IMG/VR virus record: IMGVR_UViG_3300029319_000262
Location: 1 to 32,164 of that record
Direction: 5' to 3' (one strand)
Length of the DNA stretch: 32,164 nucleotides
From: a virus
Under the pieces are notes generated by a model, which was given only the letters and a program-made list of their open reading frames with translations, ran no database searches and had not been told where the DNA came from. Each line of letters opens with the position of its first letter. Positions within the stretch are counted from its first letter, which is position 1. The position numbers were made by a program, and so were the translations under genes. Shown here one piece after another: positions 1-32,164 of the stretch.

Positions 1-1
1 T

Positions 2-142
2 AATGAACAACGATTAGCGGTTGCATCTAATCCAGCTGTTCCAGCAAAAGAAAAGTTAAAAGATTGGACCAAGATGGATAAAAGTGAACGTGCTAAGAAT
101 TGGACGTCCATTGTAAATATGTACGCTAATCGCAAAAAATAA
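2..142 (+). CDS. 3' end of an upstream head-region gene (partial)
   Basis: An open frame enters from the left edge and ends at a TAA at 140-142, giving 46 residues of a charged C-terminus (K/D/W-rich, ending in NRKK). It lies 11 bases upstream of the major capsid gene. In phages with this order the gene before the capsid protein is often a scaffold, protease or decoration gene, but the fragment is too short to tell. Function unknown. Confidence 0.6.
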   Translation, partial: NEQRLAVASNPAVPAKEKLKDWTKMDKSERAKNWTSIVNMYANRKK

Positions 143-153
143 AGGAGCCTAAA

Positions 154-1047
154 ATGGCTTATACCGCTTTTGCTGGTGACGCTACACAGGGTGCTGGATC
201 ACACTTAGACAAGATGATTCCAGAGCTGTGGTCGGAAGCGATAATGCGTTATTTTGAGAAACAGCTAGTTATGCGACCATTTTTTGACGACTACTCAAGT
301 CTTGTGCAAGGAAAAGGAGATGTTATTCATCTTCCATCTATACAGGAAGTAGCTGTTGGAAATAAGACCGCTAACGAAGGTGTTACTTACAGCGTAAACA
401 CTGAAACAGAAATTCAAATCTCAATTAATAAGCACAAATTCAGCGCTAAACTTTTTGAAGATATAGCTCTCATTCAATCCAATGAGCAGCTCTTTGACAA
501 GTATGCTGCTTCTATGGCTTATGGTCTTGCCAAGGCTGTAGATAGTGATATTATTACTGAGTTGAATTCTCTTGGTACAACACAATCATTAGCAGCAGAT
601 AACACGTTATCAAACGCTGATGTAGAAACTGCTCTTGGCACATTAATGAATAATGATATACCAAAGGAAGAATGTGCTTTCTTTGTTAATCCGTTAATGT
701 ATGCTGATTTACTTAACTCACGCTCATTTGCTGTGGGTGGCGGTAATGTCGGTGGTGCTGGTGCAGTTGGCGTTGGATTTGGTGGTGACATCTCTGGAAA
801 CTTTCCATCTCTTTTTGGAATTCCAGTATTTCAAACATCACTGATTTCCAGTGCAACAGGAACTGGTACTCATGCTGGATACTTAGCTCATCGCTCGTCG
901 GTGGCTGTAGCTGTGCAGCAAGACATTAGAATGCAGAGTGAATATTCTGTTGATTACTTAGGCACTAAGGTAGTTGCCGACGTGATCTACGGAGTAAAAG
1001 TAACTACTGCAAACCAAGTCAAAGGAATTGAGCTACTCAATCCGTAA
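154..1047 (+). CDS. Major capsid protein
   Basis: The 297-residue product is the likely shell subunit. It opens with a short flexible N-terminus followed by an IPELWSEAI...F motif and a segment in which the protein binds to its neighbours (ITKHKF-like 'SINKHKFSAKLFEDIA'). This pattern is familiar from HK97-fold capsid proteins of uncultured marine phages. A Gly/Val-rich loop at about residues 195-215 may be an insertion in the A-domain. The start is set by AAAGGAG at 141-147, seven bases before the ATG. Length and position at the head of the structural genes agree with a capsid protein. The assignment is by motif and context; the fold was not tested. Confidence 0.82.
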   Translation: MAYTAFAGDATQGAGSHLDKMIPELWSEAIMRYFEKQLVMRPFFDDYSSLVQGKGDVIHLPSIQEVAVGNKTANEGVTYSVNTETEIQISINKHKFSAKLFEDIALIQSNEQLFDKYAASMAYGLAKAVDSDIITELNSLGTTQSLAADNTLSNADVETALGTLMNNDIPKEECAFFVNPLMYADLLNSRSFAVGGGNVGGAGAVGVGFGGDISGNFPSLFGIPVFQTSLISSATGTGTHAGYLAHRSSVAVAVQQDIRMQSEYSVDYLGTKVVADVIYGVKVTTANQVKGIELLNP

Positions 1048-1062
1048 GCTAGGAACAATGTG

Positions 1063-1091
1063 CAATGGGCGGTGTTTGTCATCGCCCATTG
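1063..1091 (+). terminator. Stem-loop after the capsid gene, possible attenuating terminator
   Basis: CAATGGGCG (1063-1071) and CGCCCATTG (1083-1091) form a perfect 9-bp stem with an 11-base loop, 15 bases after the capsid stop codon. It is followed by TATAATATA rather than a pure T run, so it may be a weak terminator or an mRNA-stabilising 3' hairpin that favours capsid expression over downstream genes. It also argues against starting the next gene at 1065, inside the stem. Confidence 0.6.
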
Positions 1092-1109
1092 TATAATATA
1101 GAGGATATT

Positions 1110-1271
1110 ATGATAGTATTACGAAAAGAAAACCATTACTGCCATGCTCACTCAAGAGAAAAGGCGCAAGAGCTTGTTAATGACGGATATGAAGTCATCA
1201 AAAACAAATTAGGCGGTCCAAAAATTGTAAAAGAGCAGCCAAAGAAAAAGGCGACAAAAAAGAAAAAATAG
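1110..1271 (+). CDS. Small Lys-rich hypothetical protein
   Basis: The product has 53 residues. The chosen start, ATG 1110, has GAGG at 1101-1104; the longer reading from 1065 would begin inside the stem-loop and is rejected. The N-terminus (MIVLRKENHYCHAHS) is followed by a helix and a Lys-rich tail ending in KKKATKKKK. Its place right after the capsid protein suggests a virion or head-assembly role, but nothing in the sequence identifies it. Confidence 0.6.
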   Translation: MIVLRKENHYCHAHSREKAQELVNDGYEVIKNKLGGPKIVKEQPKKKATKKKK

Positions 1272-1327
1272 TTTTTACGTCAGGCTCGTTCACGGTTTAC
1301 CATTAACCTTAGAGATTAGGAGAATCA

Positions 1328-1612
1328 ATGGCAACATCAAACCTTCATAGGTATACTGCTCAAGAAGCCTTAAACAGGCTTGGCGGTGGTGGATATGATT
1401 ACGTCACCAACGCAACAGTAAACTCACACATCTACGTTGCAATACAAGCATTATCAGTTGATTGTGTTATATCTGCAACATCATCCGACACAGATATTTG
1501 GGACACCTTATCAAGTGTTACCATCAAAGCCGGTCAAACTATTTACGGAGAATGGACTTCCGTTACGGTTGCAAGCGGCGATTTTGCAATAGTTTACAGG
1601 AGGTCAAGCTAA
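1328..1612 (+). CDS. Small structural protein, paralogue A
   Basis: The product has 94 residues, with AGGAG upstream and the stop overlapping the next ATG (TAATG at 1610-1614). The N-terminus LHRYTAQEALNRLGGGGY resembles that of the next gene (LHKRSVQEALNVTVGGGW), and both continue as Ser/Thr/Val-rich beta-type sequence. The C-terminal half (SVTIKAGQTIYGEWTSVTVA) looks like a small beta-sandwich. Position between the capsid and fibre genes suggests a capsid decoration or head-fibre attachment protein; this is inference. Confidence 0.65.
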   Translation: MATSNLHRYTAQEALNRLGGGGYDYVTNATVNSHIYVAIQALSVDCVISATSSDTDIWDTLSSVTIKAGQTIYGEWTSVTVASGDFAIVYRRSS

Positions 1613-1956
1613 TGGCTGATTTACATAAAAGATCCGTACAAGAAGCATTAAACGTCACCGTTGGTGGTGGATGGAGCGTGCAGACCGCTTTGACAGCGGG
1701 ATCAGACGCAGACGTCGCCAATACTGTGCATAAACAGTTAGCAACAATGACAAGCACTATTGGCGTCCATTCAGCAGTAGAAATATATTTTAGTTTTGCA
1801 ACCAGCGAAACAGATATCAATAAAAGCAATGATCTAATTATTCCAAAAAATACTATGATCTATCTCACAGTACCTCGTGGATTAGGCAATACTGTGTACT
1901 TCTCTATACTAAGTACATCCACGACTACTGGCGCAGTAAGGTTAGTGGAGATTTAA
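1612..1956 (+). CDS. Small structural protein, paralogue B
   Basis: The product has 114 residues. The start is ATG 1612, which overlaps the previous stop and is preceded by AGGAGG at 1599-1604. A longer frame upstream would overlap the previous gene entirely and lacks support. The N-terminus repeats the LH-x-QEALN-GGG pattern of the preceding protein, so the two probably arose by duplication. The rest is Thr/Ser-rich with beta character (NTMIYLTVPRGLGNTVYFSI). The role is likely virion surface or decoration; there is no direct evidence. Confidence 0.68.
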   Translation: MADLHKRSVQEALNVTVGGGWSVQTALTAGSDADVANTVHKQLATMTSTIGVHSAVEIYFSFATSETDINKSNDLIIPKNTMIYLTVPRGLGNTVYFSILSTSTTTGAVRLVEI

Positions 1957-1957
1957 T

Positions 1958-4900
1958 ATGTTTAATTCAATGGGGTCATCCAATCCGCAAGACCTTGGTA
2001 ATGGCGGAGAAATATCTGGAGACTTAACCGTAACCGGAAGTCTGAACGTAGGCGGTTCAATTGGCTTAACGCTATCAGAAGTTATACAAGGCACATCAAC
2101 GATAGATGTAAACTCAACAGAAGCATTGGTTATAAGGAAGGACGGTGATGCTGGTGACGTAATGGTTGTGGATACGACTAATGAGCAAGTAAAGGTTGGA
2201 GATAACTTTATTGTTAATGCGTCTGGAACTACTCCAGTATTAACAATTACTGGTACAAGAAATGATATATTATTTACAGAATCTGATACTACCAACTTAA
2301 ATACACTTGTAAGACATCAAACTGGTTTATTAAGAATAGACACAATTAATGATGCTTTAGATACATCTCAAATAAGATTTACCATTGACCATTCAAATGG
2401 TAATGTATCCATAGGTTCGGCTGAAGATTCTTCAAAATTTTTACAATTTAAAAGAGGTGGAAGTGGAAGTGGTGTTGTTAGAGGTAGTATAGGCACTAAC
2501 AATAGCAAATTAACTTTTATAGGTGGAAGTGGTACAAGTTCTCATATGACTCTGGATTCGTCAGGAAATTTTGGTATAAATAAAACAAGCCCAGAGGAAA
2601 AGCTACACGTTGCTGGTAATGTAAAATTATTTGAATCTGGCAATACAGCAGATAAAACATACTCATCTACTGGTGCTGGTTTATTTCTTACTTCATACCA
2701 ATCAGATAGTGGTTCTCCATATACAAAGACATCAGATATTGTAGCTGGTTCAGATGGCACAGTTCCTTCAGAAATAAGATTTTTTACAAGAACAAGTGGT
2801 AGCAGTTCTTTGACAAAAGCACTTATTTTAGAATCAAATCAAAATGCAAGTTTCTCTGAAGACGTAACTGTTGGTGCTGAAGTTGGTTCTGGGGAGTTTG
2901 CTAAGTTAGCATTTAAAGCAAATACTTCTGCATCTGGTAGGTATGCTAATATAACAAAAGAATATGATAGTCCTTTTACATTTCAAATTGAAGCAAGTAG
3001 TAGTGCTACTACAGCACCAATAGTTTTTAAGAACAGCAACGCCCAAACTGCTTTGACACTAAGTTCTTCAGCAGATGCTACTTTTGCTGGTGATGTAATT
3101 CTATCCAAAACTACAAACTCAGCAATATACCAAGATGACTCAAGTGAATTTTTAAGATTGGGTGTAGGTGGTAGTGGCAATGATACTCCACGAATAGAAA
3201 TATTTGGAAAAGATTATGGTGGGTCAAATGCTGGTGGAAATATATATATAGTATCTGGTGGTGATGGAAGTGCAACAAGTGGTGACATATTACTTGGTGC
3301 TGACCAAGGTGCATTTGCAGAGCATATGCGTATTACTAACTCAGGGGATATTGGTATAGGTTTGAACAATCCGGGAGATTATTACGCAACACAATTAGTT
3401 GTTTCTGCTCCAGATAATGGTGGAATGACATTTGTTTCTGGTAATACAGGTCACGCAAGTGGAATATTTTTTGCTGATGGAACTACTGGCAGTGGAGATT
3501 CGGCATATAGAGGTCAAATGGTATATGACCATAATAATGATTCATTTGGTATCTGGACTGCTGGTACTAATGCAATAAAGATAGACTCAAGTCAAAATTT
3601 TGGTATAGGAGAAAATGACCCCGACAAAAAATTGCACATTAAATCTTCAACATCTGCTGATGGAATTGTTATTGAAAATACTAGTACAGGATCAACACAA
3701 ATTAGATTTGAGGCTGATAGTAGTACTTTCAGAGGTTTAATTGGTATAGACGATAGTGATGGAAATGCTTTCCTTTCATCAACTGCCAGTAAAGCCTATG
3801 TAATGTGCTTGAGGTCTGAAGGTGAAATGCACTTTGGTGTTAATGGAAACAATACAAGATTCATACTTGATGAAAATTCCAGAATCTCACTATCTAATAA
3901 TGATAGTGGTACATCTAATACCATCTTTGGAAGAACTGCTGGTGATGCAATAGTATCTGGCGGAAACAACAATACTCTCTTTGGTTTTAATGCTGGCAAT
4001 TCAATTACTACTGGAGATGGTAATGTCCTTTTAGGTTATCGAGCTGGTGAAACATTTGATACAAATGGTAATAATATTGGTATTGGTAGTCAGGCTTTAG
4101 GTGGAAATGGAAATGCAAGTAAGTGTATAGCCATAGGAACCAGTGCATTAATCGGTAGTTTAAGTTCTGCATCAGATGGTTCAGTAGCTATTGGACATCA
4201 AGCTCTTACAGCATTGACCTCTGGAGCAAATAATTTAGCCATTGGATTTGAAGCACTAAAAGGTCATACAACAGGCAATAGAAATATTGCCATTGGTAAT
4301 GGGGCAATGGATGGAAATGGTGGTGCAACTGTAAATAACTCCAATGACAATACTTTTCTTGGATTTGATGCTGGTGGTGGAACTTGGACTACAGCAGTTT
4401 GTCAGTACAATGTAGGTATTGGTAACTATTCATTAGATGGTGCTATGAATGGTGCAAACTTAAATACAGCAGTTGGATATGGTTCATTGAGTAGTTTAAC
4501 TGAAGGAGACTCCAACGTAGCAGTTGGAAGTAGTGCTTTAGCAGATAACACTTCAGCCAGATACAATACATCGATAGGTGCAAGTTCACTTCAAAGAAAT
4601 GTTAATGGCGAACATAATGTTGCTATTGGTCTTTCTGCTGGTAAGTTTAGTGCCGCTGGGGCAGGAAATGCAACTTCTCCAGACCAATGTGTTATTATAG
4701 GTTCAAACTCTGAATTTTCAAGTACTGCACCAACAAATCAAATTGTAATTGGTTTTAATGCAGATGGGTTAGCAGATAACTCAGTAACACTTGGTAATGC
4801 AGATGTAACTGATGTTTATATGGCACAAGATGGAGAAGCAACTATTCATTGTGCTGGTATTCAATTTCCAGCAAGTCAAGTTGCTAATGGTGGAGCAAAT

Positions 4901-5314
4901 GTACTTGATGATTACGAAGAAGGTGAACATACAGCAACTGTTGTTGGTGCTACTTCTGGAAACTTTGTTGTTAATTCTACATTTAACAAATTTAGATATA
5001 CAAAAATAGGAAGGATTGTTCATATACAAGGTTTAATAATTACTGATTCAGACAATTCTACATCAGGTTCATTAAGAATTTCTTTACCTTTCACAATAGG
5101 AGATGGTTCTGGAGGCTCTGAAAGAAGTTTTGGTAGTGTTGCTTTACAAGCTCACGGAGGAACAATATCTGGTAATCTTAATGCTGTTTTAGAACCCGGA
5201 AATGCTTTTTTTGAAATTATTGAAACTCAAGATAGTGGAGCAACGAATACTATATCTGAATCAGATGTTGATAGTGCTTTCAATATAGGTGTTGATTTTA
5301 CTTATACTGTATAG
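1958..5314 (+). CDS. Large fibre protein with YadA-head-like repeats
   Basis: The product has 1118 residues and is very rich in Gly/Ser/Asn/Thr. Residues 1-640 carry recurring beta modules of the kind 'SSGNFGINKTSPEEKLHVAG' (about 201-220) and 'SSQNFGIGENDPDKKLHIKS' (about 544-563), separated by 'ADATFAGDV' modules. Residues about 655-945 contain 14-16-residue repeats with AIG/VAIG-xxAL cores, like the left-handed beta-roll of trimeric autotransporter heads (YadA/Hia). Residues about 985-1118 hold a C-terminal domain with DDYEEGEHTATV and YTKIGRIVHIQG, a pattern I associate with marine phage fibres. Trimeric assembly and receptor binding are inferred. Its location beside the capsid gene rather than after the tail genes is unusual. 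Confidence 0.75.
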   Translation: MFNSMGSSNPQDLGNGGEISGDLTVTGSLNVGGSIGLTLSEVIQGTSTIDVNSTEALVIRKDGDAGDVMVVDTTNEQVKVGDNFIVNASGTTPVLTITGTRNDILFTESDTTNLNTLVRHQTGLLRIDTINDALDTSQIRFTIDHSNGNVSIGSAEDSSKFLQFKRGGSGSGVVRGSIGTNNSKLTFIGGSGTSSHMTLDSSGNFGINKTSPEEKLHVAGNVKLFESGNTADKTYSSTGAGLFLTSYQSDSGSPYTKTSDIVAGSDGTVPSEIRFFTRTSGSSSLTKALILESNQNASFSEDVTVGAEVGSGEFAKLAFKANTSASGRYANITKEYDSPFTFQIEASSSATTAPIVFKNSNAQTALTLSSSADATFAGDVILSKTTNSAIYQDDSSEFLRLGVGGSGNDTPRIEIFGKDYGGSNAGGNIYIVSGGDGSATSGDILLGADQGAFAEHMRITNSGDIGIGLNNPGDYYATQLVVSAPDNGGMTFVSGNTGHASGIFFADGTTGSGDSAYRGQMVYDHNNDSFGIWTAGTNAIKIDSSQNFGIGENDPDKKLHIKSSTSADGIVIENTSTGSTQIRFEADSSTFRGLIGIDDSDGNAFLSSTASKAYVMCLRSEGEMHFGVNGNNTRFILDENSRISLSNNDSGTSNTIFGRTAGDAIVSGGNNNTLFGFNAGNSITTGDGNVLLGYRAGETFDTNGNNIGIGSQALGGNGNASKCIAIGTSALIGSLSSASDGSVAIGHQALTALTSGANNLAIGFEALKGHTTGNRNIAIGNGAMDGNGGATVNNSNDNTFLGFDAGGGTWTTAVCQYNVGIGNYSLDGAMNGANLNTAVGYGSLSSLTEGDSNVAVGSSALADNTSARYNTSIGASSLQRNVNGEHNVAIGLSAGKFSAAGAGNATSPDQCVIIGSNSEFSSTAPTNQIVIGFNADGLADNSVTLGNADVTDVYMAQDGEATIHCAGIQFPASQVANGGANVLDDYEEGEHTATVVGATSGNFVVNSTFNKFRYTKIGRIVHIQGLIITDSDNSTSGSLRISLPFTIGDGSGGSERSFGSVALQAHGGTISGNLNAVLEPGNAFFEIIETQDSGATNTISESDVDSAFNIGVDFTYTV

Positions 5315-5351
5315 GTTTACAGTTGGAAATAATAAATAGAGGAAAAATACA

Positions 5352-5612
5352 ATGGCTTTAACAAAACAATCTAAAGATGATTATGAAGTAAGAGGTGAGT
5401 ATAAGTTCATACAAGTACGCACCAAGACTTCAATAATGGAAGATGGTGAGGAACTATCTTACAAATATAGTAGAAGAGTATTGACACCAGATGCAGATGT
5501 AAGCGGTGAATCTGCTGAAATACAAGCATTAGCTGGTGCATTGTGGACCGATGAAATTAAGAAATCGTATGAGGATAGCAAACCTGAACCAGAAGAAGAA
5601 TCTGGAGAATAA
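5352..5612 (+). CDS. Small acidic-tailed hypothetical protein
   Basis: The product has 86 residues. AGAGGA lies 9-14 bases before ATG 5352. The sequence reads as a short beta region (YEVRGEYKFIQVRTKT...YSRRVLTPDADV) followed by an acidic tail (PEPEEESGE). It follows the fibre gene by 37 bases and is co-directional with it. The function is unknown; a chaperone or accessory role for the fibre is possible but unsupported. Confidence 0.62.
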   Translation: MALTKQSKDDYEVRGEYKFIQVRTKTSIMEDGEELSYKYSRRVLTPDADVSGESAEIQALAGALWTDEIKKSYEDSKPEPEEESGE

Positions 5613-5613
5613 T

Positions 5614-5652
5614 ATGTGTAAATGCTGTAATTGTAAAAATTGTAATTGTTAA
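5614..5652 (+). CDS. Candidate 12-residue Cys-rich micropeptide
   Basis: The reading frame is ATG TGT AAA TGC TGT..., giving MCKCCNCKNCNC, with six Cys in 12 residues. GGAG sits seven bases before the ATG, which lies one base after the previous stop, and the next gene has its own AGGAG. The spacing is that of a real gene in this tightly packed operon. If translated, the peptide resembles a minimal metallothionein-like metal ligand. The call rests only on the Shine-Dalgarno site, the spacing and the striking composition, and could be chance. Confidence 0.35.
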   Translation: MCKCCNCKNCNC

Positions 5653-5669
5653 CTAAACAGGAGAAAACA

Positions 5670-5885
5670 ATGGCTAAAAAAGAAAAAGAAAAGTCAGACA
5701 TACTCACCTTAGATGATCAACAGTATGAGATTAATAAAATGTCGGATGAGCAAAAAATGATGGTTGCTCATTTGCGAGATATTCAAAACAAACAAGCATC
5801 AAACAGATTTATTGCTGATCAATTACAAGTTGGTCACGATGGGTTTGTAACTATGCTTCGTGAATCGCTGGAAAAAGAAGAGTAA
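5670..5885 (+). CDS. Small charged protein, DUF6447-like
   Basis: The product has 71 residues. The start ATG 5670 has AGGAG at 5659-5663; an ATG eight codons earlier lacks a site. The sequence begins MAKKEKEKS and continues ILTLDDQQYEINKMSDEQKMMVAHLRDIQNKQ, which resembles the 'LTLDGKEY..D.LSDEAK..L..L...D..' pattern of DUF6447-type small proteins in marine phages and bacteria (recalled, not searched). The stop overlaps the next start (TAATG). The function of that family is unknown to me. Confidence 0.65.
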   Translation: MAKKEKEKSDILTLDDQQYEINKMSDEQKMMVAHLRDIQNKQASNRFIADQLQVGHDGFVTMLRESLEKEE

Positions 5886-6175
5886 TGATTATACGATGCG
5901 CCTATGACAATGATGTGGTGATACATCTAAATAATAAAAAAGGTATGAAAAAGGATGTTCAATTGAGCGATGGATCGGTCATTGAGCTTACCTACCCAAG
6001 TACCAAGCAATATTTTTTACGCGTTAATGATAAGATTGTTAAGAGATCTGATAATTATAAAACGATTGAAGATGAGTATATAAAAGAATGTGAATCTCGT
6101 AAAGATAGTGATGATCATGGGCGCATCGATGTAGCGCTGCACAAGTTAGTGGATAATAAAGTGGCATTAATATGA
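5885..6175 (+). CDS. Hypothetical protein
   Basis: The product has 96 residues and starts at an ATG overlapping the previous stop. It is mixed charged sequence with no membrane segment: a beta-rich N-terminal half (MIIRCAYDNDVVIHL...DGSVIELTYPSTKQYFLRVNDKIV) and a helical C-terminal half ending DVALHKLVDNKVALI. I do not recognise a family. It belongs to the run of small genes leading into the lysis-type genes. Confidence 0.6.
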   Translation: MIIRCAYDNDVVIHLNNKKGMKKDVQLSDGSVIELTYPSTKQYFLRVNDKIVKRSDNYKTIEDEYIKECESRKDSDDHGRIDVALHKLVDNKVALI

Positions 6176-6176
6176 T

Positions 6177-6503
6177 ATGGAAAAGAAATATAAAAATGGT
6201 GCTAGAAGTTTTAACGGAGCCGTTATTGACGACTCGTTTCAAATTAATCTGAATATAAAATGGCTGATACAAATCTTAGGACTGGTTGGAATGTTGGTGT
6301 ATTCGTACTACCGATTAGAAACAAAGTTAAACGACTTAGAGAGAAACTTATCTCAGGCGCAAGCGCAGCTACAGGATTTAATAGATCAGCACATTCAAGA
6401 GGATGTTGTAAAAGTCAAAGAGATGGAAGAGCAGCTAGCATGGTTTCAACGCGAGCTAAATCTAAATCCATTATCTTGGACCAAAAAGCGCAAGAAGAAA
6501 TAA
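6177..6503 (+). CDS. Single-membrane-segment coiled-coil protein, holin-like
   Basis: The product has 108 residues. A hydrophobic stretch at about residues 28-45 (KWLIQILGLVGMLVYSYY) is followed by a heptad-rich coiled coil (RLETKLNDLERNLSQAQAQLQDLIDQ) and a basic tail (TKKRKKK). This layout is common among phage holin-like or spanin-accessory proteins. Three such small membrane or coiled-coil proteins follow each other here, upstream of an endolysin-like gene, so a lysis role is reasonable but unproven. Confidence 0.6.
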   Translation: MEKKYKNGARSFNGAVIDDSFQINLNIKWLIQILGLVGMLVYSYYRLETKLNDLERNLSQAQAQLQDLIDQHIQEDVVKVKEMEEQLAWFQRELNLNPLSWTKKRKKK

Positions 6504-6547
6504 TCGAAACACAGTATTGGATGAATAGAGAGGTACGCTGGAAATGA
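6440..6547 (+). CDS. Possible 35-residue overlapping gene
   Basis: A short frame starts at ATG 6440, inside the preceding gene, with GGAAGAG about ten bases upstream. It covers the 40-base gap after 6503 and stops at TGA 6545-6547, making an ATGA overlap with the next ATG at 6544. That junction type is the rule in this operon and is the main support. The product is short and charged and ends EEIIETQYWMNREVRWK. It could equally be an unused frame. Confidence 0.3.
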   Translation: MVSTRAKSKSIILDQKAQEEIIETQYWMNREVRWK

Positions 6548-6840
6548 CGGAGTTAGCAGATTTATACTTGCAAGTTGGCGCAGCTGGTTTTGTGTTTTTA
6601 CTTTTTGGATTTATGATTTTCAATTTAATTCAAAGTCAAAAGGAACAAAGTGAAGATTTAGAATCTATTAAAAAAAGTATATCTAAGATGGAAAGCGAAA
6701 TATCCAATAGTCAAAATATTATTATTAAGCTAGTTGATAGAAGTAATGCATCAGATTCAAAGCGTGAAGATTTTTGGCGTGAGATAAGCGATGATTTATC
6801 GTTTTTAAAAGGAAGGATAAACGGACATGGCCAACGATAA
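6544..6840 (+). CDS. Putative holin (N-terminal membrane segment, BhlA/UviB-like layout)
   Basis: The product has 98 residues. A single hydrophobic segment at about residues 11-29 (GAAGFVFLLFGFMIFNLIQ) is followed by a charged helical region (SQKEQSEDLESIKKSISKMESEIS). The layout of a short N-terminal membrane segment and a charged cytoplasmic coiled coil matches small bacteriocin/phage holin-like proteins of the BhlA/UviB kind. Its neighbours are two similar proteins and an endolysin-like gene. It overlaps the next gene by 14 bases. Confidence 0.58.
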   Translation: MTELADLYLQVGAAGFVFLLFGFMIFNLIQSQKEQSEDLESIKKSISKMESEISNSQNIIIKLVDRSNASDSKREDFWREISDDLSFLKGRINGHGQR

Positions 6841-7042
6841 AGATTTATTTGCAATGATGGTCAAGTTTGATGAAAGGCAAAGGACCATATTTAATACATT
6901 GCATAGAATAGAGAAACATTTAGAAAAGTTAAATGGTAAAGTAGCAAATCACGATACCGCCATAACTAAGCTGCAAACAGTTGGCGCGGTGGCAGTGGTA
7001 AGCATACCAATAATCGTAAACGTAATAATGAGGTTAGTATAA
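6827..7042 (+). CDS. C-terminally anchored coiled-coil protein, XhlA-like layout
   Basis: The product has 71 residues. A helical, heptad-like N-terminal two-thirds (RTIFNTLHRIEKHLEKLNGKV...HDTAITKLQ) is followed by a C-terminal hydrophobic segment (VGAVAVVSIPIIVNVIM). That is the layout of haemolysin XhlA-type holin partners. GGAAGG lies just upstream, inside the preceding gene. It may work with the preceding putative holin to release the endolysin; this is inferred from layout and position only. Confidence 0.6.
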   Translation: MANDKDLFAMMVKFDERQRTIFNTLHRIEKHLEKLNGKVANHDTAITKLQTVGAVAVVSIPIIVNVIMRLV

Positions 7043-7218
7043 TGTTAGCAAAACTAATAGCAGACGATTTATTGTCTGATGAGAATGGCGCAGAAGTCAT
7101 TGCTGAAATTAATAAAGCAGTTGACATACCAATCATATCAGAAAAAACTGAGCAAAAAATATTAGAAGCTCTTTGGAAAGTAATTAAAGGCGTGCTGCTT
7201 AAAAAAATAGGCGTATAA
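7042..7218 (+). CDS. Small hypothetical protein (58 residues)
   Basis: The start ATG overlaps the previous stop (TATAATG), and the stop TAA at 7216-7218 overlaps the next ATG, so both ends follow the coupling pattern of the operon. The product is helical and amphipathic: MLAKLIADDLLSDENG, then a C-terminal KILEALWKVIKGVLLKKIGV helix that could lie on a membrane. I do not recognise a family. Confidence 0.65.
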   Translation: MLAKLIADDLLSDENGAEVIAEINKAVDIPIISEKTEQKILEALWKVIKGVLLKKIGV

Positions 7219-7472
7219 TGATTACATACCGAGGTGAAAGATTTTCTGGTTACAATAAGGTCAAGCGCACGCCCGGCAAGCGTAAGAAGTTTGCGGTGCT
7301 TGCAAAGCAAGGAAAGCGTGTTAAGCTTATTCGCTTTGGTGACCCGAACATGCGAATTAAAAAATCAAATCCAGCTCGACGTAAGTCATTTCGTGCTAGG
7401 CATAAATGTGATTCTCCAGCTACTAGGAGAAATAAATTAACGGCTCGATATTGGTCATGCCGCAATTGGTGA
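7218..7472 (+). CDS. Basic DUF6321-like protein
   Basis: The product has 84 residues. The sequence MITYRGERFSGYNKVKRTPG, then KKFAVLAKQGKRVKLIRFGD, then ARRKSFRARHKC and ARYWSCRNW, matches my memory of the DUF6321 family in marine phages (KRTP, K-x-KLIRFG, RRKSFKARH and YWA motifs in that order). It is very basic. The function of the family is unknown; suggestions such as nucleic-acid binding would be inference from charge. It is the first of four basic proteins in a row. Confidence 0.75.
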   Translation: MITYRGERFSGYNKVKRTPGKRKKFAVLAKQGKRVKLIRFGDPNMRIKKSNPARRKSFRARHKCDSPATRRNKLTARYWSCRNW

Positions 7473-7476
7473 TATT

Positions 7477-7669
7477 ATGAGAAGGAAAAAACGAAGAAAA
7501 TCAAGAGTAAACGAAGCGGGTAACTACACCAAGCCAGCGCTTCGTAAAAGATTGTTTTACCGAATTAAGGCTGGGTCAAAAGGGGGTAGAGCTGGCCAAT
7601 GGTCAGCACGACCGCAAAGCTCAAATGTTAGCAAGAGCATATAAAAAAGCCGGTGGCGGATACAAATAA
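7477..7669 (+). pseudogene. Basic small phage protein gene with a frameshift
   Basis: Reading from ATG 7477 gives MRRKKRRKSRVNEAGNYTKP, then RIKAGSKGGRAGQWSAR, a recognisable small basic phage protein family. After codon 45 (7609-7611) the frame departs from what I remember of the family and stops at 7644. One frame over, the text continues as KAQMLARAYKKAGGGYK, the expected ending, and stops at 7667-7669 overlapping the next ATG. Removing four bases (7609-7612) would restore SARKAQ. It is a real mutation, a sequencing error, or less likely programmed frameshifting. If only the first frame is made, the product is 55 residues. Confidence 0.7.
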
Positions 7670-7914
7670 TGGCGCTTAAAAAGTCACAACGCAGTTTAAA
7701 GAAATGGACCAAGCAAGATTGGGGGTATGTTTCAAAAGGTGATGCAAAAAAGCCAAGACGCAAGCGTGGTAGATATTTACCAGCTAGTGTGCGTAAAGGT
7801 ATGACAGCATCGCAGAAAGCTTACGAAAATCGTAAGAAGCGTGCAGCAAGCCGTAAAGGTAAGCAGCGTGCTAAATACAGTAAAAAAACAGCAGCCAGAG
7901 TAAGGAGGGCATGA
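7669..7914 (+). CDS. Basic DUF5872-like protein
   Basis: The product has 81 residues. The motifs KKSQRSLKKWTKQDWGYVSKGD, KPRRKRGRYLPASVRKGMTA, NRKKRAASRKGKQRAKYSKK and a C-terminal VRRA match what I recall of DUF5872 proteins. It is extremely Lys/Arg-rich with no hydrophobic core to speak of, consistent with nucleic-acid contact. The start overlaps the stop of the frame-corrected preceding gene (TAATG). Confidence 0.75.
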   Translation: MALKKSQRSLKKWTKQDWGYVSKGDAKKPRRKRGRYLPASVRKGMTASQKAYENRKKRAASRKGKQRAKYSKKTAARVRRA

Positions 7915-8000
7915 TGCCGGGACATTACGGAAGTAAAATGAAAAAGAAGGGTAAGAAGAAGAAGAAAAGACGCATGGTGAAGATGAGGAAGCGCAAGTGA
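7914..8000 (+). CDS. 28-residue Lys/Arg-rich peptide (MPGHYG family)
   Basis: The sequence begins MPGHYGSKMKKKGKKKKKRR and ends VKMRKRK; 18 of its 28 residues are Lys or Arg. A strong AAGGAGG at 7902-7908 favours ATG 7914 over ATG 7911. Similar MPGHY...MKKK peptides occur in marine phages as I recall. It probably binds DNA or RNA electrostatically. Its stop overlaps the GTG start of the next gene. Confidence 0.62.
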   Translation: MPGHYGSKMKKKGKKKKKRRMVKMRKRK

Positions 8001-8479
8001 TAAACGCATCCCAAATGCGTGAAGTTATCACTGATACATTAAATGCCTTGGGGTCCAAATACGCCGATCCCAAGGCTATTGAGCTTATATATAATACTGG
8101 CTTAGTAGAATCAAAGTACATTTACATAAAGCAGATTAAAGGACCAGCTCGCGGCTTTTTCCAAATGGAATTCATCACTGCAATGGATATTTGCACAAAC
8201 TACTTGCAATATAGATCAAGCTTAATGAGAAAAATAGCAGAAGTGTCTATGGTCGATATTAAATACTTTGTAAATCCAAAAGAGGATGATTGGCAGCACA
8301 TACTTACTAGTAATCTGTATGCTCAAATATGCATGACGCGGATGCACTATAGACGCGTACCTAAACCTCTTCCACGTACCTTAGAGGAGCAAGCGATTTA
8401 TTGGAAAAGTTTTTATAATACTTACAAAGGGAAGGGTACGCCACAACATTTTGCGGAAATAGTGAGTAAGTATGGATGA
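7997..8479 (+). CDS. Lytic-transglycosylase-like endolysin
   Basis: The product has 160 residues, with a GTG start overlapping the previous stop (GTGA) and GAGGA 7-8 bases upstream. Residues 35-56 read GLVESKY...GPARGFFQME, with Glu38 placed like the catalytic Glu and ARG-x2-Q like the second motif of SLT/goose-lysozyme-type enzymes (E-S..., G-x-xG-x2-Q, followed by T-A-x-D). The rest is helical with aromatic residues (YWKSFYNTYKGKGTPQHF). It would cleave peptidoglycan at lysis after holin action. No signal peptide is visible. The family call is by motif only. Confidence 0.65.
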   Translation: MINASQMREVITDTLNALGSKYADPKAIELIYNTGLVESKYIYIKQIKGPARGFFQMEFITAMDICTNYLQYRSSLMRKIAEVSMVDIKYFVNPKEDDWQHILTSNLYAQICMTRMHYRRVPKPLPRTLEEQAIYWKSFYNTYKGKGTPQHFAEIVSKYG

Positions 8480-8657
8480 CGCACAACAAATAGATAGACT
8501 TATAGAAGTTATGCAGCAACTCAAAGAATTAGAGTTAATGTATGCAGAGTCAAGCGATTGTGTAATTATGAGTCTTATGATGGCGTTAATCCATACAGTA
8601 CAGATACCAAATGTAACCATTTTAAGTAATAATAAACCGACTATGGCACAAGCATGA
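8472..8657 (+). CDS. Small helical hypothetical protein
   Basis: The product has 61 residues, with helical N-terminal sequence (DDAQQIDRLIEVMQQLKELELMY) and a moderately hydrophobic middle (CVIMSLMMALIHTVQI) that might be membrane-associated. It overlaps the endolysin-like gene by eight bases and the next gene by four, so it is part of the same transcript. The function is unknown. Confidence 0.6.
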   Translation: MDDAQQIDRLIEVMQQLKELELMYAESSDCVIMSLMMALIHTVQIPNVTILSNNKPTMAQA

Positions 8658-9637
8658 GTAGATACGAAGCATTTTGTAACACGACAACAGATTTACAAGC
8701 GATCTGTGATATCGATTCTTATGATCGTAAACGCGTGCTACCAAACAACGCTTGGGTAGCTTCTAGTACGTCAAACCTATATTTTCTTCATAACTCAGGA
8801 TTTTGCAGCGTTTTGTACCGAAATGGTAAAGATCTTGGAGCTGCTCAAAGCAGTGAACCTAGTAGTAATCAAACATGGCGTTATGTTGCAGCTGATGATC
8901 GTTTAGAGTACTTTGAGACATCCAGCAGTGTTACTGCATTAGAAGCGTTAAACTTTGAGGAAAGTCAGGATTTTAGCACATTAAAAACGCAAGTGGTAAA
9001 TGAAAGCGCTGATTTAATTAGAAGTTATATAAATCGGCCTGTATACCGCAGAAAAAACGCAGACTTACAAGGTGCAAGCTCACGCGAATATGACTTTATT
9101 TTGGTGCGAATTAATGCATTATTAGCCGCTTCTGATTTGGTCCGCAGATATGATGAAGAGAAAGCAGATGAGATATACTCTAAAGCTATTAGTGTTGATG
9201 GGGATGGATTATTAGATCGATTAAAACGCGGTGACTTTGCATTGTGGCACGAGACTACAAATAGATCTGAGGATGGTATTGTTCAAGTAGTATCAATCGA
9301 TAGCTCTACTACTGGTTATCCAAGAGATATAAAGATGCATGGTCCGCCAAACGTAGACTACGACGAGATAAGATTAGTGATTTCTACTGGCGGTAATTTT
9401 CAACCAAAATCAGCAAGCACTGTTAAATACGATGTTTTGGTAAAAGATGACACCGGGTTAGGTATGAGCAAAGTAGTTGATGCTGAAACTATTACTGGTA
9501 GCTATCAAACGTGCGCCTATGGATCACAAGTAATATGGCAGCCGGGATTATACGTTACAGGAGATGAATTTGCCGTTACGTTTCAATCGTCCGATGTTGC
9601 CGTTGGAAGTGTTAAATCTGGACAAATGTATCGTTAA
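8654..9637 (+). CDS. Putative head-tail connector / neck protein
   Basis: The product has 327 residues. Residues about 85-210 are helical (STLKTQVVNESADLIRSYIN...DFILVRINALLAASDLVRRYDEEKADEIY), reminiscent of gp6-like adaptor helices. The C-terminal third is beta-rich (SIDSSTTGYPRDIKMHG...YDVLVKDDTG...GDEFAVTFQSSDV). It is the first gene of the neck/tail block and is followed directly by a terminator-like protein, which supports a connector role. The identity is inferred from order and predicted architecture. Confidence 0.5.
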   Translation: MSRYEAFCNTTTDLQAICDIDSYDRKRVLPNNAWVASSTSNLYFLHNSGFCSVLYRNGKDLGAAQSSEPSSNQTWRYVAADDRLEYFETSSSVTALEALNFEESQDFSTLKTQVVNESADLIRSYINRPVYRRKNADLQGASSREYDFILVRINALLAASDLVRRYDEEKADEIYSKAISVDGDGLLDRLKRGDFALWHETTNRSEDGIVQVVSIDSSTTGYPRDIKMHGPPNVDYDEIRLVISTGGNFQPKSASTVKYDVLVKDDTGLGMSKVVDAETITGSYQTCAYGSQVIWQPGLYVTGDEFAVTFQSSDVAVGSVKSGQMYR

Positions 9638-10071
9638 TGGCTATCACGTTTACCAATCATTTAAATACTAATGTTCTATCTGCATTAGAAGCTTTGCTGG
9701 TTGCAGAGTTTACACAGCAAGTAAGTTATGATAGAGACTATGTACAACGCGGGACCAACTGGTTTAACCTTAAACCCATTAGCGACACTATTGAAGAAGA
9801 GCAAGCCAACGGCCACACAAGGCTTTACGAGGTGCTGGTCCAGTATTATAGAATTGTAGGTGGGGAATATAAAAGAGAAACCCACCTTGATACGCTTTCA
9901 TCTATAATGGAGCGTGCTAAAAGACTAATTAGAAACAATACTTCACATAGCACATTTTTCTTTAATGGCAAGCTTGATAATATTAATTATGCACCAGATA
10001 CTGGTGATTTGTCATCCGATGTGCTATTAGTAGAAGCAACATTCACAGCAAACGTATTTGAGGTTGTATGA
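9637..10071 (+). CDS. Putative tail terminator / tail completion protein
   Basis: The product has 144 residues and its ATG overlaps the previous stop. It is an alpha/beta sequence (LNTNVLSALEALLVAEFTQQVSYDR...TRLYEVLVQYYRIVGG...DVLLVEATFTANVFEV), of the size and alternating pattern usual for gpU-like tail terminators and minor tail completion proteins. It sits between the connector-type gene and the major tail protein, the usual place for such a gene. There is no diagnostic motif. Confidence 0.52.
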   Translation: MAITFTNHLNTNVLSALEALLVAEFTQQVSYDRDYVQRGTNWFNLKPISDTIEEEQANGHTRLYEVLVQYYRIVGGEYKRETHLDTLSSIMERAKRLIRNNTSHSTFFFNGKLDNINYAPDTGDLSSDVLLVEATFTANVFEVV

Positions 10072-10235
10072 AGATCAAGAAAAAAGACAAAGTAGAATCT
10101 GTGCCAAAGTTTAATAGTCACAGTGGTTTTTCACGCGAAAACTGGAACAAACTTAACAGTGGTAAGGTTGTGGATGTCGATATGATTCCAGAAGTAGCAA
10201 AAGATTATGTAGAAGAGGTTAAGAAAGGTAAATAA
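10068..10235 (+). CDS. Small basic hypothetical protein (55 residues)
   Basis: It starts at ATG 10068 (ATGA overlap with the previous stop) and ends at 10233-10235, two bases before the tail tube gene. The product begins MKIKKKDKVESVPKFNSHSG and ends with a charged helix (DMIPEVAKDYVEEVKKGK). Small charged proteins at this position are common in marine siphovirus tail operons; the function is unknown. Confidence 0.65.
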   Translation: MKIKKKDKVESVPKFNSHSGFSRENWNKLNSGKVVDVDMIPEVAKDYVEEVKKGK

Positions 10236-10237
10236 TT

Positions 10238-11251
10238 ATGGCTAATAATAACGCAGCACATCAACCTAATGAATTTGGAATAGCAATAAAAGCTGAAACA
10301 ACACTTGGTTCTCCAATTGATGATCCGACACAACTGTTTACAGATAGCGTAAGTCTGCCATCGTTTGCCCCAGATCAAGATTTATCAGCGAAGTCAGGCA
10401 AATTTGTTGCGGACTTTGCAGAAATATATTCTAGTAATAAAAACACAGCTTCAGAGATTACAGCAACTGGTTTATACAACGATACGGTTGGGACCTTGTT
10501 TGAGGGCATTTTACATACTGCAAACTCTAGTGATGTTATTACAGTAAGCGATTCGTATACAGCTCCAAATTTATTTCATGGAATGACCACCGCAGCTGCA
10601 ACTAGAACATATACAATAAAGTTGATTTCTCCTACATTAACAGATAATAGTGGTTCAACTAGTCCGGGTTGTGTTGAGTTATTTGGTTGTTCAATAACAG
10701 CGCTTTCTGTTTTTGCAGATGCTGGCACTGATGGTGGAAGGTTAAAATATAGCGTAACATTTAAAACTGGATATTTACCAAACTTTTTACACTTACCCGG
10801 TACAGTAACTGCGCCGTTAACTGCTGGTTTGGCCACGATTCACGATCTCTCATATCGCAAAATTGCTGGAGTAGAAGCACCGGTAGTAGCTAGTTTTAAT
10901 TTAAATATAGAAAATCCAGCTGATTACGTTGGATACGATCCAAATAATAATAGACCATATAGCATAAGCCGAAGTGTACCAGAAGGACCAGTATGTACAT
11001 TAAGCTCTACGGTAAAACTGGATCTTTCTACAAAAGATTTACTCGGTAATTTTATGAATGCATCAGCACAAACTGGATTAGCAAATCACATGTCAAATCG
11101 TAGCGATTTTGATATGTCTCAAGTTAGTAACTTTGCATTCGACTGCGACAAGGCCATCATTACCGGAATGAGCTTAAATGAGCAAGCTGCAATGATGTAC
11201 GATGTAGAACAAAAGCTTTTATTCGGGACACTAAAAGTTAGTATTACATGA
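10238..11251 (+). CDS. Major tail (tube) protein
   Basis: The product has 337 residues. It begins MANNNAAHQPNEFGIAIKAE, typical of tail tube subunits, and is Ser/Thr/Gly-rich and beta-dominated, with no coiled coil. Position between tail completion and tail chaperone genes, upstream of a tape measure, is the standard place for the tube protein. A C-terminal segment (YDVEQKLLFGTLKVSIT) looks like a closing beta hairpin. The assignment relies on order and composition. Confidence 0.7.
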   Translation: MANNNAAHQPNEFGIAIKAETTLGSPIDDPTQLFTDSVSLPSFAPDQDLSAKSGKFVADFAEIYSSNKNTASEITATGLYNDTVGTLFEGILHTANSSDVITVSDSYTAPNLFHGMTTAAATRTYTIKLISPTLTDNSGSTSPGCVELFGCSITALSVFADAGTDGGRLKYSVTFKTGYLPNFLHLPGTVTAPLTAGLATIHDLSYRKIAGVEAPVVASFNLNIENPADYVGYDPNNNRPYSISRSVPEGPVCTLSSTVKLDLSTKDLLGNFMNASAQTGLANHMSNRSDFDMSQVSNFAFDCDKAIITGMSLNEQAAMMYDVEQKLLFGTLKVSIT

Positions 11252-11520
11252 AGCTAAAAACCGATCACGGTGACTTTGAGATCCGTGAGCTTACCTTTGC
11301 AGATAGGCGCAAAATCCATCGCATGGAAGTTGCTGCTATTGATCTAAAAACTGGAGAAATGAATAATGACAAATTTTATGATATGCTTGATTATATCATG
11401 AATTTTTCATTTACAAATCCAGAGAAACTATTTGCTGAAATGGATGACAACGTCATTGATGAAATTCTCATCGCAGCATATAATAAATACAAGTCTGGAG
11501 TTTCTAAAAAAAAGACTTAA
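11248..11520 (+). CDS. Tail assembly chaperone, gpG-like
   Basis: The product has 90 residues and overlaps the tube gene by ATGA. It has a compact helical sequence (FEIRELTFADRRKIHRMEV...FYDMLDYIMNFSFTNPEKLF) like tail-chaperone G proteins, which bind and solubilise the tape measure during tail assembly. Its last codons, AAA AAA AAG ACT TAA, contain an A AAA AAG -1 slippery heptamer, so a fraction of ribosomes should make a G-T fusion with the next frame. Confidence 0.75.
   Translation: MKLKTDHGDFEIRELTFADRRKIHRMEVAAIDLKTGEMNNDKFYDMLDYIMNFSFTNPEKLFAEMDDNVIDEILIAAYNKYKSGVSKKKT
11508..11514 (+). promoter_or_regulatory. -1 ribosomal frameshift site (A AAA AAG)
   Basis: In the gpG-like frame, codons 11509-11514 are AAA AAG preceded by A 11508, the dnaX-type heptamer. 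After a -1 slip the next codons are GAC TTA ATG, directly entering the following frame at 11514-11522. The 0-frame stop TAA is at 11518-11520. A possible weak stem of TGCACC (11521-11526) with GGTGTA (11539-11544) lies seven bases downstream. Site and frame relationship match gpG/gpGT of lambda-like tails. Confidence 0.8.
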
Positions 11521-11903
11521 TGCACCGCATAGGATTGTGGTGTAGTATTAAATCAGCAAAACCAAACGACTTTCAATTTCCGTACACAGCAATAAGTCCA
11601 ACATTGGGCAAGCCAATAACGTACACTGAAGATGAGCTATGGAACGAGATAGATCGCATTCTAGCCGAGGATCCTCAAGGTAAGTTTAGTGTTGGACAAC
11701 AATGCTATTTTAACCTAATTCATTGTGCAAATCCCGCGTACTTTTTATCAAACGAGGTTATCATAGCATTAGAAGAATATATGACGATGAAGCGCTTTAA
11801 TATTCCATTTGCAAACAATATAGATGAAGCTCCTTACCATCGCTTAGTCATCTTTTCTGGTATTGATGAAGAGTATAATAAGGCGACAAAATTAGATGTC
11901 TAA
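11520..11903 (+). CDS. T domain of tail chaperone, expressed by -1 frameshift
   Basis: The 127-residue frame begins at an ATG overlapping the gpG-like stop, but is more likely read as the C-terminal part of a fusion (join 11248-11514 and 11514-11903, about 219 residues). No Shine-Dalgarno site is visible before ATG 11520, in keeping with frameshift expression. The sequence (MHRIGLWCSIKSAKPNDFQFPY, then DELWNEIDRILAEDPQGKF) is unlike G. In lambda the T part recruits the tail tube subunit. It overlaps the tape measure by eight bases. Confidence 0.72.
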   Translation: MHRIGLWCSIKSAKPNDFQFPYTAISPTLGKPITYTEDELWNEIDRILAEDPQGKFSVGQQCYFNLIHCANPAYFLSNEVIIALEEYMTMKRFNIPFANNIDEAPYHRLVIFSGIDEEYNKATKLDV

Positions 11904-14085
11904 ATTTATCATAGAAGTAAGAACGAAAGGTTTTGGCAAAGCAGAAACAGAGCTAAAACGAGTTAGCGAGCAAACTAGAACTTTTGCCAGAAGGGCAAAT
12001 AAAAGTGCCGATGCTGGAGCAACATTTAGACGTGAAGTTAGTCAGTTAAGAAATAATATGTTGCTTTATACGTTTGCAATTGGTGGCGCGATTGCTGGTA
12101 TGGGTAACTTTATAAAAGCTGCATCAGACGCAAGAGAACAAGCCAATCAATTTAAAGTAGTGTTTGGTGACTTCGCTGGTGAAGCAGATGCATTTGCTAG
12201 TGGTATACAGAATAGTTTTGGTATAGCAAAATCTGAAATGGTTGCGCTACTTGCTGGTTTGCAAGACACATTTGTACCATTAGGTTTTAGTAGAAAGCAA
12301 GCATCAGAATTATCAATGAGTATAGCGCAGCTATCTCTAGATGTAGGTTCATTTAAAAATTTAGCTACTGGTGATGTTGCTAATCGATTTACCAGCGCGT
12401 TAATTGGTAATCATGAAGCAGTACGCAGTTTAGGTATAAGTCTAACAGAAGCCAGAATTAAACAAGAAGCATTAAATATTGGTATCATAAAAGCAAATGA
12501 AGAAATGACCCAAGAAGCAAAAATACTAGGTCGTTTAAGTTTAATGTTTAAAGGTACTAGTGATGCCCAAGGAGATTTAGTAAATACACAAGAGGAGTTT
12601 GCAAATAGATTACGTGGTACAACTGGCCAGTTAAAAACATTGCAAGAAGAAATTGGAAACGCATTAATTCCTCTTGGTCATTTTGCTTTAGATATTGTTG
12701 ACTTTATGTCAAACAGTAGGCGTTTAATTCACGTTTTATTAGGAGTTACAGCAGCTTTTGGTGCTTATGCAGTATCCGCAGTTAGAGCAGCAATTGCTAC
12801 CAATACGTTAAGCACAGCTATGCGTAGAAATTTAATTTTTGGAGCTATGACACTTGGAGTTATTGCGATAGATGCATTTTTAGAAAAAATTGGATTCTTT
12901 GGTGAAGAAGCTGAAAAAACCGCTCCGAAAGTCAAAGATCTTGGTGAACTAGTTCAAGATTTATCAAATCAAAATTTAGATTTATCAGATGGTGTAAACG
13001 AAGCAACGGATAGTATAAAAAAACAAAAAGAAGCCGCAGAGCAACTTGCACAAAGTATACAAAAATCCGAAAACGCTTTATTATTACGCTTGGCGTTGAT
13101 GCATGAAGAAACGGAATTAGGAAAAGCAAGAGTTAGAACTTTTGTAAATGAAAACAGAGACTTAACTGATTTAGAAATTGCTCGTTTAAGAGAAATCGAC
13201 AATATAAACGCGAAAAACGATGCACAGAAAAGACAAATAGAAGTTGAACAAAAGTTAAATAGCATTAGAAGAGAATCTGCAATAATTCAATTACAGCTCG
13301 ATGGAGCTACTGATCTTCAGGTGCAGAAAATGCAGATATTACAAAATACAGCTATGGATTTAGCTAACGAAATTCCAGAAATTGGATATAAAGATGTCAT
13401 ATCTGAAATAAAAGACTTTACAACCGCTGAAGAATTATCAAATTTAGAAATATCTCACTCCGATGCTTTAACAGAACAACTTGCACAAAGTATTCGTGAT
13501 TTAGGAGCTGATCAATTAGCACTAGCAGTTAAAATAGATTTAAAAAGACAAAAGCAAATAGCTGATAATCAAGAAGTAAGGGATGCAGCTAAAGCTGCTG
13601 CTGAACATGCACGTAATATGAGTATGCTTGCTGGTGGTATTATTGCCGTCGCTGGGGCGTTAAAACAAGCGGGAGATGAATCTATGACGTTTGAACAACA
13701 AATGTCACTTGCAATGCAAACTATTGGTGGCATTTTAATGATGACACCGGGGATGCAAGTACCAGGCGCATTATTGCAAGCGGGGTCAATGTTCGTAGGT
13801 CATACTGGCGGTTTAATAAAAGATGATGGCATACAGCGTTTTGCTAATGGTGGGATGGTAAGAGGTCAAGATAATGTACCAATACTTGCACAATCTGGAG
13901 AGTTTATTATGCAACGTAGTGCAGTGCAAAACATTGGAGTACAAAACTTAGCTGCCATGAATGCTGGAGAAAGCACTGGTGGGGTTACAATAAATATTGA
14001 AGGCAATATGATAGGCAATGATGAGTTTGTAAGAGAAAACTTATTACCACAGATAAAAAAAGTAACCCAACAAAGTTTAGCGTAG
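11896..14085 (+). CDS. Tape measure protein
   Basis: The product has 729 residues and sets tail length; at about 1.5 angstroms per residue it implies a tail near 110 nm. It has hydrophobic segments at about 54-75 and 278-305, and long coiled-coil stretches at about 365-470 (KKQKEAAEQLAQSIQKSENA, KNDAQKRQIEVEQKLNSIRR). The C-terminus reads FANGGMVRGQDNVPILAQSG, then EFIMQRSAVQNIG, a typical tape-measure ending. It lies directly after the tail chaperone pair. No peptidase or lysozyme domain is visible inside it. Confidence 0.85.
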   Translation: MSKFIIEVRTKGFGKAETELKRVSEQTRTFARRANKSADAGATFRREVSQLRNNMLLYTFAIGGAIAGMGNFIKAASDAREQANQFKVVFGDFAGEADAFASGIQNSFGIAKSEMVALLAGLQDTFVPLGFSRKQASELSMSIAQLSLDVGSFKNLATGDVANRFTSALIGNHEAVRSLGISLTEARIKQEALNIGIIKANEEMTQEAKILGRLSLMFKGTSDAQGDLVNTQEEFANRLRGTTGQLKTLQEEIGNALIPLGHFALDIVDFMSNSRRLIHVLLGVTAAFGAYAVSAVRAAIATNTLSTAMRRNLIFGAMTLGVIAIDAFLEKIGFFGEEAEKTAPKVKDLGELVQDLSNQNLDLSDGVNEATDSIKKQKEAAEQLAQSIQKSENALLLRLALMHEETELGKARVRTFVNENRDLTDLEIARLREIDNINAKNDAQKRQIEVEQKLNSIRRESAIIQLQLDGATDLQVQKMQILQNTAMDLANEIPEIGYKDVISEIKDFTTAEELSNLEISHSDALTEQLAQSIRDLGADQLALAVKIDLKRQKQIADNQEVRDAAKAAAEHARNMSMLAGGIIAVAGALKQAGDESMTFEQQMSLAMQTIGGILMMTPGMQVPGALLQAGSMFVGHTGGLIKDDGIQRFANGGMVRGQDNVPILAQSGEFIMQRSAVQNIGVQNLAAMNAGESTGGVTINIEGNMIGNDEFVRENLLPQIKKVTQQSLA

Positions 14086-14086
14086 T

Positions 14087-16894
14087 ATGGCACTAAGTAA
14101 CGCACCTAAAAGATCTAATGTTTCTGAAAATTGGTTATTTGATTTTACTGCTGATAATAATAACTGTATAGATTTTGATGGTAGTGACGATAATATAATA
14201 TTTGGTGATATATTAGGTTCTGAGGTCAATTTTACTATAGAATTTTGGTGTAAAGCAGATTCAAAAAATAGTGGTGTAATAATTCAATTATCATCTGGCT
14301 CTGGAGAATCAGAAGCTGAAAATGTTTCATTTAATGTTAATTTGCAAAGTGGAGGTGAGTTTCGTTTGTTTTATGAGTATGGCAGCGGCTCAAATGAAAC
14401 TAATACTACAAGTAGTTTTAATTTATCAGAAGATACGTGGACGCACGTTGCAGTTGTTCGTGATGATGCAAGCGGGAATGCATTGTTTTATAAAAATGGC
14501 GTATTAGTTGAAACTGAGTCTGCGAGCAATGATCCAACTGGTGGCACAAGCACAGATGCAAAAATGACCATAGGTAATAATTTTAATAGCAATAATGGAT
14601 TTAATGGTGAGTTAGCTCATGTCAGAGTATGGAATGTGGCAAGAAGTGCAGACGAAGTATCTTATTATTATAATCGATTAGTTGATAGTACTCATACAGG
14701 CTTAGTTGGATATTGGAAATTGGACGAAGGTACTGGAGTGAGTGTTGCTGATTCAAGCTCAAACAATAACTCTGGAACAATAAGCGGAGCTTTGTGGTCA
14801 GTAGGTGGCTTTGATCAATTTATACATGCTTTTGGTTTATCATTTAAAGACACAACAGTCTCTAGTAACTACTATGTTGGGTCAGTTTTAAATAATTCAA
14901 TTGCTATAAGAGATAGTATAGATATTAACTCAGGTCAATCCAGCACATCTAATATAACAATAACAAGTGCAAATTTTAAAAAACACGGAAGTGAGTTTTA
15001 TAAATTATTGTTTAATGGCACTAATAACTTTCATAATAAAGAAGTGCGTGTGTTTGCACAATACGATTATGAAGATACACTAAGCAACTGTCAGCAAATT
15101 TTTTCTGGTAGACTTGTAGATGTACAATTAGATGGCAATGCAAACATTACTATGCAGATAAATTCACATCGACCGTGGGATGGAATAGAATTTCCTCAAA
15201 CAAAACATGAAGTAAAAAATGTTTATGAGCCAGTAGTATATGGACAATACAATCCTTCAGACTTGTCTGCTTCTCCAAAGCTTGCGTCATATGGTGGTTT
15301 GTTTCCAGTTCCAGTAATAGACGTATCAAGTTACACTGAGGATGGTGCTACGCGAGGTCATATCAATACTATAATGCCCAAAGCGTATTCTGCTGGAGAC
15401 AACAATCATTTACACATTCATATGGATGATTATTTTTTTGGAATAAGATTAAGTGTGAGTGAAAGCACTATTGATCACGCAACGGTTTTAGAGCATGGTG
15501 TTAATATTTTAAAAACATCAACACATTATTTTGCTATGGGGCATTTTGTTCCGTCAGTTGGCGTTAATGAATTTGGTGTTACAATGATGAGTAATATGGA
15601 AAATGCTTTTATAAGATCAAGTGACGGAAGTATTGATACTTCTACGTTTGCAAGCCAAACTATGAGCAGCGATGATCAAAAAGCGTATATACAACATCAA
15701 TCATATAGAAAAGAATTTTCAAAAAGCACATTAATTGGCGCCAGAATTACAGTAGAAGCAGATCGTAATGATGGTAATACAAGTGATACAAACCAATATG
15801 ATATTACTGCAAGAAAAAATGGAAGCACTCTAAATTCCAATAATATTTCGGTAAACTCTAATACACAAATTAGTCAAGCGGTTGGTGGTGGAATTAAGAC
15901 AATCTCTTTTTCTACGGAGCCAGAAGCTCCAACACAAATTACCTACGAATTTAGTGCAGATGAAGCTACCACATACCCACATACATTAAAAATTTATGGT
16001 ATTACAACTAATGTAAAAATTGATTTACATGATAAAGACGATGGCGATGATGATGCTGAAAGACTTGCAAATAAAAAATTTTATAGTGGTGGTGCTGGAC
16101 TTACTGCATCGTGGGATTCAGATGCAATTGTGCATGGTCACGACGCTCATAGAGATTTATTACAACGCTTTGCGGGTATATCTAGCGCAGATCCAGAAAA
16201 CTGGAGTTCTCTTGTTACAGATAGGACCAGAAATACAGCAGATAATGCAGATATTGACACATGGAAGATAAGATATTGGCAATTAGAACCAACTTCGTTA
16301 AAAAGTATTTTAGATAAAATGGCTTATGAGTTTTGTTTTAATTATAAAATTTCAGCATCTGGTAATTTAAAATACATACATGTTAAACGTAGTTCTGAGC
16401 TTGCTGCAACTGTAACATTAAGTAAGGCTGATATAAAAGATCTACAATTAAAAACAACCGGTTTGAGTGAAGTTGTTACAAAAATGGAGATAGCAAACAA
16501 TTTGCATCCAGCTGTAAATAATAAATATTATAACTACACTACAAATACCAATACAACATCACGAGCAAAATATAATTTAGGTGACAAGGAAGGCTTTCAA
16601 CAAATTAATTTGGACATGAATGTAGGAGAAATTCCGTCAACAGCAGACGCAGATCTAAACGCAGATTGGTATTCTTATAGAAATCATTTAATAGGAGATA
16701 TGAAAATAATTGTAGAGTGTCAAATAATAAATTTAGCCAAAGGATACCAATTAGAAACTGGAGACATAATATCGTTTACAGATATGCCAATAGAAATGTT
16801 TGGTACGGATTTTAGCGCATCTAAATTTTTTATTATTACTGAATATAATCGATCAATCGGAAATGTCCGTATTGTAGCAAGAGAGGTGTCCTAA
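14087..16894 (+). CDS. Tail hub/distal tail protein with inserted LamG domain
   Basis: The product has 935 residues. The N-terminus (NAPKRSNVSENWLFDFTADN) is interrupted at about residues 26-242 by a concanavalin/LamG-type domain: CIDFDGSDDNIIFGD, FTIEFWCKAD, WTHVAVVRDD, GELAHVRVWNVARSADEV and VGYWKLDEGTG appear in the order seen in LamG_3 proteins. Tail sequence resumes at AFGLSFKDTTVSSNYYVGSV. The C-terminal 250 residues are hub-like (SLKSILDKMAYEFCFNYKIS, GYQLETGDIISFTDMP). LamG domains bind sugars or proteins, so it may contact the host surface. The position after the tape measure supports a baseplate or hub role. Confidence 0.72.
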   Translation: MALSNAPKRSNVSENWLFDFTADNNNCIDFDGSDDNIIFGDILGSEVNFTIEFWCKADSKNSGVIIQLSSGSGESEAENVSFNVNLQSGGEFRLFYEYGSGSNETNTTSSFNLSEDTWTHVAVVRDDASGNALFYKNGVLVETESASNDPTGGTSTDAKMTIGNNFNSNNGFNGELAHVRVWNVARSADEVSYYYNRLVDSTHTGLVGYWKLDEGTGVSVADSSSNNNSGTISGALWSVGGFDQFIHAFGLSFKDTTVSSNYYVGSVLNNSIAIRDSIDINSGQSSTSNITITSANFKKHGSEFYKLLFNGTNNFHNKEVRVFAQYDYEDTLSNCQQIFSGRLVDVQLDGNANITMQINSHRPWDGIEFPQTKHEVKNVYEPVVYGQYNPSDLSASPKLASYGGLFPVPVIDVSSYTEDGATRGHINTIMPKAYSAGDNNHLHIHMDDYFFGIRLSVSESTIDHATVLEHGVNILKTSTHYFAMGHFVPSVGVNEFGVTMMSNMENAFIRSSDGSIDTSTFASQTMSSDDQKAYIQHQSYRKEFSKSTLIGARITVEADRNDGNTSDTNQYDITARKNGSTLNSNNISVNSNTQISQAVGGGIKTISFSTEPEAPTQITYEFSADEATTYPHTLKIYGITTNVKIDLHDKDDGDDDAERLANKKFYSGGAGLTASWDSDAIVHGHDAHRDLLQRFAGISSADPENWSSLVTDRTRNTADNADIDTWKIRYWQLEPTSLKSILDKMAYEFCFNYKISASGNLKYIHVKRSSELAATVTLSKADIKDLQLKTTGLSEVVTKMEIANNLHPAVNNKYYNYTTNTNTTSRAKYNLGDKEGFQQINLDMNVGEIPSTADADLNADWYSYRNHLIGDMKIIVECQIINLAKGYQLETGDIISFTDMPIEMFGTDFSASKFFIITEYNRSIGNVRIVAREVS

Positions 16895-17946
16895 TGGCAA
16901 ACAATTTACCCATAGCAAGAGTTAGATTTTATTGTGATCAAATATCATACAGGCTTTCACGCGGAATACCAGTAAATGGTCGCTACGATGTACAAGCAAC
17001 CAACACAGGCAATAACTTAGTAGGAATAAAAAGCGGTGGTGGCAGCGAAGAAGACCTCTTTGATATGCGACCACATAACTTAGTGACGTTTGATACTTCC
17101 GCTTCAACAGCTTCTAAAGCAGATCATGTGGTATTGACTTTAGATATGATGGGAGAGACTTCATCTAAGCGTTCTTTTATTGCAATATTAAATCATAACC
17201 TAGCAACAGCTACTGGAAAGATAAGAATTGCGGCTAGTAATACTGAAAGTCATGTTACCAATGATGATTTAACTGGCGCTACAGCTATAAATTGCACAGA
17301 AGTTGTAAACGCTGGTGGTGCTGATGGTTCGTCTAATCTATTCACACCCGCTGCTGATGGAAGTACGATTGTAACATGTGCAGAGAGTGATTTGCGCTAT
17401 TGGGGTATACAGTTTGAAGGTAGTAACAGTAATAATTTTAGTAGCACGGATTTAACCGTAGGCTGTGTACTCGTTGGCGAGTTTTTTGATGCAGCTCCTG
17501 TAGATGTAAATTTAACCAGAACCATAGATTTTGATGGTGTAAATGTTCAAGAAAGCATAGGTGGGCAAAGATTTTCAACAATGTTAAATCACGGTCGTCA
17601 AACATCTAGTACATCTAAATCTCCATTTGTTACTACTACATCACAACAACAAGTGTTTGGCGGCCGTATGATTTATGATATGACCATGAGTCATGTAGCG
17701 CATGATGAATTAATGCCAACCCAATATAATACGTTTGACCCTACTGGAGATTCGTTTGTTAATGATGTGTGGAATATCACTAATGGTAATCACTTGCCAT
17801 TTATATTTAGCATTGATAACACACATACTGGAAGCAATGCGGAAAGTAGTCATATCTTTGCGAGGTTTGGTCAATCAGATTTAAAGATGAATCAAGTGGC
17901 TAGTAATCGATTTAACTTTAAATTACGTATAGAAGAAGAGTTTTAA
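16894..17946 (+). CDS. Minor tail / tail tip protein
   Basis: The product has 350 residues. It starts at an ATG overlapping the previous stop (TAATG). It is a beta-rich sequence (SYRLSRGIPVNGRYDVQATN, HVVLTLDMMGETSSKRSFIA, RYWGIQFEGSNSNNFSSTDL), and the C-terminus ends FNFKLRIEEEF. It is the last gene of the late block, followed by a terminator. The family is not recognised with certainty. A receptor-binding or tail-tip role is the natural reading of its position, but a small baseplate protein is equally possible. Confidence 0.5.
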   Translation: MANNLPIARVRFYCDQISYRLSRGIPVNGRYDVQATNTGNNLVGIKSGGGSEEDLFDMRPHNLVTFDTSASTASKADHVVLTLDMMGETSSKRSFIAILNHNLATATGKIRIAASNTESHVTNDDLTGATAINCTEVVNAGGADGSSNLFTPAADGSTIVTCAESDLRYWGIQFEGSNSNNFSSTDLTVGCVLVGEFFDAAPVDVNLTRTIDFDGVNVQESIGGQRFSTMLNHGRQTSSTSKSPFVTTTSQQQVFGGRMIYDMTMSHVAHDELMPTQYNTFDPTGDSFVNDVWNITNGNHLPFIFSIDNTHTGSNAESSHIFARFGQSDLKMNQVASNRFNFKLRIEEEF

Positions 17947-17947
17947 T

Positions 17948-17967
17948 CTGTGGAAAACTGTGGAAAA
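17948..17967 (+). repeat. Tandem CTGTGGAAAA repeat, left of attP
   Basis: Two perfect head-to-tail copies of CTGTGGAAAA lie two bases after the last late gene. A related pair is present on the other side of the tRNA fragment (18141-18160), and a 19-bp inverted copy occurs at 30074-30092. Candidate integrase arm-type sites or DnaA-like boxes (one mismatch from the strict TTATCCACA box on the other strand). Confidence 0.6.
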
Positions 17968-17973
17968 TACCAT

Positions 17974-18003
17974 GCATTTTTGTGCTTTTTTGTGCATATT
18001 TGC
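17974..18003 (+). repeat. 10-bp-period TTTTGTGC repeats near attP
   Basis: On the minus strand this reads as three adjacent 10-mers, GCAAATATGC, ACAAAAAAGC and ACAAAAATGC (consensus xCAAAxAxGC). The 14-mer TTTGTGCATATTTG at 17989-18002 recurs, inverted, inside the repressor promoter (20553-20566). One-per-helical-turn repeats next to an att site are typical of excisionase or integrase-accessory binding; that role is inferred. Confidence 0.45.
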
Positions 18004-18023
18004 TATAAATTAGGAATAACAAA

Positions 18024-18047
18024 AAACCCACTAAAATCAGTGGGTTT
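18024..18047 (+). terminator. Rho-independent terminator of the late operon
   Basis: AAACCCACT (18024-18032) and AGTGGGTTT (18039-18047) make a 9-bp stem with the loop AAAATC. The T run is part of the 3' arm on the plus strand, and an A run precedes the stem, so it can act in both directions. It closes the late genes before attP and faces the leftward integrase transcript. Confidence 0.8.
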
Positions 18048-18069
18048 CTCGTCGGTAAATTACACATAT

Positions 18070-18113
18070 GCGCCCGTAGCTCAGCTGGATAGAGCGTTGG
18101 ATTCCGGTTCCAT
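18070..18113 (+). other. Putative attP core: 5' half of a tRNA-Arg(CCG) gene
   Basis: GCGCCCGTAGCTCAGCTGGA begins a tRNA: 7-base acceptor strand, D arm (GCTC/GAGC), and anticodon stem-loop with TTCCGGT, anticodon CCG at 18104-18106. Homology stops around 18112-18118; no T arm or 3' acceptor strand follows, so it is not a working tRNA gene. A tRNA fragment beside a tyrosine integrase, flanked by paired repeats, is the classic sign of an attachment site. Normally the 3' part of the tRNA is carried; here it is the 5' part through the anticodon loop. Confidence 0.7.
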
Positions 18114-18140
18114 AGGTTCTCCGTCAATAAAACGCATCCC

Positions 18141-18160
18141 CTGTGGAACTATGTGGAAAT
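18141..18160 (+). repeat. CTGTGGAAC/ATGTGGAAA repeat, right of attP
   Basis: CTGTGGAACT and ATGTGGAAAT lie in tandem with a 10-bp period, matching the pair at 17948-17967 in sequence and orientation. The tRNA fragment lies between the two pairs, the arrangement expected of P and P' arm-type integrase sites. Confidence 0.55.
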
Positions 18161-18194
18161 ATACCGCTGTTGTCTTCTGTTTCGTGGTAAATCA

Positions 18195-18596
18195 TTAGCC
18201 GAATACTAGTTTGCCAAATAGCGCAAATTGCACAATCTCATCTGCGTCACCAGCATCAATAATACTCAAATCTAATGCTGTATCTCTGCGCGCACCATCA
18301 TAGTATACTTGTACTGAATTTCTATAAATCCACTCTTGCAGACCCTTCTGTAAGTTATCCTGACTAAGATATAATACTGTTTTATCCTCACCAGATATGG
18401 TCATCTCTAACATACCACCAATAGCAAGCCACTCATACTCATGTTCTATTTTTGTGCGGCCCTCTGGTAGTTTGCCAGTATCTCCACCTAAACCTTTTAC
18501 CGATGTAACCCAGTAGTTCACACCGCCTTCAAAGGCGGTGCAAAGCAGATCCATCATATCTTGTACAGATAATTCGACTTCTATGTTAACTTTCAT
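18195..18596 (-). CDS. Conserved hypothetical protein between integrase and attP
   Basis: The product has 133 residues. Its ATG overlaps the integrase stop (TAATG), so it is translated from the integrase transcript. The N-terminal motif LSVQDMMDLLCTAFEGGVNYWV recalls a family of small phage proteins with an 'I.D.L..AfEGGs.YW' signature. The middle resembles a small alpha/beta domain (GMLEMTISGEDKTVLYLSQD). The function is unknown. Placement between integrase and attP is unusual, since that gap is commonly empty or holds xis. Confidence 0.65.
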   Translation of the reverse strand: MKVNIEVELSVQDMMDLLCTAFEGGVNYWVTSVKGLGGDTGKLPEGRTKIEHEYEWLAIGGMLEMTISGEDKTVLYLSQDNLQKGLQEWIYRNSVQVYYDGARRDTALDLSIIDAGDADEIVQFALFGKLVFG

Positions 18597-19723
18597 TACG
18601 CGACTCCCATTTTACGATTAAATGCATTATCTACACTATCATTTATCTTATCCATTGTAGAGTGAGATACTGGAGCATAATGCTTACTTACTACTGACTT
18701 GGTAGAATCACCAATAGCGTACCCAGCAAGCTGTATATCGCCGTTTTCTTCTTCAGCCAACTGTGCCTTCAACCTACGTAAATCGTGGCACGTAAACTCA
18801 ATATTAGTGATCTCAGCAATACTTGCAATTATGCGTCGCAGCTTCTTGTAAGCAAATGGTAACGGCTTTTCGTAGCCAGCGTCTTTCCATTTTTTTAGAA
18901 TACCCATAACAATTGGATGCTGCTTGGCCAGTTTGCGCGTCATCTTGCGCTTTGGTAGTAAGCTAATTGTGCGCTTATTAAAATCAACGTGATGCCATTC
19001 TAGCTCTTTTTTACGGTTACGATAATTAAAGCCAAGTAGCTCTTTAGCTCTCGCGCCTGTATACGTGTATAGCGTGATTAAGTCCTTTTGATATTCGCTT
19101 AGGTCAGGATGATTAAATAATGTAAGTATTTCTTGATCGCTCCAAATTTTAAATTCAATGTCCTCACATTCAGATGCATTATATTTGTCATTCTTTGTAA
19201 CGACTTCAAAATTAACCATACCACGCCCTTGCGGTCCGCCATTTGTAGTTGCCCACATAAATATGCAACGCAAGTCGCGTAAATAGCTATTGATTCCATT
19301 CCGGGTACAAGTAAGTGAGCGATGAGCCTTGTAAATTTCCCATCCCATAAGACCATCGCGCTTCATACCGCGTATATTATCTACTGGTGTATCAAGTGGA
19401 AATACTTCCTCAACACTATTCATTACTGCATTATAACGAGAACTTGTTAAAGCATTCAGCTTCAAATCAAGCACGTTAGCTGTGTATGCATTAAACACGT
19501 CTTGTATGGTGACCGTTTCATCGGCCATGTAATACATAGACTTCCAGATTGGGTTATTGGTTTTGTGGTAATGCGCTATGTTTTCCCAGCGGCGCAGCTC
19601 TTCATTAGCGTCATGTTCGTTGCTAAATGTAGCTTTCTGCCACTTAACCTTGACCGGGTCATAGTAGGATAGCACATATGGTTTTTTTGCGTTTTTTTCA
19701 GCTCTTTTATTAATTGATGCCAT
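18596..19723 (-). CDS. int: Tyrosine integrase
   Basis: The product has 375 residues. AGGAG lies 9-10 bases before the ATG on the minus strand. An N-terminal arm-binding-type region (about 1-65) is followed by a SAM-like core-binding domain (about 70-175) and a catalytic domain with Arg225 (YTGARAKELL), Lys258/260 in the beta hairpin (LPKRKMTRK), His313-x-x-Arg316 (CHDLRR) and Tyr349 (KHYAP). The third conserved position, usually His or Trp in a G-H-S motif, is Asp339 here (AIGDSTKSV). It should integrate the phage at a tRNA-Arg gene via the fragment at 18070-18113. Confidence 0.92.
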   Translation of the reverse strand: MASINKRAEKNAKKPYVLSYYDPVKVKWQKATFSNEHDANEELRRWENIAHYHKTNNPIWKSMYYMADETVTIQDVFNAYTANVLDLKLNALTSSRYNAVMNSVEEVFPLDTPVDNIRGMKRDGLMGWEIYKAHRSLTCTRNGINSYLRDLRCIFMWATTNGGPQGRGMVNFEVVTKNDKYNASECEDIEFKIWSDQEILTLFNHPDLSEYQKDLITLYTYTGARAKELLGFNYRNRKKELEWHHVDFNKRTISLLPKRKMTRKLAKQHPIVMGILKKWKDAGYEKPLPFAYKKLRRIIASIAEITNIEFTCHDLRRLKAQLAEEENGDIQLAGYAIGDSTKSVVSKHYAPVSHSTMDKINDSVDNAFNRKMGVA

Positions 19724-19769
19724 GGTATTGTCTCCTGTTTTGTTTTGTGGTGATTAAAATTTATTTGGT

Positions 19770-20519
19770 TTAGCTTTTGCCTTCAATGTCACCATTTACC
19801 CAATAGTAGTACGAACGAACAATTCCTTCAGTTTTATCGTGATAACTTTCGATATTGTACATTCTATAACTGCCATCTTTGGCCTTCCATAAAATATGTT
19901 TCCACATATTGTGTGTATAGTCTGGTATATCATCTGGAATTGAAGCTAATAAAATTTCAAGACTATCGTGATGATACTTCAACGCCCATTCCTCACTTGT
20001 GAATCTTGATAACTCCTGTTCAGTATATCCGGTCATTGATGTATCTCCAGTTACTATATTATTACTAAAAGATTTAGTACTGGGGTCATATTCACATTTA
20101 GTTTTGAAATGAAACGCTGGTTTGTTTTTCTTTTTTTTATAGCTTATCAATATGGTATTTAAGCGATCTATTTCTTCCTTTTGATTTTTGATTTTTTCCT
20201 TTTGATATTGATTAGCTTCTTCAAGAACATTTATGTATTTACGGTTTTGAATTGCATGCATGGTTTTTTCCTCCTTTTGTTGCATGTGATCAATTTGTAT
20301 TCCTTGAGGTGTTTTTACTATCTTTAAATTAAATGCATCTGCTACGGCATATAGCGACTTATCATGTATTTTAGTAGCGCTACCATTTAACCACCTATAT
20401 ATCTGTTGCCTACCAATATTAGTTTGTAGACTTATTTCGGTAATGTTAGTTCCGGGTGACAAGAGTTGCTTTTGAATCATTGCAACAACTGCACTGTGTT
20501 TAGACGTGTATAGTTTCAT
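19770..20519 (-). CDS. Lysogeny repressor candidate: HTH + coiled coil + PAS-like domain
   Basis: The product has 249 residues. Residues about 10-70 form an XRE/Cro-CI helix-turn-helix (NITEISLQTNIGRQQIYRWL, then LYAVADAFNLKI). Residues about 95-132 are a coiled coil (EANQYQKEKIKNQKEEIDRL). Residues about 137-246 look like a PAS fold: SMTGYTEQELSRFTSEEWAL, YHHDSLE, then WKAKDGSYRMYNIESYHDKT and a final VNGDIEG, as in PAS_3 'GYT.eEL...DGsyr...DIT'. There is no LexA-type peptidase motif, so induction may depend on a ligand or redox signal rather than RecA. It is divergent from the Cro-like gene, with AAGGA before the start and a promoter at 20544-20572. Confidence 0.72.
   Translation of the reverse strand: MKLYTSKHSAVVAMIQKQLLSPGTNITEISLQTNIGRQQIYRWLNGSATKIHDKSLYAVADAFNLKIVKTPQGIQIDHMQQKEEKTMHAIQNRKYINVLEEANQYQKEKIKNQKEEIDRLNTILISYKKKKNKPAFHFKTKCEYDPSTKSFSNNIVTGDTSMTGYTEQELSRFTSEEWALKYHHDSLEILLASIPDDIPDYTHNMWKHILWKAKDGSYRMYNIESYHDKTEGIVRSYYYWVNGDIEGKS
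20259..20276 (-). promoter_or_regulatory. Internal Shine-Dalgarno and ATG inside the repressor gene
   Basis: On the minus strand AAGGAGG (20270-20276) is followed eight bases later by an in-frame ATG (20259-20261), Met87 of the repressor. This is a better ribosome site than the one at the gene's own start. It would give a 163-residue product with coiled coil and PAS domain but no DNA-binding domain. It could be a second isoform, or could reflect an ancient fusion of two genes. Confidence 0.55.
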
Positions 20520-20543
20520 GTTTATCTTTCCTTAATGAGCATA

Positions 20544-20572
20544 ATATTACAACAAATATGCACAAATAACAA
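20544..20572 (-). promoter_or_regulatory. Repressor promoter
   Basis: On the minus strand a -35 TTGTTA (20567-20572) and a -10 TAATAT (20544-20549) are separated by exactly 17 bases. The spacer contains TTTGTGCATATTTG, the 14-mer repeated near attP, a plausible operator for autoregulation. Transcription would start about 18 bases before the repressor start codon. Confidence 0.6.
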
Positions 20573-20580
20573 AAAAATAC

Positions 20581-20610
20581 TTGTAAAAGCTTCACATAGT
20601 AAAATATATT
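20581..20610 (+). promoter_or_regulatory. Early rightward promoter (Cro side)
   Basis: TTGTAA (20581-20586) and TATATT (20605-20610) are spaced by 18 bases. The predicted start of transcription is about 20617, at or one to two bases before the ATG at 20619, which has no Shine-Dalgarno site; the Cro-like mRNA may therefore be leaderless. The promoter is back to back with the repressor promoter. Confidence 0.45.
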
Positions 20611-20618
20611 AGCTACAC

Positions 20619-20852
20619 ATGAACAGTAAAAAAGCTACACACAACCAGTGGACAATTCCAAAATTGATGGAGAAATATCAGTACAGTTTACGTGATTTAT
20701 CGCCAATGTGCGGATTGTCTCCCAGTATGTTATGTAGGTTGTTTAATGGAAATAGAAAGTTTTTAAGCAGACATAAATCTGTGATTGCAAAAATATTTAA
20801 TGTTGACGAGAAAAGTATTATATGGCCACAAAAAAACCAGAACATAAAGTAG
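20619..20852 (+). CDS. Cro-like HTH regulator
   Basis: The product has 77 residues. An HTH of the Cro/CI type is visible (YSLRDLSPMCGLSPSMLCRL, then FNGNRKFLSRHKSVIAKIFN). It is divergent from the repressor and is the first rightward early gene, the position of Cro. There is no ribosome-binding site before the ATG. AGCTACAC occurs at 20611-20618 and again at 20633-20640, a possible operator pair straddling the start. It overlaps the next gene by 31 bases. Confidence 0.7.
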   Translation: MNSKKATHNQWTIPKLMEKYQYSLRDLSPMCGLSPSMLCRLFNGNRKFLSRHKSVIAKIFNVDEKSIIWPQKNQNIK

Positions 20853-21046
20853 GTTGGATGACAATCAGACAAGCTGCTGAATACTTAGGTGTATCCGAGC
20901 GTGGTTTGAAATATGCAGTTGGTCTTAAAAAGCAAAACATCGCAAATAAAGAGTTACAATTAAAAAGCTACGGTAATCGTACACTTATAAATGTAAAAAG
21001 TTTAGATGAAATTAAAGAGATTTATATTAATGCTCCGCAGCACTAA
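20822..21046 (+). CDS. HTH protein, excisionase/MerR-like
   Basis: The product has 74 residues. The sequence WMTIRQAAEYLGVSERGLKY followed by a basic segment (KKQNIANKELQLKSYGNRT) and a short beta element (LINVKSLDEI) is that of winged-HTH excisionase-type DNA-binding proteins ('T..eAA.yLgvS...l'). As second gene of the early operon in a phage with a tyrosine integrase, a Xis or second regulator role is likely. The DNA target might be the repeats beside attP; this is inferred. Confidence 0.65.
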   Translation: MATKKPEHKVGWMTIRQAAEYLGVSERGLKYAVGLKKQNIANKELQLKSYGNRTLINVKSLDEIKEIYINAPQH

Positions 21047-21107
21047 ACGGCGTCATTATATATATATGTTTATCTTTCCTTCGATAACTATAGGCGTCGT
21101 TTAGTGC
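21040..21107 (+). repeat. Inverted repeat GCACTAAACG...CGTTTAGTGC
   Basis: Perfect 10-bp arms at 21040-21049 and 21098-21107 extend imperfectly for about six more pairs (GGCGTC against GGCGTC-like). The left arm contains the stop codon of the HTH gene and the right arm contains the GTG that opens the next frame. In RNA this would be a long stem-loop hiding the start; in DNA it could be a pair of operator sites. Confidence 0.6.
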
Positions 21108-21418
21108 AATATATAATACACATACCAGATGAGCATGAACGATACAAGTTTGCTGCTAAAATAAAAAAAATACTTACTAATGCAAAAATGAACCCGGAAG
21201 AATACATACCCGGTAACAATACTATATATAAAACAGATATTGGAATTAAAGCAAACGTATCTCAAAAAGTTTTGGCTCAAGTGTTGAGACAAATAGAATC
21301 GCGTGGCTATACAGTTATAAATGCAAAAGGCTCAGAAAATCCGAGCCTTCAGCACTCTGGATCGTCACCACAACAATCACAGAAGACAATAGGAGAAATT
21401 ACACATGGGATTATTTGA
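21104..21418 (+). CDS. Early hypothetical protein
   Basis: The longest reading has 104 residues from a GTG at 21104 that lies in the arm of an inverted repeat and has no Shine-Dalgarno site, so the exact start is uncertain. The product is a helical, basic N-terminal half (IIHIPDEHERYKFAAKIKKI) followed by a beta-like segment and a Ser/Gln-rich C-terminus (PSLQHSGSSPQQSQ). It overlaps the SSB-like gene by 14 bases. I do not recognise a family. Confidence 0.5.
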   Translation: MQYIIHIPDEHERYKFAAKIKKILTNAKMNPEEYIPGNNTIYKTDIGIKANVSQKVLAQVLRQIESRGYTVINAKGSENPSLQHSGSSPQQSQKTIGEITHGII

Positions 21419-21962
21419 TGACAATTACGACTTACCAGAATCTGGTGGTTCTAATCTATTTGCAAAGCTGGAAAACGGCGAAAACCGTTTCCGGGTTTTA
21501 GAGAAACCAACAACTGGCTTTGTACACTGGGAAAATCAACAGCCCACTAGATACAAAGCTAAATCTGATGTACCGTCCAGCGCAAAGGACGTAAAACACT
21601 TTTGGTTTTTTCCAGTATGGATGTACGATAAAAAAGCAAAAACTGGTAGCGTAAAGTTTCTTGATATATCACAAAAAACCATTATTAGAGAACTGTATGC
21701 ATTCGATCAAAATGAAGATTGGGGCGATCTAAATACTTACGACATTATTATATATAAAGATGGCGAAGGCATGGAAACATCGTATAGAGCTATGCCAGTA
21801 CCAAAGTCTGATATGCCAAAAGACGCTGCTAAAGCTTGGGAAGCGATGAAAGACAATTACATGCCAGAGGAATTGTTTAAGGACGGTGGATCTGTATATA
21901 AGGATGATAATAGTGTTACAGATTCGGACGAAGAAGACGACGACGATGGGTTGCCGTTTTGA
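21405..21962 (+). CDS. Single-stranded DNA-binding protein-like
   Basis: The product has 185 residues, with AGGAG about ten bases before the ATG. The N-terminal part (NLFAKLENGENRFRVLEKPT, HFWFFPVWMYDKKAKTGSVK) reads like an OB-fold phage ssDNA-binding protein. The C-terminus is an acidic tail ending EEDDDDGLPF, very like the partner-binding tip of bacterial SSB (DDDIPF). It is placed just before nuclease and primase-helicase genes. It would coat ssDNA during replication and recombination and may recruit those enzymes through the tip. Confidence 0.7.
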   Translation: MGLFDDNYDLPESGGSNLFAKLENGENRFRVLEKPTTGFVHWENQQPTRYKAKSDVPSSAKDVKHFWFFPVWMYDKKAKTGSVKFLDISQKTIIRELYAFDQNEDWGDLNTYDIIIYKDGEGMETSYRAMPVPKSDMPKDAAKAWEAMKDNYMPEELFKDGGSVYKDDNSVTDSDEEDDDDGLPF

Positions 21963-22270
21963 TTAACGTCCAAAAGAAAGGGTATCGTGGTGAAGTCGAG
22001 GTTCTTAGCTTGTTTGAGAGCCTCGACATCGAAGCAGTACGCGCATGGGGTAGTGATGGTCGCAGTATTATGCAAAAAAGCGACGTTGATATATTAGCAA
22101 AAGTCGATGATATAAATTTAAAAGTACAAGTAAAACGCCGCAAAAAATTACCAGCGTACTTACAGTTTAAAAATTGTGACCTTGTAGCTACAAGACAAGA
22201 TAGAGGTCGATGGATATATATATTACGTGAATCCACTTTTAAAAGATTATTAGAAAAATGTGTTTCGTAG
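21959..22270 (+). CDS. Holliday-junction-resolvase-like PD-(D/E)XK nuclease
   Basis: The product has 103 residues, with a TTG start overlapping the previous stop (TTGA). The pattern KKGYRGEVEVLSLFES, then RAWGSDGR, SDVDILAKVD and LKVQVKRRKKLPAYL matches archaeal Hjc-type resolvases: Glu12, Asp44 and Gln57-x-Lys59 as catalytic residues, with Gln in place of the usual Glu. It would resolve branched DNA before packaging. A 14-bp palindrome CTTGTAGCTACAAG lies in the gene at about 22187-22200. Confidence 0.7.
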   Translation: MINVQKKGYRGEVEVLSLFESLDIEAVRAWGSDGRSIMQKSDVDILAKVDDINLKVQVKRRKKLPAYLQFKNCDLVATRQDRGRWIYILRESTFKRLLEKCVS

Positions 22271-22647
22271 TCAATAAAGATTATGCTGAAGAATTTAAAA
22301 TTAAAAGTATGACAAATGCTTTTATTAAGGTTGGCGAACCAAAGAGTTCTTCAGCAGATATTGCCGATCATGTCGCAGTGCATGAAAGCGGGGTCAAAAG
22401 TGTTGTAAAAACTGGTCAAGGGTCGGCGTTGGTGGTAACAGCCAAGGCCCCGCAAGCATTAGGAGATAATAAAATGAATGCAAGAGCAAATTTAGTCGAA
22501 ATCGTTGGTAGCAGCGTAGATAAGGTGCTAAAAAAACATAAAGTTAAAAACAAAGATAAACGCATCGAAATCGCCATGGACGTTTGCGACGAAATATTAA
22601 GATTTTTAGACAATCCAAAAAACTTTAAAAAGAACGATGAACGGTAA
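22258..22647 (+). CDS. Hypothetical protein with alternative internal start
   Basis: The longest reading has 129 residues from ATG 22258, which has no ribosome site. ATG 22309 and, best, ATG 22474 (in frame, AGGAG at 22461-22465, eight bases before) are alternatives. The C-terminal part from 22474 is a compact helical domain of 57 residues (ANLVEIVGSSVDKVLKKHKV, ...AMDVCDEILRFLDN). The upstream part has lower complexity (SSSADIADHVAVHESGVKSV). Either two proteins are made from one frame or the true start is internal. No family recognised. Confidence 0.5.
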   Translation: MCFVVNKDYAEEFKIKSMTNAFIKVGEPKSSSADIADHVAVHESGVKSVVKTGQGSALVVTAKAPQALGDNKMNARANLVEIVGSSVDKVLKKHKVKNKDKRIEIAMDVCDEILRFLDNPKNFKKNDER

Positions 22648-23056
22648 AGAATTTAATCAGCACCGTAAAGAATTTTTTGAAAAAGCGATGTCTCTAAGCG
22701 ACGCTAAAAGCGTTGAGTATACAATCTCAAATATTGACCGACTATATAATTTTAAACATGTTGCTGCTCGGCTTGGTATTACGCCAGAGCAAGCATTAAT
22801 GGTCTACGTATTAAAACATGTAGATGCAATATGTAATGACGCAAAAACCGGGGTACAAGTATCTGATGAAACGGTATTCTCCAGAGCGATGGATATTTGT
22901 AATTACATGGTTTTATATACTGGACTCAAAAAAGAACCACAACCAAATGAAGATAACACTAAACCAGATGGAACTGAGCATGGCACTATTGAGCGGAGCG
23001 GAGAGAATGCTACAGAACCAAAAAAATGGAAAGAGTATACGCAAACAAAAACTTGA
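22637..23056 (+). CDS. Helical protein resembling DUF6378-type nucleotide-related proteins
   Basis: The product has 139 residues. The pattern NFKHVAARLGITPEQALMVY, VLKHVDAICND and SRAMDICNYMVL resembles the 'h..iA.l...gi...ev.lml.lKi.Rl...D...DiaGYa.l' layout of small phage proteins annotated as DUF6378 or putative nucleotide pyrophosphohydrolases; the key Asp/Glu set is not clearly complete. The C-terminal 30 residues are disordered and polar. It overlaps the genes on both sides. Confidence 0.45.
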   Translation: MNGKEFNQHRKEFFEKAMSLSDAKSVEYTISNIDRLYNFKHVAARLGITPEQALMVYVLKHVDAICNDAKTGVQVSDETVFSRAMDICNYMVLYTGLKKEPQPNEDNTKPDGTEHGTIERSGENATEPKKWKEYTQTKT

Positions 23057-23432
23057 TCCAGACATAAATGGAATGGCTGGCGAAATTGCCGTAGCCAAAG
23101 CGTTTAATCGATTTCCAGATTTATCAGTAGGACCACACAGGCGTGGCTACGATCTTATCATTACAGGCCGTAAGGTTGATGTAAAGACCACTACATATAA
23201 CCCCGGTTATCTACAGGCAAAGCTGAATAAAAGGTTTGAAGATGCCGACATTTACTTATTAGTTACAGCTGATTTACCGCATTATACCATACAAGGCGGT
23301 GCTACAGCACAAGACTTACTGCGCTCGACCAATATAAAAGACACAGGGTATGGACAATTTTATACTCTGGAACAAAATCAATTACAGAGTGTGCAGCAGC
23401 TATGGAGAAATCGCTATGCACAGTTTAAATAA
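22980..23432 (+). CDS. PD-(D/E)XK-like endonuclease
   Basis: The chosen start is ATG 22980 (150 residues), because the family-like N-terminus MALLSGAERMLQNQKNG precedes the core; the frame is open further upstream but would overlap the previous gene. The core motif is GMAGEIAVAKAF (Glu35), RRGYDLI (Asp58) and RKVDVKTTTY (Asp67-x-Lys69), the PD-(D/E)XK layout. The substrate is unknown; roles in recombination, repair or host-DNA attack are possible. The next nuclease gene overlaps it by 17 bases. Confidence 0.65.
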   Translation: MALLSGAERMLQNQKNGKSIRKQKLDPDINGMAGEIAVAKAFNRFPDLSVGPHRRGYDLIITGRKVDVKTTTYNPGYLQAKLNKRFEDADIYLLVTADLPHYTIQGGATAQDLLRSTNIKDTGYGQFYTLEQNQLQSVQQLWRNRYAQFK

Positions 23433-23802
23433 AGGTAAGATGGGCGAACTAGCTGTGCAAAAAAATTTGATACAACAAGGATATGGTATTTATGTACCAG
23501 TTGTGGATTCAAAACAAGTAGATCTTATTGTTGAATTAAATAACGGCTCAATGAAGCGAGTTCAAATTAAAACTGTTACAGAATTAAAACGCGGTACAGC
23601 TGTAGAGGTTAGCCTTACAAAATATAAAAATACGAATAGAATTGACGTCGTCGCTGTGTATTACATGCCAGATGACATTATTGCATATGTGCCTTATGAA
23701 AATACACATGCGCTATCGCTTGCATTAAAAACCAGTAAGAACAATCAAACAAAACATCGCAAGTGGTTTTACAGTTATGAACACTTTCCGGAGTTTAGTT
23801 AA
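23416..23802 (+). CDS. PD-(D/E)XK-like endonuclease (Hjc / intron-nuclease type)
   Basis: The product has 128 residues. The start is ATG 23416, with GGAG nine bases upstream. NKGKMGELAVQKNLIQQGYG (Glu11), KQVDLIVE (Asp36) and KRVQIKTVTELKRG (Gln50-x-Lys52) reproduce the layout of small group-I-intron-type or resolvase-type PD-(D/E)XK enzymes, again with Gln in the x-K pair. The C-terminal half (NRIDVVAVYYMPDDIIAYVP) continues the fold. It is the third such enzyme in 1.5 kb. Confidence 0.68.
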   Translation: MHSLNKGKMGELAVQKNLIQQGYGIYVPVVDSKQVDLIVELNNGSMKRVQIKTVTELKRGTAVEVSLTKYKNTNRIDVVAVYYMPDDIIAYVPYENTHALSLALKTSKNNQTKHRKWFYSYEHFPEFS

Positions 23803-24032
23803 TGGAACGTCATTACGCTGGCAGTATATCCTATGATAATGATGAAGGGGAGTGGGAAGATGCGATGTTTATGGCGTTTTCTATTGAGGACTTGTGTAAG
23901 GACATGAAAGCTTTTATGAGTCGAAGACAAAATTCAGAAGTACACTTTGCTTCTTATGTAGATAAGTGGGGCAAAGAGCATGACATAACAAACAATGTGA
24001 AGGAGAGAATAGATGTTGCACTTAAAAAATGA
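23802..24032 (+). CDS. Small acidic hypothetical protein
   Basis: The product has 76 residues. The ATG overlaps the previous stop (TAATG). The sequence (HYAGSISYDNDEGEWEDAMF, MAFSIEDLCKDMKAFMSRRQ) suggests a small alpha/beta domain. It has no catalytic-looking motif or membrane segment. It overlaps the next gene by 20 bases. Function unknown. Confidence 0.58.
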   Translation: MERHYAGSISYDNDEGEWEDAMFMAFSIEDLCKDMKAFMSRRQNSEVHFASYVDKWGKEHDITNNVKERIDVALKK

Positions 24033-24207
24033 AGAAACTAGAGGACGTAAACTTATTGTCGATGATGTGTTAAAAGCGTGTGGTAAGTGTGGTCAGGTCT
24101 GGGAAAAAGTCAATAAACGTGTGTATGCAGTAGATCATATTATTTATCCGTATGGCGTAATTCCTAGATATGGTAAAGAAATCAAAACATGTCCAAGGTG
24201 TAAGTGA
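24013..24207 (+). CDS. Zinc-ribbon-like small protein
   Basis: The product has 64 residues. Two CxxC pairs, CGKCG (Cys23, Cys26) and CPRC at the C-terminus (Cys60, Cys63), are separated by a beta-type linker, the layout of a zinc ribbon. AAGGAGA precedes the start by seven bases. It probably binds nucleic acid or a protein in the replication region; the partner is unknown. Confidence 0.6.
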   Translation: MLHLKNEETRGRKLIVDDVLKACGKCGQVWEKVNKRVYAVDHIIYPYGVIPRYGKEIKTCPRCK

Positions 24208-24392
24208 TGTTTTTAATAGACGTTGCAGAGTGGTGCGTAGAAGCACTTGTGTTAGGTTTGTCTTTTTTCTTTTTTGCGATTGGAACATTCATTTTATTAA
24301 TGGTCATAAGTGTCTGTAAAAATGCAATAACAAGAAATGATTATATAACAGACTTTAAGGAGTGGTTAAATGGGAAAAATATTAAAGCATAG
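24207..24392 (+). CDS. Small membrane protein
   Basis: The product has 61 residues from ATG 24207; a GTG one codon earlier is also possible. A long hydrophobic stretch at about residues 12-38 (EALVLGLSFFFFAIGTFILL, then MVISVC) is a membrane span, followed by a polar tail (KNAITRNDYITDFKEWLNGK). It is an isolated membrane gene within replication genes, so possibly a superinfection-exclusion or host-membrane factor; this is speculative. Confidence 0.58.
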   Translation: MFLIDVAEWCVEALVLGLSFFFFAIGTFILLMVISVCKNAITRNDYITDFKEWLNGKNIKA

Positions 24393-25098
24393 TAAGTTTA
24401 AAAAGCATGGCCAACATTACTTATTAGATGATGAAACCAAAGCGCCAAGTGTGACCACGGTTATAAATAACAATTTAGGTTGGAATAAAAATGCGTTAAT
24501 GAACTGGGCAAAGACTCAGAGCGCTATGGGTAATGATGTGGATGCGATGTTAAGTGATGCTGCTGATACAGGAACATTATTACATTTATTAATTGAAGCT
24601 CATCAGCGTGGCTTTGATGTGGATACTAGAGATTTTACAGCGAATCAAGAAGCAGCTGCATTAAAATGCTTTACCGGGTATTTAAACTGGGCTAATAAAG
24701 TCAAGTTTAAACCACTGGCAAGCGAAGTGATTATTGTAGATAATGATCAGCGTGTAGCCGGTACGGTAGATTGTATCGGTAAAGTGGGTGATGACTTAAT
24801 CTTAATTGATTGGAAAACGAGTCGATATTTATATCCAGAGCATAAAATTCAAGTATCTCAGTACGTGCATATGATGGAAAAGCCTAATAATGTTAGCTAT
24901 ATCACCGTAAAAAATGGTAAAGCAAAGCGACTTACGCCGGAAAACAATAAACGCAAATTTGCCTATGCTATGATATTAAGATTTGATAAAACCGAGGTAA
25001 AGTACCACCAGCATAAAGTAAAGCGGGAAAAGATTGAATCGGGTATCATTGCATTTCAAAACCTTTTAAACCTACATAATATAAAGAATTCAGTTTGA
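24370..25098 (+). CDS. RecB/Cas4-like PD-(D/E)XK exonuclease
   Basis: The product has 242 residues. Motifs in order are GTLLHLLIEAH (His72, Glu76), EVIIV (Glu119), AGTVDCIGKV (Asp134), LILIDWKTSR (Asp147-x-Lys149) and HKIQVSQYVHMM (Gln161, Tyr165), the full RecB-family nuclease set. There is no Cas4-type Cys cluster. Such phage enzymes resect DNA ends for single-strand annealing or packaging-related recombination. The start overlaps the membrane gene by 23 bases; the stop overlaps the TTG start of the primase-helicase. Confidence 0.82.
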   Translation: MGKILKHSKFKKHGQHYLLDDETKAPSVTTVINNNLGWNKNALMNWAKTQSAMGNDVDAMLSDAADTGTLLHLLIEAHQRGFDVDTRDFTANQEAAALKCFTGYLNWANKVKFKPLASEVIIVDNDQRVAGTVDCIGKVGDDLILIDWKTSRYLYPEHKIQVSQYVHMMEKPNNVSYITVKNGKAKRLTPENNKRKFAYAMILRFDKTEVKYHQHKVKREKIESGIIAFQNLLNLHNIKNSV

Positions 25099-26957
25099 AA
25101 CCGCAGTTTAGTCGCGTTAATTCGCGCGGTACTAGAGCGGTTTGCCCACAGCCAGATTGTGGAAAAGACTTTAGTGTCGCGATACATGAAGATTTTAGCT
25201 TTTGCCATAGATGCAGAAAGCATTGGCCGCACCATAAAAAAAACCGTGTAGATATAGAATCTTATGAACCGGTAAACACACGCACGCCAGTGTTTATTCG
25301 GGGAAATAAAGTACGTGAAGAATCTAAATACGATAAAGCACGAGATAATTATTTAAAATATTTTAAGATAGTAACCAAGCATTTAGAGCTGCCATGGCCA
25401 GAAGCAGCAAAAGAATATGAAATTGGAGCTTTAAATAAAGGCAAAAAAGATGTTCAGTTAGTATTTAAAATTGAGGATGATCATTATAAATATCATAAAG
25501 GTAGGCAGTTTGGTAATGCAGATTGCAAAATTTTTCCATTAAGCGTGCTTCCACAACTACAACCCCATAGTACGCTACTGGTCGTAGAAGGCGAGAAAGA
25601 CGCGATTACGGCCAACTCTAACGGTGCGCCAGCTATTACGTTTACCTCAGGTGCTGGCGCACTACCCTCCAATATTGATTCAATTAAAGAGTTTACAAAA
25701 GTTGTTATTTGTTACGATAATGACCAGAAAGGGAAGGAAGGCGCAGACAAAGTTGCGATGCAGCTATACAAGCAAAATAAAAACCGTAAGCTAAAAATAT
25801 TAAAATGGTCAAACAAGCCAGATAAATATGACCTCACAGACTATTTTAGAGACGGATATACGGCTAATGACTTGTATAGCTTGATTGACAAAATGCCGGT
25901 GTACGGCTCTCATGCGTCGGACTTTGGCGGTTTAAATGCATATGATCCAGAAACATTTATTAATAGGTTTCAAGATGAAGTTGTACAAATATGTGAAGAA
26001 ATACTTTTAGAGAATGGCACTTCTAGCATCTCTGGCCAATCAAACGTAGGCAAGTCTATATTGGCTTTGCAGTTCGCTATGTCTGTGGCTATGGGAGTGC
26101 CATTCCTTACTTTTGATGTACCACGGCCACGTAAGGTATTACTGGTTCAATTTGAGATGATGGATGCCCATATGCGGACCAGAGTCAATAAATGCATGGC
26201 CGGGATGTTGTCTCAGTATCCTAATAAACAATCGCTATTGCGCGACAATTTAAAAATCACATCTATGGAAAATATTAAAATATTTACGGACCAGTACAAA
26301 GCGATCGAAGGAAACCTCATGTCAGGCGATTTTGATGTCTGTGTTGTAGATAATTTATATAGCAGCTCTGGTACGCAGTTACATAAGAATGATGCATTAA
26401 CGCAGCTGATGAGCCGTATTGATGAGCTACGGAAAGAGTATCAATGTGCGTTTATGATGATTAGCCATCATAAGAAGCTGGAAGAGAAACGGCCATTGGA
26501 GCATAGTATGGTGTATGGTGGATCGTACTTTGTGAACTTTCTGGACAATCTGGTCCAAGTGGCCAACACCGGGCGTCACAACCAGTTGAAGGTGTTTAAG
26601 ATTACCAAGATTCGTACCGAGAACGAATTTCATGAAGTCCCACTTGGGATCTGGCTGCATACGGATGATGATGAACTATATTTTCAATATCGTAAACCAT
26701 TACCGAAAAACGAAGCGTATTGGTATACGGATCCGGAAGAGAACGCGGAAGAGCGGGTGCTAAAAGCTTTGGATACTGAGGGTGACAATTTTTCATACAT
26801 GCAGTTTGCAGATGCGCTTGAAAAAACGTTAAAAATTACCAGCATGAAAAGTGTATATAAGTGGTTAGATAAGCTGGAAAACATGGGTTATATCTTGAAG
26901 ATTGAGCGCGGACATTACGTTAAATGTGCCAATGAATTGGATAATTTGATAAATTAG
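25095..26957 (+). CDS. Primase-helicase (zinc finger + TOPRIM + RecA-like ATPase)
   Basis: The product has 620 residues, with a TTG start overlapping the previous stop (TTGA). A zinc-binding domain has Cys17, Cys22, Cys37 and Cys40. TOPRIM is at about 160-225, with Glu165 (VVEGEKDAI) and Asp208/Asp210 (CYDNDQKGKEG). The RecA-like domain has Walker A GQSNVGKS at 314-321 and Walker B-like VCVVDNLY near 415-422. A C-terminal winged helix lies at about 552-608 (RVLKALDTEG...SVYKWLDKLENMGYI). It is like T7 gp4 in domain order, though the ATPase is closer to the RepA/AAA_25 type. It is the core replication enzyme of the phage. Confidence 0.85.
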   Translation: MKPQFSRVNSRGTRAVCPQPDCGKDFSVAIHEDFSFCHRCRKHWPHHKKNRVDIESYEPVNTRTPVFIRGNKVREESKYDKARDNYLKYFKIVTKHLELPWPEAAKEYEIGALNKGKKDVQLVFKIEDDHYKYHKGRQFGNADCKIFPLSVLPQLQPHSTLLVVEGEKDAITANSNGAPAITFTSGAGALPSNIDSIKEFTKVVICYDNDQKGKEGADKVAMQLYKQNKNRKLKILKWSNKPDKYDLTDYFRDGYTANDLYSLIDKMPVYGSHASDFGGLNAYDPETFINRFQDEVVQICEEILLENGTSSISGQSNVGKSILALQFAMSVAMGVPFLTFDVPRPRKVLLVQFEMMDAHMRTRVNKCMAGMLSQYPNKQSLLRDNLKITSMENIKIFTDQYKAIEGNLMSGDFDVCVVDNLYSSSGTQLHKNDALTQLMSRIDELRKEYQCAFMMISHHKKLEEKRPLEHSMVYGGSYFVNFLDNLVQVANTGRHNQLKVFKITKIRTENEFHEVPLGIWLHTDDDELYFQYRKPLPKNEAYWYTDPEENAEERVLKALDTEGDNFSYMQFADALEKTLKITSMKSVYKWLDKLENMGYILKIERGHYVKCANELDNLIN

Positions 26958-26960
26958 CGC

Positions 26961-27104
26961 ATGGGTAAAAAAAGTAAAAAAAGTAAAAAAAGTAAAAAAC
27001 TTTTTTACTTGGCAACGCAGTTTCGCAGTAGTCGTCACGTCAATCTTTTTTACTTTTTTTACTTTTTTTACTTTCTAGGGGTGTACGGTGTTTTTTTACA
27101 CTAG
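26961..27104 (+). CDS. Possible 47-residue (KKS)n...(FYF)n peptide
   Basis: From ATG 26961 the left repeat arm reads MGKKSKKSKKSKKLFYL and the right arm reads LFYFFYFFYFLGVYG, ending at TAG 27102. The frame stays open through both repeat arms because the repeat unit is nine bases. No clear Shine-Dalgarno site is visible. It could be a translated basic-plus-aromatic membrane peptide or only a by-product of the repeats. Confidence 0.25.
   Translation: MGKKSKKSKKSKKLFYLATQFRSSRHVNLFYFFYFFYFLGVYGVFLH
26965..27075 (+). repeat. Inverted arrays of the 9-mer GTAAAAAAA / TTTTTTTAC
   Basis: The left array (26965-27000) has three GTAAAAAAA units plus GTAAAAAAC. The right array (about 27044-27075) has three CTTTTTTTA units plus CTTTC. 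The arms are complementary over about 30 bases and flank a mixed 37-base core with CGCAGTTTCGCAGTAG. It could be a cruciform, a transcription barrier after the replication operon, or an iteron/A-tract origin element. It directly follows the primase-helicase gene. Confidence 0.75.
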
Positions 27105-27306
27105 ATGTCCATTAAGCCACCAATATGATAAACAGTGTGTTTTTGCGTATGATGGCGAAAACGGCATTGAATGCCGATATATATTTGGCTGGTATCATGA
27201 GCTTAGTATATCTAATCTGGATCGATGTTTTTTAAAAATGAAAACGCGTGACAAATTGGCGTGGCGTAACCGAATGATAAAAAAATTCGGCGAGCCAAAA
27301 ATATAA
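27088..27306 (+). CDS. Small Cys/Tyr-rich hypothetical protein
   Basis: The product has 72 residues from a GTG at 27088 with GGGGTG about ten bases upstream. The sequence MFFYTRCPLSHQYDKQCVFA, then CRYIFGWYHELSISNLDRCF, carries four Cys and many aromatic residues, and ends in a basic helix (RDKLAWRNRMIKKFGEPKI). It is the last rightward gene before the non-coding region and the convergent cassette. I do not recognise a family. A small zinc-binding or defence-related protein is possible; evidence is lacking. Confidence 0.45.
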   Translation: MFFYTRCPLSHQYDKQCVFAYDGENGIECRYIFGWYHELSISNLDRCFLKMKTRDKLAWRNRMIKKFGEPKI

Positions 27307-27688
27307 AAATCTTCCAATCGAAAATATTAAAATCGACGTTTCTTGATCAAAACCAGCAAAATTTTGATCAAATTTGACTTTTGAAGTATCATTTTGATAC
27401 GGTAATTTTGAGAGTTTTGGACCAGCAAAAAACACGCTTAAAAAGTGCCGAAAATTGCCGAATCTGGTACCACGTTCAGCGATCAAAAAACCCTGCGAAA
27501 ATGGCCGGATTTGACCGGCTGTGATCCGCTGTAAACGCCGAACCACAGAAAACCGGGTAAATGATCCTAAATCTAAAGAAATTCCAGGCGCTACAATGGC
27601 CTAAAAAAGTCGCGTTTTGTCGTCGGGCGGGGTTAGGTATGGCCGGCGGGAATTCGTTTCGATTTTGGCCATTTACGGAACAAAAAAA
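27307..27688. other. Non-coding convergent intergenic region with several hairpins
   Basis: No convincing gene is seen. The stretch holds TTGATCAAAA / TTTTGATCAA (27343-27352 and 27362-27371, 10-bp stem, 9-base loop), GTATCA-TTT-TGATAC (27386-27400), two copies of ACCAGCAAAA (about 27352 and 27422), and GCCGG-ATTTGA-CCGGC near 27502-27517. The first half is AT-rich and the second half distinctly GC-richer. Possible uses are a small RNA, an origin, or a remnant of the boundary where the cassette on the right was acquired. Confidence 0.5.
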
Positions 27689-27713
27689 ACCCGCATTTCT
27701 GCGGGTCTTTTTT
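27689..27713 (-). terminator. Strong bidirectional rho-independent terminator
   Basis: ACCCGCA (27689-27695), loop TTTC and TGCGGGT (27700-27706) form a stem followed by T-rich sequence on both strands (CTTTTTT on plus, eight T on minus). On the minus strand it ends the five-gene cassette 17 bases after its last stop codon. Frames that cross it are probably not genes. Confidence 0.88.
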
Positions 27714-27729
27714 CGGATCTGGTGCGCTT

Positions 27730-27828
27730 TTAGTCTTGGTCCGGTGGATACATCCGATAAGCTATGATATAGCCAGCGATCCAATACACGGCGCAAAATA
27801 GCCAGTAATAGAATTCATTTACTGTCAT
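27730..27828 (-). CDS. 32-residue membrane peptide
   Basis: The ATG (27826-27828) overlaps the stop of the upstream gene as ATGA, so it is translationally coupled. The sequence MTVNEFYYWLFCAVYWIAGY continues IIAYRMYPPDQD: a single aromatic-rich membrane span with short polar ends. It ends just before the terminator and is the last gene of the cassette. Small membrane peptides at operon ends are often toxins, anti-holins or exclusion factors; here that is speculation. Confidence 0.6.
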   Translation of the reverse strand: MTVNEFYYWLFCAVYWIAGYIIAYRMYPPDQD

Positions 27829-28103
27829 AACTCAACCATTTCAATTTCGTACTTTTTTATACTTTCTAATGTGAGTTTTTTCTTCCCAACTATAGACGCC
27901 GCGCCAAGCTGTAAAAATGTATCATTTATTTCGTCTTGTATCATATTGCGTAATAGGTAGCCATCAAACATTTCAAGCTTTATCATGTTATCATATTTAC
28001 AAAACAAGTAAGCTATCAGCCAGCCGGGCGTATTGGGTTGCGTATCTATTGCGGTCATTTCTTTATCGGTGTCGATAAAGTATTCTATTATTCTCTTTTT
28101 CAT
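27825..28103 (-). CDS. Hypothetical protein of the minus-strand cassette
   Basis: The product has 92 residues. The sequence MKKRIIEYFIDTDKEMTAID, LIAYLFCKYDNMIKLEMFDG and LTLESIKKYEIEMVEL is an alternating helix/strand pattern of a small globular domain. The start ATG lies one base after the stop of the Gp88-like gene, and the stop overlaps the membrane peptide, so it is co-translated with both. No family recognised. Confidence 0.62.
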   Translation of the reverse strand: MKKRIIEYFIDTDKEMTAIDTQPNTPGWLIAYLFCKYDNMIKLEMFDGYLLRNMIQDEINDTFLQLGAASIVGKKKLTLESIKKYEIEMVEL

Positions 28104-28104
28104 A

Positions 28105-29037
28105 TCAATGAAACGGAATGACTATAGACACGCCGCCGAACTTCTCACGGTTGCCGCATGCGTGCGGGTTTTCTTTTATCAATGTGCAATCGCCGCAATA
28201 CTTCGGACATATGAAAACCTTTGAAGCGTCTAACTTGCCGCGGATCTCGCGCCGGTCCGCTTTGGTGAGCTTCTGCTTGCTCCAGCGTTTCACGGTGTCC
28301 CGGTCCACGTCCACAGCAACGAATTCGCCGCGAAATATGGCCAATTTGCTCACATATTGGCCGGTGCTGGTGTTTTCATAGATCCCGCCGCTACTCATGT
28401 TTAAAGCGTAGTTTTGCGGCCACTGGTAGCCGGTCCGGTCTAGCTCTTCGAATAGATGTAAACTCTTGCTGTATCCGTATGCATTTAAGCGCGGGAATTT
28501 CTTCAGGGTATTCATCCAAAAACGCAGCACTTCCAAGTTTGGGAAATCGCCGTCTACGTATAAACGAAGCGTGATCGGTCCCGGTGTGTTGGCCAAGATT
28601 CGTTCAAGTTCGGCGTGTATGATCTGGCGGAACACCGGCCCACTTTCTAATACTGTGTTTTGTAATTGGCGCATGAATGCGGACGGATAACGCCACGCTT
28701 TGAAGCTATAACACCAGCCTTTAATTAAGCCCGCTACAATCTTGAAACATGCACCCGCGCCGGGGCAATTGAACCCCGGCAACGTGGACCAGCTAACAAA
28801 CGGTAATTTAGAGTTACCAATTGTAAACATGGTAAACGGCGGCGCGCCGGCTGTGCTGGCTGGCTTAAGTAGCCATTGCCAGAGCTTAAAAGCGTTATCT
28901 ATCCAAGCGCGTTTATTAAGCCAGTGCGCTTTTACTATGATCTTTTCGAGTGTCTTAATAACTCCGGCCGCGGTTAGGCCGTTGTCGGTGATTAGCCGCG
29001 CTAAAAATGCGCGGCTTATTGTCTTCTGTGATTTCAT
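28105..29037 (-). CDS. Gp88-like Cys-rich protein
   Basis: The product has 310 residues. It has the pattern of phage 'Gene product 88' proteins as I remember them: GNSKLPFVSWSTLPGFNCPGAG (Cys91, Cys97), WCYSFKAWRYPSAFMRQLQN (Cys109), LRLYVDGDF (158-165), NAYGYSKS (185-192) and a C-terminal cluster FICPKYCGDCTLI plus HACG (Cys277, 281, 284, 294) that could bind zinc or an iron-sulphur cluster. Its biochemical role is unknown to me. A GGATAGATAAAT leader precedes the ATG. An 8-bp GC hairpin (28994-29016) lies near the start of the coding region. It is clearly GC-richer than the tail and replication genes. Confidence 0.6.
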   Translation of the reverse strand: MKSQKTISRAFLARLITDNGLTAAGVIKTLEKIIVKAHWLNKRAWIDNAFKLWQWLLKPASTAGAPPFTMFTIGNSKLPFVSWSTLPGFNCPGAGACFKIVAGLIKGWCYSFKAWRYPSAFMRQLQNTVLESGPVFRQIIHAELERILANTPGPITLRLYVDGDFPNLEVLRFWMNTLKKFPRLNAYGYSKSLHLFEELDRTGYQWPQNYALNMSSGGIYENTSTGQYVSKLAIFRGEFVAVDVDRDTVKRWSKQKLTKADRREIRGKLDASKVFICPKYCGDCTLIKENPHACGNREKFGGVSIVIPFH

Positions 29038-29044
29038 GATTTAT

Positions 29045-29431
29045 CTATCCTTTTTTTATTTGTTCAATTTCTTTTTGAATTGAATCTGGTTGACTATCCA
29101 TAGAAGCTCCGCATTTATCGCAATTTGTTTTGTCTTGTTTTTTATGGATATAATTACTTTCGCATTCACAGTCCCAATAGTTACTATTAGTTATAACCGT
29201 ATTTTGTAGCTTGTTTAATTGCTCTTTAAGCTTCTTATTTTCTTTTTGTAGTGTAATTGCCGCGTCCGCCGCCTTGGCCATGTCTTTTAATACTTCGTTG
29301 ACACCCTTGGCCGGAACAACGCCGTTTTCGTTTACTTTATTGTAACTTACTTTACAATGCGTATCAATTACGGCGGTCATCCATTGTAACACCGTACGCC
29401 ATTGCGGCGCGTTCATTTCAACAACTTTCAT
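29045..29431 (-). CDS. Coiled-coil zinc-ribbon-type protein of the cassette
   Basis: The product has 128 residues, with AAGGAAAGATAA directly before the ATG. A helical N-terminal domain (MKVVEMNAPQWRTVLQWMTA) is followed by a coiled coil at about 57-78 (AAITLQKENKKLKEQLNKLQ) and a Cys-x-Cys / Cys-x2-Cys cluster (Cys88, Cys90, Cys104, Cys107), probably a zinc site. The partner is unknown; the context with the Cys-rich Gp88-like protein suggests a shared metal-dependent role, which is inference. Confidence 0.62.
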   Translation of the reverse strand: MKVVEMNAPQWRTVLQWMTAVIDTHCKVSYNKVNENGVVPAKGVNEVLKDMAKAADAAITLQKENKKLKEQLNKLQNTVITNSNYWDCECESNYIHKKQDKTNCDKCGASMDSQPDSIQKEIEQIKKG

Positions 29432-29914
29432 TTATCTTTCCTTCTTATTTAGTTTGTTAATCTGGTTATCAATTGCGCGCTGGTCATCTATTGTTGTAAT
29501 TATTTTAGCATTATTAGCGCCGCTATAATCACCCATTTTAGTTTGAAATTCTAATTCTTCCATAACGGTCTCTTTATTATACGCGCCAAAATTGATTTCG
29601 TATCCATTTCCATAGTCAATCGCTAAAACGTAATAAGGGACTTCGTTTCGTTGTTTATAGAATTCAACTAGACCCGCGGCCAGCTTTGGCCAGTAGTCGC
29701 CGCTGGTCTTCGCTAGTTGTCCGCCTAGGTTATCTTGGAAGCGGCGGAAGTTCTCATTTACCCAGCTCTGGCTTGGTCCATGTGGATCTTTATCTAAGCA
29801 CAAGCGGCCGAACTCTTCGCCGTTCATCTGCGAACATGCTTCATTTAAGATCTTAAGCGCTTCTTCCATCTGCTTTGGTGTTATTTTGGTTTGTAACTCA
29901 TTGTTTTTTTTCAA
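29432..29914 (-). CDS. First gene of the minus-strand cassette, hypothetical
   Basis: The product has 160 residues from a TTG start with AAGGAAAGATAAG directly upstream. It begins KKNNELQTKITPKQMEEALK and has a helical region with Trp/Phe (SQSWVNENFRRFQDNLGGQL) and a strand-rich middle (YYVLAIDYGNGYEINFGAYN). It is transcribed from the strong promoter at 29968-29996. Adjacent to the next gene without a gap. No family recognised. Confidence 0.6.
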   Translation of the reverse strand: MKKNNELQTKITPKQMEEALKILNEACSQMNGEEFGRLCLDKDPHGPSQSWVNENFRRFQDNLGGQLAKTSGDYWPKLAAGLVEFYKQRNEVPYYVLAIDYGNGYEINFGAYNKETVMEELEFQTKMGDYSGANNAKIITTIDDQRAIDNQINKLNKKER

Positions 29915-29929
29915 CTTATCTTTCCTTTT

Positions 29930-29943
29930 GCGGCTGTGGCCGC
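29930..29943 (-). promoter_or_regulatory. GC hairpin in the cassette 5' leader
   Basis: GCGGC-TGTG-GCCGC (29930-29943) forms a 5-bp GC stem in the untranslated leader, just upstream of the AAGGAAAGATAAG ribosome site of the TTG-started gene. It may stabilise the leader or modulate initiation. Confidence 0.4.
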
Positions 29944-29967
29944 GGTTGTTATGTATATATTAGGAGT

Positions 29968-29996
29968 ATTGTAGCTTATTTGTATCTTATTGTCAA
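29968..29996 (-). promoter_or_regulatory. Near-consensus sigma-70 promoter of the minus-strand cassette
   Basis: On the minus strand there is a perfect -35 TTGACA (29991-29996), a 17-base spacer and TACAAT (29968-29973). It is the best promoter seen in the window. It drives the five genes from 29914 to 27730 and should work with host polymerase alone, so it could be active in a prophage. AAGCTACAAT overlaps the -10 and shares AGCTACA with the Cro and terminase control regions. Confidence 0.82.
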
Positions 29997-30262
29997 CAGC
30001 TAATTAATACTTTTGCTGGCAGTGATCGAGTCCAAAATAAGTAGGACGGCCAGCGGTCCGGATCCGTGCCAAATTTCCACAGTTTTCCACAGTTCTCAAA
30101 CGTGCCGACGGCGGACCCGTGGACAAAGTATCCACCGTCTAATATTGATACACATTTTTACCGGGTATACCAAGGCCAGCTAGACCCGCGGTTCCTATTG
30201 TGTCTCTAAATTTTTTTTACCCTTTTTTGTCAACACTTCGCATGTGTAGCTTCTGTAGCTTT
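29997..30262. other. Non-coding control region before the terminase genes
   Basis: No gene is seen between the cassette promoter and the HTH/terminase operon. It contains the CTGTGGAA-type repeats (30074-30092), an imperfect hairpin GTGGA-CAAAGTA-TCCAC flanked by GACGG/CCGTC (about 30105-30140), a T-rich stretch (30211-30228) and a tandem TGTAGCTTC/TGTAGCTTT (30245-30262). It could be an origin, a packaging (pac/cos) site, or both. A clear plus-strand promoter was not found. Confidence 0.5.
30074..30092 (-). repeat. Inverted copy of the attP CTGTGGAA double repeat
   Basis: The minus strand reads CTGTGGAAAACTGTGGAAA, identical over 19 bases to 17948-17966. On the plus strand TTTTCCACA fits the relaxed DnaA-box consensus TTWTNCACA. 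Placement between divergent operons fits a replication origin, while identity with the attP-flanking repeats fits a phage protein such as the integrase. Confidence 0.6.
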
Positions 30263-30601
30263 ATGAATAAAGAATGGCATAACCTATCGGATGCGGATGC
30301 CACTTTATTAGAAGATGCTATAATTCAAAGTGAACAATTCGCAGAGCGGCTTGCAGTGTTTCGCAGCGGTCTAATCTCACCAGAACAACGCTGGTTACAA
30401 CTCAGCGCCCACAAGATCTATGATAATCTTAGTGCAAGAGAGCTGGAAGTTTTTAAAATGCGTACACTCAAGCACACGTTCCCGGTCATTGCAGAAGCTT
30501 TAGGCGTTAGTGTGTCCAGTGCAAAGACCTACTGGCGCCGATGTCTGGCCAAATGCACAACAGCGTTTATGTCAACTAATGAGAGTATAAGTGATGGGTA
30601 A
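30263..30601 (+). CDS. HTH regulator of sigma-region-4 / LuxR type
   Basis: The start is taken at ATG 30263 (112 residues); the frame is open to 30200, but that part (LNFFYPFLSTLRMCSF) looks non-coding. The C-terminal half reads LSARELEVFKMRTLKHTFPV, then IAEALGVSVSSAKTYWRRCL, an HTH like sigma-70 region 4 or LuxR. As the first gene of the terminase operon it may activate late genes or act in DNA packaging. No ribosome-binding site is visible before the ATG. Confidence 0.6.
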   Translation: MNKEWHNLSDADATLLEDAIIQSEQFAERLAVFRSGLISPEQRWLQLSAHKIYDNLSARELEVFKMRTLKHTFPVIAEALGVSVSSAKTYWRRCLAKCTTAFMSTNESISDG

Positions 30602-30998
30602 AAAAATTGACATAGATGGCAAGAAAGTTCGCATGCTCGCAAGCTTTGGCTGTACGTATATGGATATTGGTAAATATTATCAGTGTAACGAAAGCGTAAT
30701 CCGTAAGCGTTTTAAAGCCGAATACGAAGCTGGACAAGAAGAATTAAAGCTGTCCTTGCGTAAGAATCTTATAAAAATGAGCCTAGAAGATCAAAACACA
30801 GCTGCGTCTATTTTTCTAGCAAAGAATTACCTCGGCATGTCCGATAAAACTGCGATCGACCTAACTGGAAACATAGAAAGCGTACTCAAAGAGTGCGGTT
30901 TCGAGGACAACCCCATTGATCAAGCAAATACTGAACCGCGAGAAGCTCTGGAAGCTCTTGGGGTATCAGCCGACGCCACACCAACAGGCCATACATAA
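30594..30998 (+). CDS. terS: Small terminase subunit
   Basis: The product has 134 residues from ATG 30594 (a GTG one codon earlier is possible), overlapping the HTH gene by eight bases. An HTH-type N-terminal domain (VRMLASFGCTYMDIGKYYQC, NESVIRKRFKAEYE) is followed by a helical oligomerisation region (LKLSLRKNLIKMSLEDQNTA, ASIFLAKNYLGMSDK), the pattern of phage small terminases. It recognises phage DNA for packaging. The large terminase gene starts inside its 3' end. Confidence 0.75.
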   Translation: MGKKIDIDGKKVRMLASFGCTYMDIGKYYQCNESVIRKRFKAEYEAGQEELKLSLRKNLIKMSLEDQNTAASIFLAKNYLGMSDKTAIDLTGNIESVLKECGFEDNPIDQANTEPREALEALGVSADATPTGHT

Positions 30999-32164
30999 TA
31001 GCAAAGCACGATTCCGCGTGTGCAACATGGGCCGTCGCAGCGGCAAAAGTTGGATGGCAGCTCATGAAATCATCCCATGGTTACTTACACCAAACACACG
31101 CGGCTGGATTGTAGCGCCTAATTACAACCTAGGGCAAAAGGTAGCTCGTGAGGTTAAGCGCATCGTGATCCGCGAGTTAAAACTACCCATAGAATCCAAA
31201 AAAGAAATTAGCGGTGATCTATACTTCATGCGCTTATCTGGACTTAACTCAGAGCTGGCGGTACGCTCGGCGGATAGTCCGGAAAGCCTTATTGGGGAAG
31301 GCGTTGATTATTTAGTAATAGATGAAATGGCTCTCATATCGCAGCAAGTATATGAGATGTTCTTACGGCCAACTCTGGCTGATAGGCAAGGCTGGGCGTT
31401 ATTCTGCTCGACCCCACGCGGATTTAACTATTTTGAGCAGCTTTTCCGCTATGGAGCCGACCCAAAGCACCCGGAATGGGAAAGCTGGCAAGTGCCTAGC
31501 TGGGAATCTCCATTTTTCAAAGATGACATAGAACAACTAAAAAGGACAATGACTCGTGAAACATTTTTACAAGAGTGTGGAGCCGAATTTACCAGCTATG
31601 CTGGAAAAGTTTACGACTTCGATCGCTATACCCAAGTCAAATCAACACTCAAGTATGACGCAAACCTTCCGACATACGTCAGTTGCGATTTCGGTTACCG
31701 TACCAGCTGCGCCGTGGTATTTCAGGTACGAAACAACCATGACGGAATCTCCGATATTTACCAGATAGATGAAATATATCTTGAAAACAGTACTACTGAG
31801 GAGCTGGCATTATTAGTCAAAGGTTTACCGTATCACATCATCGCCTATTTTGGGGATCCGGCTGGGGCGGGTTCCAATTTGCAAACTGGACTCTCAGATT
31901 TTCAAGTGTTCAAAAAGCACAGAATGCTCTTACGCAGCAGAAAAGATCGACACAATCGAGATGTGATCAATGGCATTAATCATGTACGTAGGTGGTTCGG
32001 TGACGCGAATAATGAGAAACATTTTTTTGTAGCAAAACGCTGCAAGAAATCCATACAGAGTTATGAGAATTATCGCTACCCAGAACACAAAAAGGATCAG
32101 CAGCTTAAAGAGATGCCATTAAAAGATGGTGTAAACGATCATATTTGCGATGCTTTGAGATTTG
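30916..32164 (+). CDS. terL: Large terminase subunit (partial, runs off the right end)
   Basis: 416 codons are present without a stop. The chosen start is TTG 30916, with GAGGA at 30903-30907, overlapping terS by 83 bases; no ATG lies before the conserved N-terminus (LGYQPTPHQQAIHNSKARFR). ATPase: Walker A GRRSGKS at 39-45, Walker B YLVIDEMA with Asp136/Glu137, motif III FCSTPRG. Nuclease: Asp258 (SCDFGY), Asp314 (FGDPAG) and the final NDHICDAL (Asp408, Asp412). The motor translocates DNA into the prohead and cuts it. Only the last residues of the nuclease domain are missing. Confidence 0.93.
   Translation, partial: MIKQILNREKLWKLLGYQPTPHQQAIHNSKARFRVCNMGRRSGKSWMAAHEIIPWLLTPNTRGWIVAPNYNLGQKVAREVKRIVIRELKLPIESKKEISGDLYFMRLSGLNSELAVRSADSPESLIGEGVDYLVIDEMALISQQVYEMFLRPTLADRQGWALFCSTPRGFNYFEQLFRYGADPKHPEWESWQVPSWESPFFKDDIEQLKRTMTRETFLQECGAEFTSYAGKVYDFDRYTQVKSTLKYDANLPTYVSCDFGYRTSCAVVFQVRNNHDGISDIYQIDEIYLENSTTEELALLVKGLPYHIIAYFGDPAGAGSNLQTGLSDFQVFKKHRMLLRSRKDRHNRDVINGINHVRRWFGDANNEKHFFVAKRCKKSIQSYENYRYPEHKKDQQLKEMPLKDGVNDHICDALRF

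Follow-up and report, generated by a model that had tools for sequence, protein, structure and literature searches.

The window, a stretch of 32,164 nucleotides of viral DNA analysed over its full length, very probably carries the attachment site (attP) of a temperate tailed phage of Marinimicrobia that integrates at the host tRNA-Arg(CCG) gene by way of the 5' half of this gene, with positions 18070-18112 of the + strand as its identity block. Comparison with the complete host gene revealed that these positions are identical to bases 1-43 of the 75-base Marinimicrobia tRNA-Arg(CCG), with the first mismatch at 18113, four further agreeing bases and no similarity beyond. The block runs from one end of the tRNA through the anticodon arm, as in attPs of the anticodon-loop type, and comprises the acceptor 5' strand, the D arm, the anticodon loop (18102-18108, with the CCG anticodon at 18104-18106) and the anticodon stem minus the last base of its last pair, the T arm and the acceptor 3' strand being missing. 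In the related phage contig L014 the anticodon stem of the tRNA-Arg half is whole, whereas the last pair is missing in the window. An earlier sequence-only reading had placed the 5' and not the 3' half of this tRNA, positions 1 to about 43 including the CCG loop, at 18070-18113; comparison with the host tRNA bears out the choice of half, its content and its start, and shortens its end by one base. As expected for half a tRNA, ARAGORN reported 0 complete tRNAs in the window, and Rfam returned nothing at gathering score and no tRNA even at lax settings.

A scan of the viral contigs with the tRNA 42-mer returned a single match, in one related phage (L037/L014), the window's own record being possibly excluded from such scans. 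Two trivial origins of the half were considered and rejected: an assembly accident, given that L014 is an independent contig of 36.5 kb in which the same half recurs, with its strand arranged as in the window relative to the integrase, and a chance likeness to a tRNA, given that the 42-mer is found exactly in 14 genome_contigs records, 14 of 14 titled Marinimicrobia or Neomarinimicrobiota.

The attP block is located between a + strand gene, probably structural, that ends beside it (16894-17946) and whose last codons persist in host scars of relatives, and a - strand pair encoding a small protein matching phrog_2355 (18195-18596) and a tyrosine integrase of 375 aa (18596-19723). The block thus lies outside the integrase gene, about 480 bp past its stop. 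The integrase was assigned to the tyrosine recombinase family by its match to PHROG 1 (E 1.1e-13) and by the family alignment A1, the Pfam PF00589 match (E 2.2e-4) falling short of its cut-off (21.5 of 27.1 bits). In A1, residues R225, H313, R316 and Y349 are invariant across 12 integrases and fit the catalytic R, H-x-x-R and Y motif of tyrosine recombinases; a profile of the integrase gave no match against solved structures. In the virus contig a gene for the major head protein lies close to the start and one for the terminase runs off the end, so that the genome is incomplete; no close relatives of this phage group were found in the phage record collection searched. Also, a protein of 1118 aa with adhesin-like repeats (NNTLFGFNAGNSITTGDGNVLLGYRAG), encoded at 1958-5314, matches tail-spike and virion families.

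Arm-type repeats flank the core on both sides, as in anticodon-loop attPs. A far repeat pair on the + strand (CTGTGGAAAACTGTGGAAA, 17948-17966) recurs as a direct repeat, the near pair, at 18141-18159, at a distance of 193 bp that is kept in relatives. The best repeat around the core was surveyed in 16 attP sites (the window, 14 phage contigs and the genome G148): the spacing is 193 bp in ten of them, 191 bp in five and 202 bp in one, L032, where the pair is weak. Eleven of the 16 sites reach a score of at least 17/20, the window scores 16/20 and L029, L030, L031 and L032 score 12-14/20, while among 1562 control stretches of the same contigs plus L006 and L008, seven reach 16/20, none of these spaced 193, and none reaches 17/20. 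The repeat sequence itself varies with the integrase clade (TTTTCCACAG, TTTGCAACAG, ACATAATGTC and others). The core centre lies 55-57 bp from the start of the near arm in nine sites (the window, L014, L003, L004, L002, L005, L009, L011 and L026); the distant relative G148 deviates, with 103 and 90. Repeats and core spacing are features of an arm-and-core attP. The only part common to 5'- and 3'-half attPs is the anticodon arm (18097-18113, + strand), which is the probable core and crossover region. A repeat search further detected three phased 10-bp repeats of TGCATTTTTG type at 17973-18002 (+ strand).

Between the far arm and the core, an inverted repeat followed on the - strand by a T-run (18019-18052) forms a hairpin that is probably the terminator of the integrase-strand transcript, although a terminator scan of this region of the window did not report it. 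Since the T-run is on the - strand, the hairpin would be predicted to halt integrase-strand transcripts and not a transcript entering the tRNA. The same hairpin is present in the relatives carrying 3' halves, where it follows the tRNA and is oriented as a terminator. This terminator-like hairpin sits across attP from the integrase gene, and integration would part the two, an arrangement reminiscent of lambda sib retroregulation.

The host integration gene, which the sequence-only reading had named as tRNA-Arg(CCG), was identified as such in Marinimicrobia: each of the 14 genome records matching the tRNA 5' bases contains the complete gene, and phage-host junctions were recovered at it. The upstream region could be read in 13 of the 14 loci, L043 being left out with 5 upstream bases. 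In three of these 13 (L041, L045 and L052) the phage hairpin module stands directly before a complete tRNA-Arg(CCG) (E = 2e-24 to 4e-40 with the module alone), in keeping with the earlier expectation that integration brings new upstream DNA to the host tRNA, and a fourth locus, L047, has a degenerate version of the module. Further out these three loci contain host genes and no phage proteins, so that the complete tRNA rebuilt at each junction is seen as a solo scar, left by relatives and not by the window phage. L048, a near relative of L045, shares its neighbour sequence on both sides and lacks the module. The arm repeats differ between L045 and L052, indicating that these scars stem from different phages, while L041 has lost its arm repeats and kept the AT-rich block and hairpin. 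The scars are the module and the delivered 5' half retained, with the rest of the prophage gone. Chimeric assembly, with the assembler jumping at the shared 42-mer, was rejected as an explanation, as the scar contigs run on past the module into host genes.

Searches for the remainder of such prophages covered both the scar surroundings and the phylum. No phage proteins were found near the scars in 10 of the 13 host stretches searched; of the other three, L114 and L115 are the two integrase contigs, and the weak matches in L062 come from a large phage protein of the 935-aa type and were taken as a shared domain. No displaced lone 5' half was found in the scar genomes: across the seven genomes searched, mismatch-free matches were intact tRNA-Arg genes only and matches with 2-3 mismatches were taken as other tRNA genes. 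The pattern scan derived from A1 retrieved no relative of the integrase in genome_contigs, and an integrase profile search retrieved 0 of 14 in the host genomes and, at 1e-5, 26 of 245 phylum genomes, only G148 and G118 exceeding 100 bits. In none of the 245 phylum genomes was a complete prophage with its two junctions found. Hence, of the prophages that the earlier reading had proposed to look for beside such tRNA genes, solo scars were found and a complete element with both junctions was not; neither was a complete prophage found elsewhere, which would have spoken against this target.

The bacterial anticodon-loop tRNA integrases treated by Williams in 2002 are said to cross over at the symmetric anticodon arm and to target tRNAs of several identities in a single integrase family. 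In these two respects the family of the window phage resembles them, its probable crossover region being the symmetric anticodon arm and its tRNA identities several. By analogy with such enzymes, from which the crossover point is inferred, the integrase would bind the paired arm repeats 193 bp apart and recombine attP with tRNA-Arg(CCG) at the anticodon arm, the 7-base loop serving as overlap and the stem as core sites. In the window the tRNA block occupies the long side of the scaffold, reversed with respect to the integrase strand, and the phage consequently carries the 5' half. Integration would rebuild the tRNA from the 5' half of the phage and the 3' half of the host, with the phage hairpin module upstream, so that the phage would supply all DNA upstream of the rebuilt gene and the host's own promoter would end up at the far prophage end with the displaced 5' half. 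Upon prophage decay, the module would remain fused to the tRNA.

The scars persist before a tRNA-Arg(CCG) gene found once in each of those assemblies, which suggests that this tRNA may be expressed with phage DNA upstream, via either a promoter or read-through. A promoter in the phage module is likely but unproven: a candidate directed into the tRNA half (TTGTGC-18 bp-TATAAA, 17980-18009, + strand) appears plausible by eye, without support from a consensus promoter scan of 17900-18250, which found nothing, and the upstream regions of 67 host-locus tRNA genes, inspected by eye, disclosed no clear promoter motif. A -10 box limited to the 5'-type modules was also examined and dropped: many 3' types show AAAAATAGCG where the 5' types have a ATAAATTA-like sequence, but TAAAAT occurs in 3' types too and the consensus scan was empty. 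Alternatively, integration may proceed as proposed and the module be no promoter, the rebuilt tRNA being expressed by read-through from the upstream gene, a phage gene in the prophage and a host gene in the scars. We regard this as unlikely, though by a long way not negligible. It would agree with the empty consensus scan and with the orientation of the upstream genes, which are co-directional with the tRNA in L041, L045 and L052, as is the phage gene at 16894-17946; yet L041 has kept the AT-rich block and hairpin despite the loss of its arm repeats, and in a lysogen no expression of late phage genes is expected. Furthermore, the rebuilt tRNA of the archaeal element pTN3 is said, in the portion of the review PMC8371274 available, to use the promoter of the element.

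Scars of the same kind occur at other tRNA genes. In DNA searches over the genomes, the tallies of which are lower bounds (mostly three first-look candidates were scored per genome), two tRNA-Met loci were flanked on both sides, with a 5'-type module upstream and a 3'-type module downstream, in G002 (93% to L012 and 81% to L011, respectively) and in G136 (84% to L027 and 90% to L026). At tRNA-Met, G013 has a 3'-type module and a decayed 5'-type one, and G149 a 3'-type module. The tRNA-Leu(TAA) scars are of the 3' type (G010 and G146), and those at tRNA-Leu(CAA) of the 3' type in G136 and of the 5' type, with arms, in G130. In G002 and G013 the 3'-type likeness extends beyond the arm, as far as the final codons of the phage gene (in G013 with 16 of 18 bases), and this extension into a phage gene end marks the direction of transfer as phage to host. 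Module matches away from tRNA genes in G209, G011, G143 and G092 were set aside as looking like chance.

These scars bear on the idea that the module before the host tRNA-Arg is native host DNA, captured by the phage along with the 5' half, and that the host loci are no scars at all. The lack of phage genes around the module and its occurrence at the same chromosomal place in several genomes would suit such an origin. However, the modules bear phage arm repeats, of different types in L045 and L052, the same gene context occurs without the module in L048, the tRNA-Met scars reach into a phage gene end, and in the 3' types the same hairpin module is placed downstream of the tRNA. A native module is thereby largely refuted and we consider it very improbable.

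Other arrangements were recorded among these loci. Within the first 650 positions of L111 (G146:C107), two consecutive 3'-type modules are found at tRNA-Leu(TAA); a complete tRNA goes with one of them, and the other has a lone 3' part with N after it. The arrangement may represent tandem scars or a collapsed element. Lone tRNA-Met 3' halves fused to a 3'-type module, away from any complete tRNA, were seen in L116 (G130:C17, about 8240-8400) and L119 (G149:C7, contig positions 50780-50930). In L132 and L148, a CTCGTCGAG / ATCGTCAAG motif like that flanking the phage tRNA blocks stands just before the host tRNA-Arg(CCT), possibly reflecting older scars.

Integrase scans retrieved 20 related phage contigs, and the stretch after the integrase gene was read in each. 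Eight carry a 5' half (tRNA-Leu TAA in L003 and L004; tRNA-Arg CCG in L014; tRNA-Met CAT in L012, L027, L029, L030 and L031), seven carry a 3' half (tRNA-Met in L002, L005, L009, L011 and L026; tRNA-Leu CAA in L032 and L033), two show no tRNA half after the integrase gene (L006 and L008) and three are cut off or unreadable there (L007, L010 and L013). In the frame of the cassette, the tRNA block lies between the core and the far arm, and its orientation sets which half is carried; relative to the integrase gene, the cassette of all five tRNA-Met 5' types is turned round, with the arms included where legible (L012 and L027). Opposite halves of tRNA-Met accompany integrases that are 96-97% identical, namely those of L011 (3') and L012 (5'), with 365 of 378 residues identical, and of L026 (3') and L027 (5'), with 362 of 378, and the scaffold of 191 or 193 bp is unchanged. 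The integrases of the window and of L002 (3', Met) share 337 of 375 residues. On an integrase tree of 22 rows the 5' label requires seven changes, at least five of them forced by well-supported branches, against an average of 7.4 for shuffled labels. Polarity is therefore switchable, one integrase family using both 5' and 3' halves. The earlier reading had allowed that the fragment might be a decayed phage-encoded tRNA with no role in integration; beyond the fact that a lone half is all there is, little speaks for this, and the arm scaffold, the position next to the integrase gene, the different tRNA halves that relatives hold in this position and above all the host junctions refute it to the point that its probability is close to nil.

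We tentatively propose, at somewhat below an even chance, that attP in this family is a switchable cassette: a fixed arm scaffold of 191/193 bp would repeatedly have received one or the other half of several tRNA genes, together with the matching upstream or downstream module. The phages would in this way be rewriting, upstream as well as downstream, the DNA next to the same host tRNA genes, and the loci scarred on both sides in G002 and G136 would be the birthplace of new attPs. If this holds, some Marinimicrobia tRNA genes run on domesticated phage promoters and terminators. Two observations on individual contigs are added here. In L005 and L009, GGTAGACACTTGGAATC on the integrase side of the anticodon arm, beside the tRNA-Met 3' half, resembles the 5' half of tRNA-Leu, as though the attP had once been of Leu type and had then become a Met-type one. 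In L006 and L008, two close integrase relatives, the stretch after 6125, between the integrase gene and the next phage gene, is devoid of tRNA piece and arm scaffold, attP being perhaps lost or elsewhere.

Use of a 5' half has a precedent in the integrase of pTN3 from the archaeon Thermococcus nautili, whose attP is located inside the integrase gene and has the tRNA 5' half with the anticodon, cutting the tRNA off from its original promoter (PMC5495485, as excerpted); the sections of the review PMC8371274 at hand state that the rebuilt tRNA is expressed from the promoter of the element. Similarly, the window attP has the 5' half including the anticodon, and the rebuilt tRNA would be parted from its original promoter. 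It differs in that the pTN3 integrase gene is split on integration, whereas the window attP lies beyond the integrase stop, and in that a switch to 3' halves is not mentioned for pTN3 in the passages of PMC5495485 and PMC8371274 available. In bacteria, the same portions of PMC8371274 describe the 3' half as the one carried, so that the tRNA keeps its promoter 'with very few exceptions', and 5'-half attPs as seldom met. Unlike the bacterial anticodon-loop integrases, which according to these excerpts normally carry the 3' half, the family of the window phage alternates between 5' and 3' halves; the work of Williams (2002) on those integrases is cited in the excerpts of PMC8371274 and PMC4383910. 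The tRNA-dependent lysogeny of actinobacteriophages, as presented in the accessible part of PMC10865867, rests on a whole phage-encoded tRNA with a tested phage-borne promoter. It is alike in that the tRNA supply of the lysogen would rely on phage DNA, and unlike in that a whole tRNA is supplied and no host gene is rebuilt, the window, which is not a complete genome, containing no complete tRNA.

The 5'-half principle is thus known but rare; what is new is that polarity switches on a scaffold that stays fixed and that chromosomal scars lie on both sides of a tRNA gene. No paper on tRNA-integrating phages of Marinimicrobia or on polarity switching within one integrase family was found in the literature searched, the searches being limited and absence thereby not proven. 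The integration gene ties a marine phage group to the uncultured phylum Marinimicrobia/SAR406, which was listed among new viral hosts by Roux in 2015 (PMC4533152, in the part available). The system also adds a bacterial example of this rare use of a 5' half, in which phage DNA is now the upstream region of a tRNA gene present once in those assemblies. How integrases change target and polarity becomes directly testable, since almost the same integrase occurs with either half of one tRNA while the scaffold is unchanged.

The frequency of lone 5' halves was evaluated in the viral contigs. With the tRNA-Met(CAT) control, built on one tRNA-Met sequence and regular expressions, the 5' pattern gave 25 stretches, of which 21 are complete tRNAs and four are lone 5' halves, all four from the family of the window phage. 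The 3' pattern gave 86 stretches, and the 80 loci classified comprise 61 without a 5' box, 17 complete and two at an edge; of the 61 lone 3' halves, 51 are clean and 10 have D-arm-like remains, and five are from the same family. For tRNA-Leu(TAA), a test of like design classed 7 of 27 as lone 5' halves, two from this family (L036 and L039) and five from other contigs. Lone 5' halves are therefore rare and perhaps not unique to the family of the window phage. The five from other contigs (L287, L290, L299, L304 and L305) may be further 5'-half attPs or unusual tRNAs.

Follow-up and report, generated by a model that had tools for sequence, protein, structure and literature searches.

A candidate immunity repressor of a temperate phage with a predicted PAS fold in the position of the RecA-responsive peptidase

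Repressors of the lambda CI type carry an N-terminal phage HTH and a C-terminal Peptidase_S24 module that is separable from it, and their genes occupy a slot between the divergent early genes and the integrase. The protein described here resembles them in each of these respects, with the difference that its C-terminal module is a predicted PAS domain and not an S24 peptidase, so that this protein has no route of RecA-stimulated self-cleavage. Bacterial PAS-HTH repressors, in which PAS domains modulate DNA binding, are exemplified by PpsR/CrtJ. The likeness to these regulators lies in the presence of PAS on a repressor; they differ in being host proteins that carry several PAS domains and, at the C-terminus, an HTH of the Fis type.

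For the control of phage lysis by a PAS domain, the nearest experimental precedent is VqmA-phage of vibriophage VP882, a DPO-binding phage transcription factor that links PAS both to the binding of DNA and to the decision between lysis and lysogeny (PMC12802170, PMC8284805). The PAS domain of this protein is required for dimerisation as well as for DPO sensing (PMC8284805). VqmA-phage is, however, an accessory factor, which activates the antirepressor gene qtip and acts on a separate CI, whereas the PAS domain considered here is part of the apparent repressor itself. The order of the domains and the class of HTH are different as well, the HTH being N-terminal here, while in VqmA an HTH of the LuxR type follows PAS. 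The TF-smORF modules of linear plasmid-like phages are SOS-independent and respond to cues other than DNA damage, as is proposed below for the present phage, but in those modules a second factor inactivates CI, whereas this repressor would have a built-in input domain (PMC10432266). What triggers prophage induction in settings with little DNA damage is among the questions still open (PMC10432266).

A tblastn search of 50,697 phage records with the window protein and with a related repressor (L006), which reaches fairly close relatives, found none, and a scan of a genome collection with the PAS domain, of the same reach, confirmed none. We found no report of a PAS-bearing phage repressor in open-access papers. 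Judged from sequence comparison and structure prediction, the protein appears to be a CI-type repressor of a new sort, whose input domain is exchangeable and is not a peptidase. A fold of the sensor type would here stand directly in place of the module through which such repressors respond to RecA, and dormant viruses of this kind may wake to cues other than DNA damage.

The locus and its repressor gene

The window, by which we mean the whole stretch of DNA analysed, is the IMG/VR record IMGVR_UViG_3300029319_000262 (32,164 nt), and its relatives, designated by L numbers, were gathered from IMG/VR. The proposed immunity repressor, with the domain order HTH-coil-PAS, is encoded on the minus strand at 19770..20519 by an ORF with an ATG start and 249 codons for amino acids, recognised from its translation and HTH matches. 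The sequence-only reading of this DNA had described the N-terminus as an XRE-type HTH, and this is borne out by matches to HTH_7, HTH_3 and HTH_26 over approximately residues 1-70 (20310..20519, minus strand). In the window protein HTH_7 (E 7e-5) and HTH_3 (E 3e-4) both fall slightly short of the Pfam cut-offs. Among the relatives, HTH_3 is above its cut-off in L005, L010, L014 and L015 and Phage_CI_repr in L006, L007 and L008, the type of HTH varying between groups. Taken together, the matches in the window and the relatives that pass the cut-offs indicate an N-terminal HTH of the repressor type, as is found in CI-type immunity repressors. A coiled coil had also been proposed, and in the AlphaFold2 (AF2) model a single helix does occupy approximately residues 91-131 (20127..20249, minus strand; helix 2-42 of the folded segment).

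A tyrosine integrase gene lies directly downstream of the repressor (18596..19723, minus strand; phrog_1, E 1e-13, and Phage_integrase), and on the plus strand a divergent gene encodes a Cro-like HTH protein of 77 aa (20619..20852) that matches the repressor and regulator families phrog_3, phrog_8 and phrog_2967; both genes are where they had been claimed to be. The Cro-like gene is followed by one for a 74-aa HTH_17 (excisionase/AlpA-like) protein (20822..21046, plus strand; E 6e-6). The order in the window is an ORF at 18195-18596, integrase, repressor, the divergent Cro-like gene, the HTH_17 gene and, after it, an early operon that includes SSB-like, nuclease and primase-helicase genes. The IMG/VR relatives keep one layout, in which a small divergent HTH gene is followed by the operator region, the repressor and the integrase. 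In the PAS records with enough flanking sequence, a frame with integrase features directly follows the repressor on the same strand, with the exception of L015, in which the integrase match starts about 3 kb further on. Outside the clade of the window the junction between repressor and integrase is usually a short overlap, of 4 bases in many relatives. The directly divergent partner is a small HTH_17-like gene in L002, L003, L004, L007, L008, L014, L015 and L016, a label read from the sequences of these eight records. The gene is therefore divergent from cro or an analogue of it and, as the exchanges described below illustrate, is inherited together with its operator, as is characteristic of a CI-type repressor.

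The control region between the repressor and the Cro-like gene (20520..20618) is 97-100% identical to that of L010 in 60-bp blocks. Three operator-like repeats, WAGCTWCACA, are found in and beside it on the plus strand, at 20587-20596, 20610-20619 and 20632-20641. With at most one mismatch this sequence has 12 matches in the window as compared with 5.5 expected, and none of 100 shuffles scored as high. A tandem of two related copies (30243-30261, minus strand) immediately precedes a gene at 30263-30601 that matches the sigma factor family phrog_1190; L010 has the same pair unchanged, and L005 retains it in part.

The C-terminal domain

The C-terminal segment had been assigned to the PAS class on the basis of four motifs, GYTEQEL, HHDSLE, KDGSYRMYNIE and GDIEG, all of which are present in the translation. 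The domain extends over residues 133-246 (19782..20123, minus strand) and includes a conserved entry motif, KPA[FY]HFK, and an end motif, YWVNGD. No Pfam PAS model was matched by the window protein on its own. PAS_3 was the most frequent Pfam match among the relatives, in 8 of 13 segments (best E 3e-5), and was matched by 5 of 7 in a second set (best E 2.1e-5). In the full-length proteins the gathering cut-off of PAS_3 (PF08447; 25.6 bits) was not reached, the top score being 23.8 bits in L009. The domain is accordingly classed as a PAS fold by its predicted structure and not as a member of PAS_3.

The AF2 model, computed from an alignment of 13 sequences, has a mean pLDDT of 85.5 overall and a pTM of 0.64, with block means mostly above 90 inside the domain. 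(An alignment-free fold of the protein, with a pLDDT of 50, was set aside.) The elements of the model succeed one another as helix, strand, strand, three helices and three long strands, which is the PAS order of strands A and B, helices and strands G, H and I. When the model was compared with the PDB using Foldseek, the 50 best matches were nearly all PAS or LOV proteins, among them HIF2a/ARNT PAS-B, PAS domains of Leptospira and Haloarcula and short LOV proteins, with probabilities of 0.98-1.00, E values from 1.6e-3 up, target-normalised TM scores of at most 0.68 and sequence identities of 9-18%. Sequence searches of the PDB found no relative. The PAS fold is thus established at the level of prediction, and the proposal of such a fold has withstood the modelling that was to check it. 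A search for repressors with this architecture in other marine prophages had also been suggested, and PAS relatives of the window repressor are present in further viral records of IMG/VR.

Over nine pairs of sequences the dN/dS of the PAS domain is 0.10-0.26, a sign of purifying selection, and the domain is therefore being maintained. Across 11 sequences 30 positions are invariant, and the invariant residues are grouped in two strands, the entry strand (KPAxHFK) and the exit strand (YWVNGD). The same alignment of 11 sequences contains no conserved Cys in the domain and no cofactor motif. Since a conserved Cys would be needed for the LOV-type adduct, LOV-type flavin photochemistry, and with it blue-light sensing, was judged unlikely. 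An invariant histidine, His183, is located in an HPD-like motif. As such a motif is common in PAS_3 domains, His183 gives no sign of haem.

Peptidase_S24 (PF00717) was detected in none of 16 records, namely the window and 15 related ones, most of the latter being fragments; 10 of 14 control genomes were positive in the same scan. The window phage thus does not display the C-terminal peptidase that marks a RecA-cleavable CI of the S24/LexA type. A sister phage, L048, does: in its repressor slot a single protein matches both Phage_CI_repr (E 1e-10) and Peptidase_S24 (E 7e-13). This HTH-S24 CI is flanked by a divergent HTH_17-like gene and by an integrase that is 51% identical to the integrase of L006. 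It follows that PAS stands at the place of the RecA-responsive domain. The claim that PAS replaces a LexA-like peptidase therefore agrees with the predicted fold and with the absence of S24 from the record.

Exchanges at the repressor slot

Comparison of closely related phages sheds light on the role of the protein. When L002 and L004 are aligned over 3.2 kb, DNA identity is 0.92-1.0 in nearly all flanking 50-bp blocks and 0.80-0.98 within PAS, and falls as low as 0.36-0.72 only across L002 4501-4826, an interval that runs from the HTH-coding half of the divergent HTH_17 gene through the intergenic region and across the HTH of the repressor. The same pattern is seen between L007 and L016, which are 100% identical over most of the early side. 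By analogy with lambdoid phages, a divergence focused on the operator and on the HTHs of the repressor and its partner is the pattern of heteroimmunity. Because it occurs in two phage pairs, the HTH-PAS protein is very probably an immunity repressor, and the HTH_17 protein would be its opponent at shared operators, for which these two swaps are the best evidence. The role of phage repressor, which had been proposed for the gene, is thus favoured by both swaps and by L048, whose corresponding slot holds an HTH-S24 CI.

Exchanges of the complementary kind replace the C-terminal part. Between the window and L010, identity is 0.87-1.0 over the HTH, the operator and cro, drops to 0.27-0.60 over the coil and the C-terminal domain, which are unrelated, and returns to 0.98 at the start of the integrase; the two repressors are 97% identical in amino acid sequence over residues 1-65. 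In L012, L041 and L044 one and the same HTH (100% identity over the compared residues) is joined to three different C-terminal domains. A C-terminal replacement is repeated, less sharply, between L009 and L034.

Scans with two integrase families yielded further members of the slot. PAS is found in the window, L002-L009 and L012-L017. A different domain, B, was aligned in L010, L023, L026, L028, L034, L035, L037, L041, L042, L045 and L046, with a possible variant in L033 and L038, and a third, C, grouped by eye, is present in L032 and L044. The idea that domain B is a second PAS was rejected for now, the profile comparison giving a probability of 1% and neither Pfam nor the PDB lending support. 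In L039 (1447-1797) and L040 (2666-3004) the slot encodes a protein of 112-116 aa that consists of HTH and coil and ends at the start of the integrase; as far as its sequence tells, this is a natural repressor without an input domain. No repressor gene at all occupies the slot in L025 (2477-2836) and L031 (2900-3010). These empty and domain-less slots imply that the input domain is not indispensable in these phages. Directly after the integrase of L025 and L026 there is another XRE gene, which is perhaps a replacement repressor.

The PAS domain also travels with different DNA-binding parts. The window PAS shares 79% identity with its counterparts in L002 and L003, and no relationship was found between the window HTH and the HTHs of these two, nor between the window integrase and that of L002; an exchange of PAS is deduced from this disparity. 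With L005, a member of its own clade, the window shares 62% identity in PAS and 68% in the integrase. A tree test of the PAS domains of the window and L005 as one clade gave a p-AU of 0.10 and is not part of the basis for this deduction. We think it reasonably probable that, in a group of uncultured temperate phages, the input of the immunity repressor is an exchangeable cassette. PAS, or one among at least two unnamed domains (B and C), would be mounted on the same HTH and operator, with S24 or no input domain in the slot of related phages, so that close relatives sharing an immunity would respond to different inducing cues. Natural chimeras exist both ways, one DNA-binding part with different inputs and one input with different DNA-binding parts, and the question is therefore testable by domain swapping.

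Induction, rival readings and control sites

We infer from these comparisons that the protein represses and that its C-terminal domain senses a signal. HTH dimers would bind the candidate operators between the repressor and the divergent Cro-like gene and hold the lytic operon off, with the coiled coil aiding dimerisation. The PAS domain, standing where ordinary CI proteins have the S24 autopeptidase that responds to RecA, would read a signal, either a small molecule or a protein partner, and alter the dimer through the coil so that the operators are released; induction would in this way bypass RecA-stimulated self-cleavage. The C-terminal input domain would be exchanged between phages by recombination around the coil, and the HTH, operator and divergent partner would be exchanged separately, as an immunity unit. 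As a whole, the account of a temperate-phage immunity repressor with PAS in place of S24, non-RecA induction and an exchangeable input is in our judgment likely to be correct. Given the place of PAS, SOS-independent induction is the best reading. The sequence-only reading had proposed that induction responds to redox, light, oxygen or a metabolite rather than to DNA damage; the part of this proposal that stands is that induction would answer to something other than RecA-driven autocleavage, which follows well, and no particular cue is supported.

The main rival, which we regard as possible though doubtful, accepts the protein as a repressor and limits the role of PAS to its dimerisation or to the docking of an antirepressor, with neither a small molecule nor a cofactor being sensed. 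An SOS-induced antirepressor could then link the system to DNA damage after all. The PAS domain could indeed work in either of these ways: VqmA deprived of its PAS domains loses both dimerisation and DNA binding (PMC8284805), the domain lacks a cofactor motif and a conserved Cys, and the invariant KPAxHFK and YWVNGD residues at the entry and exit strands could form a protein surface. The proteins of L039 and L040, wholly without the domain, also suit this rival. However, the coil upstream of PAS could dimerise the repressor alone, and the substitution of PAS by several unrelated domains, and by S24, is better suited to an input role than to a mere dimer clamp.

That the gene mainly regulates the adjacent integrase, in the establishment of lysogeny or in excision, with the true repressor encoded elsewhere, is improbable. 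The position of the integrase on the same strand, with the 4-base overlap in many relatives, would fit such a function, as would the additional XRE gene after the integrase of L025 and L026 and a 14-base sequence, TTTGTGCATATTTG, that is repeated exactly in the repressor/cro region and beside attP. These observations must be set against the two phage pairs in which HTH, operator and divergent partner were swapped as one unit, and against the canonical HTH-S24 CI in the identical slot of L048. It would be more surprising still if the C-terminal part were a worn-out domain without function. PAS_3 scores below the cut-off might be expected of such a relic, but the selection data (dN/dS of 0.10-0.26 in nine pairs) contradict it, and the 30 invariant positions across 11 sequences and the confident AF2 fold are likewise against it.

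The preferred reading, of an immunity repressor with an input domain, is accompanied by several candidate sites of integration and control. The probable attP core, read by eye from the sequence, is the first ~50 nt of a tRNA-Arg(CCG) gene (18070..18119, plus strand), and paired TGTGGAAA-like arm-type sites flank it at 17948-17966 and 18141-18159. ARAGORN reported no whole tRNA, and a search for the host with the tRNA-Arg half-gene found no exact match. In L010 and L005 the corresponding place holds a piece of another tRNA, with a CAT anticodon. The paired repeats (TGTGGAAA in the window, GGTTGCAAA in L005) resemble integrase arm sites and vary with the N-terminus of the integrase. The 14-mer TTTGTGCATATTTG occurs exactly twice in the window, at 17989-18002 and at 20553-20566, and is largely retained in L010 and L005; it is possibly a site for a Cox/Xis-type protein, the product of the HTH_17 gene, acting at both places.

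The capsid has weak similarity to those of cyanophages and Pelagibacter phages (22-32% identity), which was not accepted as evidence of the host. An inverted third copy of the arm-like repeat, TTTCCACAGTTTTCCACAG, is located at 30074-30092, 12 kb from attP and upstream of the sigma-factor-like gene. At 26971-27074, between the primase-helicase gene and position 27088, there is a perfect 29-bp inverted repeat of AAAGTAAAAAA units, origin-like or terminator-like, with 46 bp between its arms.
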